64,000 nt of DNA from Immundisolibacter cernigliae (GTDB taxonomy: Bacteria; Pseudomonadota; Gammaproteobacteria; Immundisolibacterales; Immundisolibacteraceae), in the NCBI RefSeq assembly GCF_001697225.1, contig NZ_CP014671.1, forward strand, positions 1,240,001-1,304,000. Direction: 5' to 3'. Shown in pieces: positions 1 to 64,000 of the stretch. The notes under the pieces are model-generated. The model had not been told where the DNA came from. It ran no database searches and worked only from the letters and a program-made list of their open reading frames with translations. Positions within the stretch are counted from its first letter, which is position 1. The number at the start of each line of letters is the position of its first letter. The position numbers were made by a program, and so were the translations under genes.

Positions 1-621
1 ATCACCATCGAGCACTTCAACGCCTGGAAGTACGGCGACAACTTCATCTTCGTCGACATCACCAACCCGGACCGCGAGGGTGATGCCTTCGGCACCACCA
101 CCGAGGCCGATGGGAGCTTCTATGCGGAAATCTCGCCGCGGCTGTCGATCGGCAAGATGTTCTTCGACAAGGAGCTGTCGTGGGGCATCGTCAAGGACGT
201 GCTGTTCACTTCCACGCTCGAAATCCCCGAGTCGCCGGTCGAGCAGACCTGGCTGTACGGCCTGGCGGTGGACCTGAACCTGCCCAAGTTCCAGTTCTTC
301 CAGGTCAACTGGTACATCCGTGACAACCAGGCCTCGGGCATCGACACCGGCCAGCAGGTGACGCTGGCGTGGGCGCTGCCGTTCAAGGTCGGCCCGCTGC
401 CGCTGTTGTTCGAGGGCTTCTTCGACTACGCCTGGGGCGAGGATCCGCTGCAGGACAACATCATCACCGCGCCGCGCCTGCTGGTGGATGTGGGCGACCT
501 GGCCGGCTTCGGGGCCGGCAAGCTGCAAGCCGGCGTCGAGTATCAGATCTGGCGCAACAAGTTCGGCATCGATGACATGGACGAGGATGTGGCCCAGGCG
601 ATGGTGAAGTGGATCTGGTGA
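1..621 (+). CDS. Tsx/OmpK-like outer-membrane channel protein (3' part)
   Basis: The frame is open from the first base to a TGA at 619-621, so the gene begins outside the window; 206 residues are visible. The visible start (ITIEHFNAWKYGDNFIFVDI) and alternating hydrophobic/polar strands ending in an aromatic residue (final W-I-W) fit the beta-barrel nucleoside-channel family Tsx/OmpK, which sits in the outer membrane. The signal peptide is not visible. The next gene, a nitrogen-salvage amidase, starts 2 bases after the stop, so this porin could take up its substrates; that is inference. Family assignment rests on the GDNF-FVDI motif and barrel-like pattern. Confidence 0.72.
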   Translation: MTIEHFNAWKYGDNFIFVDITNPDREGDAFGTTTEADGSFYAEISPRLSIGKMFFDKELSWGIVKDVLFTSTLEIPESPVEQTWLYGLAVDLNLPKFQFFQVNWYIRDNQASGIDTGQQVTLAWALPFKVGPLPLLFEGFFDYAWGEDPLQDNIITAPRLLVDVGDLAGFGAGKLQAGVEYQIWRNKFGIDDMDEDVAQAMVKWIW

Positions 622-623
622 CG

Positions 624-2429
624 ATGAGTCCGGCCAGCGGCGGGGGCACCCCGCCCCTGCCCGACCTGCATACGCTGCGGCGTGCGTTGGCCGACGGCCT
701 GACGGCGCAGGCGGTCATCGAGCAGGTCATCGCCCGGCGCCGGGCGGTGGCCGCCGATGGCATCTGGATAACGCCAGTGCCCGACGCGGCGCTGCGGGAG
801 CGGGCCAGGCAACTCGATGCCGGCCCGCGCGGGCCGCTGTTTGGCGTTCCCTTCGCCGTCAAGGACAACATCGACGTGGCCGGCCTGCCGACCACCGCCG
901 CCTGCCCGGCCTTTGCCCATATGCCGGACCTCACGGCCCCGGCGGTGCAGCGCCTGCTGGATGCCGGCGCGGTGCTGGTCGGCAAGACCAACCTGGACCA
1001 GTTCGCCACCGGTCTTTCCGGCACCCGCACGCCGTATGGCGCGCCGGCCAACGCCTTCGATGCCGACTACATCTGCGGCGGCTCCAGTTCGGGCTCTGGG
1101 CTGGCGGTGGCGCACGGCCTGGTCAGCTTTGCGCTGGGCACCGACACCGCCGGCTCCGGCCGGGTGCCGGCGGCGCTCGGCAACCTGATTGGCCTCAAGC
1201 CCAGTCGCGGCCTGATCAGTGCACGCGGCGTACTGCCGGCCTGCCGCTCGCTGGACTGCGTGTCGGTGTTCGCGCTGACCTGTGCCGATGCGCAGGCGGT
1301 GCTGGACGTGATCGCCGGTTTCGATGCGCTGGACCCGTTCTCGCGCACGGTTGAGGCTCGCAGTCCGGGCGTCGGGGCCGGCTTTCGTTTCGCAGCGCCG
1401 CTACCGGGGCAACGGGAATTTTTCGGCGATGGCGCGAGCGCCGCCGCGTTCCAGGGGACTCTGGCGACTCTCGCGAGCCTGGGCGGTGAAGCGCTTGATA
1501 TCGACTACGCACCGTTTCGCGAAGCGGCCCGCTTGCTGTACGAGGGCCCCTGGCTGGCCGAGCGGCACCTGGCCATCGGCGCATTCATGGCCGCTGAACC
1601 GGAGGCAGTGCTGCCGGTGGTGCGCGACATCATCCAGGGCGGCGGCCGGTACAGTGCCGGTGATGCGTTTGCAGCCCAGTACCGCCTGCTGGCGCTGCGC
1701 CAGGCCCTACGGCCGGAGTGGCAGCGCATGGACGTGCTGGTCACGCCGACCATCGGCACGGTGCCGACCCGCGCCGCAGTTCTCGCCGACCCGGTCGTCA
1801 TGAACGAGCGGCTTGGCTACTACACCAACCACATGAACCTGCTGGACCTGTGCGCGGTGGCGGTGCCATGCGGATTTTTGCCGTCTGGCCTTCCGTTTGG
1901 CGTGACCCTGCAGGCACCGGCCGGCAACGACCGTGCGCTGCTGGTGCTGGCCGACCGGCTGCACCGGGCGCTCAACGAAACGCTCGGCGCCACCGGCCTG
2001 CCGCTGGCCGCCACGCCGCCGCTCGTCGACGACTCGCAAGGCGAAGCCCTGTTCCCGATCGCCGTCTGCGGTGGCCACATGCAGGGCCTGCCGCTGAACG
2101 GCGAACTGACCGGCCTGGGCGGCCGGCTGCGCGAGCGCACGCGGACCGTGCCCGCCTATCGCCTGTACGCGTTGGCGGGCTTCAGCCCACCACGCCCCGG
2201 CCTGGTGCGTGACCCGTCCGGTTCGAGCATCGAGCTCGAAATCTGGACCCTGCCGCTGGCCGCGGTCGGACCCTTTCTGGCCGGCGTGCCGGCACCACTC
2301 GCTATCGGCAGCGTCCAGCTGGCCGACGGCAGCTGTGTGAAAGGCTTTCTGTGCGAGGGCCACGCCGTGAGCGGCGCGACGGACATCACGTCCCTGGGCG
2401 GTTGGCGGGCTTGGCTGGCGAGCCGCTGA
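624..2429 (+). CDS. atzF: Allophanate hydrolase
   Basis: Cleaves allophanate (urea-1-carboxylate) to ammonia and carbon dioxide in the cytoplasm, the last step of urea, biuret and cyanuric-acid breakdown. The 601-residue length matches the family. The N-terminal two thirds is an amidase-signature domain: catalytic Lys80 in VKDNIDVAG, the Ser-rich loop GGSSSGSG at 152-159 with the bridging serine, and nucleophile Ser178 in GTDTAGSGR. The last ~150 residues form the extra C-terminal domain typical of AtzF. ATG at 624 was chosen; a GTG at 609 overlapping the previous gene is possible. The following biuret hydrolase-like and cupin genes make this look like a biuret or ureido-compound operon. Confidence 0.88.
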   Translation: MSPASGGGTPPLPDLHTLRRALADGLTAQAVIEQVIARRRAVAADGIWITPVPDAALRERARQLDAGPRGPLFGVPFAVKDNIDVAGLPTTAACPAFAHMPDLTAPAVQRLLDAGAVLVGKTNLDQFATGLSGTRTPYGAPANAFDADYICGGSSSGSGLAVAHGLVSFALGTDTAGSGRVPAALGNLIGLKPSRGLISARGVLPACRSLDCVSVFALTCADAQAVLDVIAGFDALDPFSRTVEARSPGVGAGFRFAAPLPGQREFFGDGASAAAFQGTLATLASLGGEALDIDYAPFREAARLLYEGPWLAERHLAIGAFMAAEPEAVLPVVRDIIQGGGRYSAGDAFAAQYRLLALRQALRPEWQRMDVLVTPTIGTVPTRAAVLADPVVMNERLGYYTNHMNLLDLCAVAVPCGFLPSGLPFGVTLQAPAGNDRALLVLADRLHRALNETLGATGLPLAATPPLVDDSQGEALFPIAVCGGHMQGLPLNGELTGLGGRLRERTRTVPAYRLYALAGFSPPRPGLVRDPSGSSIELEIWTLPLAAVGPFLAGVPAPLAIGSVQLADGSCVKGFLCEGHAVSGATDITSLGGWRAWLASR

Positions 2430-2521
2430 GCCGGTTGCACGAAACTTGCTTCGTTGGCGTGGCGGTGGCGTAGTGGCGACACGGCCCCGAATCGCCTTCA
2501 CTCCCATCGAGAATCGACACC

Positions 2522-3208
2522 ATGCCAGAACGCTTCCTGGACGCCGAGCCCTACCCCTGGCCGTTCGATGGCGATCTGCGCCCGGCCAACACCGCGCTGA
2601 TCATCATCGACATGCAGACCGACTTTTGCGGTCCGGGCGGCTACGTCGACACCATGGGCTACGACATCTCCCTCACGCGCGCGCCGATCGAGCCGATCCG
2701 CGCCGTGCTGGCGGCGTTTCGGGCCGGCGGCTTTCACGTCATCCATACCCGCGAGGGGCATCGGCCGGACCTTGCCGACCTGCCAGCCAACAAGCGCTGG
2801 CGCTCGCGGCGCATCGGTGCCGGCATCGGTGATCCCGGTCCCTGCGGCAGGATTCTGGTGCGCGGCGAGCCGGGCTGGGAGATCATCCCCGAATTGGCGC
2901 CGCTGGCCGGCGAGCCGGTCATCGACAAGCCCGGCAAGGGCTCGTTCTGTGCCACGGACCTCGAACTGCTGCTGCATGTGCGCGGCATCCGCAACCTGGT
3001 GCTGACCGGCATCACCACCGACGTGTGCGTGCACACCACGATGCGCGAGGCGAATGACCGTGGCTTCGAGTGCCTGCTGGTGGCAGACTGCTGCGGGGCG
3101 ACCGATCACGGCAATCACCTGGCAGCACTGAACATGATCAAGATGCAAGGCGGGGTGTTCGGAGCAGTGGCCGATTCGGCGGCGCTGCTGGCCGGCCTGC
3201 GCGCGTGA
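2522..3208 (+). CDS. biuH: Isochorismatase-family cysteine hydrolase, probable biuret amidohydrolase
   Basis: A 228-residue cysteine hydrolase with the isochorismatase/nicotinamidase fold. The catalytic triad is visible: Asp30 in IIIDMQTDF, Lys139 in PGKGSF and Cys169 in [12 protein letters not shown]. The segment after the cysteine ([20 protein letters not shown]) resembles biuret hydrolases and RutB ureidoacrylate hydrolases. The gene 92 bases upstream encodes allophanate hydrolase, whose substrate is the product of biuret hydrolysis, so biuret to allophanate plus ammonia is the favoured reaction. RutB-like ureidoacrylate hydrolysis is the main alternative; no other rut genes are nearby. 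The stop overlaps the GTG start of the next gene. Confidence 0.75.
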
Positions 3209-3576
3209 CGGCGCATTCGACGGCGTTCGCTGACCTGCTGCAACGCGCCGCGGAGCCGGACCGGCTGCACTGGCAGGTCTTGCGGCAGGGCGTGCAGTTC
3301 CATGCCCTGTACGGCCAGCCGGGGGTTGGGCCCGCCGCCGCGCTGCTGCGCTACGCCCCCGGCGCCACGGTGCCGGAACATCACCACACCGGCTACGAAC
3401 ACATTCTTGTGTTGCAAGGCTCGCAACGCGATGGCCAGGGACACTACCCGGCCGGTGCGCTGCTGGTGAGCCCGCCGGGCAGCCGGCACAACGTGGTCAG
3501 CGACGATGGCTGCCTGGTGCTGGCAATCTGGTCGGCACCGATCGAATTCGTCACCGACGCGTGCGGGAAACGCTGA
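3205..3576 (+). CDS. ChrR-like cupin domain protein
   Basis: A 123-residue single-domain cupin starting at a GTG that overlaps the preceding TGA by four bases (GTGA), so translation is probably coupled. The cupin metal site is visible: [16 protein letters not shown] supplies the His-His-His and Glu ligands of motif 1, and [11 protein letters not shown] supplies the motif 2 histidine. The sequence resembles the C-terminal cupin of ChrR anti-sigma factors, but no zinc anti-sigma domain is present. In the operon it could be a small metal-dependent enzyme or a substrate-sensing protein in biuret/allophanate use; the actual reaction is unknown. The stop codon lies inside a perfect hairpin. Confidence 0.75.
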
Positions 3577-3595
3577 AGTATTCAGCGTTTCCCGC
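3563..3595 (+). terminator. Perfect hairpin terminator overlapping the cupin stop codon
   Basis: A 15-bp perfect inverted repeat (3563-3577 against 3581-3595) with a 3-base loop. The left arm contains the TGA of the cupin gene. No T-run follows, so it may act as a bidirectional or Rho-assisted terminator or protect the 3' end. It abuts the composite dispersed repeat that begins at about 3590. Confidence 0.6.
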
Positions 3596-3775
3596 AGCGC
3601 AGGGATGCGCTGTCAAAATCAGCGGCTGCAAGCTGCTGATTGTGTGAGCCATCGGAAAACTGTGGGAGCCCGGCTGCGCCGGGCGATCATCGCGCAGCGA
3701 AGCTGCACTCCCACAAGGTTTTTCGGTAGCGGGCACTGAGAAATCCAGGATGGATTTATTCAGCGCTTCCCGAGC
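3590..3775. repeat. Composite dispersed palindromic repeat, copy 1
   Basis: This block contains three modules. One is a GCGCAGGGATGCGCTG segment. The second is a long hairpin beginning TGTGGGAGCCCGGCTG and ending CTCCCACA (3661-3715). The third is a shorter palindrome CTGAGAAATCCAGGATGG with its TTTATTCAG half (3736-3763). The same modules recur at 31438-31605 (inverted) and 45055-45188 (inverted), and the central hairpin alone at 34146-34196. It lies between the biuret operon and a convergent lipoprotein gene and holds no gene. Confidence 0.75.
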
Positions 3776-3827
3776 GTGCCGCGGCGCCGACCAACCGGCG
3801 CCGCGACGCACCCCTCAGGAACGCGGC

Positions 3828-4052
3828 CTATTCGGCGGCATCATCCTTTTTCATGTCCTCGACCGTCTCGTCGATCTTCTCGCCGGCCTCCTCGGCTGGC
3901 CCCTGCTGGCCAGCGTCCTCGACGGCGTCCTTGGCCTGCTCGACGGCCTGATCGACCTTCTCGCCCGCCTCCTCGGCAGGCCCCTTCTCGCTGCAACCCG
4001 CCAGCGCAAGACAGGCCAGCGCCGACAGGATGATCAAAGGCTTGTTGCTCAT
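3828..4052 (-). CDS. Small lipoprotein with internal duplication
   Basis: A 74-residue protein starting MSNKPLIILSALACLALAGC: a short basic n-region, hydrophobic stretch and lipobox ending at Cys20, so it should be lipidated and exported. The mature part is acidic and repetitive: GPAEEAGEKVDQAVEQAK (24-41) is repeated as GPAEEAGEKIDETVEDMK (51-68). Both units look amphipathic and helical. No function is recognised; small acidic lipoproteins of this kind are common in proteobacteria. The gene is monocistronic, transcribed toward the repeat at 3590-3775 and 100 bases downstream of clpB on the same strand. Confidence 0.7.
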   Translation of the reverse strand: MSNKPLIILSALACLALAGCSEKGPAEEAGEKVDQAVEQAKDAVEDAGQQGPAEEAGEKIDETVEDMKKDDAAE

Positions 4053-4152
4053 GCGCACACTCCCGGATGTGATCGAAACACACCGCGTGCCCCTCCCGGA
4101 CAACGCGGCCCCGCCGCCGTGACGGGACCGCCAGCTTACCAGCGTGCCGGCA

Positions 4153-6747
<2,595 letters not shown>

Positions 6748-6793
6748 GTCCGAGTCTCCGTTTCGGCGCGGGCAGCGCGCCACTTGTTGTGCA

Positions 6794-6822
6794 AGGTGGG
6801 GCAGCCGGCCGGGGCATTCAAG
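6794..6822 (-). promoter_or_regulatory. Sigma-32-like heat-shock promoter of clpB
   Basis: On the minus strand, CTTGAA (6817-6822) is followed after 15 bases by CCCCACCT (6794-6801). The sigma-32 consensus is CTTGAA, 11-16 bases, CCCCATNT, so only the T of CAT differs in the core. It lies about 45 bases before the clpB start, a gene known to be under sigma-32 in enterobacteria. No transcript data support it here. Confidence 0.6.
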
Positions 6823-6982
6823 CACTGCCGGCGCGTCACCTGAGCGCGATCAAGCGCCCGCGCCTGCAATGCGAATGAAACATCGGGCGCATAACTTTGC
6901 CGCCGCCAGAATCAAGGGCGGCACGATCGCGCCCCGGCTTGGTATCACCCCCCATCCGGGCCGGATACGGACCGGAAATCCC

Positions 6983-9100
6983 ATGGAGTACCCACGCGTG
7001 AGCAGCCAATTGCATCCCGACAGCGCCCTTGAACAGACCGATGAGTGCAGCAATCCGTCCGCCAACCCAAGCTTCAACGATGTGCTCGAACAGCGCCAGT
7101 TGAGCCGCCGCGGCTTTCTGAAAAGCTCGGTCACCGCCACCGCCGGCGTGACTGCCGTCACGGTACTCGGCGGCACCATGGTCGATGCGCTGACCCGCTA
7201 TGCGCAGGCCGCCCCGGCACCGCTGGGCGGCATCGGCTTCGCGTCGGTGCCTGCCAACGTGGTACCCATGACCGACGCGGTCACGGTGCCGGCCGGCTAC
7301 AGCGCCCGCGTACTGGTGGCGTGGGGCGACCGCCTCGGCGCCGGCGCGCAATGGAACCCGGCCGACCCGATGGACGAGGCGACCCAGCTGCAGGCCTATG
7401 GCGCCCATACCGACGGCATGCATTTCTTCCCGTTCCCGGGCGCGGCCGGCAACGTCCGCGGCCTGCTGGTCAGCAACAGCGAGTATGTCGACCCGCCGCT
7501 GGTCCACGGCATCGTGCCCGCGTCCGCCTACAGCTCGGCCACGATCACGCTGGACATGGTGCGCGCGCAGCAGGCGGCGCACGGCGTCAACATTGTCGCC
7601 GTCGGCAAGGACCTGATCGGAAGGAACCACGGCGCATGGAAGCTCATCCACCACTCACCCTACAACCGCCGCATCACCGGCAATACGCCATGCGAGGTGC
7701 GCGGCCCGGCGGCCGGCCACCCGCTGCTGCGCACGGCCGCCGACGCCAGCGGCAGGCGCGTGCTGGGCACGCTCAACAATTGCGCCCACGGCCATACGCC
7801 CTGGGGCACCTACCTGACCTGCGAGGAGAACTTCAACGGCTACTTTGGCAGCGCGTCCACTTTCGACCGAACAGCGCACGAGGCCCGCTATGGCCTGAAC
7901 GCCGGCGGCTTCGGCTACCGCTGGCACGAGGCTGACGAGCGCTTCGACCTGAACACGCACCGCAACGAAGCGAACCGCTTCGGCTGGGTGGTGGAGATCG
8001 ACCCCTGGAATCCGGCCAGCACGCCGGTCAAGCGCACCGCCCTTGGCCGCTTCAAGCATGAGAGCGCCGGCGTGGTGGTCGGCCCCGACAACACCGTGGC
8101 CGTCTACATGGGGGATGACGAGCGCAACGAGTACGTCTACAAATTCGTCTGCGCACGCAAGTTCGATCCCAAAAACCGCGCCGCCAACCGCAACCTGCTG
8201 GACGAGGGCACGCTGTACGTGGCGCGCTTCGACGCCGACGGCAGCGGCACCTGGCTGCCGCTGGTCTGGGGCCAGAACGGCCTGACGCCCGACAACGGCT
8301 TTGCCGACCAGGGCGAGGTGCTGATCAAGTGCCGCCAGGCCGCCGACCGCGTCGGCGCGACCATGATGGATCGCCCCGAGTGGGTGGCCGTGCACCCGAG
8401 CACGCGCGAGGTCTACCTGACCCTGACCAACAACAGCCGCCGCGGCAACACGCCGGCATCCGGCAACCAGCCGGACGGCACCACCGCCGCCGCCAGCGCC
8501 AACCCGCCGGTCGATGCCGCCAATCCGCGCCCGGACAACGACTTCGGTCACATCATCCGCTGGCGCGAGAACATGGGCAGCACGGCGGCCACCGGCTTCG
8601 CCTGGGACATCTTCGTCAAATGCGGCGACCAGGCGACCACCAAGACGCTGGGTGGCAGCTACACGCCGGACGGTCACGACGGCTACCTGGGCAACATCAA
8701 CGGCGACGATTACGGCGCACCTGACGGCCTGTGGTTCGATCCGAGCGGCCGCCTGTGGATCCAGACCGACCAGGCCGGCGACGGCAAGGGTGACTGGGTC
8801 AACATCGGAGGCAACGTGATGATGTGCGCCGACCCGTCCAGCGGCGAAACGCGGCGTTTCCTGACCGCGCCGCGCCACTGCGAGGTCACCGGCGTCACCG
8901 CCACGCCGGACGGCAAAACGCTGTTCGTGGGCATCCAGCATCCGGGTGAGGACTGGAGCGTCAGCCCAACCGACAATTCCACCTGGCCGGACAGCGGCAT
9001 CAACGGCCCGACCACGGCCAGCGGCCTGGGCATGGTCTACAAGCCGCGCTCCGGGGTGGTCGCCATCACGCGCGACGACGGCGGCGTCATCGGCGCCTGA
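6983..9100 (+). CDS. PhoX-family (DUF839) secreted phosphatase
   Basis: A 705-residue protein with a twin-arginine export signal: SRRGFLKSS at about 46-54 followed by a hydrophobic stretch. The folded protein, probably with bound metals, would therefore be exported by Tat to the periplasm. The body contains DUF839/PhoX-type motifs, including NCAHGHTPWGTYLTCEENF, FKHESAGVVVGPDN, VYMGDDERNEYVYKFV and EWVAVHPSTREVYLTLTNN. Family members are calcium/iron-dependent alkaline phosphatases, but many DUF839 proteins have no tested activity. ATG at 6983 was chosen; a GTG at 6998 is an alternative. The gene stands alone, followed by a strong hairpin. Confidence 0.82.
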   Translation: MEYPRVSSQLHPDSALEQTDECSNPSANPSFNDVLEQRQLSRRGFLKSSVTATAGVTAVTVLGGTMVDALTRYAQAAPAPLGGIGFASVPANVVPMTDAVTVPAGYSARVLVAWGDRLGAGAQWNPADPMDEATQLQAYGAHTDGMHFFPFPGAAGNVRGLLVSNSEYVDPPLVHGIVPASAYSSATITLDMVRAQQAAHGVNIVAVGKDLIGRNHGAWKLIHHSPYNRRITGNTPCEVRGPAAGHPLLRTAADASGRRVLGTLNNCAHGHTPWGTYLTCEENFNGYFGSASTFDRTAHEARYGLNAGGFGYRWHEADERFDLNTHRNEANRFGWVVEIDPWNPASTPVKRTALGRFKHESAGVVVGPDNTVAVYMGDDERNEYVYKFVCARKFDPKNRAANRNLLDEGTLYVARFDADGSGTWLPLVWGQNGLTPDNGFADQGEVLIKCRQAADRVGATMMDRPEWVAVHPSTREVYLTLTNNSRRGNTPASGNQPDGTTAAASANPPVDAANPRPDNDFGHIIRWRENMGSTAATGFAWDIFVKCGDQATTKTLGGSYTPDGHDGYLGNINGDDYGAPDGLWFDPSGRLWIQTDQAGDGKGDWVNIGGNVMMCADPSSGETRRFLTAPRHCEVTGVTATPDGKTLFVGIQHPGEDWSVSPTDNSTWPDSGINGPTTASGLGMVYKPRSGVVAITRDDGGVIGA

Positions 9101-9127
9101 GCGCCGGCGGGGTCGAAGCATCCTGCA

Positions 9128-9158
9128 CCTGCCCGGGGCCAAGGGCGCCCCGGGCAGG
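9128..9158 (+). terminator. Hairpin downstream of the PhoX-type gene
   Basis: An 11-bp perfect GC-rich inverted repeat (9128-9138 with 9148-9158) separated by nine bases, located 27 bases after the PhoX-type stop codon. No clear T-tract follows. The position fits a transcription terminator or 3'-end stabiliser before nadC. Confidence 0.5.
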
Positions 9159-9276
9159 CCTTCCATCTGCGCCCGCCGCTGCGTTGACGCCATCGACGCC
9201 CGGCGGCGGGACACCATGAGCGCACCGGGCCAGCCATAATGCGGCACTCATCCGACCCTGACCGGAGGCGCCGCCC

Positions 9277-10137
9277 ATGCACCCCGATGCCAACACCCTC
9301 GCGGCCATCCCCGCCCAGGTCCGCGCCGCGCTGGACGAAGACATCGGTACGGGCGATCTGACGGCTGCCCTGGTTCCCGAAAATGTCGAGGCCAGCGCCC
9401 GTGTCGTGTGTCGGGACCAAGCCGTGCTGTGCGGTCAGGCCTGGTTCGATGCGGTGTTTCAGGCGCTCGATCCGCGGGTCGAAATCACCTGGCAGACGCG
9501 CGACGGCTACGACCTGAGCGCCGGCCAGACCCTGTGCCAGGTGCGCGGCCCGGCGCGCGCCATCCTCACCGGCGAGCGCTGCGCGCTCAATTTCCTGCAG
9601 ACGCTGTCGGGCACCGCCACCACCACGCGCGCCTACGTGGCGGCCATCGCCGGCATGCACACCAAGCTGCTCGATACCCGCAAGACCCTGCCCGGCCTGC
9701 GCCTGGCGCAGAAATACGCCGTCCACGTGGGCGGCGCACTGAATCACCGCAAGGGCCTGTACGACGCCATCCTGATCAAGGAAAACCACATCGCGCTGGC
9801 CGGTTCGATCACCGCCGCCATCGAGGCCGCCCGCCGCCTCGCGCCGCCCAACACGCCGGTCGAAGTGGAGGTCGAGAACCTCGATCAGCTGCGTTCGGCG
9901 CTGGCCGCGGGCGTCAAGCAGGTCCTGCTCGACAATTTTCCGCTCGAACTGATGCGTGAGGCGGTGAAACTGGCCACCGACAAGGCCACGGTCGAGGCCA
10001 GTGGCGGCGTCGGCATCGAGGGCCTGCGCGCCATTGCGGCCACCGGTGTGGATTTCATCTCGGTGGGTTCGCTCACCAAGCACGTGCATGCGGTCGACCT
10101 GTCCCTGCGCGTCGACCAGCTGGGCCCGGCAGTCTGA
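9277..10137 (+). CDS. nadC: Nicotinate-nucleotide diphosphorylase (carboxylating), quinolinate phosphoribosyltransferase
   Basis: Makes nicotinate mononucleotide from quinolinate and PRPP in de novo NAD synthesis. At 286 residues it has the usual length. Visible family motifs: EDIGTGDLT near the N-terminus, [54 protein letters not shown] and [14 protein letters not shown]. The ATG follows TGACCGGAGGCGCCGCCC, giving a good ribosome site (GGAGG). The gene is monocistronic; its stop codon sits in a perfect hairpin. Confidence 0.96.
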
Positions 10138-10164
10138 GAGCTTGCGACATTCAAGCTCTCAGAC
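10132..10164 (+). terminator. Perfect hairpin overlapping the nadC stop codon
   Basis: A 13-bp perfect inverted repeat (10132-10144 with 10152-10164, loop of seven) that includes the nadC TGA at 10135-10137. It is the first of four consecutive hairpins in this 176-base gap and probably ends nadC transcription; the convergent Rieske gene lies beyond. Confidence 0.6.
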
Positions 10165-10183
10165 CGGCCAGGGATGGCCGGAC

Positions 10184-10270
10184 GCGAATCAAGCACGCAA
10201 GGGCTTGATTCGCGGGAGCACGTCCGGGCGTGTACCGGACGTGCGACGCAAGAAATGCACAGGACGTGCA
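10184..10270. repeat. Cluster of three further hairpins between nadC and a convergent gene
   Basis: Three adjacent perfect inverted repeats follow the nadC terminator: GCGAATCAAGC/GCTTGATTCGC (10184-10194 and 10203-10213), GCACGTCCGG/CCGGACGTGC (10218-10227 and 10235-10244), and TGCAC/GTGCA (10256-10260 and 10266-10270). The arms differ in sequence, so this is not a repeat array but a run of unrelated stem-loops. It could be a bidirectional terminator for the convergent genes or a structured small RNA. No gene is seen in the gap. Confidence 0.55.
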
Positions 10271-10313
10271 TCTCTTCACAAACTCGGAGCACCCGCCGGG
10301 CAAAAGGCCTCGG

Positions 10314-11528
10314 CTATCCGCGCCAGCGGCCGTTGACCATGTCGTCCACCACCTTGTACTGGTGGCGCACGGCCACTTCCTGGTCCGACAGGATCATGTG
10401 CTCGATGGCGCCGGAGTTCAGACCCGCCTGCGTGGTCTCCACGGTCGACAGGTCCTCGCGCAGCAGGTCACGCAGGTACAGCTTCGAGAACTCACGGCTG
10501 ATGCGCTCGCCGGCGTTGGCCGGTGGCAGCATGTAGAAGTTGTACTCCCAGGCCGTGCGGTCCACCGCCACCGGCCAGAAGTGGTAGGTGAAGAACCAGC
10601 TGCTGGACACGTCCACGAAGAAATTCGGGAAACACACGTTGATGTCGAACAGCCAGTTGGGGTGGCCCTCCGGGTTGGTGCCCGGCACGCGCTGCGCACC
10701 GGCGTTGCCTTCGTGCAGCCACAGCGACTGGGCGTACTTGAACGACAGCGCCTCGGCCGGGCTCGGCTGATACTCCGGATTGAACGGCACCGAGGCCGAC
10801 CGGTGCGGGCCGTACAGGCGCACCGAGGTCAGGTGCGCGTAGGGATCGTCCTGGGTGCAGCCGGCCGCGGTCGCGGTCAGCTTGTGCACGAAGCGACCGT
10901 GGTAGGACTCCTGAAAGGCGTCGACGAACACCTTCCAGTTGCAGTTCACGTCGGCCCTGAGCGTGTGCATGCGCTGCATGGTGTGAAACGGAAAGTCCTT
11001 GATCTGCTCGCCGAAACCGCCCAGATACTCGGCCAGCGGCGCGGCGGCCGGATTGACGGTCACGAAAATGAAGCCGGCAAAGGTCTCGCAGCGCAGCGGC
11101 GGCAGGCCCAGCTGCGCGCGGTCCAGATCGAAGAACACCTCCTCGTCCGGCACGAACACGCACTGCCCGGCCGTGTCATAGGTCCAGCCGTGAAAGCCGC
11201 ACGCAAAGCCCTTGGCATTGCCGCGGCCCTGGACCACCTGATTTCCGCGGTGGCGACACACGTTGTGAAAGGCCCGCACCTGGCCATCGTCCCCGCGCAC
11301 CAGAATGATCGAGGCCTTCAGGACGGCGATGTCCTTGACCACGTAATCGCCCGGATTCGGAATGTCCTCGACCCGGCCGAGGTTCAGCCAGACCTTCCTG
11401 AAGATGGCCTCACGCTCGCGCTCGAAATACTCGGGCGACACCACCGGCGCCACTGGCACCGGTCCGGTGCCAAGATCGGGGCACTGGCGCAGGTACGGAT
11501 GCAGCGTGTCGACAGCAGGCTTGTTCAT
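10314..11528 (-). CDS. Rieske non-heme iron oxygenase, large (alpha) subunit type
   Basis: A 404-residue ring-hydroxylating oxygenase alpha-subunit-like protein. The Rieske [2Fe-2S] ligands are Cys91-x-His93 (CRHRG) and Cys110-x2-His113 (CGFHGW). The catalytic iron site is NWKVFVDAFQESYHGRFVH, giving bridging Asp203 and ligands His210 and His215. Such enzymes use electrons from a separate reductase to hydroxylate or demethylate substrates; no reductase, ferredoxin or classical beta subunit is nearby, and the substrate is unknown. The ATG is preceded by AAGGAGG. A small 107-residue gene lies 21 bases upstream on the same strand; a homologous pair is at 26015-27540. Confidence 0.88.
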   Translation of the reverse strand: MNKPAVDTLHPYLRQCPDLGTGPVPVAPVVSPEYFEREREAIFRKVWLNLGRVEDIPNPGDYVVKDIAVLKASIILVRGDDGQVRAFHNVCRHRGNQVVQGRGNAKGFACGFHGWTYDTAGQCVFVPDEEVFFDLDRAQLGLPPLRCETFAGFIFVTVNPAAAPLAEYLGGFGEQIKDFPFHTMQRMHTLRADVNCNWKVFVDAFQESYHGRFVHKLTATAAGCTQDDPYAHLTSVRLYGPHRSASVPFNPEYQPSPAEALSFKYAQSLWLHEGNAGAQRVPGTNPEGHPNWLFDINVCFPNFFVDVSSSWFFTYHFWPVAVDRTAWEYNFYMLPPANAGERISREFSKLYLRDLLREDLSTVETTQAGLNSGAIEHMILSDQEVAVRHQYKVVDDMVNGRWRG

Positions 11529-11549
11529 GGGAAACCTCCTTCGCTTGAA

Positions 11550-11873
11550 TCAGGCCGGCAGAATATGGAAACGGGCCGCCTCAAAACCCCACGGCACGTC
11601 GGGGTCCTTGTAAATCTCGACCGCCGGCGCCACCTCCATGAACATCAGCGCAAGATCGAGCAGCGCCTGGTTTGCCGGCTCGAGCGCCTGCAGGGATTGT
11701 TGGTTCAAGTGCTGGATAATGGCGTCCATGCGCGGCAGCAGCGTGTTGTAGAACGCCTGCAGCTCGGCCATGGACGAAGCCCGGCGTTGGCGGTTGCGCG
11801 CCGCCTCGTCGCCGATTGCCCAACCGGCTGTGATCAGGTGTTCGATATCCGCGAACTGGCTTGGTAATGCCAT
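11550..11873 (-). CDS. Small helical partner protein of Rieske oxygenase (type 1)
   Basis: A 107-residue soluble protein starting MALPSQFADIEHLI, with an AAGGAGGAG ribosome site upstream; an earlier in-frame ATG at 11894 is less well placed. It appears almost wholly alpha-helical, with no metal motif and no signal. It is clearly homologous to the 109-residue protein at 26015-26344, sharing LPxQFADxE, AR..R..S, LxxFYxxxxPRxDxxIQxLN and a LALxxxE...AVE core. Both are adjacent to a Rieske oxygenase, so it is inferred to be a dedicated accessory, perhaps an atypical small subunit. It does not resemble the classical cone-shaped beta subunit (about 160-190 residues). Function unknown. Confidence 0.75.
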   Translation of the reverse strand: MALPSQFADIEHLITAGWAIGDEAARNRQRRASSMAELQAFYNTLLPRMDAIIQHLNQQSLQALEPANQALLDLALMFMEVAPAVEIYKDPDVPWGFEAARFHILPA

Positions 11874-11979
11874 CGTTTTTTCTCCTCCTTGCACGGCCCC
11901 GGGCTGTCCGGCCCGTCAAACCCCATGCTGGCGCAGTCCGAAGGCCGGCGCAAGCCCGACCGAATGATCGTTTAAACCC

Positions 11980-13866
11980 ATGCTGATCAACCTGCGCTCA
12001 GTGACCGTCCAGTACTCCCGCGAGCCCGTGCTGGAGCGGGCCAACCTGGTGGTGGAAGAAGGCGACCGGGTGTGCCTCATCGGCCGCAATGGCGCCGGCA
12101 AGTCCACGCTGCTCAAGGTCTTGGCCGGCGAGCTGACCCCCGACGCCGGCGAGGTGGAACGCCGCGATGGCCTGCGCGTGGCCCAGTTGCCGCAGGACGT
12201 GCCGCGCGACATCGGCGGCTCGATCTATTCGGTGGTCAGCGCCGGCCTTGGCCCGCGCGGGCATTTGCTGGACGAATACCATGCAGCGCTCGAAGCCGGC
12301 GCCGATCAGGCGCGCCTGGACAGCCTGCAACATGCGCTCGAAGCGGCCGGCGCCTGGACCGCGCGGGTGGAAGTGGACGCCCTGCTCACGCGCATGGGCC
12401 TGCCGGGCGCAAGCGAATTCACCACACTGTCCGGCGGCATGAAGCGGCGCGTGCTGCTGGCCCGCGCGCTGGTCAGCCAGCCCGATTTGCTGCTGCTGGA
12501 CGAGCCCACCAACCACCTCGATCTTGCAGGCGTCACCTGGCTGGAGGAATTCCTGCTCGGCACGCCCCTGACGCTGGTGTTCATCAGCCACGACCGGGCG
12601 TTTCTGGACCGCATCGCCACGCGCATCGTGGAAGTCGACCGCGGCGCGCTGCACAACTGGCCGGGCCGGTATGCCGACTACCGGCGGCGCAAGGTCGAGG
12701 CGTTGGAGTCCGAGAGCGCCGCCAACAAGGACTTCGACAAAAAGCTGGCCCAGGAAGAAGCCTGGCTGCGCCAGGGCGTGAAGGCCCGCGGCACCCGCAA
12801 CATGGGCCGCGTGCGGGCGCTGGATGAGCTGCGCGAACAGGCCGCCAACCGGCGCAAATACCAACAGCCTGCGCAAATCCGGGCGCAGTTTGGCGAACAG
12901 TCCAGCAAGCGCGTGCTCGAGGCGCTGCAGGTCAACGCGCGCATCGCCGGCACCACCGTGCTGCGCGAGTTCAGCTTCAAGCTGCAGCGCGGCCAGGTGC
13001 TGGGCATCATCGGCCCCAACGGCTGCGGCAAGACCACGCTGCTGCAAGTCCTGCTCGGCCAGCGCGCGCCGGACAGCGGCACCCTGATCCACGGCGAGAA
13101 CCTGCAGGTCGCCTACTTCGACCAGAACCGCGAACAGCTGGACCTGGAACGCGACGCCGTCTGGAACGTGGCCGACGGCGCAGAACGCATCGACTTCGAC
13201 GGCAGCTCCCTGCACGTGCTGGGCTATCTGAAGGCGTTTTTGTTCACGCCCGATCGGGCCCGCACGGCCGTCAAGCTGCTGTCCGGCGGCGAGCGCAACC
13301 GCCTGCTGCTGGCGCGCCTGTTCGCCAAACCCTCCAACGTCCTGGTGCTGGACGAACCGACCAACGACCTGGACGTCGAGACCCTGGAACTGCTCGAGAG
13401 CCTGATCCTGAACTACCCCGGCACCGTGCTGCTGGTCTCCCACGACCGCGCCTTTCTGAACGAGGTGGTCGACGGCCTGCTGGTGCACGAAGGCGAGCGC
13501 GGCTTTCGCCACTACGTCGGCGACTACGACGACTGGCTGCGCCAGCGGCAAGTCGAAGCCGAACCCGCGCGCAAGGCGGCCAGCACCCCTGCCCCACCGC
13601 GCGCCAAACCTACCGCGCCTGGCCTCACCCCAGCCGAGCAGCGGGAACTCAGGCGCCTGCCGCAGGACATCGAAAAGCTCGAAACGCGCATCGCCGCTGC
13701 GCATCAGCGCATGGCTGCCGCAGACTTCTACCAGCAGCCGGTCGACGCCCAGCGCCAGGCCCAGCAGGCTCTGCTGGAGATCGAAACAGCACTTCAAGTC
13801 AACTACGCCCGCTGGGAAGAACTGGAATCGCGCCAATGCGCGGCATCAACCCCAAGCTTTGAGTGA
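11980..13866 (+). CDS. uup: ABC-F family ATPase Uup
   Basis: A 628-residue cytoplasmic ABC-F protein with two ATP-binding cassettes and no membrane segments. Cassette 1 has GRNGAGKST (about 36), LSGGMKRR and LLLLDEPTNHLDL; cassette 2 has GPNGCGKTT (about 345), LSGGERNRL and VLDEPTNDLDVE. A charged linker follows and then a ~70-residue C-terminal coiled coil (LTPAEQRELRRLPQ to the end), which distinguishes Uup from EttA-type ABC-F proteins. Uup is linked to ribosome function and to suppression of precise transposon excision. It is divergent from the Rieske pair and appears monocistronic. Confidence 0.93.
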   Translation: MLINLRSVTVQYSREPVLERANLVVEEGDRVCLIGRNGAGKSTLLKVLAGELTPDAGEVERRDGLRVAQLPQDVPRDIGGSIYSVVSAGLGPRGHLLDEYHAALEAGADQARLDSLQHALEAAGAWTARVEVDALLTRMGLPGASEFTTLSGGMKRRVLLARALVSQPDLLLLDEPTNHLDLAGVTWLEEFLLGTPLTLVFISHDRAFLDRIATRIVEVDRGALHNWPGRYADYRRRKVEALESESAANKDFDKKLAQEEAWLRQGVKARGTRNMGRVRALDELREQAANRRKYQQPAQIRAQFGEQSSKRVLEALQVNARIAGTTVLREFSFKLQRGQVLGIIGPNGCGKTTLLQVLLGQRAPDSGTLIHGENLQVAYFDQNREQLDLERDAVWNVADGAERIDFDGSSLHVLGYLKAFLFTPDRARTAVKLLSGGERNRLLLARLFAKPSNVLVLDEPTNDLDVETLELLESLILNYPGTVLLVSHDRAFLNEVVDGLLVHEGERGFRHYVGDYDDWLRQRQVEAEPARKAASTPAPPRAKPTAPGLTPAEQRELRRLPQDIEKLETRIAAAHQRMAAADFYQQPVDAQRQAQQALLEIETALQVNYARWEELESRQCAASTPSFE

Positions 13867-14075
13867 GTCGGCGCCGCTACAAGACGCCCAGACATCGAAA
13901 GCACCGCTCGATGCCCACCGGCAACGCGGCCAGCCTACCCCGTGCCGTCTCACGACACGAAGCGTTCGGATGAACAAAAAAATCAGCAATCGACAGTAAC
14001 TGCAAGACCTTATTAGCAAGTTTTAATGTAAGGTGTCTCAATGTCGTTGAGCGGCTGCCAGTTTGGGAGGCATAG

Positions 14076-16025
14076 ATGAGTCAGAAGGACCGCAAAGGAT
14101 TGACGACGACCGGCGACACGCTTCCGGCCGAGACCCCCTTCGAAGGGGGCGACCTGATCGTCCACTACCTGCAGCAGATCGGCGTCGAATACATATTCGG
14201 CGTACCGGGCGGCGCCATCGAACCCCTGGTCAACGCCATCGCGCGCGGCATGCGCCGCGGTGGCCCCAAGCTCGTCGTCGCCCGCCACGAATCGGGCGCT
14301 GCCTTCATGGCCGACGGCTATGCCCGGGAAACCGGCAAACTCGGTGTGTGCTTTGCCACCACCGGCCCGGGGGCGACCAATATGATTACCGGGGTTGCAA
14401 ATGCCTATCAGGATGGCATTCCGCTGCTCGCTATTACTGCGCAAACGCGACTTGAAAATTTTGGGCGCGGTGGATTACAGGAATCAAGCTGCACATCTAT
14501 CGACACCGTTAGTATCTACAAAAACTGTACCCTCTATAACAGCCTCGTTTCGCACACTAAACAGCTTGAAAATAAACTGATCAGCGCGATCCTGGCAGCT
14601 TTCCGCGAGCCCGGCGGGTCGGTCCATCTAAGCCTACCGCTTGATGTAACTCGTGCGCAGGCACACGCGCCCAAATTCGTTAACGACCTCGAAAATTTGA
14701 TCAAACCGCGTGAGTTTGTGGATGAAACATCGATTGCGCTCCTTTTGAAAAAAATTTGGTCGGCAAGAAAAATCTCCTTCGTTCTCGGCGAGGGCGCCAA
14801 AGGAGCGGTTGGCCGCATTCTTGCTCTGGCCCTTGAATTAGATGCAACCGTGGTCGCAACACCTTTCGGAAAGGGTCTCATCAGCCCATACCACCGTCAG
14901 TTTCGCGGCATCATCGGCATGGCCGGACACAGTAGCGCCGTGGCGGCCCTGAGTGATCCATCAGTCGACTGCATCATCGCAGTAGGCACAAGCTTGGGAG
15001 AATTCGCCACAGCCAACTGGAACGGCCCTGCGCTGCTCAATCACCGACTCATACATATCGACGCCAACGCCCACAATTTTTCTGGTTCGCCCATAGCCCA
15101 GATGCATGTGCACAGCAATCCCGTTCAGGTGTTTGAGCACCTCGAGCAAGGCGTACGCCAATTGCGCCTTACGCTGCCTGGTAGCAATGCAGACCTGCAA
15201 CTTGACAACCCGACAACACCGCGTCGGCCCAAACCTGTGCTGGCTTATTCCCATAGAGCCGTTCCGGAGGGTTCTCTTCGCGCAAAGCCAAACTGTATTT
15301 TGGACGAACCCGACAAATATTTTTCAGACGCAACCCCAATAAAACCACAGCGTGTCATGGCTGATTTGCCGGCTCTCCTGCCACCTGGCACACGTTTCGT
15401 CGCGGATGGCACCGGTGCGAATTTCTGGGCAATTCACTATTTACATGTGCCCGACCGTCGTGGGGCCGAGCGCCGGCTTGCTACTGAACGCCGCCAAAGT
15501 CCGGGCGCCATGTCAGGCCATCGCAACAGCTTGCCGCGCCGCCGCGCCGACCAGAGAAAAGTATGGGAAAGTCTTTATCGCTGCCCTGGTGAATTTGGAT
15601 CAATGGGGTGGGGGCTTGGCGCAGGTATCGGCACAGCGTTCGGTAGTCCCAACATGCCTGTCGTCATCTTGACTGGCGATGGGAGCATGCTCATGAACGG
15701 TCAAGAAATAACCGTTGCGCTGCAACACCAGCTTACGGTGATTTTCGTCGTGCTTAACGACCGTGCACTTGGCACAGTCAAGCATGGCCAGCGTCTGGCT
15801 GGTGCTGAGCGCATCGGTTTTGAGCTTCCTGATATCGACTTCGCCGCCATGGCGTCCGCCATGGGCGTGGAAGCGTGTCGAATTCGCAGCCCCCGAGAAC
15901 TCAGGGCAGTGAATTTCGATGAAATCTGCCAAGGGCGTCGCCCGTATCTTCTGGACATACTCATAGATGCAGAAGAAGTACTGCCGCTAGGTGGAAGAAT
16001 GAAGGCGCTGGAGACGGCCCCTTGA
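14076..16025 (+). CDS. Thiamine-diphosphate-dependent enzyme, acetolactate-synthase-like
   Basis: A 649-residue member of the acetolactate synthase/pyruvate oxidase superfamily. The N-terminal Pyr domain has FGVPGGAIEP and catalytic Glu72 in ARHESGAAFMADGYAR; the C-terminal PP domain has the cofactor motif GDGSMLMNGQE (about 534) and VLNDRALG. About 40 arginine-rich residues (near 463-505) precede MGWGLGAGIG, longer than in ilvB-type enzymes. No IlvH-type regulatory gene follows; instead two citrate-synthase-like genes do, the first overlapping by four bases. The middle of the gene is visibly less GC-rich than its ends. GGGAGG precedes the ATG. Reaction unknown: a decarboxylating carboligase or oxo-acid decarboxylase is plausible. 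Confidence 0.83.
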   Translation: MSQKDRKGLTTTGDTLPAETPFEGGDLIVHYLQQIGVEYIFGVPGGAIEPLVNAIARGMRRGGPKLVVARHESGAAFMADGYARETGKLGVCFATTGPGATNMITGVANAYQDGIPLLAITAQTRLENFGRGGLQESSCTSIDTVSIYKNCTLYNSLVSHTKQLENKLISAILAAFREPGGSVHLSLPLDVTRAQAHAPKFVNDLENLIKPREFVDETSIALLLKKIWSARKISFVLGEGAKGAVGRILALALELDATVVATPFGKGLISPYHRQFRGIIGMAGHSSAVAALSDPSVDCIIAVGTSLGEFATANWNGPALLNHRLIHIDANAHNFSGSPIAQMHVHSNPVQVFEHLEQGVRQLRLTLPGSNADLQLDNPTTPRRPKPVLAYSHRAVPEGSLRAKPNCILDEPDKYFSDATPIKPQRVMADLPALLPPGTRFVADGTGANFWAIHYLHVPDRRGAERRLATERRQSPGAMSGHRNSLPRRRADQRKVWESLYRCPGEFGSMGWGLGAGIGTAFGSPNMPVVILTGDGSMLMNGQEITVALQHQLTVIFVVLNDRALGTVKHGQRLAGAERIGFELPDIDFAAMASAMGVEACRIRSPRELRAVNFDEICQGRRPYLLDILIDAEEVLPLGGRMKALETAP

Positions 16026-16828
16026 CTGCAAAGGCAGAGGCTATTCACAGCCGTATCTGGGATGAGCAACCGGAAGCAGACAATCCCTTCACCGCCGCCG
16101 CCTGCTACTGCCGCGGCTACGACGTGTATGGCGAACTGCTGAACAAGGCAAGTTTCGTCGAGTACCTGTACCTGCTTTTCGTCGGCGAGCGCCCAACGCC
16201 GACACAGGCGGAGCTCCTTGAGCGACTCGCCATTGCGCTGGCCAATCCCGGCCCCAGGGAAGCAAGCGTACACGCGGCCATGTGTGCCGGCGTAGGCGGC
16301 TCACCCGCCGCCGCGGCACTGATGGCGGCGCTTGGGGTGGGGGCCGGCAACCTTGGCGGCGGGCACGAAGTGCGGGTCGCGATGGAAGCCTGGGAGCGGC
16401 TGGGCTGTGATCTGACCGCCTGGCAGGCCTTCCTGGCAGATCCGCCGCAAGCCGAGCGCGCCGACATCTGGACGCCAATGGAACACGCACCAGGCTTCGA
16501 TCCGCATGGCGTGGGCTGCGCCATGCCGGTTCTTCAGACTCTGGAAGTGCTGCGTACTGTCGGCGCCGGCCCGCATCTGCCCTGGCTCGCCATGCACCGC
16601 GAGGCACTCGAAGCGGCTGCGGGCGCACCACTTGCGCTGTCGGGTGTGGCCGCCGCCGCCTTCCGGGATCTTGGCCTCAGCGCCGAACAGGGCGAAATGC
16701 TGTACCTGCTGCTGCGCCTGCCGGGCGCTGCGGTACATGCGCTCGAACAGAAGCAATATGGCTTTCGGCGTTTTCCGTTTTTCCACGGAGCGGTCAAGTA
16801 TGTGGGGCCAGGTGCCGATAACGCATGA
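16022..16828 (+). CDS. Short citrate-synthase-superfamily protein A
   Basis: A 268-residue protein resembling citrate synthase/citryl-CoA lyase large-domain sequence, much shorter than the usual 380-430. The start is TTG at 16022, overlapping the previous stop (TTGA), and was chosen for that coupling. Recognisable parts: helical SFVEYLYLLFVGERPT, GAGNLGGGHEVRVAMEAW (His115, in the position of the first active-site histidine), and PGFDPHGVG (His162), which replaces the usual PGFGHP motif. It is followed 18 bases later by a second family member. A heteromeric enzyme with that neighbour is inferred; citryl-CoA lyase-like or 2-methylcitrate-like chemistry is possible but unproven. Confidence 0.72.
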   Translation: MTAKAEAIHSRIWDEQPEADNPFTAAACYCRGYDVYGELLNKASFVEYLYLLFVGERPTPTQAELLERLAIALANPGPREASVHAAMCAGVGGSPAAAALMAALGVGAGNLGGGHEVRVAMEAWERLGCDLTAWQAFLADPPQAERADIWTPMEHAPGFDPHGVGCAMPVLQTLEVLRTVGAGPHLPWLAMHREALEAAAGAPLALSGVAAAAFRDLGLSAEQGEMLYLLLRLPGAAVHALEQKQYGFRRFPFFHGAVKYVGPGADNA

Positions 16829-16846
16829 ACTTGAGGTGCTGCGGGC

Positions 16847-17641
16847 ATGAGTAATAAAGCGCTGTTCGAATACGAGGACCACTGGCCGACGGAGCTCGGC
16901 GCCGTGTCGGTGGCGGACGGCACGGTCACCTTCCGCGGTCACGACCTGCTCAATGCCTTGGAAGACCTGAGCTGGATGGACCTGCTCATGTACGGCATTA
17001 CCGGGCGACGCTTCAGCCCGGCCCAGCTCGAACTGATCCAGGGCCTGTGGAAAATCTCCGTGAGCTATCCCGATCCGCGCATCTGGAACAACCGTGTGGC
17101 GGCCCTGGGCGGTAGTGTGCGTAGCACGCCAGGCCTCTCACTGGGCGCGGCCATCGCCGTCACCGATGCCACCATCTATGGCCAGCGGCCGATGATCGGC
17201 GTGTTCGATTTTCTGCAACGAGCGCGGGCAGCACGCGACAGCGGCGAACCGCTGGCAGATTTCGTTGCCCGCGAACTCAGGACTCACCGTGGCGTTCCGG
17301 GATACGGACGTCCCTTGCGCAGTGAGGATGAACGGATCGCGCCCACACTGCGCTTTGCGCGCGGCCTTGGCCTGTGCAATGGCACCTATATCGACTTGGC
17401 AATGGAAGTGGCAGACACCCTCAAGCGATATCGGATGGGGATGAACATCGCGGCGATAAATGCCGCCTTGATCGCCGATCAAGGTGTGACTGTCGCAGAA
17501 TACAAGCGCATGGCAGTTCTCGCTTTCTCCGCCGGATTGATTCATTGCGAGTTCGACGCGGCCAGCCATCCCGAGGGCACCTTGTTTCCGCTGCGCTGTG
17601 ATCGCATTAAATACGACGGACTACCGCATCGAGCATGGTGA
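16847..17641 (+). CDS. Short citrate-synthase-superfamily protein B with substituted active-site motif
   Basis: A 264-residue second citrate-synthase-like protein. MYGITGRRFSPAQLELIQGL and a glycine-rich helix region (RVAALGGSVRSTPGLSLGAA) match the family fold. At VPGYGRPLRSEDERI (150-164), the place where active enzymes have PGFGHPxYxxxDPR, the catalytic histidine is Arg155 here. Together with protein A, which keeps a GGGHE histidine, this suggests the pair work as unequal subunits, or that this one is a regulatory pseudoenzyme. ATG at 16847 lies after GAGGTGCTGCGGGC. The TonB receptor gene follows 34 bases later. Confidence 0.72.
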   Translation: MSNKALFEYEDHWPTELGAVSVADGTVTFRGHDLLNALEDLSWMDLLMYGITGRRFSPAQLELIQGLWKISVSYPDPRIWNNRVAALGGSVRSTPGLSLGAAIAVTDATIYGQRPMIGVFDFLQRARAARDSGEPLADFVARELRTHRGVPGYGRPLRSEDERIAPTLRFARGLGLCNGTYIDLAMEVADTLKRYRMGMNIAAINAALIADQGVTVAEYKRMAVLAFSAGLIHCEFDAASHPEGTLFPLRCDRIKYDGLPHRAW

Positions 17642-18608
17642 AGTGAGCATTATGGCTACGGAGGGTGCGCAAACAATGCGTAATCAGTTGAACCAGATAC
17701 TTAATTCACGCCTGCTTGCAGCCATTTTCGCACTATCGTCGGTATCGCAATACGCGGAAGCTCAAACCGCCGACGAGGCCGCGTTGGCCGAATTTTATGG
17801 CAGCCCCGAAATGGTCAGTATCGCCACAGGTGCCGCGCAACCGCTGCGTGAGAGCCCGGCTGTCGCGAGCGTCGTCACAGCCGCCGACATAGCCGCTATC
17901 GGAGCCACTGAACTCAACGAAGTCCTGGAGACCGTCCCCGGCTTGCACGTCGGGGTGTCCAGCGTTGGCTACAAACCGCTCTTCTCGATCCGCGGCATCC
18001 ACACTCAAACCAATCCGCAAATCTTGATTCTGATCAATGGTATCCCGTTAAAAAACGTCTTCGACGGTCAACTCGGCGGTGACTGGGGTCGCATGCCGGT
18101 AACGGGTATTTCGCGGATAGAAATCATCCGTGGCCCGGGTTCGGCGCTGTACGGGGCGGATGCGTTTTCCGGGGTGATCAACATCATCACCAAGTCAGCC
18201 GACGACGTACACGGCCTCGAGCTTGGCGCGCGCGGTGGATCTTTCGACCGTAACGACCAGTATCTGCAGTGGGGCGGGAACCTTGGCGAGTTCGACGCCT
18301 ATTTTTTCTTGGAACGCCACCACAGCGACGGTCCCCGCCGGCGCATTGGCGCCGATGCACAGACAACGCTCGATGCGCCGTTCGGCAGCGCCGCCTCGTT
18401 GGCGCCGGGACCGGTTTCACTGAATCTAGATAACACCGAAGCACGGGCGGACATTAGCCGCGGCTACTGGCGGCTGCGTGGAGGCTTTCAGGAAGTCAAC
18501 GACGGCGGCGTCGGCGTCGGTGCATCGCAGACGTTGGACCCGGTCGGTCGCGGCGATGGCCGGCGCCTGAGCGCCGATCTGAGCTACGACAATCCCCGCT
18601 TCGCTAAC

Positions 18609-19688
18609 TGTTCCATCCCGGATCATCATATAGTTCCGTCTCGGTCCCCGCTGCTGCTGGCGCGCGAGGTGTTCCGGGAGCTGGCAGGGGACGGGAAAGC
18701 GGTTGATCGGGAGGTGTCCGCATGCTGATTGCACTGCACAAACAAGCCCGCACCACGCCCCACGTGCGGGCGCAGATCGCGGCCAGTGATGAGCCGGTGG
18801 CGGTGCTGGCCCGCCGCTTTGGCGTCACCGAGCCGACGATCTACAAATGGAAGCGGCGCCCGGATGTCTACGACCGGCCGCACACCGCGCACCGCCTGCA
18901 AACGACGTTGACCCCCGGCCAGGAGGCGATCGTGGTCTACCTGCGCCGGGCCCTGCTGCTGCCGCTGGACGACCTGCTGGCGGTGACGCGCGAGTTCCTG
19001 TGTCCGGACGTGTCCCGCTCCGGGCTGGACCGCTGCCTGCGCCGCCACGGCGTGGGCAACCTGCGCGCCCTGCGCCCGGCGCCGGACAAAGCGGTCAGCA
19101 AGACCTTCAAGACCTACGTGCCCGGCTTTGTGCACGTCGACGTGAAGTACCTGCCGCAGATGGCCGACGAGGACCGGCGCCGGTTCCTGTTCGTGGCCAT
19201 CGATCGGGCCACCCGCTGGGTTTACGTGGCCCTGAAAGCCGACAAGAGCGCGCGCTCGGCGCGCGCCTTCCTCAGTGCCCTGGCCACGGCCTGCCCGGTG
19301 CGCATCACGCGCCTGCTCACCGACAACGGCACCGAGTTCACGGACCGGCTGTTCGGGAGCCGGGCGCGGGCCCCGACCGGGACGCATGAGTTCGATCGCC
19401 TGTGCCAGGAACTGGGCATCGAGCACCGTCTGACGCCCCCGCGCCACCCGCAGACCAATGGCATGGTCGAGCGCTTCAACGGGCGCATCGCGGACCTGCT
19501 GCGCACGCACCACTTCAGGTCCAGCGAGGACCTGGAGCAGACCCTGCACCGCTATGTCACGCTCTACAACCACCACTTGCCGCAGAAGGCACTGAACGCC
19601 CAGACTCCGGCTCAAGCGCTTCAGCACTGGTACGCTTCAAAACCGGAGCTGTTTCATCGAAGGCCAAATAATCGGCCGGGACGTGACA
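18609..19688 (+). mobile_element. IS481-family insertion sequence, copy 1 (1080 bp)
   Basis: Ends are TGTTCCATCCCGGATCAT and, at the other end inverted, TGTCACGTCCCGGCCGAT: imperfect terminal repeats sharing TGT..C.TCCCGG...AT. It is flanked by a 6-bp target duplication GCTAAC (18603-18608 and 19689-19694). Boundaries were set by comparison with the copy at 60456-61535, with which it is virtually identical. It carries one transposase gene and lies within the TonB receptor gene in the same orientation. Confidence 0.92.
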
Positions 19689-19693
19689 GCTAA
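18722..19693 (+). CDS. IS481-family transposase, copy 1
   Basis: A 323-residue DDE transposase. An N-terminal helix-turn-helix (VLARRFGVTEPTIYKWKRR, about 28-46) binds the ends, and the rve integrase core follows with Asp in FVHVDVKYLPQ, Asp in LLTDNGTEFTD and Glu in HPQTNGMVERFNG. GGGAGGTG precedes the ATG. The reading frame runs out of the element: its stop codon TAA (19691-19693) lies in the duplicated target site, so the last residue (Ser) differs from copy 2 (Ile). All active-site residues are present, so it should be functional. Confidence 0.93.
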   Translation: MLIALHKQARTTPHVRAQIAASDEPVAVLARRFGVTEPTIYKWKRRPDVYDRPHTAHRLQTTLTPGQEAIVVYLRRALLLPLDDLLAVTREFLCPDVSRSGLDRCLRRHGVGNLRALRPAPDKAVSKTFKTYVPGFVHVDVKYLPQMADEDRRRFLFVAIDRATRWVYVALKADKSARSARAFLSALATACPVRITRLLTDNGTEFTDRLFGSRARAPTGTHEFDRLCQELGIEHRLTPPRHPQTNGMVERFNGRIADLLRTHHFRSSEDLEQTLHRYVTLYNHHLPQKALNAQTPAQALQHWYASKPELFHRRPNNRPGRDS

Positions 19694-20916
19694 CAACCTT
19701 GGCCTGACCGGCACCCTGAGTTACTACAACGTCGAGAATCTGACACGACTGCAACTGTTCCCGCGGGGTGCCTTCGGCGGCATGTTTCCCGACGGCGTGC
19801 TCGGCAACCCGGACGTTTACGAGCGCCATTATCGCGGCGAACTGAGCGTGCTTTATACCGGTATTGCCCGCCACCGCCTGCGCCTGGGCGGCGGTTACCG
19901 CAAGGAAGACCTGTACCGGGTGGAAGAAAGCCGCAACTACACGCTCGTGGATCTGGGGGCACCGTTCGGCACGGTGCCAGTTCCGCTTGGCGGCTTGGTC
20001 GATGTCACAGACCTCGCGGCGTTCGTTCGCGAGGAAAATCGCACGATTGCGTATGCCTTTGCCCAGGACGAATGGAACTTCCGGCGCGACTGGACCCTGA
20101 CCACCGGAGTGCGGGTGGACGATTATTCCGACTTCGGCACCACCGTGAACCCGCGTCTGGCGCTAGTCTGGCAGACCAGCTACGCACTGACTACCAAGCT
20201 GCTGTATGGGCGGGCGTTTCGCGCACCGTCCTTCCAGGAGCTTTACGCCGTCAACAACCCCGCGAATCTGGGCAATTCATCTCTGAATCCCGAAACCATC
20301 AACACCTGGGAACTCGGTCTCGACTGGGACGCCGGTCGCGGTCTGCGCGCAGCGGCCAATGTCTTCTATTACAAGATGGACGACATCATCCGCTTCGCCG
20401 CGGAGGGGGAGGCACCAGCGTTACCGCGCAGAACACCGGCCGCCAGACCGGCTACGGCCTGGAAGCTGAACTCGCCTGGCAGGCCGCGCGGCGCCTGCGC
20501 TTGTCCGGCAATTACGCGTACCAGAAATCTACCGACGAGGCCGCCGACACCGACGTCGGCTTCGCGCCTACGCACCTTGCCTATCTGCGCGCCGACTGGA
20601 TGTTCACCCCGCAGTGGAGTGTGTCCGGCCAGACGACCGGCGTGTTCGACCGCAAGCGCCCACCGGGCGATACCCGGTCCAAGATCGATGACTATGTCGC
20701 CTTCGACCTTACCCTGCGCGGGCAGCGGCTGTTCGGCGACGACTGGGGTATGCGATTATCTGCACGTAATTTATTCGATGCCGATGTTCGCGAGCCGAGC
20801 GCCTCCTCGCTCATCCCGAACGATCTGCCGATGGCCGGACGCAACCTGTTTCTGGAACTCAGCAAGGCATTTCACTGATCGGTCCGGTCTTCTTTGACCC
20901 TGAAACCAGGCATCCC

Positions 20917-21858
20917 ATGCCAGCGCCTTGCCGCGACACACTCGACAAGCCCCTGTTCCTCAGGCTGGTTGTTCCTTTATTTGTTTTTGGAATTTTCTCA
21001 AGCCTGGCCTGGGATGCGGCGGCCGCAGACGTGTTGGCCGTGGTGCCGGATGTCCGCGAGCCCTATCGATCAGTGCTTTATCAGATGGTGGACGGTATCC
21101 GCAAGACGGCCAGCGTTCGCCTGCTGGAGATCCCCGGTACGCCAGGCGCCCCCCAGACGCAAGCACTTTCCGTGGCCGACGAGCGGGTCCTGATTGCACT
21201 GGGCAGTACTGCCCTGGACGCGACCAGCTCGCTGTCGACGCAGATCCCCATCGTGGTCGGGGCCATCGTGGCGCCTGCCGGCCAGCCACCGCTGCCGGGC
21301 ATCAGCCTGGAATCCGACCCTGGCGCCCTGTTCGAGCAGTTGCTGCGCCTCAGGCCCGGCATTCGCACCGTGCACTGGCTGTACCGCCCTGCCCGCAGCG
21401 GGTGGTTGCTGGAACGCGCGCAAGCGGCTGCCCGCAAACTCAAACTCGAGCTGGTCGCGGTTGCCACCGACGACGCGCGAGCCGCGGCGCAGGGATATCA
21501 AGAAATCCTGAACAGTGCCGATAGCGCTACCGAAGCACTGTGGCTGAGCCAGGATCCGGCGCTGGTAAACGATGACTCGACGTTGCCGGACATTCTCAAC
21601 CGGGCATGGGCAAACAACATTGTCGTTTTCTCCGGTTCGGTCCAGCATGTGGCGCACGGCGTATTGTTTGCCCTGTTTCCGGATAACGAAGCCATGGGGG
21701 CTGATTTGGCACGACTCGCACTTGCGCACGCCAGTGGCAAAACAGCGCGCTTCGAGCCAAACCGCGGCCTGCGCCGTGCCATCAACCGGCGCACGGCCGA
21801 GCATCTCGGAGTGCGGCTGGCGGCCGCTGACTATGACCTTGTGCTCCCGGCCCGCTGA
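20917..21858 (+). CDS. Periplasmic ABC-type substrate-binding protein (ABC_sub_bind/TrpX-like)
   Basis: A 313-residue exported protein: a hydrophobic signal segment (LRLVVPLFVFGIFSSLAW) ends near Ala-Ala-Ala-Ala at 34-37. The mature part has the two-lobed fold of the ABC_sub_bind family, with VADERVLIALGSTALDA, IPIVVGAIVAP and NIVVFSGSVQHVAHGVLFAL. No ABC permease or ATPase lies nearby. Instead it sits between a TonB receptor and a large membrane sensor kinase, so it more likely presents a ligand to the kinase than to a transporter. That role is inferred from context. It begins 38 bases after the receptor stop and ends 27 bases before the kinase. Confidence 0.75.
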   Translation: MPAPCRDTLDKPLFLRLVVPLFVFGIFSSLAWDAAAADVLAVVPDVREPYRSVLYQMVDGIRKTASVRLLEIPGTPGAPQTQALSVADERVLIALGSTALDATSSLSTQIPIVVGAIVAPAGQPPLPGISLESDPGALFEQLLRLRPGIRTVHWLYRPARSGWLLERAQAAARKLKLELVAVATDDARAAAQGYQEILNSADSATEALWLSQDPALVNDDSTLPDILNRAWANNIVVFSGSVQHVAHGVLFALFPDNEAMGADLARLALAHASGKTARFEPNRGLRRAINRRTAEHLGVRLAAADYDLVLPAR

Positions 21859-21885
21859 TCGCCAAGCCCCCTCACGACCATCGTC

Positions 21886-25980
<4,095 letters not shown>

Positions 25981-26014
25981 TTTGTGATGCCCGCGCCGGC
26001 GGATCGACGCCCCC

Positions 26015-26344
26015 TCAATACGCGACCGAGAATTCCTGCCACGGGTAGGCGTCCAGCGGCCACGGGTTGAAGAACAGCTCCACCGCCACCGAGATTTCCA
26101 CCAGCGACAGGGCCAGATTCAGCAGGTTGCGCTCGCGCTGCGGCATGTCGTCCAGCGGAAAGTCGTTCAGGTACTGAATGGCCTCATCCAGGCGCGGCTT
26201 GACCGCCTTGTAGAACTGTTCCAGCTGCGCCTGGGTGCTGTGCATGCGCTGCTCGCGCCGGGCATGCTCGGTGGCCAGGCACCAGGTGGCGGCATACGGC
26301 TCCCAGTCGGCGAACTGCGCCGGCAGCATCGGCCCGGACGCCAT
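26015..26344 (-). CDS. Small helical partner protein of Rieske oxygenase (type 2)
   Basis: A 109-residue soluble helical protein, homologous to the one at 11550-11873 (shared LPxQFADxE, FYxxxxPRxDxxIQxLN, LLxLALxxxE, AVE). Its ATG overlaps the stop of the upstream Rieske gene by one base (TGATG), so translation should be coupled and the two proteins made in a fixed ratio. A second in-frame ATG five codons in (MLPAQF) matches the paralogue's start better. No known domain is recognised. Gene order is reversed relative to the first pair, where the small gene comes first. Confidence 0.75.
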   Translation of the reverse strand: MASGPMLPAQFADWEPYAATWCLATEHARREQRMHSTQAQLEQFYKAVKPRLDEAIQYLNDFPLDDMPQRERNLLNLALSLVEISVAVELFFNPWPLDAYPWQEFSVAY

Positions 26345-27540
26345 CACGCCGCCAGCCACTGGTCGATGATGTGCATCTGGTGGCGCAGCGCGATTTCCAG
26401 TTCGCTGATCGTGATGTGCGTGAGCACGCCGGTTTCCATCATCTGCTGCGTCGCCTCCAGCGTGCTGAAGTCCTCCAGCACGGCGTCGCGCAGCAGGATC
26501 TTGGTGTGCTCCTGCGCCAGCAACCCTCCGGCGTGTTCGGCCTTGAGCTGGTAGATGTCCATGGTCCAGCGGGTGCGGTTCTCGGAAATCGGCCAGAAGT
26601 TGTAGGTGAAATACCAGCCCGGCCCGGTGTCGCAGAAGAAGTTCGGAAACACCACATTGATGTCGAACCACCAGTTCTCGTCCCGGTTCGGGTTGATGCC
26701 CGGGAACTGATCCTTGGCGGTGGCAAAGGTCGGCCCGTACTTGCCGACGATCATGCCGACCTCCGGTGGCCGGTAGTCCGGATTCGCCCAGGCCGACAGG
26801 GAACGGTGCGGCCCGTGGAAGCGCGCCGAGGTCAGCGCCGCGCTCGGGTTTGGTGCCGCCGCCGCGGACTTCGGCAGCGAGGCGCGGTGCACCATGATGG
26901 CGTGAAAGGCCTCTTGGAACGCATCCAGCACCACCTTCCAGTTGGCGCGCGGCGTTGCCTCGTAGCGGGCGATGCGCGTGCAGCGGTCGAACGGGAACGG
27001 ATCGAGCTGGTCCGCCATGCCACCCAGGAACTCGCGCAAGGTCTGCGCCGGCTCGGCCTGCGGGTGGATGAACACGAAGCCGTTCCAGGTGTCCAGCGTC
27101 ACCGGCTTGAGGCCGAGCTTGCAGCGGTCGGTGCCCGGCGGGAAGTATTCCTCGCCGGCCATGTACTTCAGCTCGCCATCGTTGCCGAACACCCAGCCGT
27201 GAAAGCCGCAGGTGAAGCCCCTGGCATTGCCGGCTTTCTGCTGCGCCACCTTGTTGCCGCGATGGGTGCAGATATTGTGAAACCCGCGCAACTGGCCGTC
27301 CTCGCCGCGGGTCAGAATCAGCGACCAGCCCAGCACCTCGATGTCCACCACCCGGTAGTCGCCCGGATTGGGAATGTCCTCGGCACGCGCCACCTCCAGC
27401 CAGGCGCGCTTGAACACCTTCTCGCGCTCGCGCTCGAAAAACTCGCGGCTGATGTAGGGCGCTACCGGCAGTGGACCGTCGCCCATGGCCGGCACGGCGG
27501 TCGGGTACTTGGTGATGAACGGCTGTTCGGTGGCGCCCAT
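26344..27540 (-). CDS. Rieske non-heme iron oxygenase, second paralogue
   Basis: A 398-residue oxygenase large subunit. Rieske ligands are Cys91-x-His93 (CTHRG) and Cys111-x2-His114 (CGFHGW); the mononuclear iron motif NWKVVLDAFQEAFHAIMVH supplies Asp206, His213 and His218. It is similar throughout to the paralogue at 10314-11528 (for example VARAEDIPNPGDY against LGRVEDIPNPGDY). ATG at 27540 follows AAGGAGA; an in-frame ATG 13 codons earlier is less well supported. It is translationally coupled to the small partner gene. No reductase is nearby, so electrons must come from elsewhere. Substrate unknown; aromatic or terpenoid-type compounds are the usual range. Confidence 0.88.
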   Translation of the reverse strand: MGATEQPFITKYPTAVPAMGDGPLPVAPYISREFFEREREKVFKRAWLEVARAEDIPNPGDYRVVDIEVLGWSLILTRGEDGQLRGFHNICTHRGNKVAQQKAGNARGFTCGFHGWVFGNDGELKYMAGEEYFPPGTDRCKLGLKPVTLDTWNGFVFIHPQAEPAQTLREFLGGMADQLDPFPFDRCTRIARYEATPRANWKVVLDAFQEAFHAIMVHRASLPKSAAAAPNPSAALTSARFHGPHRSLSAWANPDYRPPEVGMIVGKYGPTFATAKDQFPGINPNRDENWWFDINVVFPNFFCDTGPGWYFTYNFWPISENRTRWTMDIYQLKAEHAGGLLAQEHTKILLRDAVLEDFSTLEATQQMMETGVLTHITISELEIALRHQMHIIDQWLAA

Positions 27541-27611
27541 GTCGGATCTCCTTGGCAGGGGGCCCTGCAGCGCCGGCACGGGCTGCGGGCAGTGATCCGG
27601 ATGATGGCGAG

Positions 27612-28274
27612 TTAACGGTCGTTTGACAAGATCGACGCGCGGCGGCGTGCCGGTTCAGTGGTCGATGAACCGCCGACTGGCGCACCTGCCGCCGCCCGCA
27701 AGCGACTGACGTAACGAAACGTCAGATTGATACGCACGCCGACCGCCCTGCGAGTCTTGGGTACGGCGTGCTGCCAATGACGCTGCGTATCGCCGGCCAT
27801 GACCAGCAGGGAGCCGTGTTCCAGCGCCAGAGCCACGGTTTGCAGATCGCGACGACGGCGATGGCGCAGCACGAAGCGGCGTGTCGCACCGAGGCTGAGC
27901 GAGACGATCACCGGACGCGGACCGAGACTTGCCTCGTCGTCGCTGTGCCAGCCCATGCTGTCGGCGCCGTCACGGTACAGATTGGCCAGCATGCCGTTCA
28001 AGGGCAGGCCGAGCATCGCTTCGAGCCGCTGGCGCAGCGCGGCGAGCGGCGCTGTCCAGGGCAGGGGTTCGAGCGTCTGGCCGCTGTAGCCGTAGCGGGC
28101 ATCGGCGTCGCCATACCAGGCACAAAGCCGCGGCGTCAGGCATTCGCGCCCGAACAGCTTGAGCCGGTGTTGCTGCCAGTCCAGCGAGGTGGTCAGTTGC
28201 CCCAGCAATACGCTGGCTGCGTCCGGTGCCAGGAACTGCGGCAGGTGGTAGAGCAGGCCGTCCGGCAGGGGCAC
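27612..28274 (-). CDS. AlkB-like 2-oxoglutarate/Fe(II) dioxygenase
   Basis: A 220-residue protein of the AlkB family, which oxidatively removes alkyl groups from DNA or RNA bases. Iron ligands are visible: His110 and Asp112 in MGWHSDDE and His169 in WQHAVPK; the 2-oxoglutarate/substrate motif RINLTFR is at 181-187. The layout resembles the ABH2/ABH3-like bacterial group rather than E. coli AlkB. The GTG at 28274 is the furthest reasonable start, giving MPLPDGLLYHLPQFL; the ribosome site is weak. It lies 34 bases after the SleB-like gene on the same strand and may be co-transcribed. Confidence 0.85.
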   Translation of the reverse strand: MPLPDGLLYHLPQFLAPDAASVLLGQLTTSLDWQQHRLKLFGRECLTPRLCAWYGDADARYGYSGQTLEPLPWTAPLAALRQRLEAMLGLPLNGMLANLYRDGADSMGWHSDDEASLGPRPVIVSLSLGATRRFVLRHRRRRDLQTVALALEHGSLLVMAGDTQRHWQHAVPKTRRAVGVRINLTFRYVSRLRAAAGAPVGGSSTTEPARRRASILSNDR

Positions 28275-28308
28275 GACCCGTGCCCCGGTGGCGTAGAGGG
28301 TAACGACG

Positions 28309-28800
28309 TCAGCGGTAGAAGACGTGGCCGCCGATGCGGGCCATTTGCGTCAGGCGCTTGGTCCAGGCCGGCCGAGTTGCGCGGGCCTGGGCGAAATACA
28401 GCGCGCCCCCGGTGGGGTCATCCACCCGTCCGGCCAGCACCTCGCGCGCCACTTCCTGCGCCGACTGCCACATGCGGGACGAGGTCGGCTGGTCGCTGCG
28501 ACCGTCGCAATACCAGCCGAACTGGCAGGGCCGCTGCTCGCCGCCCTGCTGCACGACCCCGCACACGCCACCCGGAAAGCCGGCATGCTGGGCGCGGTTC
28601 AGCACCACGTGGGCGACCGCCACCTTGCCGGTCTGCGGCTCGCTGCCGGCCTCGAAATAGACGGCCAGCGCCAGGCAGCGCAGCGCGTCGGGCGGCACCT
28701 CACGCCCGGCGGCGCGGGCTGCAGGCGGTGCAAAAAGCCCGGCAACAAGTCCGCCAAACAACACGGTCGCAGCAAAAAATGTCTTGATTTTCATATTCAT
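28309..28800 (-). CDS. SleB-like cell-wall hydrolase
   Basis: A 163-residue exported protein. It starts MNMKIKTFFAATVLFGGLVA with a typical signal peptide cleaved near AARAA, after GAGGAACGGG as ribosome site. The mature domain matches hydrolase_2/SleB: LALAVYFEAGSEPQTGKVAV contains the conserved catalytic-type glutamate, followed by VLNRAQHAGFPGGVCGVVQQ and CQFGWYCDG. SleB enzymes are lytic transglycosylase-like amidases of spore cortex in Bacillus; in Gram-negatives such proteins are taken to remodel periplasmic peptidoglycan. An in-frame ATG far upstream gives a proline/arginine-rich extension that is not credible. Confidence 0.85.
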   Translation of the reverse strand: MNMKIKTFFAATVLFGGLVAGLFAPPAARAAGREVPPDALRCLALAVYFEAGSEPQTGKVAVAHVVLNRAQHAGFPGGVCGVVQQGGEQRPCQFGWYCDGRSDQPTSSRMWQSAQEVAREVLAGRVDDPTGGALYFAQARATRPAWTKRLTQMARIGGHVFYR

Positions 28801-28924
28801 CCCGTTCCTCACGGGTGAAGCCCGGCTGCCTTTATAACCCGTATGGGACGCCAGGCCAAGCCCGGCAAGCCCGATCGAAGGGGTTGTCTGCGCCCGGCCG
28901 GACACCCTTGAACGGGGCGGATCC

Positions 28925-29005
28925 ATGACCGTGGGAGGCCCGCCCCCGGGCCGAATGGCTGGGTATGGCTGGGGTGGAAGATTCGCGGCGAGGGCGCCGC
29001 CGGGT
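28925..29005 (-). repeat. Dispersed palindromic repeat family 2, inverted copy
   Basis: Contains GTGGGAGGCCCGCCC...GGGCCGAA (28931-28955) and GAAGATTCGCGGCGAGGGCG (from about 28979), which are the reverse complement of the two modules tandemly repeated at 49993-50160. It fills the gap between the SleB-like and acyl-CoA dehydrogenase genes. Confidence 0.6.
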
Positions 29006-29042
29006 TGGCTGAAACTTGCCTGCCCTCCCCTTCCTGGCGCTT

Positions 29043-30311
29043 TCACGCCATCGGTCGCCAGCCCCCGCCGCGCGGCAAATCCCGAAATGGAAGGTCGCGC
29101 GGCACGTGGCTTTCCTGCGGCAGGCCGAGCAGGCGCTCGGCGATGATGGTGCGCTGGATCTCGTCGGTGCCGCCGGCGATGCGCATACACGGATTCTCCA
29201 GCAGCGCCGCCTGGAACACGCCGGCGAGCGGCGCGTCGGCGCCGTCCAGCATGGCCGCCGGTCCCATCAGCTCCAGGCCGAGATTGGTCATCTCCTGCGA
29301 CAGGCGGGCGAACTCCATTTTGACGATGGAGCCTTCCGGGCCCGGGATGCCGCCCTGCGAGACGGTGGTCAGCACGCGGTAGCTCATGTGTTCGATGGCC
29401 CGTGCGCGCACGGTGAACGCCGCCAGGCGCTGGCGCACGGCGTCATCCTGCAGCGCCGGCCGGCCACCGACCTCGCAGCGTCCGGCCAGTTCGATCAGAT
29501 GGCGCAACTGCGGCCCGCCGAAGGCACCCGACGAACCCCAGGCGCCGACGAAGAAGCGCTCGTACATCAGCGTGGTCAGCGCCACCCGCCAGCCGTCATC
29601 GACGGCGCCGACGCGGTCGGCGTCCGGCACGCGCAGGTCGTCGAAGCGCACATGACTGAAGTGCGAGCCGCCGTTCGGGTGGCGCACGTCGCGCACCGTG
29701 ACACCCGGCGCGCGCATGTCGACCACGAAGCAGGTCAGGCCCTTGTGCTTGGGGCCATCCGGATCGGTGCGCGTGACCAGAAAGCCGACATCCGCGTAGG
29801 CACCGTCGGAGATCCAGATTTTCTCGCCACGGATGCGCCAGTGATCGCCCTCGCGCCTGGCCGCGCAGGCCAGGGCGGCGAAGTCCGAGCCCGCCCCCGG
29901 TTCGCTGAACAACTGGCACCAGGCGTACTCGCCGCGCAGCGTCGGCGGCAGCCAGCGCTGTTTCTGCTCGGCCGTGCCGTGCGCCAGCAGCGTGTAGCCG
30001 ACGTGGCCCTGGCCCATCAGCAGCACCGCCGGCGGCGTCAGCACGCGCCGTTCCTCCTGATTCCAGATGATCTGCTGCATGATCGTGCCGCCACGGCCGC
30101 CGTACTCGGGCGGCCAGAACACGCCGGCCCAGCCGGCGTCGTGCTTGCGCCGTTGCCAGTCGCGGGCAGCCTGCATCTGCGCGGCATCCGGCCAGTTCTC
30201 GAACACGCCGGGCTCGACCTGGTGCGGATCGCGCAGCGGGGCGTTCGCCTCCAGCCAGGCGCGGGCCTGCCGGCGGAAAGCCGCCTCGTCGGGGCTGTCT
30301 CGAAAGTCCAT
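29043..30311 (-). CDS. Acyl-CoA dehydrogenase, larger subunit
   Basis: A 422-residue flavoprotein of the acyl-CoA dehydrogenase family. Motifs: AWCQLFSEPGAGSDFA and RGEKIWISDGAYAD (FAD/acyl binding), GGIPGPEGSIVKMEFARLSQ, and the C-terminal GGTDEIQRTIIAERLLGLP. GAGGAGG precedes the ATG at 30311. It is the second gene of a pair with a smaller, divergent acyl-CoA dehydrogenase 14 bases upstream. Such tandem pairs form alpha2beta2 enzymes for bulky substrates (steroid side chains, cyclic or branched acyl-CoAs) in actinobacteria and some proteobacteria, so an unusual acyl-CoA is the likely substrate. Confidence 0.88.
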   Translation of the reverse strand: MDFRDSPDEAAFRRQARAWLEANAPLRDPHQVEPGVFENWPDAAQMQAARDWQRRKHDAGWAGVFWPPEYGGRGGTIMQQIIWNQEERRVLTPPAVLLMGQGHVGYTLLAHGTAEQKQRWLPPTLRGEYAWCQLFSEPGAGSDFAALACAARREGDHWRIRGEKIWISDGAYADVGFLVTRTDPDGPKHKGLTCFVVDMRAPGVTVRDVRHPNGGSHFSHVRFDDLRVPDADRVGAVDDGWRVALTTLMYERFFVGAWGSSGAFGGPQLRHLIELAGRCEVGGRPALQDDAVRQRLAAFTVRARAIEHMSYRVLTTVSQGGIPGPEGSIVKMEFARLSQEMTNLGLELMGPAAMLDGADAPLAGVFQAALLENPCMRIAGGTDEIQRTIIAERLLGLPQESHVPRDLPFRDLPRGGGWRPMA

Positions 30312-30325
30312 CGTGGTCGGCCTCC

Positions 30326-31387
30326 TCAGGCTTGCGCCGGCACGGCGGCTTTGCCCAGCAATCGCTCGCGCCACAGCGCCGCGCTGCCGAGCGCCGCCTC
30401 CAGCGCACGGGCCCGGCGCAGGTGCAGATGCGCCTCGCAGGCCCAGGTGAAGCCGACCCCACCGTGCACGTGCAGGCTCTCCTGCGCCGCCAGCAGGTAG
30501 ATGTCGGTGGCGCTGGCGCGGGCGAGCGCCGCCGCCTCGGCCAGAATGCCCGGCTCGCCCTCGGCCAGCGCGTAGGCGCCAAAATAGGCATTGGCACGCG
30601 CCAGTTCGATTTCGACATGCAGCGCCGCGAGCTTGTGCTTGACGGCCTGGAAGGCGCCGATCGGCTGGCCAAAGGCGTAACGCTCCCTGGCGTAGGCGAC
30701 GGCCAGATCCAGGCAGCGCTGCGCGCCACCGAGCTGCTCGAAGGCGCTCAGGATGGCGGCCCGGTCGCGCCACGGCCCGGCAGGCCCAAGCGCGAGCGCC
30801 GGTTGATCCGTCAGGACGAGCTCGGCGGCGGTATGGGCCAGATCGAGCGTGGCCAGCTGACGGCGGCGCACCCCATCGCCGCGCAGGTCCACCAGCCAGG
30901 CGTTGCCGGCGGCATCGGCGCACAGCACCGCGTCCGCCAGCAGGCCGTCCACGACCGGCAGCAGCGCTCCACTGACCCGCCCGTCGAGCACCGAAACGGT
31001 CGGCGTCAACCGGCCCGGCGGCGGCAGGCACAGCGCCACGCGCAGATCGCCGGCTGCCAGAGCGCCCAGCTGCGCGGGCCGCGGGATCGCCTTCAATGCT
31101 TCGCCGGCCAGCAGGGTCGCCACCAGCGGCACCGGCGCCAGCGCCCGCCCGGCCTCGCAGGCGGCGAGCGTCAGTTCGTCCGTGCCCAGGCCGCGGCCGC
31201 CGTGCGTCGGCGTGAGCCCGAGACCCAGCCAGCGCTGATCGGCCAGCGCCTGCCACAGCTCGCCGTCGAAGGCGGCGATGCCGGCGTCGGCCCAGGCGCG
31301 CAGCCTCGGCGGCGCCGCAAAGCGCCCGAATAGGGCGGCCAGTTCCCCGGCCAGCGCAGTTTGCGCGGCCGTGTAGGCGAAATCCAT
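30326..31387 (-). CDS. Acyl-CoA dehydrogenase, smaller divergent subunit
   Basis: A 353-residue acyl-CoA dehydrogenase-like protein starting MDFAYTAAQTALAGELAALF, after AAGGAGGAG. The C-terminal half keeps RYAFGQPIGAFQAVKHKLA and HGGVGFTWACEAHLHLRRA, whereas the central part is poorly conserved and alanine-rich, typical of the partner subunit in heteromeric acyl-CoA dehydrogenases. Co-transcribed with the larger subunit downstream. An upstream in-frame ATG at 31483 lies in the dispersed repeat and is rejected. Confidence 0.85.
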   Translation of the reverse strand: MDFAYTAAQTALAGELAALFGRFAAPPRLRAWADAGIAAFDGELWQALADQRWLGLGLTPTHGGRGLGTDELTLAACEAGRALAPVPLVATLLAGEALKAIPRPAQLGALAAGDLRVALCLPPPGRLTPTVSVLDGRVSGALLPVVDGLLADAVLCADAAGNAWLVDLRGDGVRRRQLATLDLAHTAAELVLTDQPALALGPAGPWRDRAAILSAFEQLGGAQRCLDLAVAYARERYAFGQPIGAFQAVKHKLAALHVEIELARANAYFGAYALAEGEPGILAEAAALARASATDIYLLAAQESLHVHGGVGFTWACEAHLHLRRARALEAALGSAALWRERLLGKAAVPAQA

Positions 31388-31437
31388 GCCTGCTCCTCCT
31401 TGCTGAACGCGCCGCCCGCATCCACGCTGGCTGCCCG

Positions 31438-31605
31438 AGGAAGCGCCGAATAAATCCATCCTGGATTTCTCAGCGCCCGCCATCCAATGTGGGAGCGCAG
31501 CTTTGCTGCACGACCCGCCCGCGCGCAGCGCGCAGGCGGGTGATCGCCCGGCACAGCCGGGCTACGGCCGCTGATTTTGGCAGCGCGTCCCTGCGCTTGT
31601 TGTAC
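31438..31605 (-). repeat. Composite dispersed palindromic repeat, copy 2
   Basis: Inverted relative to copy 1 at 3590-3775: AATAAATCCATCCTGGATTT palindrome at about 31446-31473, hairpin region TGTGGGAGCGCAGC...GCCCGGCACAGCCGGGCT (31488-31563) with an extra internal CGCCCGCGCGCAGCGCGC stem, then CTGATTTTGGCAGCGCGTCC (31571-31590). It occupies the gap between the acyl-CoA dehydrogenase start and the malic enzyme stop. Confidence 0.72.
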
Positions 31606-31615
31606 CGGCGTCAGC

Positions 31616-33007
<1,392 letters not shown>

Positions 33008-33030
33008 GGCGGTCTCGCTTGAATGGGGCG

Positions 33031-34008
33031 TCAGATCATGGCCGCCGGAGCGGTGGTGGCGAGCAGCGCGGCGATGGCCTGCGGCTCGCGCAGGTTGCGG
33101 GCTTCTTCCACCACGCTGCGGCTCAGGTGCGGCGCCAGCAGCGCGATGAAGTCGTACACATAGCCGCGCAGGAAGCGACCGGGCGCAAACGCCACGTGCA
33201 CCGTGCCGCGCGGCAGCAGGGTGCCAGTGTCGCGCGCCACCAGGTCGGCGTCCTGCGCCAGATCAAAGGCATCCGCCGCCATCAGGCCGATGCCGAGTCC
33301 TTCCTTCACGTAACGCTTGAGCACCGACGTATCGACAGCCGTCAGGGCCAGCTGCGGCGTGAGGCCGGCGGCCTTGAAGCACTCTTCCAGCGCCGAGTGA
33401 CCGTTGAAGGCGAAGCTGTAGGTCACCAGCGGATAGGCGGCGATGTCCGCCAGGCTCAGCGACGCGATCTGCGCCAGGGGATGCCCGGCCGGGCAGAACA
33501 CGGCGTAGCGCCAGCCGGCGACCGGCAGCAGCACCAGGTGTGGGTAAAGGGCGGCCTCGTCGGTGGTGATGACCAGGTCCACGTCGTCCTGACCGGCCAT
33601 GTCCGCAAGTTGCTGCGGCGTGCCCTGAAACAGGTTCAGCCGCACCCGCGGGTAGCGTCTGTGGAACTCGCGAAGCACCGGCGGCAACACGAAGCCGGCC
33701 TGCGTGTGGGTGGTTGCGATGCCAAGCTCGCCGTGCTCCGGACTGGCCAGATCGCGAGTCAGGCGGCGGATGTTCTCGCTGCGGCCGAGGATTTCCTGCG
33801 CCTCCCGCAGCACCGCCCGGCCGGCCGCAGTGAGGCTGACAAACTGCTTGCCACGCCGCTGGAAAAGATCAACGCCCAGTTCCTGCTCCAGCAGGCGAAT
33901 CTGCTTGCTCACCCCCGGCTGCGACGTGAACAGGCGCGCCGCCGCCGCCGAGACGTTCATGTCCCGACGCACGATCTCGACCAGATAACGCAGCTGCTGG
34001 AGTTTCAC
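33031..34008 (-). CDS. cysB: LysR-family transcriptional regulator CysB
   Basis: A 325-residue LysR-type regulator. The N-terminus MKLQQLRYLVEIVRRDMNVS and helix-turn-helix (AAAARLFTSQPGVSKQIRLLE) closely match CysB; IATTHTQAGFVLPPVLREF, AAYPLVTYSFAFNGHSALE and RYVKEGLGIGLMA cover the inducer-binding domain, where CysB senses N- or O-acetylserine. CysB activates sulfur assimilation genes; this may matter here because the window also encodes sulfotransferases that need PAPS. No cys structural genes are adjacent; the next gene downstream is malic enzyme. Confidence 0.92.
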   Translation of the reverse strand: MKLQQLRYLVEIVRRDMNVSAAAARLFTSQPGVSKQIRLLEQELGVDLFQRRGKQFVSLTAAGRAVLREAQEILGRSENIRRLTRDLASPEHGELGIATTHTQAGFVLPPVLREFHRRYPRVRLNLFQGTPQQLADMAGQDDVDLVITTDEAALYPHLVLLPVAGWRYAVFCPAGHPLAQIASLSLADIAAYPLVTYSFAFNGHSALEECFKAAGLTPQLALTAVDTSVLKRYVKEGLGIGLMAADAFDLAQDADLVARDTGTLLPRGTVHVAFAPGRFLRGYVYDFIALLAPHLSRSVVEEARNLREPQAIAALLATTAPAAMI

Positions 34009-34145
34009 GGCCGGGCGCCTCGCGGGCTAGGCGTCGCCCACAGACGGCGGCGCGCCGCGCCATTGTCGTGCAAGCGGCAGGCCGGGCGGTCGATCCGGAT
34101 TCGCAAAAATCGTTGGAGTCGAACTTGCCGGGCGGTCATCGCGCT

Positions 34146-34193
34146 GTAGGAGCCCGGCTTGCCGGGCGATCACCGCGCAGCAAAGCTGCGCTC

Positions 34194-34196
<3 letters not shown>
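34146..34196. repeat. Solo dispersed hairpin containing the glmS stop codon
   Basis: GTAGGAGC (34146-34153) and GCTCCTAC (34189-34196) pair as the outer stem; GCCCGGCTTGCCGGGC forms an inner hairpin and GCGCAGCAAAGCTGCG another. It is the central module of the composite repeat seen at 3661-3715. On the minus strand the glmS TAG (34194-34196) is made of bases of the repeat arm, so it serves as both stop and probable terminator. Confidence 0.65.
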
Positions 34197-36026
<1,830 letters not shown>

Positions 36027-36031
36027 GGTTC

Positions 36032-37423
36032 TTACTGCGCCGGTTTCTTGCGCGGCCGTTGCCAGCCGGGTATGGACTTTTGCGGCGCCCGGGTCAGGGT
36101 CAGGCCACCGGCCGGCGCCTCGCGGCTGATGACGGAACCGGCGCCGATGGTGGCGCCCGCGCCGATGCTGACCGGCGCCACCAGCGAGCTGTTGGAGCCG
36201 ATGAAGGCGTCGTCGCCGATCGTGGTGCGGTGCTTGTTGGCGCCGTCGTAGTTGCAGGTGATGGTGCCGGCGCCGACGTTGACGCGGGCGCCGATGTCGG
36301 CATCGCCCAGATAACTGAGGTGGTTCGCCTTGGCCCCTGGCGCGAGGCGGCTGTTTTTCACCTCGACGAAGTTGCCGACGTGGACGTCGGCGGCCAGTTC
36401 CGTGCCCGGCCGCAGGCGGGCGTAGGGGCCGACCACGGCGCCGGGTCCGACCCGCGCGCCGTCGACCAGGCTGAACGGTTCGATGCGCGCACCGGCCTCG
36501 ACGATGGCATCGCGCAGGATGCAGTGCGCGCCCACGCGCACGCCGTCGCCAAGCTCAACCCGGCCTTCCAGAATGACGTTGACGTCGATCTCGACGTCGC
36601 GGCCGACGCTGACGTCGCCGCGCACGTCGAGCCGCTCGGGATCGCGCAGCGTGACGCCTTCCTGCAGCAGGCGCCGGGCCTGCCGGCGCTGCAGTTCGCG
36701 CTCGCAGCAGGCGAGCTGGGCGCGGTCGTTGATGCCCATGATCTCGGCCTCGCCGGCGGCCGGTATGCCCACCACGGGCACGCCATCGGCCACCGCCATG
36801 GCCACAATGTCGGTCAGATACAGCTCACCCTGGGCGTTGTCGGCCGTGAGCCGGCCAAGCCAGCCGGCCAGGCGCTCGGCCGGGATCAGCAGCGTGCCGG
36901 TGTTGACCTCCTGCAGCGCCAGTTGCTCGGCGGTCGCGTCGCGCTGTTCGACGATGGCCCGCACCTCGCCATGCGCATCGCGCAGGATGCGGCCGTAACC
37001 GGTGGGGTCGTCGAGCATCGCGGTCAAGATGGCCAGCGCGTCCTGCGGCGCATGCAGCAGCGTGCGCAGTGTCGCGGCGCGCAGCAGAGGCACGTCACCG
37101 CACAGCACCAGCACGCGTCCGGCCGGCTCGATATGGGGCAGTGCCGCAGCGACGGCATCGCCGGTGCCGCGCTGGCTGGCCTGATGGCTCCAGCGGCAGT
37201 CGGCGTCGGCAAGGGCGGCTTGCAGTTGATCGCCGCCGTGGCCGTAGACCAGCACCGGGCGGGCGGCGCTGCCAGCCTCCCGCAGCACGGCATCGGACAC
37301 CGCCAGCACGTGCCGGATCAGCGGCTGGCCACCGAGCGGTTGCAGAACCTTGGGCAGGGACGAGCGCATGCGCTTGCCCTGCCCGGCGGCCAGGATGACG
37401 ATCTGTAGCGGCGTGCTGCTCAT
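36032..37423 (-). CDS. glmU: Bifunctional N-acetylglucosamine-1-phosphate uridyltransferase / glucosamine-1-phosphate acetyltransferase
   Basis: A 463-residue enzyme completing UDP-GlcNAc synthesis. The N-terminal nucleotidyltransferase has ILAAGQGKRMRSSLPKVLQP and LVLCGDVPLL; after about residue 250 a left-handed beta-helix of hexapeptide repeats begins (VRVGAHCILRDAIVEAG...), containing KNSRLAPGAKANHLSYLGD and NYDGANKHRT of the acetyltransferase site. It lies 40 bases after atpC without an evident terminator, so read-through from the ATP synthase operon is likely. Confidence 0.97.
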   Translation of the reverse strand: MSSTPLQIVILAAGQGKRMRSSLPKVLQPLGGQPLIRHVLAVSDAVLREAGSAARPVLVYGHGGDQLQAALADADCRWSHQASQRGTGDAVAAALPHIEPAGRVLVLCGDVPLLRAATLRTLLHAPQDALAILTAMLDDPTGYGRILRDAHGEVRAIVEQRDATAEQLALQEVNTGTLLIPAERLAGWLGRLTADNAQGELYLTDIVAMAVADGVPVVGIPAAGEAEIMGINDRAQLACCERELQRRQARRLLQEGVTLRDPERLDVRGDVSVGRDVEIDVNVILEGRVELGDGVRVGAHCILRDAIVEAGARIEPFSLVDGARVGPGAVVGPYARLRPGTELAADVHVGNFVEVKNSRLAPGAKANHLSYLGDADIGARVNVGAGTITCNYDGANKHRTTIGDDAFIGSNSSLVAPVSIGAGATIGAGSVISREAPAGGLTLTRAPQKSIPGWQRPRKKPAQ

Positions 37424-37463
37424 GGTGTTGACCTTGACGTCAGAGCACCTGGAGCGGGAAGTC

Positions 37464-37898
37464 TCAGCCGCCGGCGCGGCGGCGCAGGCGCTGGATGGTC
37501 TGCAGCTGTGCCATCGCTTCGGCCAGTTCGGCGCTGGCGGTGGCGTACTCGAAATCGCCCTGACGGTTCTCCATCAGTGCCTCGGCGCGCTGCTTGGCCT
37601 CCTGCGCGGCGGCCTCGTCCAGATCGTGTGCGCGCACGGCGGTGTCGGCCAGCACGGTGACCGCGCCGGGTTGCACCTCCAGGATGCCGCCGGCCACGAA
37701 CACCAGCTCCTCGCTGCCGTCAGGCAGCTCGATGCGCACCGCGCCCGGCCGGATGCGAGTGATCAGCGGCGTGTGGCGCGGCAGGATGCCGAGCTCGCCC
37801 GCCTCGCCAGGCAGGGCGACGAACTTCGCCTCGCCGGAGTAGATCGAGGCCTCGGCCGACACGACGTCGACCTGGATTGTGGCGGCAGTGATTGCCAT
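37464..37898 (-). CDS. atpC: ATP synthase F1 epsilon subunit
   Basis: A 144-residue central-stalk subunit that couples the c-ring to F1 and can inhibit ATP hydrolysis. It has the N-terminal beta-barrel ([37 protein letters not shown]) and a C-terminal helical hairpin rich in Ala, Glu and Arg. Last gene of the atp operon, 12 bases after atpD. Confidence 0.96.
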
Positions 37899-37910
37899 CG
37901 GACGCCTCGC

Positions 37911-40216
<2,306 letters not shown>

Positions 40217-40242
40217 CCGGGTGCTCCGTCAGTTCCGGTGGA

Positions 40243-41796
<1,554 letters not shown>

Positions 41797-41854
41797 TGCA
41801 TGCTCCAGGGATGCCGCGTGAGCGGCCGTGCCAGCGGACGGGCGTCGGTGACGC

Positions 41855-42388
41855 TCAGGCCGCCAGGGCAGTCCTCATCTGTTCAAGTCTCGCCCGCACC
41901 GAGGTGTCCAGCACCTCGTCGCCGACCACCACGCGCACGCCGCCGATCAGCTCCGGTTCGATCACCACGCGGGTGTCGAGCCGGCGGCCGAAGCGCCGCG
42001 CCAGGGCCGCCGTGATATCCGCCAGTTGGGCCGCGGAAATCTCGAATGCGCTGTAGACGATGGCCTGCGACACGCCAGCCCGGGCATCGACCAGCTCCTG
42101 GTACTGCGAGGCGATCTCACCCAGCGCGCCCAGACGCCCGTTTTCGAGCACCACCTGCAGCAGGTTCTGCAGCGCCGCGGGCAGCGGTGCCGGCAGCACG
42201 CCCAGGATCAGCTCGCTGACCTGCCCGGCCGACACCTTGGGGTTGTCGGCGAACTCGCGCAGGCGAGGTTCGGAAGCAATCTGCGCCAGTTGCTGCAGCG
42301 GCCCGACCAGGGACGGCGCCTCGGCCGGATCGGCGGCCCGAAACAGGGCTTCCGCGTACGGGCGGGCGATGGTGGCAAGCTCGGCCAT
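41855..42388 (-). CDS. atpH: ATP synthase F1 delta subunit
   Basis: A 177-residue peripheral-stalk subunit linking b to the top of alpha3beta3. Starts [19 protein letters not shown], and has the C-terminal motif [22 protein letters not shown] with [10 protein letters not shown] at the end. It starts three bases after the atpF stop. Confidence 0.96.
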
Positions 42389-42391
42389 GTG

Positions 42392-42862
42392 TTACAGCTC
42401 GGTCTGCAGGCGCGACAGCAGGTCGGCGTGGACGCGGCTGTCGACCTCGCGGCGCAGGATCTGCTCGGCGCCGCGCACCGCCAGCTCGGCCACCTGGCCG
42501 CGCAGCACCTCGCGCGCCTTGACCACTTCCTGCTGCGCCTCGGCGCGGGCTGCGGCGACGATCTTGGCGCCTTCCTCGGCGGCGCGCGCCTTGGCGTCCT
42601 CGATCATGGACTGCGCCAGGCGCTCGGCGTCGGCCAGGCGCTTGGCCGCATCGTCACGCGCCGCTGACAGCTGCTCGTCCACGCGCCGGTTGGCGTTGGA
42701 CAGCTCCAGGCGCGCCCGCTCGGCCGCCGACAGGCCGTCGGCGATCTTCTGGGTGCGCTCGTCGATGGCCTTGGTGATCGGCGGCCACACGAAACGCATG
42801 GTGAACCACACCAGGATGGCGAACACCACCAACTGGACGAACAGCGTTGCGTTGATGCTCAC
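42392..42862 (-). CDS. atpF: ATP synthase F0 b subunit
   Basis: A 156-residue peripheral stalk protein: one N-terminal membrane helix ([22 protein letters not shown]) followed by a long charged alanine-rich helix that dimerises. Length and order match gammaproteobacterial atpF; 35 bases after atpE. Confidence 0.96.
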
Positions 42863-42897
42863 GACGGCACCTTCAGGTTGTTTGCGACGGCCGGCGC

Positions 42898-43149
<252 letters not shown>

Positions 43150-43184
43150 CTACTCCAGGTGGTTGAAAAACAGAAACGGCAGGA

Positions 43185-44072
<888 letters not shown>

Positions 44073-44082
44073 CTAAGTGTCT

Positions 44083-44556
44083 TCAACGGCCGCGCCACAG
44101 CAGCGCCAGCCAGTAAACCTTCAGGCACACCACCATGCCGATCAACAGCGCCGGCCAGCTGAGTGGCGCAACAATCCGCGGCGCCAGGGCCAGCATGGCC
44201 ACCGCCAGCATCAGCTTGATGGCCTCCCACGCAAGCAGGCGCACCGCCCCCAGGGCAGGCGCCGATTGCGGCACCGATCGCGCCAGTCCGCGTGCCATCA
44301 ACGCCGCCGGCAAAATCACTGCCGCTGCGCCGTAAAGCGCTGACCACATTACGCTGGCACGGCCGGCCACCGCCCAGGCCAGCATCGCCGTCACCGCACC
44401 GGCCAGCGCCTGCGCCACCACCACCCGCGACGGTGCCAGCATCGGTTGCCGGGCTCGCAGGGCCTGCGCCTCGGTGGCGCTCAACGGTTGCCAGGTCTCG
44501 GCGTCCGGCGTGTCGACATCCGCCCACGCCGCATTTCGGTCAGTCATTCCGGACAT
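44083..44556 (-). CDS. atpI: ATP synthase subunit I (assembly protein AtpI)
   Basis: A 157-residue protein with about four hydrophobic segments (VVVAQALAGAVTAMLAWAVAG; WSALYGAAAVILPAALMARG; LLAWEAIKLMLAVAMLALAP; ALLIGMVVCLKVYWLALLW) after a charged ~45-residue N-terminus. Position first in the operon, before atpB, identifies it. AtpI aids c-ring assembly and magnesium transport. Poor sequence conservation is normal for this family. Confidence 0.85.
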   Translation of the reverse strand: MSGMTDRNAAWADVDTPDAETWQPLSATEAQALRARQPMLAPSRVVVAQALAGAVTAMLAWAVAGRASVMWSALYGAAAVILPAALMARGLARSVPQSAPALGAVRLLAWEAIKLMLAVAMLALAPRIVAPLSWPALLIGMVVCLKVYWLALLWRGR

Positions 44557-44674
44557 GGCTTCACCGTAAGGCGGGCCTTCGCGAAGGCCGGATCAGGGTG
44601 CCGACAGGTCCGTTTCCGGGTGGCGCCGGCGGGGCCCGACGCCCACCCGCTTGGCGGGTTAAAAAGCGGCGCGC

Positions 44675-44703
44675 ATTATAGGGTCGGCGCCTGCAACGGG
44701 CAA
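44675..44703 (-). promoter_or_regulatory. Sigma-70-type promoter of the atp operon
   Basis: On the minus strand TTGCCC (44698-44703), a 17-base spacer, and a perfect TATAAT (44675-44680) lie about 119 bases upstream of atpI. The leader contains a small hairpin, ACCCGCCAAGCGGGT. It is the only strong promoter-like sequence in this divergent gap. Confidence 0.62.
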
Positions 44704-44767
44704 GGCGTCACATGCCTCGCGGGTTTCTCCGGCGGGGCATGACAAGCCACTTCGGGAGGAGCAGCGC

Positions 44768-45049
44768 ATGGAATTTTCGGTCTGGCACGTCGTGATCGGC
44801 TTCTTTTTCAGCAACGGTATGCCGCATTTCATCGCCGGGGCGGCCGGCAAGCGTTTTCGTTCGCCGCTGGGTGCCAACTCGACGGCGCGCGTCAATCTGG
44901 TCTGGGGCCTGATCAATTTCGCGCTCGGCACGGCGCTGGTGCTGTGGCAGTCACCGACTCCGGACTGGCAAAGCTTCCTGCTCGCCTACTGGCTGGTGGT
45001 GGCCATGTTCGGGTTCGGCATGAGCCACTTCAAGGGCGACGATTTCTAG
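44768..45049 (+). CDS. Small membrane protein of unknown function
   Basis: A 93-residue protein with GGGAGGAG just before its ATG. Three hydrophobic segments are seen (VWHVVIGFFFSNGMPHFIAG, LVWGLINFALGTALVLW, FLLAYWLVVAMFGFGM), and the motif HFIAGAAGKRFRSPLG between segments 1 and 2 recurs in uncharacterised proteobacterial membrane proteins known to me only as hypothetical. It is divergent from the atp operon and followed at once by a composite repeat. No function is proposed. Confidence 0.7.
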   Translation: MEFSVWHVVIGFFFSNGMPHFIAGAAGKRFRSPLGANSTARVNLVWGLINFALGTALVLWQSPTPDWQSFLLAYWLVVAMFGFGMSHFKGDDF

Positions 45050-45054
45050 GGGGA

Positions 45055-45188
45055 GACGCTGAATAAATCCATCCTGGATTTTTCAGCGCCTGCCATCGGG
45101 CAAAACCCGGTAGGCGCAGCTCTGCTGCGCGATTGCGCCCAGTCAAATCATCGCCCGGCACAGCCGGGCTCCTACAGTTTTCCGATGG
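45055..45188 (-). repeat. Composite dispersed palindromic repeat, copy 3
   Basis: CTGAATAAATCCATCCTGGA with its inverted half at 45059-45086, then a hairpin region GTAGGCGCAGCTCTGCTGCG ... GCCCGGCACAGCCGGGCTCC (45110-45173) and AGTTTTCCGATGGCTTAC at the end, which matches the AGCCATCGGAAAACTG segment of copy 1 inverted. Its edge touches the stop codon of the DUF4340 gene at 45190. Confidence 0.72.
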
Positions 45189-45189
45189 C

Positions 45190-46314
45190 TTACATGCCCG
45201 GGGGGCGCATGCCGGGCATCATCCCGGGCATGCTAGGCATCCCGGGCGGACCGGACGGCGCGTCCTGCTCCGGCGGTGCCAGAGGTACCAGCAGGTTCTC
45301 CAGCGCAGGCGTAAACGTCCCGGCGGTATGCGGCGGCACCACAAAGACCCAGTCGCCGGCCTGCTGGTTGATGCGTTCGGCTTCGGTGGTCGCAGCCGGG
45401 CGCTGCTCGGCGCTGGCGTCGTCCGCCACCGCTGCCGACAGGCGCACGTGCGGCACGCTGTTCAGGCTCAGCACGCGGGCGGTGAAGGTCAGCCCATCGA
45501 AGGTATCGAAGGCAACACTGACCGCCTGTGCCCAGTCGCCGGCCACTTCGTCGGCCTTGAACACGTTTTGCAGCGGCAGGTGTTGCAGGCCGTAGGCAAC
45601 CGCGCCGATGGTCGACGGTTGGGGATCGCGCCCCTTGGGCACAGGCGTTTGCAGGCTGAAGCTTGCCTCGGGCGCCGCGCGCGAGATGACCAGCGGCGCC
45701 TGGCCCGGGTGCTGCACGCGGACCTCACGCACCTTGGCCTGCGGCAAGTCGAAAGCCTCGCCGCGCAGCCACAGCGGCGGCGTGCGCTGTGGATCGACCG
45801 CACCTTCGGCCAGCCAGGCCTGATCCTCGTGCGGCCGGCGCACGAACATCTGCCGCGGGCCCTGCCCGGCCGCGGCACGTGGTTTGCCCAGCAGCACCGC
45901 CGCCAGCGCGGTGTCGTGCTCGCCCAGCACGCGTACCAGCACGCCGCGCGCGCCGGCCGTATCGGGGGCCTGCAGATTCAGCGCCGCGTGGCGGGCCGGA
46001 TCGGCGGTGCGCGGCTCGATCAGCGTCAGTCCGGCCAGGCCCTCAAGCAGCGCCCGCACCTTGGCCGGATCGGCCGGAAAATCGTGCTTGTCGACCACCG
46101 TCCAGTCGCTTCCACTGCCTTGCAGGGTGACCTGCTGGCCGGCCGAGCGGATTTCGATACGCCGCGCTGCCGCCGCCTGCGCCGGCAGGTCGGGGAACAG
46201 CTTTTCTGCGCGGGCGACGTAGCCGGTGCGCTGGCCGGTATCGCGCACCGCCCACAGCGTGAGCAGCACCAACGCCAGCGTGACGCCGGCAAGTATCCAT
46301 TTAGCCCGCGACAT
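45190..46314 (-). CDS. DUF4340-type protein of a Gld-like ABC system
   Basis: A 374-residue protein with one N-terminal membrane anchor (WILAGVTLALVLLTLWAV) and a large periplasmic part. Segments such as DLPAQAAAARRIEIRSAGQQ, WTVVDKHDFPADPAKVRALL and LEGLAGLTLIEPRTADPARH fit the DUF4340 domain, generally encoded next to gldG-like genes. The last ~25 residues are an odd Pro/Met/Gly tail (GPPGMPSMPGMMPGMRPPGM), perhaps flexible or copper-binding. The start overlaps the end of the GldG-like gene by 14 bases, so the two are probably translated together. Confidence 0.78.
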   Translation of the reverse strand: MSRAKWILAGVTLALVLLTLWAVRDTGQRTGYVARAEKLFPDLPAQAAAARRIEIRSAGQQVTLQGSGSDWTVVDKHDFPADPAKVRALLEGLAGLTLIEPRTADPARHAALNLQAPDTAGARGVLVRVLGEHDTALAAVLLGKPRAAAGQGPRQMFVRRPHEDQAWLAEGAVDPQRTPPLWLRGEAFDLPQAKVREVRVQHPGQAPLVISRAAPEASFSLQTPVPKGRDPQPSTIGAVAYGLQHLPLQNVFKADEVAGDWAQAVSVAFDTFDGLTFTARVLSLNSVPHVRLSAAVADDASAEQRPAATTEAERINQQAGDWVFVVPPHTAGTFTPALENLLVPLAPPEQDAPSGPPGMPSMPGMMPGMRPPGM

Positions 46315-48184
46315 GACGCTCTCCGGTGCTGCGCCGGCCGCGGCCGCGGGTCAGCGCCACCAGTGCGGCGGCAAAGCCGATCAGCAGCGGGATGAGGCCG
46401 ATATTGACGAACTTCAGGCGCGTTTCCAGGCGGTCGATGTCCTGACGCAGCTGGTGCTGCACCTCGCGCAGCTCGCGCCGCAGGCGCACCCGCTCGGCCT
46501 GGAAGCGCGCGATTTCCTGCTGCTGCTCAGCGCTCATCAGCGGTCCGGCCTGCTCGCCGCGGCTCGATTGCAGCTCGGACAACCTCTGTTCGGTCTGTTG
46601 CAATTCCGCTTGCAGGCGCTGCTCGGCGGCGCGGAACTGCTCCTGCGCGGCGCGGTTCATGGCCTGCACCACGGTGAACGGCCGCGCGTAGGTGCCCTGC
46701 GAACGCACGTTGATCAGGTCGCCGCTGCCGGTGAGGTTGTCCACGGCGTTGATGAAGAACGCGCCGTTGTCGGCAAACGGCTCCACGATGCGGCTGCCGC
46801 GAAACTCGCCGATCTGCGCCCAGAAGCGGTCATAGATGAAGTCGGCGTCGGCAATCAGGATCAGGTTGGCCGGCGTGGCCGATTCCTTGAGCACCTGTGC
46901 CGGCGCCTCGGCGCCTTCGGGCGGTCCGTCCGGGAAGGCGGTCTTGAGCGTGCCCTGCACGCGGGCCGCGAACGGGTAGCTCTCATCGGCCGGCTTGAAG
47001 TCCCGCAGCAGGCCGGCCGGGTCCGGCTTGTCCAGGCCCTCGGTGCTGACCAGCGTGGCCTGTTTGCTGGACGAAATCAGCGGCGTGAACTCGATGCCGG
47101 CATCGGCCTTCTTGCCCAGCGCGCCGACCGTGTTCATGTACATCTGGCTCAGGCGCGCCGTGACCACGTCCTTGCTGTCGAAGCGGTCGGCCTTCAGATC
47201 CAGCCACACCAGGTATTCCTGCGGCGGCGCATCCTCGCGGAACGACACCAGGCGCGCCGCTTCCCGGTCGCCGACCACGCCGTCCTGCATCTGCACGCCC
47301 CAGGCGCCCAGCAGCGGCCCCAGGTCCGAGCCGGTCTTGGGCAGGGTCATGGTTGGCATGATCGGGTCGCGCGGCGGCGCTTCGACGTCGCTGTAGGGGT
47401 CCAGCAACGCCAGCACGCGGCCGCGGCGCAGCGCGTACTGGTCGATGGCGAACAGCGTCGCCGGCGACAGATCCTTCGGATGGATCAGGATCAGCAGGTC
47501 GGCTTCGTCGGGGATTTTCTTGTCGAAACTCGACAGTACGCGCACCTCGAACAGCTCACGCAGTTGTTCGATCACCGCCCACGGCGGCGCCTGCTGCTGG
47601 GTCATCGGCACTATCGAGCCGTTCACCGGCAGCGAGCTCATCACCGCCACCACCGGCCGTTTGGTCTGGCTGAGCTTGTAAATCAGGCGCGTCAGGTCGT
47701 ATTCGAGCGTGTCCTCGCTGCTGGGCGACAGGAAAGGGATGACCTCCTCGCCGTCGGTGCTGTTGGTGGCGGCCAGCCCGAAATAGGCGTTCTCGCCGCC
47801 CGCGCCGCCCAGCGGCATGCCGCGCAGGCCAAACTGCACGGCGCGGTCTTCGGAGTCGGAAAACGGCTCCGGGTCGATCACCTTCAGTTGCAGCTTGCCG
47901 TTCGACTGCTCGGCGTATTCCTTGAGCAGCGCCTGCACGCGGGCGGCGTAGGCCTGGATCTGCGGCACGTCGCGCAGGGCCTTTTGGGAGAAGAACAGGT
48001 TCAGCGTGATCGGCTCGTCGAGTTTCTCGACCACCGCCCGCGACCCGTCGCTGAGCGTGTACAGCCGGTTCTGGGTCAGGTCCAGCCGCCAGCCGCCCAG
48101 CACCGTGGCGGCCAGGATGTTGATCGCCAGCAGTAACACCACGGCCAGCACCAGGCTGCCGGTGGAAAGAACTCCGCGTCGCAT
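46301..48184 (-). CDS. GldG-like ABC transporter auxiliary protein
   Basis: A 627-residue protein with an N-terminal membrane helix (LVLAVVLLLAINILAATVLG), a large extracytoplasmic GldG domain (LTQNRLYTLSDGSRAVVEKL; AVMSSLPVNG; LLILIHPKDLSPATLFAIDQ), a predicted coiled coil near 510-585 (EQRLQAELQQTEQRLSELQ) and a C-terminal helix followed by RGRGRRSTGERHVAG. In gliding Bacteroidetes GldA/F/G form an ABC complex; in proteobacteria homologues are uncharacterised and the substrate is unknown. Confidence 0.85.
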   Translation of the reverse strand: MRRGVLSTGSLVLAVVLLLAINILAATVLGGWRLDLTQNRLYTLSDGSRAVVEKLDEPITLNLFFSQKALRDVPQIQAYAARVQALLKEYAEQSNGKLQLKVIDPEPFSDSEDRAVQFGLRGMPLGGAGGENAYFGLAATNSTDGEEVIPFLSPSSEDTLEYDLTRLIYKLSQTKRPVVAVMSSLPVNGSIVPMTQQQAPPWAVIEQLRELFEVRVLSSFDKKIPDEADLLILIHPKDLSPATLFAIDQYALRRGRVLALLDPYSDVEAPPRDPIMPTMTLPKTGSDLGPLLGAWGVQMQDGVVGDREAARLVSFREDAPPQEYLVWLDLKADRFDSKDVVTARLSQMYMNTVGALGKKADAGIEFTPLISSSKQATLVSTEGLDKPDPAGLLRDFKPADESYPFAARVQGTLKTAFPDGPPEGAEAPAQVLKESATPANLILIADADFIYDRFWAQIGEFRGSRIVEPFADNGAFFINAVDNLTGSGDLINVRSQGTYARPFTVVQAMNRAAQEQFRAAEQRLQAELQQTEQRLSELQSSRGEQAGPLMSAEQQQEIARFQAERVRLRRELREVQHQLRQDIDRLETRLKFVNIGLIPLLIGFAAALVALTRGRGRRSTGERHVAG

Positions 48185-48206
48185 GGAAATACTCCTGCTG
48201 CCCGGC

Positions 48207-48944
48207 TCAGCCGGCGGCTTTCTTGGCTTCGACCAGCACCGTGTTGGCGTACAGCCACACGCCGATCATGCTGGCGAAATAGACGATGTCCGGCAGCTCG
48301 ATGACGCCTGTCTGGATGGCCTCGAAATGCCGCAGGAAGCTCAGCGAAGCCACCGCCTGCGTCAGCCAGGCCGGCGCCCAGGCGCCAAAGAAATCGAGCA
48401 CGATCGGCAAGCCGCTGACGATGAACAGAAAGCTCACCACCACCGACAGCACGAAGGCGATCACCTGGCTCTTGGTCAGCACCGAGATGCAGGCGCCGAT
48501 GGCCAGGTACGCGCCGGCCATCAGCAGGCTGCCCAGGTACCCCGCCACGATCGCCCCGTGGTCCGGATCGCCGAGGTAACTGACCGTGATCCAGATCGGA
48601 AAGGTCAGCGCCAGCGCCACGGCCGTGAACAGCCAGGCGGCCAGGAACTTGCCGACCACCGCCTGGCCGGTGGTGATCGGCAGGGTCATCAGCAGCTCCA
48701 GCGTGCCGGTCTTGCGCTCCTCCGCCCACAGGCGCATCGCCACCGGCGGGATCAGCACCAGGTACAGGTACGGGTGGAACTGAAAGAACGGCAGCAGGTC
48801 GGCCTGCCCGCGGCTGAAGAACTGGCCCAGGTAAAACGTGAAAATCCCGTTCAGGAACAGGAAGATCACGATGAACACATAGGCCAGCGGGGTGTAGAAA
48901 TAGGCGGAAAGTTCGCGCCGCAGCACGGTCAGCATGGCATTCAT
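48207..48944 (-). CDS. ABC-2 type permease (GldF-like)
   Basis: A 245-residue integral membrane protein with about six helices (for example YVFIVIFLFLNGIFTFYLG, VIAFVLSVVVSFLFIVSG). It starts MNAMLTVLRRELSAYFYTPL, characteristic of GldF-type permeases, and contains LWAEERKTGTLELLMTLPIT, the conserved ABC-2 loop. Overlaps the ATPase gene stop by four bases (ATGA), indicating coupled translation. Confidence 0.9.
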   Translation of the reverse strand: MNAMLTVLRRELSAYFYTPLAYVFIVIFLFLNGIFTFYLGQFFSRGQADLLPFFQFHPYLYLVLIPPVAMRLWAEERKTGTLELLMTLPITTGQAVVGKFLAAWLFTAVALALTFPIWITVSYLGDPDHGAIVAGYLGSLLMAGAYLAIGACISVLTKSQVIAFVLSVVVSFLFIVSGLPIVLDFFGAWAPAWLTQAVASLSFLRHFEAIQTGVIELPDIVYFASMIGVWLYANTVLVEAKKAAG

Positions 48945-49903
48945 GAACGCGTCTCCCGGCCGGCTACCTCATGCGTCAGCTGACGGAACACGTCATCCAG
49001 GCGCCCCTGTTCCACGTACAGCTCGTCGGCCTGCCAGCCGGCCTCGCGCAGCCGGGCGGTGACCGGCTCCAGAAGGCTACGGCCGTGGCTGGCCAGCAGG
49101 CGCAGGCGCACCCGCCCGGCGGATTCTTCCAATACCTCGACCCGCTGCACGCCCGGCACGGCGGCCAGTTGCTCGCGCAGGTCGGCCGGACCGCCGGTCA
49201 GCACCAGCACCACGGCATTGTGGAACTGCGAGCGGCTGGCCAGTTCCGCCGGCCGGCCGTCGGCCAGCAGACGCCCGCCGGCGATGATCACGGCGCGGCT
49301 GCAGATGGCCTCCACCTCTTCCAGGATGTGGGTGGAGATGACGATCACCTTGTCGGCGGCGATGTCGCGGATCAGCTCGCGCACTTCGTGCTTTTGATTG
49401 GGGTCCAGGCCGTCGGTGGGTTCGTCCAGGATCAAAACCGGCGGGTCATGCAGGATGGCCTGCGCCAGGCCGACGCGGCGCTTGAAACCCTTGGACAGGG
49501 TGTCGATGGACTGATCCAGCACGCCACGCAGCGCCATGCGATCCACCACCGCGTCGATGCGCTGACGCCGAACCACCGGTTCCATACCGCGCACGCTGGC
49601 CACGAAATCCAGAAACCGCCGCGGCGTCATGTCGCCATACAGCGGCGCGCCCTCGGGCAGGTAGCCAATAGCCGCCTTGATGGCCAGCGGCTGCTGGGCC
49701 AGATCCATGCCGCACACCTCGACCTGGCCGCTCGAGGGCGTCAGATAGCCGGTGATCATCTTCATGGTGGTGGACTTGCCGGCACCGTTTGGCCCCAGAA
49801 ACCCCACCACCTCGCCGCCGCCAACACTGAACGACAAATCGTCCACCGCCCGCAGGGCACCGAAATCCTTGGTCAGATGCCTGACCGCGACTCCTGGCTG
49901 CAT
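48941..49903 (-). CDS. ABC transporter ATP-binding protein (GldA-like)
   Basis: A 320-residue ATPase: Walker A GPNGAGKST, Q-loop GYLPEGAPLY, signature LSKGFKRRVGLAQ and Walker B VLILDEPTDGLDP are all present; the last ~80 residues form the domain usual in drug/Gld-type ABC-2 ATPases. First gene of a four-gene operon running ATPase, permease, GldG-like, DUF4340-type. The start ATG at 49903 follows GGGGGAACATGC-like sequence; its upstream gap holds family 2 repeats. Confidence 0.92.
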   Translation of the reverse strand: MQPGVAVRHLTKDFGALRAVDDLSFSVGGGEVVGFLGPNGAGKSTTMKMITGYLTPSSGQVEVCGMDLAQQPLAIKAAIGYLPEGAPLYGDMTPRRFLDFVASVRGMEPVVRRQRIDAVVDRMALRGVLDQSIDTLSKGFKRRVGLAQAILHDPPVLILDEPTDGLDPNQKHEVRELIRDIAADKVIVISTHILEEVEAICSRAVIIAGGRLLADGRPAELASRSQFHNAVVLVLTGGPADLREQLAAVPGVQRVEVLEESAGRVRLRLLASHGRSLLEPVTARLREAGWQADELYVEQGRLDDVFRQLTHEVAGRETRS

Positions 49904-49992
49904 GTTCCCCCTCGTTTTCCATATCCCTGCCCGCCGCGTCGGCAGGGCAAAAGGCCCGGCATTCTAGCCACAAGCTCGAATCGGCGCCGCGC

Positions 49993-50160
49993 GGGTCCAT
50001 TCGGCCCGAGGGCGGGCCTCCCACAAATGGCCAATCGTGGGAGCGGCGCCCTCGCCGCGAATCTCCAAGGCCGACCCTTCCAGGCCAACCCTTCGGCCCG
50101 ATGCCGGGCCTCCCACAACCACACCCAGCGTGGGAGCGGCGCCCCCGCCGCGAATCTTCC
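49993..50160 (+). repeat. Tandem pair of dispersed palindromic repeats, family 2
   Basis: Two units about 93 bases apart. Each has CATTCGGCCCGA/CCTTCGGCCCGA with GGGCCTCCCAC (50000-50024; 50093-50117) and then GTGGGAGCGGCGCC with CGCCGCGAATCT (50038-50066; 50129-50157). CCTCCCAC and GTGGGAG pair, so each unit forms a long stem. They fill the 312-base gap between divergent gldA-like and Nit-family genes, which contains no other feature I can see. Confidence 0.65.
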
Positions 50161-50215
50161 GGCACCTTTCCCTACCATAAGCGCGATTCGACCACGACAG
50201 GCAGAGGCGAGTTTC

Positions 50216-51037
50216 ATGACCCAGGCATTCACGGCGGCAGTCGTGCAGATGGTGTCCGGCAGCGAGGTGGCGGCCAATCTGGCCAGTGCCGGCCGGCTGA
50301 TTGGGCAGGCCGCGCAGGCGGGCGCCCGCCTGGTGGCGCTGCCGGAGAACTTCGCCCTGCTGGGCCGGCGCGAGCAGGACAAACTGGCCGTGGCCGAGCC
50401 CGACGACGCGGGCCCGATCCAGGATTTCCTGGCCGACAGCGCGCGCCGGCACGGCATTTACCTGGTCGGCGGCACTATCCCGCTGCGCAGCGCCGACCCG
50501 CAGCGCGTGCGCGCCGCCTGCCTGCTGCACGGCCCGGACGGCCGGCGCCTGGCCCGCTACGACAAGATCCACCTGTTCGACGTGGAAGTGGCCGACGGCG
50601 GCGAGCGCTACCGCGAATCGGCCAGCATCGAACCGGGCGACGCGGTGGTGACGGTGGACACCGAACTGGGCTGCATCGGCCTTGCCGTGTGCTACGACCT
50701 GCGTTTCCCGGAGCTGTTCCGGGCGCTGCTGGCCCAGGGCGCGCAAATCCTGGTCCTGCCGTCGGCATTCACCGAAACCACCGGCGCCGCGCACTGGCAT
50801 TTGCTGTGCCGCGCCCGGGCGGTGGAGAACCTTTGCTATCTCTTGGCGCCGGGCCAGGGCGGCCAGCACGACAACGGCCGCCGCACCTACGGCCACAGCC
50901 TGATCGTGGGCCCGTGGGGCGAGGTGCTGGCAGAATACACCGACAACGGCGAGGGCATCGCCTGCGCGCAGATCGACCTGGCAGCCATGGACCACCTTCG
51001 GGCGCGCTTTCCGGCGCTGCAGCATCGGCGGTTGTGA
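50216..51037 (+). CDS. Nit-family carbon-nitrogen hydrolase (deaminated-glutathione amidase-like)
   Basis: A 273-residue nitrilase-superfamily amidase with the Glu-Lys-Cys triad: Glu44 in LPENFALLG, Lys117 in YDKIHLFDV and Cys159 in AVCYDLRFPELFR. YDKIHLFDVEV and the CYDLRFPEL context are those of the Nit1/YbeM branch, whose known role is metabolite repair by hydrolysing deaminated glutathione. ATG at 50216 follows GAGGCGAGTTTC. A longer open frame upstream runs through repeats and is rejected. Not obviously linked to its neighbours. Confidence 0.87.
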   Translation: MTQAFTAAVVQMVSGSEVAANLASAGRLIGQAAQAGARLVALPENFALLGRREQDKLAVAEPDDAGPIQDFLADSARRHGIYLVGGTIPLRSADPQRVRAACLLHGPDGRRLARYDKIHLFDVEVADGGERYRESASIEPGDAVVTVDTELGCIGLAVCYDLRFPELFRALLAQGAQILVLPSAFTETTGAAHWHLLCRARAVENLCYLLAPGQGGQHDNGRRTYGHSLIVGPWGEVLAEYTDNGEGIACAQIDLAAMDHLRARFPALQHRRL

Positions 51038-51040
51038 CAC

Positions 51041-51110
51041 ATAGCTCGGCTGGGAGAGCGTCGCGGACGTAATGCGAAGGTCGGCAGTTCGATTCTCCTC
51101 GTCCCGCACA
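51041..51110 (+). pseudogene. Degenerate tRNA-Thr(CGU)-like sequence
   Basis: TAGCTCGGCTGGGAGAGC matches a tRNA D-arm (GCTC/GAGC stem), TCGCGGACGTAATGCGA forms a five-pair anticodon stem with CGT in the anticodon position, and GGCAGTTCGATTCTCCT resembles a T-arm. Faults: U33 is A, the T-stem has a mismatch, and the 5' acceptor strand (bases before TAGCTC) does not pair with GTCCCGC at the 3' end, which runs ACACCA rather than a clean ACCA. It is therefore read as a decayed tRNA or attachment-site remnant, directly before the polysaccharide region. Confidence 0.5.
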
Positions 51111-51167
51111 CCACCCTTTGCGTGGCCGAATCGCTCGCGTGGATCAATCATCAAGGCACTTTGACCA

Positions 51168-52238
51168 ATGAGTATTCTTGTCACCGGTGGCGCCGGTTTT
51201 ATCGGCGCGAATTTCGTTCTGGACTGGCTGGTCCAATCCGATGAAACGGTCATCAACCTCGACCTGCTCACCTATGCCGGCAATCGTGAGAATCTGTCCT
51301 CGCTGGGCAGCGATGGACGGCATGTCTTTGTGCAAGGCGACATCGGCGATTCCAGCCTGGTGACCCAACTGCTCGCCAAGCATCAACCCCGCGCCATCGT
51401 CAACTTTGCCGCCGAAAGCCATGTGGACCGCTCCATCCACGGCCCGGAAGACTTCGTCCAGACCAACATCGTGGGCACCTTTCGCCTGCTGGAAGCCGCG
51501 CGCGGCTACTGGAACAGCCTGCAAGGCGACGCCAAGCAAGGCTTCCGCCTCCTGCACGTCTCCACCGATGAGGTCTATGGCTCACTCGGCAAGGACGACA
51601 CCGCCTTTACCGAAACACATCGCTACGAACCCAACAGCCCGTATTCGGCGAGCAAGGCCGCCAGCGATCATCTGGTACGCGCTTACCATCACACCTACGG
51701 CTTGCCGGTTCTCACCACCAACTGCTCCAACAACTACGGACCGTACCAATTCCCGGAAAAGCTCATCCCGCTGATGATCGTCAATGCACTCGCGGGCAAG
51801 CCCCTGCCCGTGTATGGCGATGGCCAGCAGATCCGTGACTGGCTCTACGTCAAGGACCATTGCAGCGCGATTCGCCGCGTACTGGAAGCCGGCAAGGTCG
51901 GTGAAACCTACAACATCGGCGGCTGGAACGAAAAACCGAACATCGAGATCGTCCAACTGGTGTGTTCGCTGCTCGACGAATTCCGGCCCCGCGCAGATGG
52001 CCAACGCTATAGCGAGCAAATCACCTACGTCACCGACCGTCCCGGCCATGATCGCCGCTACGCCATCGACGCCAGCAAAATTGCGGTCGAGCTCGGCTGG
52101 AAGCCGGCCGAAACCTTCGATACCGGCATCCGAAAAACCCTTGAGTGGTATCTGGAAAACCAGGACTGGGTCGCCCATGTCCAATCCGGCAGCTACCGTG
52201 ACTGGGTTGAAAAGAACTACGCTGGGCGCGCCGCATGA
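51168..52238 (+). CDS. rfbB: dTDP-glucose 4,6-dehydratase
   Basis: Converts dTDP-glucose to dTDP-4-keto-6-deoxyglucose, second step of dTDP-rhamnose synthesis. The 356-residue short-chain dehydrogenase fold shows TGGAGFIG (NAD binding, 6-13), AAESHVDRSI, the catalytic STDEVYG and YSASKAASDHLVRAY, plus NNYGPYQFPEKLIPL. It overlaps rfbD by four bases (ATGA). The third gene of the usual set, rfbA, is only a stub downstream and rfbC is absent from the window. Confidence 0.96.
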   Translation: MSILVTGGAGFIGANFVLDWLVQSDETVINLDLLTYAGNRENLSSLGSDGRHVFVQGDIGDSSLVTQLLAKHQPRAIVNFAAESHVDRSIHGPEDFVQTNIVGTFRLLEAARGYWNSLQGDAKQGFRLLHVSTDEVYGSLGKDDTAFTETHRYEPNSPYSASKAASDHLVRAYHHTYGLPVLTTNCSNNYGPYQFPEKLIPLMIVNALAGKPLPVYGDGQQIRDWLYVKDHCSAIRRVLEAGKVGETYNIGGWNEKPNIEIVQLVCSLLDEFRPRADGQRYSEQITYVTDRPGHDRRYAIDASKIAVELGWKPAETFDTGIRKTLEWYLENQDWVAHVQSGSYRDWVEKNYAGRAA

Positions 52239-53137
52239 CAATCCTCCTGTTCGGGAAGAACGGGCAGGTCGGCTGGGAGCTTCAACGCAGCCTGGCCCCC
52301 TTGGGTGAAGTGATCGCGCTGGCCTCCGGCAGCCGGGAGCTATGCGGCGATTTCACCAATCTGGAAGGCATCGCCCAGACGGTTCGCGCAGTCGCCCCGG
52401 ACATCATCGTCAATGCCGCTGCGCACACCGCCGTCGACCAGGCCGAGAGCGAGCCCGAGCTGGCCCGCACCCTCAACGCGCTGGCCCCGGGCGTGCTGGC
52501 GCATGAAGCCCTGCGCAGCGGCGCATGGCTGGTGCACTACTCCACCGATTATGTGTTCGATGGCAGCGGCGACAAGCCGTGGTCGGAAACCGACCCTACC
52601 GGCCCGCTCAACGTCTACGGACAAACCAAACTCGAAGGCGAAACAGCCATCCGTTGCAGTGGCTGCAAGCACCTCATCTTCCGCACCAGTTGGGTGTACG
52701 CGGCGCGCGGCGGCAATTTCGCCCAAACCATGCTGCGACTGGCCCGGGAGCGCGACCGCCTCAGCGTCATTCACGACCAGATCGGCGCACCCACCGGAGC
52801 CGACCTGCTGGCGGATGTCACCGCCCACGCCCTGCGCACCGCAAGGCAACGCCCCGAGCTTGGCGGCCTGTATCACCTGGTGGCCAGCGGCGAGACCTCC
52901 TGGTATGACTACGCCCTCTTCGTGATTGACCATGCTCGCCAGGCCGGCGTCCACATCAAGGTCGCACCCGAGTCCATCCACCCCGTTCCCACCAGCGCAT
53001 TTCCCACCGCCGCGAGGCGCCCGCTCAACTCGCGCCTGGAATCCCGCAAACTGCAAACCACATTCGGCCTGCACCTGCCCCACTGGCAAGACGGAATCAC
53101 CCGCATGCTGACCGAAGTACTCGAGAAACGATCATGA
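52235..53137 (+). CDS. rfbD: dTDP-4-dehydrorhamnose reductase
   Basis: A 300-residue NADPH-dependent reductase producing dTDP-rhamnose. Cofactor motif FGKNGQVGWEL at the N-terminus, HYSTDYVFDGSG, catalytic YGQTKLEGE and FRTSWVYAARGGNFAQTML are all visible. It overlaps both rfbB and the rfbA remnant by a few bases, the typical rfbBDA packing. Without rfbC (epimerase) and a complete rfbA nearby, the pathway needs copies elsewhere in the genome to work. Confidence 0.95.
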   Translation: MTILLFGKNGQVGWELQRSLAPLGEVIALASGSRELCGDFTNLEGIAQTVRAVAPDIIVNAAAHTAVDQAESEPELARTLNALAPGVLAHEALRSGAWLVHYSTDYVFDGSGDKPWSETDPTGPLNVYGQTKLEGETAIRCSGCKHLIFRTSWVYAARGGNFAQTMLRLARERDRLSVIHDQIGAPTGADLLADVTAHALRTARQRPELGGLYHLVASGETSWYDYALFVIDHARQAGVHIKVAPESIHPVPTSAFPTAARRPLNSRLESRKLQTTFGLHLPHWQDGITRMLTEVLEKRS

Positions 53138-53208
53138 TGCCGCGCAAAGGCCTCATCCCCGCAGGCGGCTCCCGCACCCGGCTCTATCCCGTAACGCAAG
53201 CGGCCTGA
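53134..53208 (+). pseudogene. rfbA: 5' stub of glucose-1-phosphate thymidylyltransferase
   Basis: ATG at 53134, overlapping the rfbD stop, encodes 24 codons: MMPRKGLIPAGGSRTRLYPV then TQAA and TGA. This matches the start of RfbA (KGIILAGGSGTRLYPVTQAV...), with Gly to Arg in the nucleotide-binding loop (GGSRTR). The rest of the ~290-residue gene is gone; the sequence then switches to the remains of an unrelated gene on the other strand, so a deletion or insertion joint lies at about 53200-53210. Confidence 0.85.
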
Positions 53209-53237
53209 CACCGACGACTGCACCTCGATCAATGCGA

Positions 53238-53396
53238 TCAGGTCCTGCCACGAAACCAGTTGAGGTATTGGGCATTTCCGGACAACTCCATCAACTGACG
53301 GGCAAGCGTCGTTTTCCCCACCTGACGCGGTCCAGTCAGCAGCACCGTCTTGGTGGTCAAATCTTTCAATACCCATTCATCAAGGTAGCGCTTCAT
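53238..53396 (-). pseudogene. 5' stub of an AAA_14/DUF4143-type ATPase
   Basis: Reading down from ATG at 53396, 52 codons encode MKRYLDEWVLKDLTTKTVLL, TGPRQVGKTTLARQLMELSG and NAQYLNWFRGRT before TGA. The Walker A motif TGPRQVGKTT and the NAQYLNW segment are those of ~380-residue AAA_14 ATPases with a DUF4143 domain. After NAQYLNW the frame leaves the family sequence and stops, so only the N-terminus survives. These ATPases are scattered accessory genes often lost or gained. Confidence 0.72.
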
Positions 53397-53612
53397 CGGC
53401 TAAACATACAATGAATGAAATAAAGTCTCAATCAGATACCAATAAGTCAAGTTTAGGCACAGTCTAGGCAGGATAGGCTCTGCCAAATCCACCATCGCCA
53501 ATGCCTTATGAGACCCTACAAAGCCCCCAAATAATTTTCAAGGGGAAGATCAGTATCGAATTATCATTGAATGAACTGATGAGGCTTTTGTGAAATCTAT
53601 TGCATTGACTCA
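53397..53612. other. AT-rich non-coding stretch beside the IS1595-type element
   Basis: No reading frame, repeat or motif stands out in these 216 bases, which are visibly more AT-rich than the surrounding DNA. The last part (53594-53612) includes the original 3' end of the sulfotransferase gene displaced by the insertion: the reverse strand reads GAG TCA ATG CAA TAG when joined across it. Confidence 0.55.
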
Positions 53613-54680
53613 CCTGATTAGCGCCAATCTTCAGCACGGCCGGTAAACCGGCACGTTGCGTAGTGCTGATTCAGGCCAGGGCGGGCAGGCAGCGGCGGTG
53701 ACCAGCAGGCGCGGCACCAGGGCCTTGAGGTTGAAGCGGCGGTTAAAGCGCCAGGCGGCCTCGGCCAGGTAGCGCTCAGCGTACTTGAAGAAGCCAAACG
53801 CATGACAGGTACCGTCCAGGGAGCGCTTGAGGTTGCCCAGCACGACGTTGACCCAGCGGGCGCCGTCGACTTCAGTGCCGGCCTTGCCCGGCGGGGCCTG
53901 AATCACGGTATGGGCATGGCGCTGTGCGACGGCCCGAAACGCCCCCAGCCCATCGCTGTAAACCTCGGCCCCCGGTGCCAGGCGGCGGATTGCCCAGTCG
54001 GCAAGGGCCGTCTTGCTGAAGGCGGACACCGGCTCGATGACCGCCTGGCGCGGATGGCCGGCCTCATCGGTGGCCACGGCGATCAGAAACGGGCGCTTGT
54101 TTTCCGAGCCCCGGCCGGCTTTGCCGCCGGTCCGCTCGCCGCCCAGGTAGGCGTCGTCGACCTGGACGATCCCCTCCAGCTGTCGACCCGCCTCACGGGC
54201 GGTCATGGCCTGCATGAGCTTGTGTTTGATGCGCCAGGCGCTGCGGTAGCACACGCCCAGGTGCCGGCGCAGCTCCAGGGCGGCGATGGCGTTCTTGCTC
54301 TGACTGATCAGGTACAGGGCCAGAAACCACGTGGTCAGCGGCAGCTTGCTGCTGGCGAACACCGTGCCGGCCCGCAGACTGGTCTGGGCACGGCAGGCAC
54401 GGCACTGCCAGTAGGCCTGACCGAAACGCTGGAACCGGTGGGCATTCGCACCCGCGCAGCGCGAGCAGACAAACCCGGCCGGCCAGCGGGCCTGCGCGAG
54501 CGCCTGCTCACAGGCCGCCTCGGTGCCGTAGATGTGCAGGAACTCGGGCAAACTCAAGCCCGGCTGAAATTGAACGCGGTTCATGGGCATCGGCGTGGCC
54601 TTGGTTTGGAACGGGACCACTACCCTACGCCCCCACTGTCCCGGATCCTGAGACGGTGCTGAAGATTGGCGCTAATCAGG
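53613..54680 (-). mobile_element. IS1595-family insertion sequence (1068 bp)
   Basis: The ends are perfect inverted repeats CCTGATTAGCGCCAATCTTC continuing AGCAC (53613-53637 and 54656-54680), flanked by an 8-bp target duplication TTGACTCA (53605-53612 and 54681-54688). Eight-base duplications are the rule for IS1595. It carries one transposase gene and lies at the very end of the sulfotransferase coding sequence, replacing its last codons. Confidence 0.92.
53631..54584 (-). CDS. IS1595-family (ISXO2-like) transposase
   Basis: A transposase of about 317 residues from the ATG at 54584 (MNRVQFQPGL); an in-frame start at 54620 would add 12. An N-terminal zinc ribbon (FVCSRCAGAN with YWQCRACRAQ) precedes the ISXO2-like domain. 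Catalytic acidic residues are in VQVDDAYLGGER and VYSDGLGAF; the third position appears to be Asn/Lys (VVLGNLKRSLDG), as in the DDNK-type members. The stop lies just inside the inverted repeat. It looks intact. Confidence 0.9.
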   Translation of the reverse strand: MNRVQFQPGLSLPEFLHIYGTEAACEQALAQARWPAGFVCSRCAGANAHRFQRFGQAYWQCRACRAQTSLRAGTVFASSKLPLTTWFLALYLISQSKNAIAALELRRHLGVCYRSAWRIKHKLMQAMTAREAGRQLEGIVQVDDAYLGGERTGGKAGRGSENKRPFLIAVATDEAGHPRQAVIEPVSAFSKTALADWAIRRLAPGAEVYSDGLGAFRAVAQRHAHTVIQAPPGKAGTEVDGARWVNVVLGNLKRSLDGTCHAFGFFKYAERYLAEAAWRFNRRFNLKALVPRLLVTAAACPPWPESALRNVPVYRPC

Positions 54681-55353
54681 TTGACTCAAGCTTTTCTTTG
54701 GCAAGGCGGTAGACCTCCACGTCTCGTTCGCAATGCTTGTAGATTTCCTTGCGATCGCTCTCGGTAATCTTCGCGGCAGGCATTTTTTGTGACGATGCTG
54801 GCTTCTCGTTGACCGTCGGGACGCCGTCGAACCAGCCGAGGTATTCCGTGATCTCCGGCTTGTTGAACAACGTACAGAACTTCCTCAGGCTGTACTCGAA
54901 CTGCTCCTGCACGAAGATGAAGTCGTAATCCTTGACGGGACGACCCTCGAGGTAATACCACTGCGCGTTGCCAATGTACTTGAATTTAGAGAACTCGACG
55001 ACGTCGATCTCGCCGTCCATTACCATGCGGTGCTGCTTGATGTTGCGGTCGCCGCTTCTCAGCACATGCAGGTACTGGGAGATCACGCGGTCGGCCGGGT
55101 CGCGCACGGTGGTGATGAAGGGGGAGTCTGCGAACACCTCGGCGTATTTCAGGTAATGGAAATGCCCGTGCAGGTAGCTGAAGTAGGAAAGCACTAAATC
55201 CTTGTGATCCCGCACCTCAGGCAGGCAGGTTCGAACCGCCTCAATGTCGCGCTCGCTACCGTAGTCGTACATGATCCGGCGCAGGGAGGTATCATCGAAG
55301 ATCTTGGCGAGCGCCGTGCCGGCGGTCTTGGGAATATGGATGGAAACGAACAT
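54676..55353 (-). CDS. Sulfotransferase-family protein, 3' end altered by IS insertion
   Basis: A 225-residue protein with the PAPS-binding motifs of sulfotransferases: FVSIHIPKTAGTALAKIF at the start (5'-phosphosulfate loop) and TTVRDPADRVISQYLHVL (3'-phosphate motif). It probably sulfates a carbohydrate in the surface-glycan pathway. The last codons GAG-TCA-ACC-TGA (EST) run into the IS1595-type inverted repeat; before insertion the end would have been ESMQ. The change is minor, so the protein may still work. It starts two bases after the methyltransferase stop. Confidence 0.78.
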   Translation of the reverse strand: MFVSIHIPKTAGTALAKIFDDTSLRRIMYDYGSERDIEAVRTCLPEVRDHKDLVLSYFSYLHGHFHYLKYAEVFADSPFITTVRDPADRVISQYLHVLRSGDRNIKQHRMVMDGEIDVVEFSKFKYIGNAQWYYLEGRPVKDYDFIFVQEQFEYSLRKFCTLFNKPEITEYLGWFDGVPTVNEKPASSQKMPAAKITESDRKEIYKHCERDVEVYRLAKEKLEST

Positions 55354-55355
55354 CT

Positions 55356-57314
55356 TTACTCGCTTTCTGACTTGTTTGGGGGAAATCCGGGCAGCAGCTT
55401 CAGCCCGGCCATGATCCGGTACAGGGGACGATCGACCGCATGGCGCAGCGCGGCGAGGTCGCGGTTCTTCACAGTGAGCTCATGGTCCTTCGCGGCGACT
55501 TCACTCGAGATCTTGATTTCGGCTTTCCTGTGCGCCTCGAGTTCCGCCTTGAGATTATCGATTGCCTGCCTGTGCGCCGCAAGCTCTCGGTTCTTCACAG
55601 TGAGTTCATGGTCCTTCGCGGCGACGTCACCCCAGAGCTTGATCTCGGCTTTTTTGTGCGCCTCGAGTTCCGCCTTGAGATCGTCGATTGCCTGCCTGTG
55701 CGCCGCAAGCTCGCGGTTCTTCACAGTGAGCTCATGGTCCTTCGCGGCGACTTCACTCGAGATCTTGATTTCGGCTTTCCTGTGCGCCTCGAGTTCCGCC
55801 TTGAGATTATCGATTGCCTGCCTGTGCGCCGCAAGCTCTCGGTTCTTCACAGTGAGTTCATGGTCCTTCGCGGCGACGTCACCCCAGAGCTTGATCTCGG
55901 CTTTTTTGTGCGCCTCGAGTTCCGCCTTGAGATCGTCGATTGCCTGCCTGTGCGCCGCAAGCTCGCGGTTCTTCACAGTGAGCTCATGGTCCTTCGCGGC
56001 GACTTGACTCGAGATCTTGATTTCGGCTTTCCTGTGCGCCTCGAGTTCCGCCTTGAGATTATCGATTGCCTGCCTGTGCGCCGCAAGCTCGCCGCACAAG
56101 CCAGCGACGGCCTTGAAGCGCTCGACCAAGTAGCCAACTAACTCCTTGCCCATTGCTCTAACCTGTACCTCTATCTCGACCATGTCGACCGGGTGCGGCA
56201 GCGCGAACTCGACCCAGGGGTCGTCGCCGAACAACAGCACGTTTTGCTCGGTGCTGAGAGCTGAACTACCTGTGCTGTCCAGCGCGTGCCATACGCCCTC
56301 GTCGTCCCGCCACCGAGCAGAGACGCTGTCGAGCGCGATTGCCTCGTTGCCGGGGTCGAAGCGAAGTCGCGAGAGGCCAGTGGAAAACCGGCTCAGGTCG
56401 AAGCGGACAACACCCCTGCCCGCTTCGAGTTCGAGGGCATGAATCAGCTTTTCGCTTTCGTTGAAGCCCCGGCCGCGATCCAGGAATAGCTCGCAATCGA
56501 GGTTCACACTTTCCTCGTTAGTCACGTTGCCAAAACGCCGCTGGTAGTCGATGGCCTCGTTGGGCAAACCGGCCAGCGCAACACGCTCGAACATGGCCTG
56601 CAGCGGTTCCGGATCTTCGTTCGCCAGTTCGATGAATACCCGGAGTGCCGGTTCGACCTCAGTGCCGACCAGCAATACGCCCAGGCCATGGCTGTGTAGG
56701 AATTCGAAGCCTGCGTGCTGCTCGCGCAGTTCCGCCCACACATGGTGAACGCCGAAACCGCGGTCGAACACACTGGTGTCGTGGAACAGCACCACACTAC
56801 GTGGACTCAGCTTGCGCTTCCAGGCATCGTAGTCGTGACGTACAGCCTCGTAGCTGTGCAGGCCGTCGATATGCAGGAGGTCGATAGCGCCATCATCGAA
56901 CTGGTCCAGTGCTTCGTCGAAGGACGTCCGCAGCAGCCTGGCGAAGCCGCCATAGGCCAATTCCACGTAGGGCGCGAGTTCCGCGTAAACGGCGTCACCA
57001 TAGTAGCCGGCTTGGGCGTCGCCGCCCCAAGTGTCAACCGCGTAGCAGCGGGTGTCCAAAGCTTCCGCGGCCACCGCCTGGCAGAATCCGCAGAATGAGT
57101 TGCCGGTGTGCGTGCCCAACTCAACAACCACACGCGGTTGCATGAGACGGATGAGCACATGCGCAAAAGGCAGGTGGCCGACCCAGGAGAACGGCCGCAC
57201 CAGCCGCGCGGCCGTTCGCAGCATTACAGTGCCCAGGCCATACTCTTGGAACAGCCGTTCCTGCCGAGGGTTGAGCCCGCGCACCAGTGCGGACGTGGTT
57301 GTCGTCTCGTTCAT
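55356..57314 (-). CDS. Class I methyltransferase with long tandem-repeat coiled coil
   Basis: A 652-residue protein. Residues ~55-215 form a Methyltransf_24-type SAM-dependent domain (RVVVELGTHTGNSFCGFCQA, AIDLLHIDGLHSYEAVRHDY, SPRSVVLFHDTSVFD). A beta-rich region follows (about 280-390). Residues 409-618 are five 42-residue repeats (ELAAHRQAIDNLKAELEAHR...), each six heptads long, predicted to make a continuous coiled coil. The tail (RPLYRIMAGLKLLPGFPP) is short and amphipathic. It overlaps the glycosyltransferase stop (ATGA). By analogy with WbdD, a chain-terminating methyltransferase whose coiled coil measures O-antigen length, it may cap and size the glycan; no kinase domain is present and this role is inference. 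Confidence 0.8.
   Translation of the reverse strand: MNETTTTSALVRGLNPRQERLFQEYGLGTVMLRTAARLVRPFSWVGHLPFAHVLIRLMQPRVVVELGTHTGNSFCGFCQAVAAEALDTRCYAVDTWGGDAQAGYYGDAVYAELAPYVELAYGGFARLLRTSFDEALDQFDDGAIDLLHIDGLHSYEAVRHDYDAWKRKLSPRSVVLFHDTSVFDRGFGVHHVWAELREQHAGFEFLHSHGLGVLLVGTEVEPALRVFIELANEDPEPLQAMFERVALAGLPNEAIDYQRRFGNVTNEESVNLDCELFLDRGRGFNESEKLIHALELEAGRGVVRFDLSRFSTGLSRLRFDPGNEAIALDSVSARWRDDEGVWHALDSTGSSALSTEQNVLLFGDDPWVEFALPHPVDMVEIEVQVRAMGKELVGYLVERFKAVAGLCGELAAHRQAIDNLKAELEAHRKAEIKISSQVAAKDHELTVKNRELAAHRQAIDDLKAELEAHKKAEIKLWGDVAAKDHELTVKNRELAAHRQAIDNLKAELEAHRKAEIKISSEVAAKDHELTVKNRELAAHRQAIDDLKAELEAHKKAEIKLWGDVAAKDHELTVKNRELAAHRQAIDNLKAELEAHRKAEIKISSEVAAKDHELTVKNRDLAALRHAVDRPLYRIMAGLKLLPGFPPNKSESE
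55461..56090 (-). repeat. Five tandem 126-bp coding repeats (ABABA)
   Basis: Units at 55461-55586, 55587-55712, 55713-55838, 55839-55964 and 55965-56090. Units 1 and 3 are identical, units 2 and 4 are identical, and unit 5 differs from unit 1 by one base (Glu to Gln). Types A (..HRKAEIKISS..) and B (..HKKAEIKLWGD..) alternate, so the real duplication unit is a 252-bp dimer. The exact identity points to recent expansion or ongoing gene conversion. Confidence 0.95.
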
Positions 57315-58789
57315 GCGCGCAGCATTTCCTTGATGCGATCCATTACTTCTTCATTGAATGCATCGTCCCAGTTCCTCACCCAGTCGAACGAGGCACGTTT
57401 TATCCGCGATTCGTACTGCCCCACTCGCGCGACTGCCGCTGCAAGAGCTTCGGCGACAGAGAACGGATCCGCATCGCATGGCTCAAGGTTTCCGGATATG
57501 GACCGTAGCACATCGGCGGACCGGGACTCGTACGCGTTGGTGACGACAATCTGGCCGGCCGAGGCCATCTCGAACGGCAGGATGCTCGGATGCGGCGCCA
57601 GCATGAGGCTGAGTCCGATGTCGAACTCGCGCAGCGCGGCACCATAGTCGCCCTGCGGCAGTGTCCCGCTCAGCTTCATTGTGCGGCCATGTCCCAGTTC
57701 GACGTCGTACTCGGGTCCGAGCGTACCCACCCCGTGGAACTCCCAGTTGCCATCGAACATGCCCTGGCGGATCGCCTCCCTGAGGCCGAGGATACCGATC
57801 TCGAACAGGTTGCGACGCGCGTGTCCCTCGGGTCGCCCGTAGAAAAGCAGGCGCCGAGTGCGGCGCTGCGCCATCTGCTCGTGCGTCGGCGGCGAAGTTG
57901 GCGTCAGCGCATGTTGGAAGGCCACGTGATGCCGCGCCAGTTCCTCCCCCTCGTAGCGGTCGAACACACCCAGCCGCTTGCTCCGGAAATAGTCCGCCAG
58001 AAGGTCAGTATTGAAAATGGCGCGATGCGGTAGCCGGTACACGTACCCACCGATCGCGGAGTAGCTATCGTGCGGATGGAAGATGGGTTCGTACTCCTGC
58101 AGGAAGAATATAAACTTTTTGCCGATAGCCTCTGCGAGGCGATGAGCCTTGATGCACGTCCAAAACGAATAGCCGACGAAGGCGTCCGTCGGCGAGATCA
58201 CCAAAGTGTGGGAGCCCCTTGTGATGTCCTCGACCTCGGCGTTGGCAACTGCCTGTTGAAGTGGTGGATTCGGCGCCAGCTTGGCGTTCACCGCATCGCG
58301 GTCTAAGCGATCGGATTCGACCAGCAGAATCCGCACCCGGAAACCTGCCTCCTGGATCTTCCGGATGAACTGCAAGCAGGCGATGTAACCGCCAAACATG
58401 ATCAGCGGATCGAGTTGCGGTAGCAACACGTTAACCCGTGCTGGCGCGCTTGGGTCAACGGCATACTTTGGACATTCAAATTTTTCCTCTAAGAGATGAA
58501 GCGAACTCATTCCGACCGGAGCAGTAATACCCGGATAACGCGATTCAAGTTCTTTTGCTTTCCGGATGCCAGGTGAAGCTGAATCGTCTACGTTGCCGAT
58601 ACACGTTTCACCTTGATCCTGATTGACGGCCTCTGCCACTAAAGCCACAACAGTTGAAGGCCTATGTCTTTTAATCGCGGCAAGCAAACTGCGGGTATTT
58701 TGGAAATTAACTTTCTTGATCATTACCCATGGATGTGCCACAAAAAGACGGGCCAATCCGATTATCAACAAAGATATACTATTTTCCAC
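57311..58789 (-). CDS. WsaF-like glycosyltransferase
   Basis: A glycosyltransferase of up to 492 residues. The C-terminal two thirds resembles the rhamnosyltransferase WsaF/RgpF group: VNVLLPQLDPLIMFGGYIAC, FFLQEYEPIFHPHDSYSAIG, AIFNTDLLADYFRSKRLGVF, LLFYGRPEGHARRNLFEIG and SLMLAPHPSILPFEMASAG. It probably adds a sugar, plausibly rhamnose given rfbB/rfbD nearby, to a surface glycan. The N-terminal ~115 residues are less GC-rich and match nothing I recognise; GTG at 58789 is the first available start, but the frame stays open upstream to about 58925, so the true 5' end is uncertain and may be damaged. Confidence 0.72.
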   Translation of the reverse strand: MENSISLLIIGLARLFVAHPWVMIKKVNFQNTRSLLAAIKRHRPSTVVALVAEAVNQDQGETCIGNVDDSASPGIRKAKELESRYPGITAPVGMSSLHLLEEKFECPKYAVDPSAPARVNVLLPQLDPLIMFGGYIACLQFIRKIQEAGFRVRILLVESDRLDRDAVNAKLAPNPPLQQAVANAEVEDITRGSHTLVISPTDAFVGYSFWTCIKAHRLAEAIGKKFIFFLQEYEPIFHPHDSYSAIGGYVYRLPHRAIFNTDLLADYFRSKRLGVFDRYEGEELARHHVAFQHALTPTSPPTHEQMAQRRTRRLLFYGRPEGHARRNLFEIGILGLREAIRQGMFDGNWEFHGVGTLGPEYDVELGHGRTMKLSGTLPQGDYGAALREFDIGLSLMLAPHPSILPFEMASAGQIVVTNAYESRSADVLRSISGNLEPCDADPFSVAEALAAAVARVGQYESRIKRASFDWVRNWDDAFNEEVMDRIKEMLRA

Positions 58790-59186
58790 TTCGGATGTTC
58801 CTGTGATTAACTCGAAAACGCATGGTATTTCTACACATCTGGATGGCGCGAAACCGTCAAATTGGAAATGCGGAACTTCGAGTGAGGATTTAACCGTAAC
58901 CTTATCATTTGAGATTTGCCGTCAACAGGGGCGCAAAGTAGTACCTCCGAAACCCCTGCATCGACCTTTCTTTGGGTTAGTTCCCCCCACGAAGGCACAA
59001 ATCGCCCCATGCAGCTTCTTTGGAGAACGGACTCACACTTTCAACTTTATTTGGCGAAGCTGAGTCGAGATCAAATTTAACGATCATTGCCATAGCTTCA
59101 TTAGCAAAGCCTGGGGATATGAAAATATCAATCTGGTCGCCTTGCCGCCGGTACTCAACTGATCGCCTATCCTCTTTAATGATCAA
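58790..59186 (-). pseudogene. Interrupted remnants upstream of the glycosyltransferase
   Basis: This low-GC 400-base stretch contains protein-like pieces in different frames. A TTG at 59186, overlapping the preceding TGA, opens 69 codons (IIKEDRRSVEYRRQGDQIDI...) ending at 58977. A second frame reads GELTQRKVDAGVSEVLLCAP and on to SRHPD before stopping. A third reads SSLEVPHFQFDGFAPSRCVE and runs into the glycosyltransferase frame. The pattern suggests a decayed gene, or a damaged N-terminal part of the glycosyltransferase. No function is proposed. Confidence 0.45.
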
Positions 59187-60391
59187 ACGTCGTAGGCGAG
59201 CTGAACGAACTGCAGGTACATGGTTATCGCCGGATGGGTCACCAAGTAATGCTCGGGGACGCCCAAATCCAGTCGGTTTTCGAGCATCTGATCAATCACG
59301 AGATCCGGTTGTTCGGCAAGAATGCTCCCGATCGGGAACTGCTCGTGACGCGACCACTGGTCGCCCCAAGTATTGGTCACCACGGTACGTGAAAAATTCT
59401 CCGCCAGATAGGCCGTGTTCCATCCAGCAAACGAGTCAGCCAGGAGATACAGACGAGGGCCGCGCTGGTCGGGACGCTGGAATGCCTGGGCCACGCCACG
59501 TTTTGCCATGCGCTTCAGCTGAGGCGTGTGCGGTGCGCGAAAACGCGCGGCGAAGCCGCCCGCTGGCTGGGGATAGGGCGTGACCTCTTCGCCAGGCAAC
59601 CCCATCAAGCGCATGAGATTGCTTTCCCGCGGTGTTTCCTTCCGGATCCAGTCCTCGCCTGGCATGCTGAACCACTTGGGATAACGCTCAGCCAGTGCTG
59701 CATACGCCTCGAACGCTCCGACATAGCTCCAGTGGCTGTCATGCTTATAGTAAAGAGCGTCGCCCCACTCCGCTTTTGCTTCGCGCAGCGCCGGCGTGAA
59801 ATCGAACAAGTCCAGACTGGAACCCGAGCGCACCAACTCAGCCTGCAGCAACTCCCGTCTGCTTTGACCGGGCGCAGACGGCTTTAGCCACCCTGGTAGT
59901 TTTTCGGGATAGATTGTCTGCTTGGTCGGGGCGACGAGCACCAAGTAGTCGATACCCTTCTCCGCCAGCCAGTCGCGCCGTTCTTCCAGGATGATGCGCA
60001 GGCGGCGGATCTGGTAGGGCTTGCGCACGAGGCGCCCCTCGACCTCTTGGATGTCCGCCGGCATGCGGTGGAACAGCCAGCCATTCCTGCCGACAAGGAC
60101 GCTTTCAACCGGCGAAGTCGCGAAGACGTGATAGCGGATCCACGCATTCAACCCTAGCAGAGTTCCGCGGTTGGGCAGATGGTCGCCGAGGAAGTCGTCG
60201 ACGCGGCGGGGCCACTTCACGTAGTCCTCGAGGGAGGACACCTGGGCGGGAAACTCCGCCAGACGGCGGTTTTCGTAGCTTTCACCTTTCGCTCCCACGA
60301 GTCCTGTTGCGGCCAACAGCGGCCACAGGATCAGGAGGGCAAGGAGCGCGAGGAAAACGGCAGCGAGTGTCTTGGGTAGGATCTTGTCCAT
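59183..60391 (-). CDS. AlgJ/AlgX-like SGNH O-acetyltransferase component
   Basis: A 402-residue protein with an N-terminal membrane segment (TLAAVFLALLALLILWPLLA) and a periplasmic SGNH-like domain. Catalytic features: YKHDSHWSYVGA (Asp and His of the acetyl-transfer site) and LYLLADSFAGWNTAY (serine block), with VAPTKQTIYPEKLPGWL near the start. Such proteins receive acetyl groups from an MBOAT protein and place them on polysaccharide, as AlgI with AlgJ/AlgX do for alginate. The MBOAT gene is immediately upstream, now disrupted at its 3' end. ATG at 60391 lies five bases after that gene's original stop. Confidence 0.82.
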   Translation of the reverse strand: MDKILPKTLAAVFLALLALLILWPLLAATGLVGAKGESYENRRLAEFPAQVSSLEDYVKWPRRVDDFLGDHLPNRGTLLGLNAWIRYHVFATSPVESVLVGRNGWLFHRMPADIQEVEGRLVRKPYQIRRLRIILEERRDWLAEKGIDYLVLVAPTKQTIYPEKLPGWLKPSAPGQSRRELLQAELVRSGSSLDLFDFTPALREAKAEWGDALYYKHDSHWSYVGAFEAYAALAERYPKWFSMPGEDWIRKETPRESNLMRLMGLPGEEVTPYPQPAGGFAARFRAPHTPQLKRMAKRGVAQAFQRPDQRGPRLYLLADSFAGWNTAYLAENFSRTVVTNTWGDQWSRHEQFPIGSILAEQPDLVIDQMLENRLDLGVPEHYLVTHPAITMYLQFVQLAYDV

Positions 60392-60450
60392 TGGCCTAGA
60401 AGCGGAAATAGATGAACGCCTTGTGCGAATACGAACTGATCAACGCCAGG

Positions 60451-61422
60451 CTATATGTCACGTCCCGGCCGATTATTTGGCCTTCGATGAAACAGCTCCG
60501 GTTTTGAAGCGTACCAGTGCTGAAGCGCTTGAGCCGGAGTCTGGGCGTTCAGTGCCTTCTGCGGCAAGTGGTGGTTGTAGAGCGTGACATAGCGGTGCAG
60601 GGTCTGCTCCAGGTCCTCGCTGGACCTGAAGTGGTGCGTGCGCAGCAGGTCCGCGATGCGCCCGTTGAAGCGCTCGACCATGCCATTGGTCTGCGGGTGG
60701 CGCGGGGGCGTCAGACGGTGCTCGATGCCCAGTTCCTGGCACAGGCGATCGAACTCATGCGTCCCGGTCGGGGCCCGCGCCCGGCTCCCGAACAGCCGGT
60801 CCGTGAACTCGGTGCCGTTGTCGGTGAGCAGGCGCGTGATGCGCACCGGGCAGGCCGTGGCCAGGGCACTGAGGAAGGCGCGCGCCGAGCGCGCGCTCTT
60901 GTCGGCTTTCAGGGCCACGTAAACCCAGCGGGTGGCCCGATCGATGGCCACGAACAGGAACCGGCGCCGGTCCTCGTCGGCCATCTGCGGCAGGTACTTC
61001 ACGTCGACGTGCACAAAGCCGGGCACGTAGGTCTTGAAGGTCTTGCTGACCGCTTTGTCCGGCGCCGGGCGCAGGGCGCGCAGGTTGCCCACGCCGTGGC
61101 GGCGCAGGCAGCGGTCCAGCCCGGAGCGGGACACGTCCGGACACAGGAACTCGCGCGTCACCGCCAGCAGGTCGTCCAGCGGCAGCAGCAGGGCCCGGCG
61201 CAGGTAGACCACGATCGCCTCCTGGCCGGGGGTCAACGTCGTTTGCAGGCGGTGCGCGGTGTGCGGCCGGTCGTAGACATCCGGGCGCCGCTTCCATTTG
61301 TAGATCGTCGGCTCGGTGACGCCAAAGCGGCGGGCCAGCACCGCCACCGGCTCATCACTGGCCGCGATCTGCGCCCGCACGTGGGGCGTGGTGCGGGCTT
61401 GTTTGTGCAGTGCAATCAGCAT
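60451..61422 (-). CDS. IS481-family transposase, copy 2
   Basis: A 323-residue transposase identical to the one at 18722-19693 except for the last residue (Ile instead of Ser). That codon and the stop (TAG, 60451-60453) come from the target site, not the element. Helix-turn-helix and all three acidic catalytic residues are present, so it should be active. It is encoded on the same strand as the MBOAT gene it interrupts. Confidence 0.93.
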   Translation of the reverse strand: MLIALHKQARTTPHVRAQIAASDEPVAVLARRFGVTEPTIYKWKRRPDVYDRPHTAHRLQTTLTPGQEAIVVYLRRALLLPLDDLLAVTREFLCPDVSRSGLDRCLRRHGVGNLRALRPAPDKAVSKTFKTYVPGFVHVDVKYLPQMADEDRRRFLFVAIDRATRWVYVALKADKSARSARAFLSALATACPVRITRLLTDNGTEFTDRLFGSRARAPTGTHEFDRLCQELGIEHRLTPPRHPQTNGMVERFNGRIADLLRTHHFRSSEDLEQTLHRYVTLYNHHLPQKALNAQTPAQALQHWYASKPELFHRRPNNRPGRDI

Positions 61423-61535
61423 GCGGACACCTCCCGATCAACCGCTTTCCCGTCCCCTGCCAGCTCCCGGAACACCTCGCGCGCCAGCAGCAGCGGGGAC
61501 CGAGACGGAACTATATGATGATCCGGGATGGAACA
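60456..61535 (-). mobile_element. IS481-family insertion sequence, copy 2 (1080 bp)
   Basis: Same length and ends as the copy at 18609-19688, in the opposite orientation. A 6-bp target duplication GCTATA flanks it (60450-60455 and 61536-61541). The lack of visible differences between copies implies recent movement of one or both. Inverted copies 41 kb apart could support inversion of the intervening DNA. Confidence 0.92.
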
Positions 61536-62909
61536 GCTATACAGGGTTGAAAGGATCAGGACGCCGTACCTCACAGCGGCAGCCTTCACTTGCCGAATCT
61601 GATCAGCCCACGACGACCGTTCCGGCCACACAGCGACGATAGCGCCGAGCAGCAGCACGCACACGACATAGGGGTTGAACAACGCTGCAACGCCAGAGAA
61701 CGCAGGCGCTTCCGCGAACCCGGCCATGGTTTTGAGCAAGACCATGGCCGATGGCAGATCGTCCGCGCGGAAGAAGACCCATCCGAGCAACGCCACACCA
61801 GCGACGTAGATGTGTGCCAGCGGCGCCCAGGCACGGCTCAGCCATCCGGCGAAGCCGACTCGCTCGACGACCAGGAATAGACCATGTATCAAGCCCCAGA
61901 TCAGGAAATTCCAACTCGCGCCGTGCCAGAAGCCGGTTAGCACAAAGATCGCGAGCAGATTGACATAAGTTCTCGCAAGCCCGAGCCGGTTGCCTCCCAG
62001 AGGAATGTAGACGTAATCACGGAACCAGCGTGACAGTGTCATGTGCCAGCGCCGCCAGAATTCCTGGATGCTGCGGGCTCGGTAAGGCTGGTTGAAGTTC
62101 TCGGGAAAATCAAATCCCAGCGCCCGGCCGATACCAATGGCCATGTCTGAGTAGCCTGAGAAATCGAAAAAGATCTGCAATGCAAAGCAGATCACGCCGA
62201 GCCACGCCAGGCCAAAGCTCAACTCACTGGGTGGCAGCGCGAAGATGCGATCGACCGGAACAGCCAGGCTATCGGCAATGATGACTTTCTTGGCGAGGCC
62301 TATTGTGAACAGTTCGACACCGCTGAGCACGCGCTGCCAGTCGCTGCGCCGTGCGCGTATCTGCTCGGCAATCTCCTCGTAGCGCACGATCGGCCCGGCT
62401 ACCAATTGCGGGAACAGGCTGATGTAGAGCATCACGTCGGAAAATTTCCCCGCCGGGGAGGAATGCCTCCGGTAAATGTCCACCACATAGGTGATGGCCT
62501 GGAAGATGAAAAAGGAGATGCCCAGCGGCAGTGGCAAATGCGGTTCAGGCCAAGGCTGCAAGCCGAGGGCTGGCGCCAGGCGGTTCAGGTTGTGGACAAT
62601 GAAGTCAAGGTACTTGAATGCCACCAGCACGGAGACGTTGAGCGCCACCGCGGTTGCGAGGTAGCGAAATCGATAGGGCGAGTCGCCACCAACCAGTCGA
62701 CCAAACAGGTAGTTGACCCATGCCACTGCCACCATGAGCAGTACCAGCACCGGCTCTCCCCAGGCATAGAAGATCAGGCTAGCGACGAGCAGGACAAGAT
62801 TCTTGCGCGGCAGCAGCGCATAGGCCAGCGCGAACAGCGGCAGGAAGACCAACAGGAAGATGGGGGTGCTGAAAACCATGGTCAGTCCAAGGAGGGCGTC
62901 ATCGCACGC

Positions 62910-63890
62910 TCAGCATGCATAACCGTAATGCGCCAGATCGAGGCCCGTGAGCGCGGCGAGGCTAGCATTGTCGGCCCGGTAGTAGTCGTCCAGCCAAACA
63001 GCAGTCTCCGCTGACATCGGCTGCATCGGCGCATCGACGCGGGCGATCAGGCGCATGACACAGCCGTGGATGCCCGCCTCTTCGAGCGCCTCCGAAGGCA
63101 CAACGGGCACACCTCGCAGGCGCGCGCCGAGATGCTGCATGCCCTTGATCACGCGCTGGTAGCGGATACCCAGCCTGCCCGGCGAACGGTTTTCGACCGG
63201 CAGCGGCGGACAGGCCGGCGTGCCCCCGAAACGGCGGATGGCGGCGAAGTCCTCCAGCCGCGAATAGAAGTCCGTCGGCTCCCGCGCCAGCATCTCCATC
63301 GGCAGCACCAGCACCCGCTCGCGGCCAAACAGCGCCGCATAGGTCTCGACCAGCCGGGCGTAGCGGTACTGGCGCAGGGGGAAATCGTTGTAACACCCGT
63401 AATAGCTGGAATAGGAACGGCACCATTCGATCCAGTCCGCGAAACCAAGCGAGGTCAGCCGGCGCGTGTAGATCCACTGATGCCCCGAAAACAGGGCGCG
63501 CTTCTGTTCGCGTACGGTAATCAGGATCGAACACTCGACGCCCTCGCAGAGCGTCGCCAGCCGTCGCGCCGTCAGGCTGCGATCGGCTGCCGACGCCTGG
63601 GACAGCCCCTCCTCCGAGAGCACTGCGAGCTGCTCGTTTCCCAAGCGCGGCCTTATGCCACGGTCGAAGCGCTGGCGAGCGAGCGCCGAGTCGAATTCCA
63701 GCTCATCCTGTTTCCACAGGCTGTCGATGAGTTCAGCCGTGGCGAGCGAGCCTTGGTAACCGAATGCTTCATCGTAGAAGGGCTTGCCGAGGTAGCGGAT
63801 GTCCGGGTGGGCCGGGAAGGCGCCGAACTGCAGGCTGGTCGTGGCCGACTTGGGCACGCCGATGTGCACCAGCAGGCGCGACCTACTCAT
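62910..63890 (-). CDS. Sulfotransferase-family protein
   Basis: A 326-residue protein starting MSRSRLLVHIGVPKSATTSL, which contains the PAPS 5'-phosphosulfate loop (GVPKSATTS). The weaker second motif may be CSILITVREQKRALFSGHQW (Arg and Ser). The rest (YRYARLVETYAALFGRERVL, PTDFYSRLEDFAAIRRFG) is typical of bacterial sulfotransferase-like proteins found in polysaccharide loci. AAGGTGG precedes the ATG at 63890; a GTG three codons earlier is possible. It is 30 bases upstream of the MBOAT gene on the same strand, consistent with a glycan-modification operon. Confidence 0.78.
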   Translation of the reverse strand: MSRSRLLVHIGVPKSATTSLQFGAFPAHPDIRYLGKPFYDEAFGYQGSLATAELIDSLWKQDELEFDSALARQRFDRGIRPRLGNEQLAVLSEEGLSQASAADRSLTARRLATLCEGVECSILITVREQKRALFSGHQWIYTRRLTSLGFADWIEWCRSYSSYYGCYNDFPLRQYRYARLVETYAALFGRERVLVLPMEMLAREPTDFYSRLEDFAAIRRFGGTPACPPLPVENRSPGRLGIRYQRVIKGMQHLGARLRGVPVVPSEALEEAGIHGCVMRLIARVDAPMQPMSAETAVWLDDYYRADNASLAALTGLDLAHYGYAC

Positions 63891-63937
63891 TCTCGCCACC
63901 TTGAAAACAGATGTCCTGCCGCATCGCCGTATCGTCC

Positions 63938-64000
63938 TCAGGTGCGCCAGTAGGCACCGGTCCAGTCGATGGTGTGGATCGGGTTGTCGATCCCATGCGC
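63938..64000 (-). CDS. 3' end of an unidentified gene
   Basis: The minus-strand frame entering the window at 64000 encodes AHGIDNPIHTIDWTGAYWRT and stops with TGA at 63938-63940, 47 bases before the sulfotransferase start. Only 20 residues are visible, too few to name a family. Strand and spacing suggest it is the preceding gene of the same polysaccharide operon. Confidence 0.45.
   Translation of the reverse strand, partial: AHGIDNPIHTIDWTGAYWRT

Follow-up and report, generated by a model that had tools for sequence, protein, structure and literature searches.

Proof that a coiled coil acts as a ruler for surface polysaccharides exists for just a handful of enteric O-antigens. For WbdD of Escherichia coli O9a, altering the length of the spacer, which keeps the capping enzyme roughly 20 nm away from the membrane, alters chain length (PMC5082667). 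The O8 WbdD protein carries a methyltransferase alone and no kinase (PMC3482155). In Geobacillus stearothermophilus, the rhamnan of the S-layer glycan is capped with a methyl group by WsaE, which is found beside WsaF (PMC2943079). For E. coli O101, a methyltransferase with a coiled coil was shown to be needed for O-methylation, and a ruler function was proposed (PMC13168486). Variation in coil length among putative group 3 capsule methyltransferases has also been noted earlier and was deemed not critical for K antigen production (PMC13171606).

Here we describe a 652-amino-acid protein of Immundisolibacter cernigliae that appears to join this known class. Comparable putative methyltransferases whose coiled coils vary have been noted in earlier work. 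It is encoded within the 64,000-nucleotide stretch of DNA that was analyzed, referred to here as the window. Like WbdD of E. coli O8/O9a and Klebsiella pneumoniae O5/O3, it has an N-terminal methyltransferase, a long predicted helical spacer, and a short C-terminal segment and belongs to a wzm-wzt locus; however, it possesses an extra beta domain and a rod made of near-identical repeats, its Wzt lacks a cap-binding domain, and the associated sugar pathway is that of rhamnose rather than mannose. The pairing of a putative capping methyltransferase with WsaF and wzm-wzt is reminiscent of WsaE/WsaF (PMC2943079, PMC3898925), but WsaE is a fusion of a methyltransferase with two rhamnosyltransferases, whereas the protein described here combines a methyltransferase with a rod and contains no transferase of this kind. 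By description, the E. coli O101/O162 enzymes are similar in having one methyltransferase domain, a C-terminal coiled coil, and no kinase, but the glycan is a GalNAc/GlcNAc polymer (PMC13168486). The group 3 capsule (kpsDMTE) enzymes of E. coli belong to the same family, with about 52% identity over the enzyme and a very long, variable coil, and their ATPase of about 216 residues is, like the Wzt found here, too short for a cap-binding domain; they differ in using an exporter other than Wzm-Wzt, in having a coil without near-identical repeats, and in their neighbors. Lastly, the K. pneumoniae O4, O7, and O12 systems, in which glycan assembly is ABC transporter dependent, carry their terminator on the far end of a coiled-coil ruler (PMC11231755), as is proposed here, but use Kdo-transferase or methyltransferase-kinase chemistry, and the well-studied exporters have a cap-binding module. 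Xanthomonas WxcB, which is reported to be similar to the WbdD methyltransferase plus kinase, was dropped as proof of function, since its own role is described as obscure and the findings may include polar effects (PMC4878081).

RESULTS

Domain organization of the 652-amino-acid protein

The features of the gene and its surroundings are listed in Table 1. A preliminary description, made from the letters of the sequence and its open reading frames, had recognized a methyltransferase, and the Pfam scan bears this out: the full Methyltransf_24 model (PF13578, model positions 1 to 105) matched with an E value of 1.4e-26 and a score of 93.8 bits, compared to a curated cutoff of 26.3, and together with the AlphaFold2 model this makes the methyltransferase the N-terminal part of the spacer protein. 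The kinase noted as missing is indeed absent, as the scan revealed neither a kinase nor a glycosyltransferase domain in the 652 residues, WsaF being encoded by a separate gene. Since O8 WbdD has no kinase either (PMC3482155), this is no objection to a role as a chain terminator.

TABLE 1 Features of the putative terminator gene, its repeat array, and the surrounding locus (window coordinates except for the last line)
Feature	Coordinates	Strand	Basis
Complete gene, encoding 652 aa (methyltransferase and beta domains, repeat-built helical rod, and tail)	55356..57314	-	ORF call, Pfam, AlphaFold2
SAM-dependent O-methyltransferase domain, residues ~30-225 (Methyltransf_24 at 64-180)	56640..57227	-	Pfam, AlphaFold2, Foldseek
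Beta-sandwich domain, residues ~270-388	56151..56507	-	AlphaFold2, alignment with Rhodanobacter/Dyella relatives
Five 42-aa repeats, residues 409-618	55461..56090	-	TRF, unit-by-unit comparison
Repeat unit A1	55965-56090	-	Unit comparison
Repeat unit B1	55839-55964	-	Unit comparison
Repeat unit A2	55713-55838	-	Unit comparison
Repeat unit B2	55587-55712	-	Unit comparison
Repeat unit A3	55461-55586	-	Unit comparison
C-terminal tail, residues 619-652	55359..55460	-	Helical moment
WsaF-type glycosyltransferase (WsaF_N + WsaF_C), upstream gene, 4-bp overlap with methyltransferase gene	57311..58789	-	Pfam, E 3.1e-39
Sulfotransferase, directly downstream of methyltransferase gene	54676..55353	-	PF03567, E 4.5e-9
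AlgX-like acetylation protein, 402 aa	59183..60391	-	PF16822
MBOAT O-acyltransferase, same operon	61416..62879	-	PF03062
Sulfotransferase-like protein, conserved in Pseudomonas sp. P818	62910..63893	-	By eye (no Pfam match)
rmlB and rmlD (dTDP-rhamnose synthesis)	51168..53137	+	Pfam
rmlA, rmlC, wzm, wzt, beyond the window end	G000:C1:1304777-1307680		

The closest Foldseek match to the methyltransferase domain was the O-methyltransferase MeT1 from M. hassiacum (E value, 1.3e-8), which was also found in PDB sequences by a methyltransferase profile (E value, 1.2e-4), but many COMT-like enzymes tie with MeT1 by Z-score. We take MeT1 to be the 1-O-methyltransferase of methylmannose polysaccharide, which methylates a precursor of this mycobacterial polysaccharide. 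The profile did not find WbdD among PDB sequences up to an E value of 1, and WbdD was absent among the matches listed for the structure model, which excludes nothing; the whole protein gave no match to PDB sequences.

The repeats lie between the methyltransferase and the tail, as described previously, but a beta domain that precedes them had been missed. This domain has no Pfam or NCBIfam name and aligns with the equivalent region in the Rhodanobacter and Dyella relatives. Its structural matches, to accessory domains of dextranases, are only weak (best Z-score, 6.9; Foldseek E value, 5.6e-3), and hence we do not claim that it binds sugar. The tail is moderately amphipathic around residues 625 to 639, with a helical moment of up to 0.69, and may touch the membrane.

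A recently expanded array of 42-residue units

Tandem Repeats Finder (TRF) reported a single array at positions 55448 to 56092, with a period of 126 bp (5.1 copies, 90%) or 252 bp (2.6 copies, 98%), which is far above chance expectation. The preliminary description had counted five repeats of 42 residues, and the array does consist of five units of exactly this length, alternating as A-B-A-B-A. The DNA of units 2 and 4 is identical, as is that of units 3 and 5, and unit 1 differs from the latter two by 1 nucleotide, while A and B units are distinguished by 11 to 12 nucleotides and 6 amino acids. The array arose by recent tandem copying of a 252-bp block over an older 126-bp duplication, so that the block copied most recently comprises 84 residues (12 heptads) rather than 42. 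Two open reading frames on the plus strand (55204-56007 and 55440-56141) were rejected as genes, as they are the antisense of the repeats; long frames cross the array on this strand because 126 is divisible by 3. The gene was not found in the genus and order genomes examined, and these thus yielded no repeat-number variants of the Immundisolibacter gene.

The predicted rod

AlphaFold2 predicts a nearly continuous helix spanning residues 390 to 639, in which confidence drops near residues 481 to 490 and 565 to 570, and a COILS-type score, which is only indicative, gave a p of >0.5 across most of residues 400 to 600. A first periodicity result at 3.5 residues was dropped: when a 42-residue unit is repeated exactly, most other periods lose power, which makes such a result misleading, and it was replaced by an analysis of harmonics and shuffles. 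In this analysis, a period of 7.0 was the strongest among 21 harmonics, but the heptad order within one unit was not better than that in shuffles of the same unit (p, 0.15 to 0.27), and composition accounts for much of the coiled-coil signal as a result. The expectation that residues 400 to 640 form a coiled coil is thus matched by the helix and the COILS-type score but not by the heptad order. Taken together, the models support a helical rod well, and an oligomeric coiled coil is likely. The rod would measure from about 31 nm (repeats) to about 37 nm (entire helix). Matches of the rod to SMC and HIP1 reflect coiled-coil composition and were rejected as signs of kinship.

A probable rhamnose glycan operon with an exporter ATPase lacking Wzt_C

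The neighboring glycosyltransferase proposed earlier was identified by Pfam and phmmer as a WsaF-type enzyme, a clear homolog of the rhamnosyltransferase WsaF, whose structure has been solved (2x0e; phmmer E value, 1.5e-31). The operon runs from a family 2 glycosyltransferase gene through rmlA, rmlC, wzm, wzt, and the genes for a TylF-type methyltransferase, the sulfotransferase-like protein, MBOAT, AlgX, and WsaF to the 652-residue protein and the sulfotransferase, with the genes from the family 2 glycosyltransferase to the TylF-type methyltransferase lying on the same strand past the window end. A WecA-type transferase and an O-antigen ligase are encoded in the vicinity. The gene order from wzm to the methyltransferase gene is kept in Pseudomonas sp. 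P818 with 63 to 84% identity, and because this order is shared, the operon is probably mobile as a block. Read by eye, the rod unit of P818 seems to be one heptad shorter (35 versus 42 residues), but the contig stops inside the rod, and thus no repeat count can be obtained from it.

Two insertion elements, of the rve-type integrase and IS1595 types, are located at window positions 60451 to 61422 and 53631 to 54620. With a GC content of about 68% each, they border or interrupt the glycan operon, whose GC content is lower. Compared with P818, the final residues of MBOAT have apparently been replaced by an insertion element, and AlgX falls short of the 517-residue P818 copy by about 115 residues; both the insertion elements and the short AlgX suggest that the operon has decayed to some degree. 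A damaged, shortened rmlB remnant is present upstream of rmlA (L023:2677-3165; G000:C1:1307677-1308165); in P818, intact rmlB and rmlD genes immediately precede rmlA. Given this remnant and the separate intact rmlB-rmlD pair, the operon was probably rearranged in Immundisolibacter. Elsewhere in the window, a dispersed GC-rich repeat was noticed at positions 50037 to 50053 and 50130 to 50146. This repeat, whose core is GAGGGCGCCGCTCCCAC, occurs 53 times genome-wide with at most 1 mismatch and 0 times in a reversed control; the core is often preceded by GGAAGATTCGCGGC and followed by GTGGGAGGCCCG. The repeat resembles a family of REP-type or small mobile elements.

The locus contains both Wzm and Wzt, but the 234-residue Wzt has no Wzt_C domain (PF14524), and none was detected anywhere in the genome with a model that does match in control genomes. 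This does not fit the logic of the O8/O9a systems, in which Wzt_C reads the cap and licenses export.

Relatives of the enzyme

A whole-protein query against genome contigs gave no matches, but an alignment of the enzyme domain did retrieve relatives, and the profile built on this domain yielded 80 loci in genomes of many phyla. A Wzt was encoded within about 6 kb at 57 of these loci, mostly directly upstream, and was long in 51 cases; Wzt_C was present in 49 of the 58 Wzts compared. Short exporter ATPases occur near these enzymes in Immundisolibacter, P818, Variovorax, and Paraburkholderia (Wzt) and in E. coli (KpsT). The enzyme is followed by a coiled coil in 72 of 81 proteins by a strict criterion and in 77 by a lenient one, and rod lengths differ widely across the family. 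Seventeen family genes have tandem arrays with a period of at least 30 bp after the enzyme, and 14 of the 17 periods are multiples of 21 bp, where about 2 to 3 would be expected by chance with in-frame periods. The binomial p value of 6.5e-10 is optimistic, because any coiled coil favors periods that are multiples of 7 residues and some of the loci are related; nevertheless, a whole-heptad trend is clear. In Paraburkholderia dilworthii (948 residues) and Variovorax (1325 residues), Methyltransf_24, coil, and WsaF are fused in one protein, and both loci have a short Wzt. Fusion in two relatives is good evidence that the methyltransferase and the adjoining WsaF probably work together. Some relatives have long arrays of a noncoiled 38-residue repeat after the rod (L036, residues 430 to 877; L087, residues 467 to 678); this repeat, FDxxYYLxxNPDVAxAGxNPLxHYLxxGxxExRxPHP, belongs to an unrelated repeat family.

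In group 3 type capsule loci of E. coli, the gene that directly follows kpsDMTE encodes the same enzyme, here with a very long coil; 50 of 5,426 complete genomes carry this gene. Alleles of 910 and 857 residues differ within the coil by a block exactly 42 residues long and one single-residue gap, and an 11-bp direct repeat, CAGCAACAGCT, is located at the junction of the block; the neighboring genes also differ between these alleles. Judging from their alignment, whole-heptad length change, apparently via recombination between short repeats, is a process that occurs in nature. Annotation splits the capsule-locus gene into two reading frames in strains HMDUC-17 (L126) and F5505-C1, where it seems to be naturally disrupted, and natural disruption was likewise reported for the O101 gene (PMC13168486).

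DISCUSSION

The explanation that we consider best, and toward which the genomic context leads us to lean, is that of a terminal O-methyltransferase on a chain-length-setting rod, akin to WbdD. The 652-residue protein would be the chain-terminating O-methyltransferase of an ABC transporter-dependent, rhamnose-containing surface polysaccharide, probably an LPS O-antigen. Its tail would keep one end of the rod close to the membrane, the site at which the chain would be extended by the WsaF-type rhamnosyltransferase together with its partners, and the methyltransferase at the far end would add a methyl cap when the chain reaches that far. Since the cap would be added only once the chain reaches the enzyme, the length of the rod would fix a minimum chain length. 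Rod length could shift when blocks of 42 or 84 residues are added or lost, with the heptad register kept. Such register-preserving steps had been anticipated in the preliminary description and are seen in the family arrays and in the E. coli alleles, and the engineered WbdD spacers that it named as a reference do show that coiled-coil length sets chain length (PMC5082667). Its central proposal, a WbdD-like terminator on a rod, agrees with the wzm-wzt operon, the rml genes, the WsaF neighbor, and the relatives but not with the Wzt, which has no C-terminal cap-binding domain. The statistically weak heptad order of the unit, the low-confidence stretches of the rod model, and the signs of operon decay also count against it.

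Because of this short Wzt, capping here probably halts growth without serving as a ticket for export. Three options are conceivable: the cap only stops growth, it is recognized by other means, or the rod serves as a scaffold rather than as a ruler. It is possible, albeit doubtful at present, that coiled-coil methyltransferase terminators have a second branch, to which this protein belongs and whose members are paired with cap-blind exporters; in such a branch, the rod alone would set length and duplications of 42 or 84 residues would tune the glycan in a stepwise and heritable manner.

The strongest competing explanation, which we nonetheless hold to be rather unlikely, is that the enzyme caps or decorates the glycan while the rod assembles the polymerase complex without any ruler action, its length being nearly neutral and its repeats the product of slippage in low-complexity DNA. 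Capping by WsaE was independent of length in vitro (PMC2943079), the coil-length variation of the E. coli group 3 capsule enzymes was held not to be critical (PMC13171606), and both the widely variable rod lengths in the family and an export step that is not gated, in the absence of Wzt_C, would be in line with a mere scaffold. However, the chain length made with WbdD does depend on the length of its coiled coil (PMC5082667), and the heptad register is retained in 14 of 17 family arrays.

Improbable, in our view, is a role confined to internal decoration, in which the enzyme would methylate side groups along the chain and take no part in termination. The operon encodes several tailoring enzymes, including the second, TylF-type methyltransferase and the sulfotransferases, and a Wzt without a cap-binding domain would suit such a role, but the family adjoins a long, cap-binding Wzt at about 50 of 80 loci, and the coiled coil found in about 90% of its members would be superfluous for a plain tailoring enzyme. 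That the enzyme has a nonglycan substrate and is part of the cluster only by chance is very improbable: the COMT-like fold is common to small-molecule methyltransferases, but the syntenic operon in a second genus, the WsaF fusions in relatives, and the family-wide link to wzm-wzt all speak against it.

In summary, with a methyltransferase that would terminate chains from the end of a rod, the variant feature of the Immundisolibacter system is its cap-blind exporter, and the occurrence of such exporters beside proteins of this kind calls into question an obligatory link between capping and export. The near-identical 42-residue blocks provide a natural series for probing the ruler idea in whole steps, and the E. 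coli alleles that are six heptads apart offer a ready natural comparison, although their neighbors differ too. If a second branch does exist, it would mean that length control can be uncoupled from export and that the length of a surface glycan may be tuned in heritable steps.
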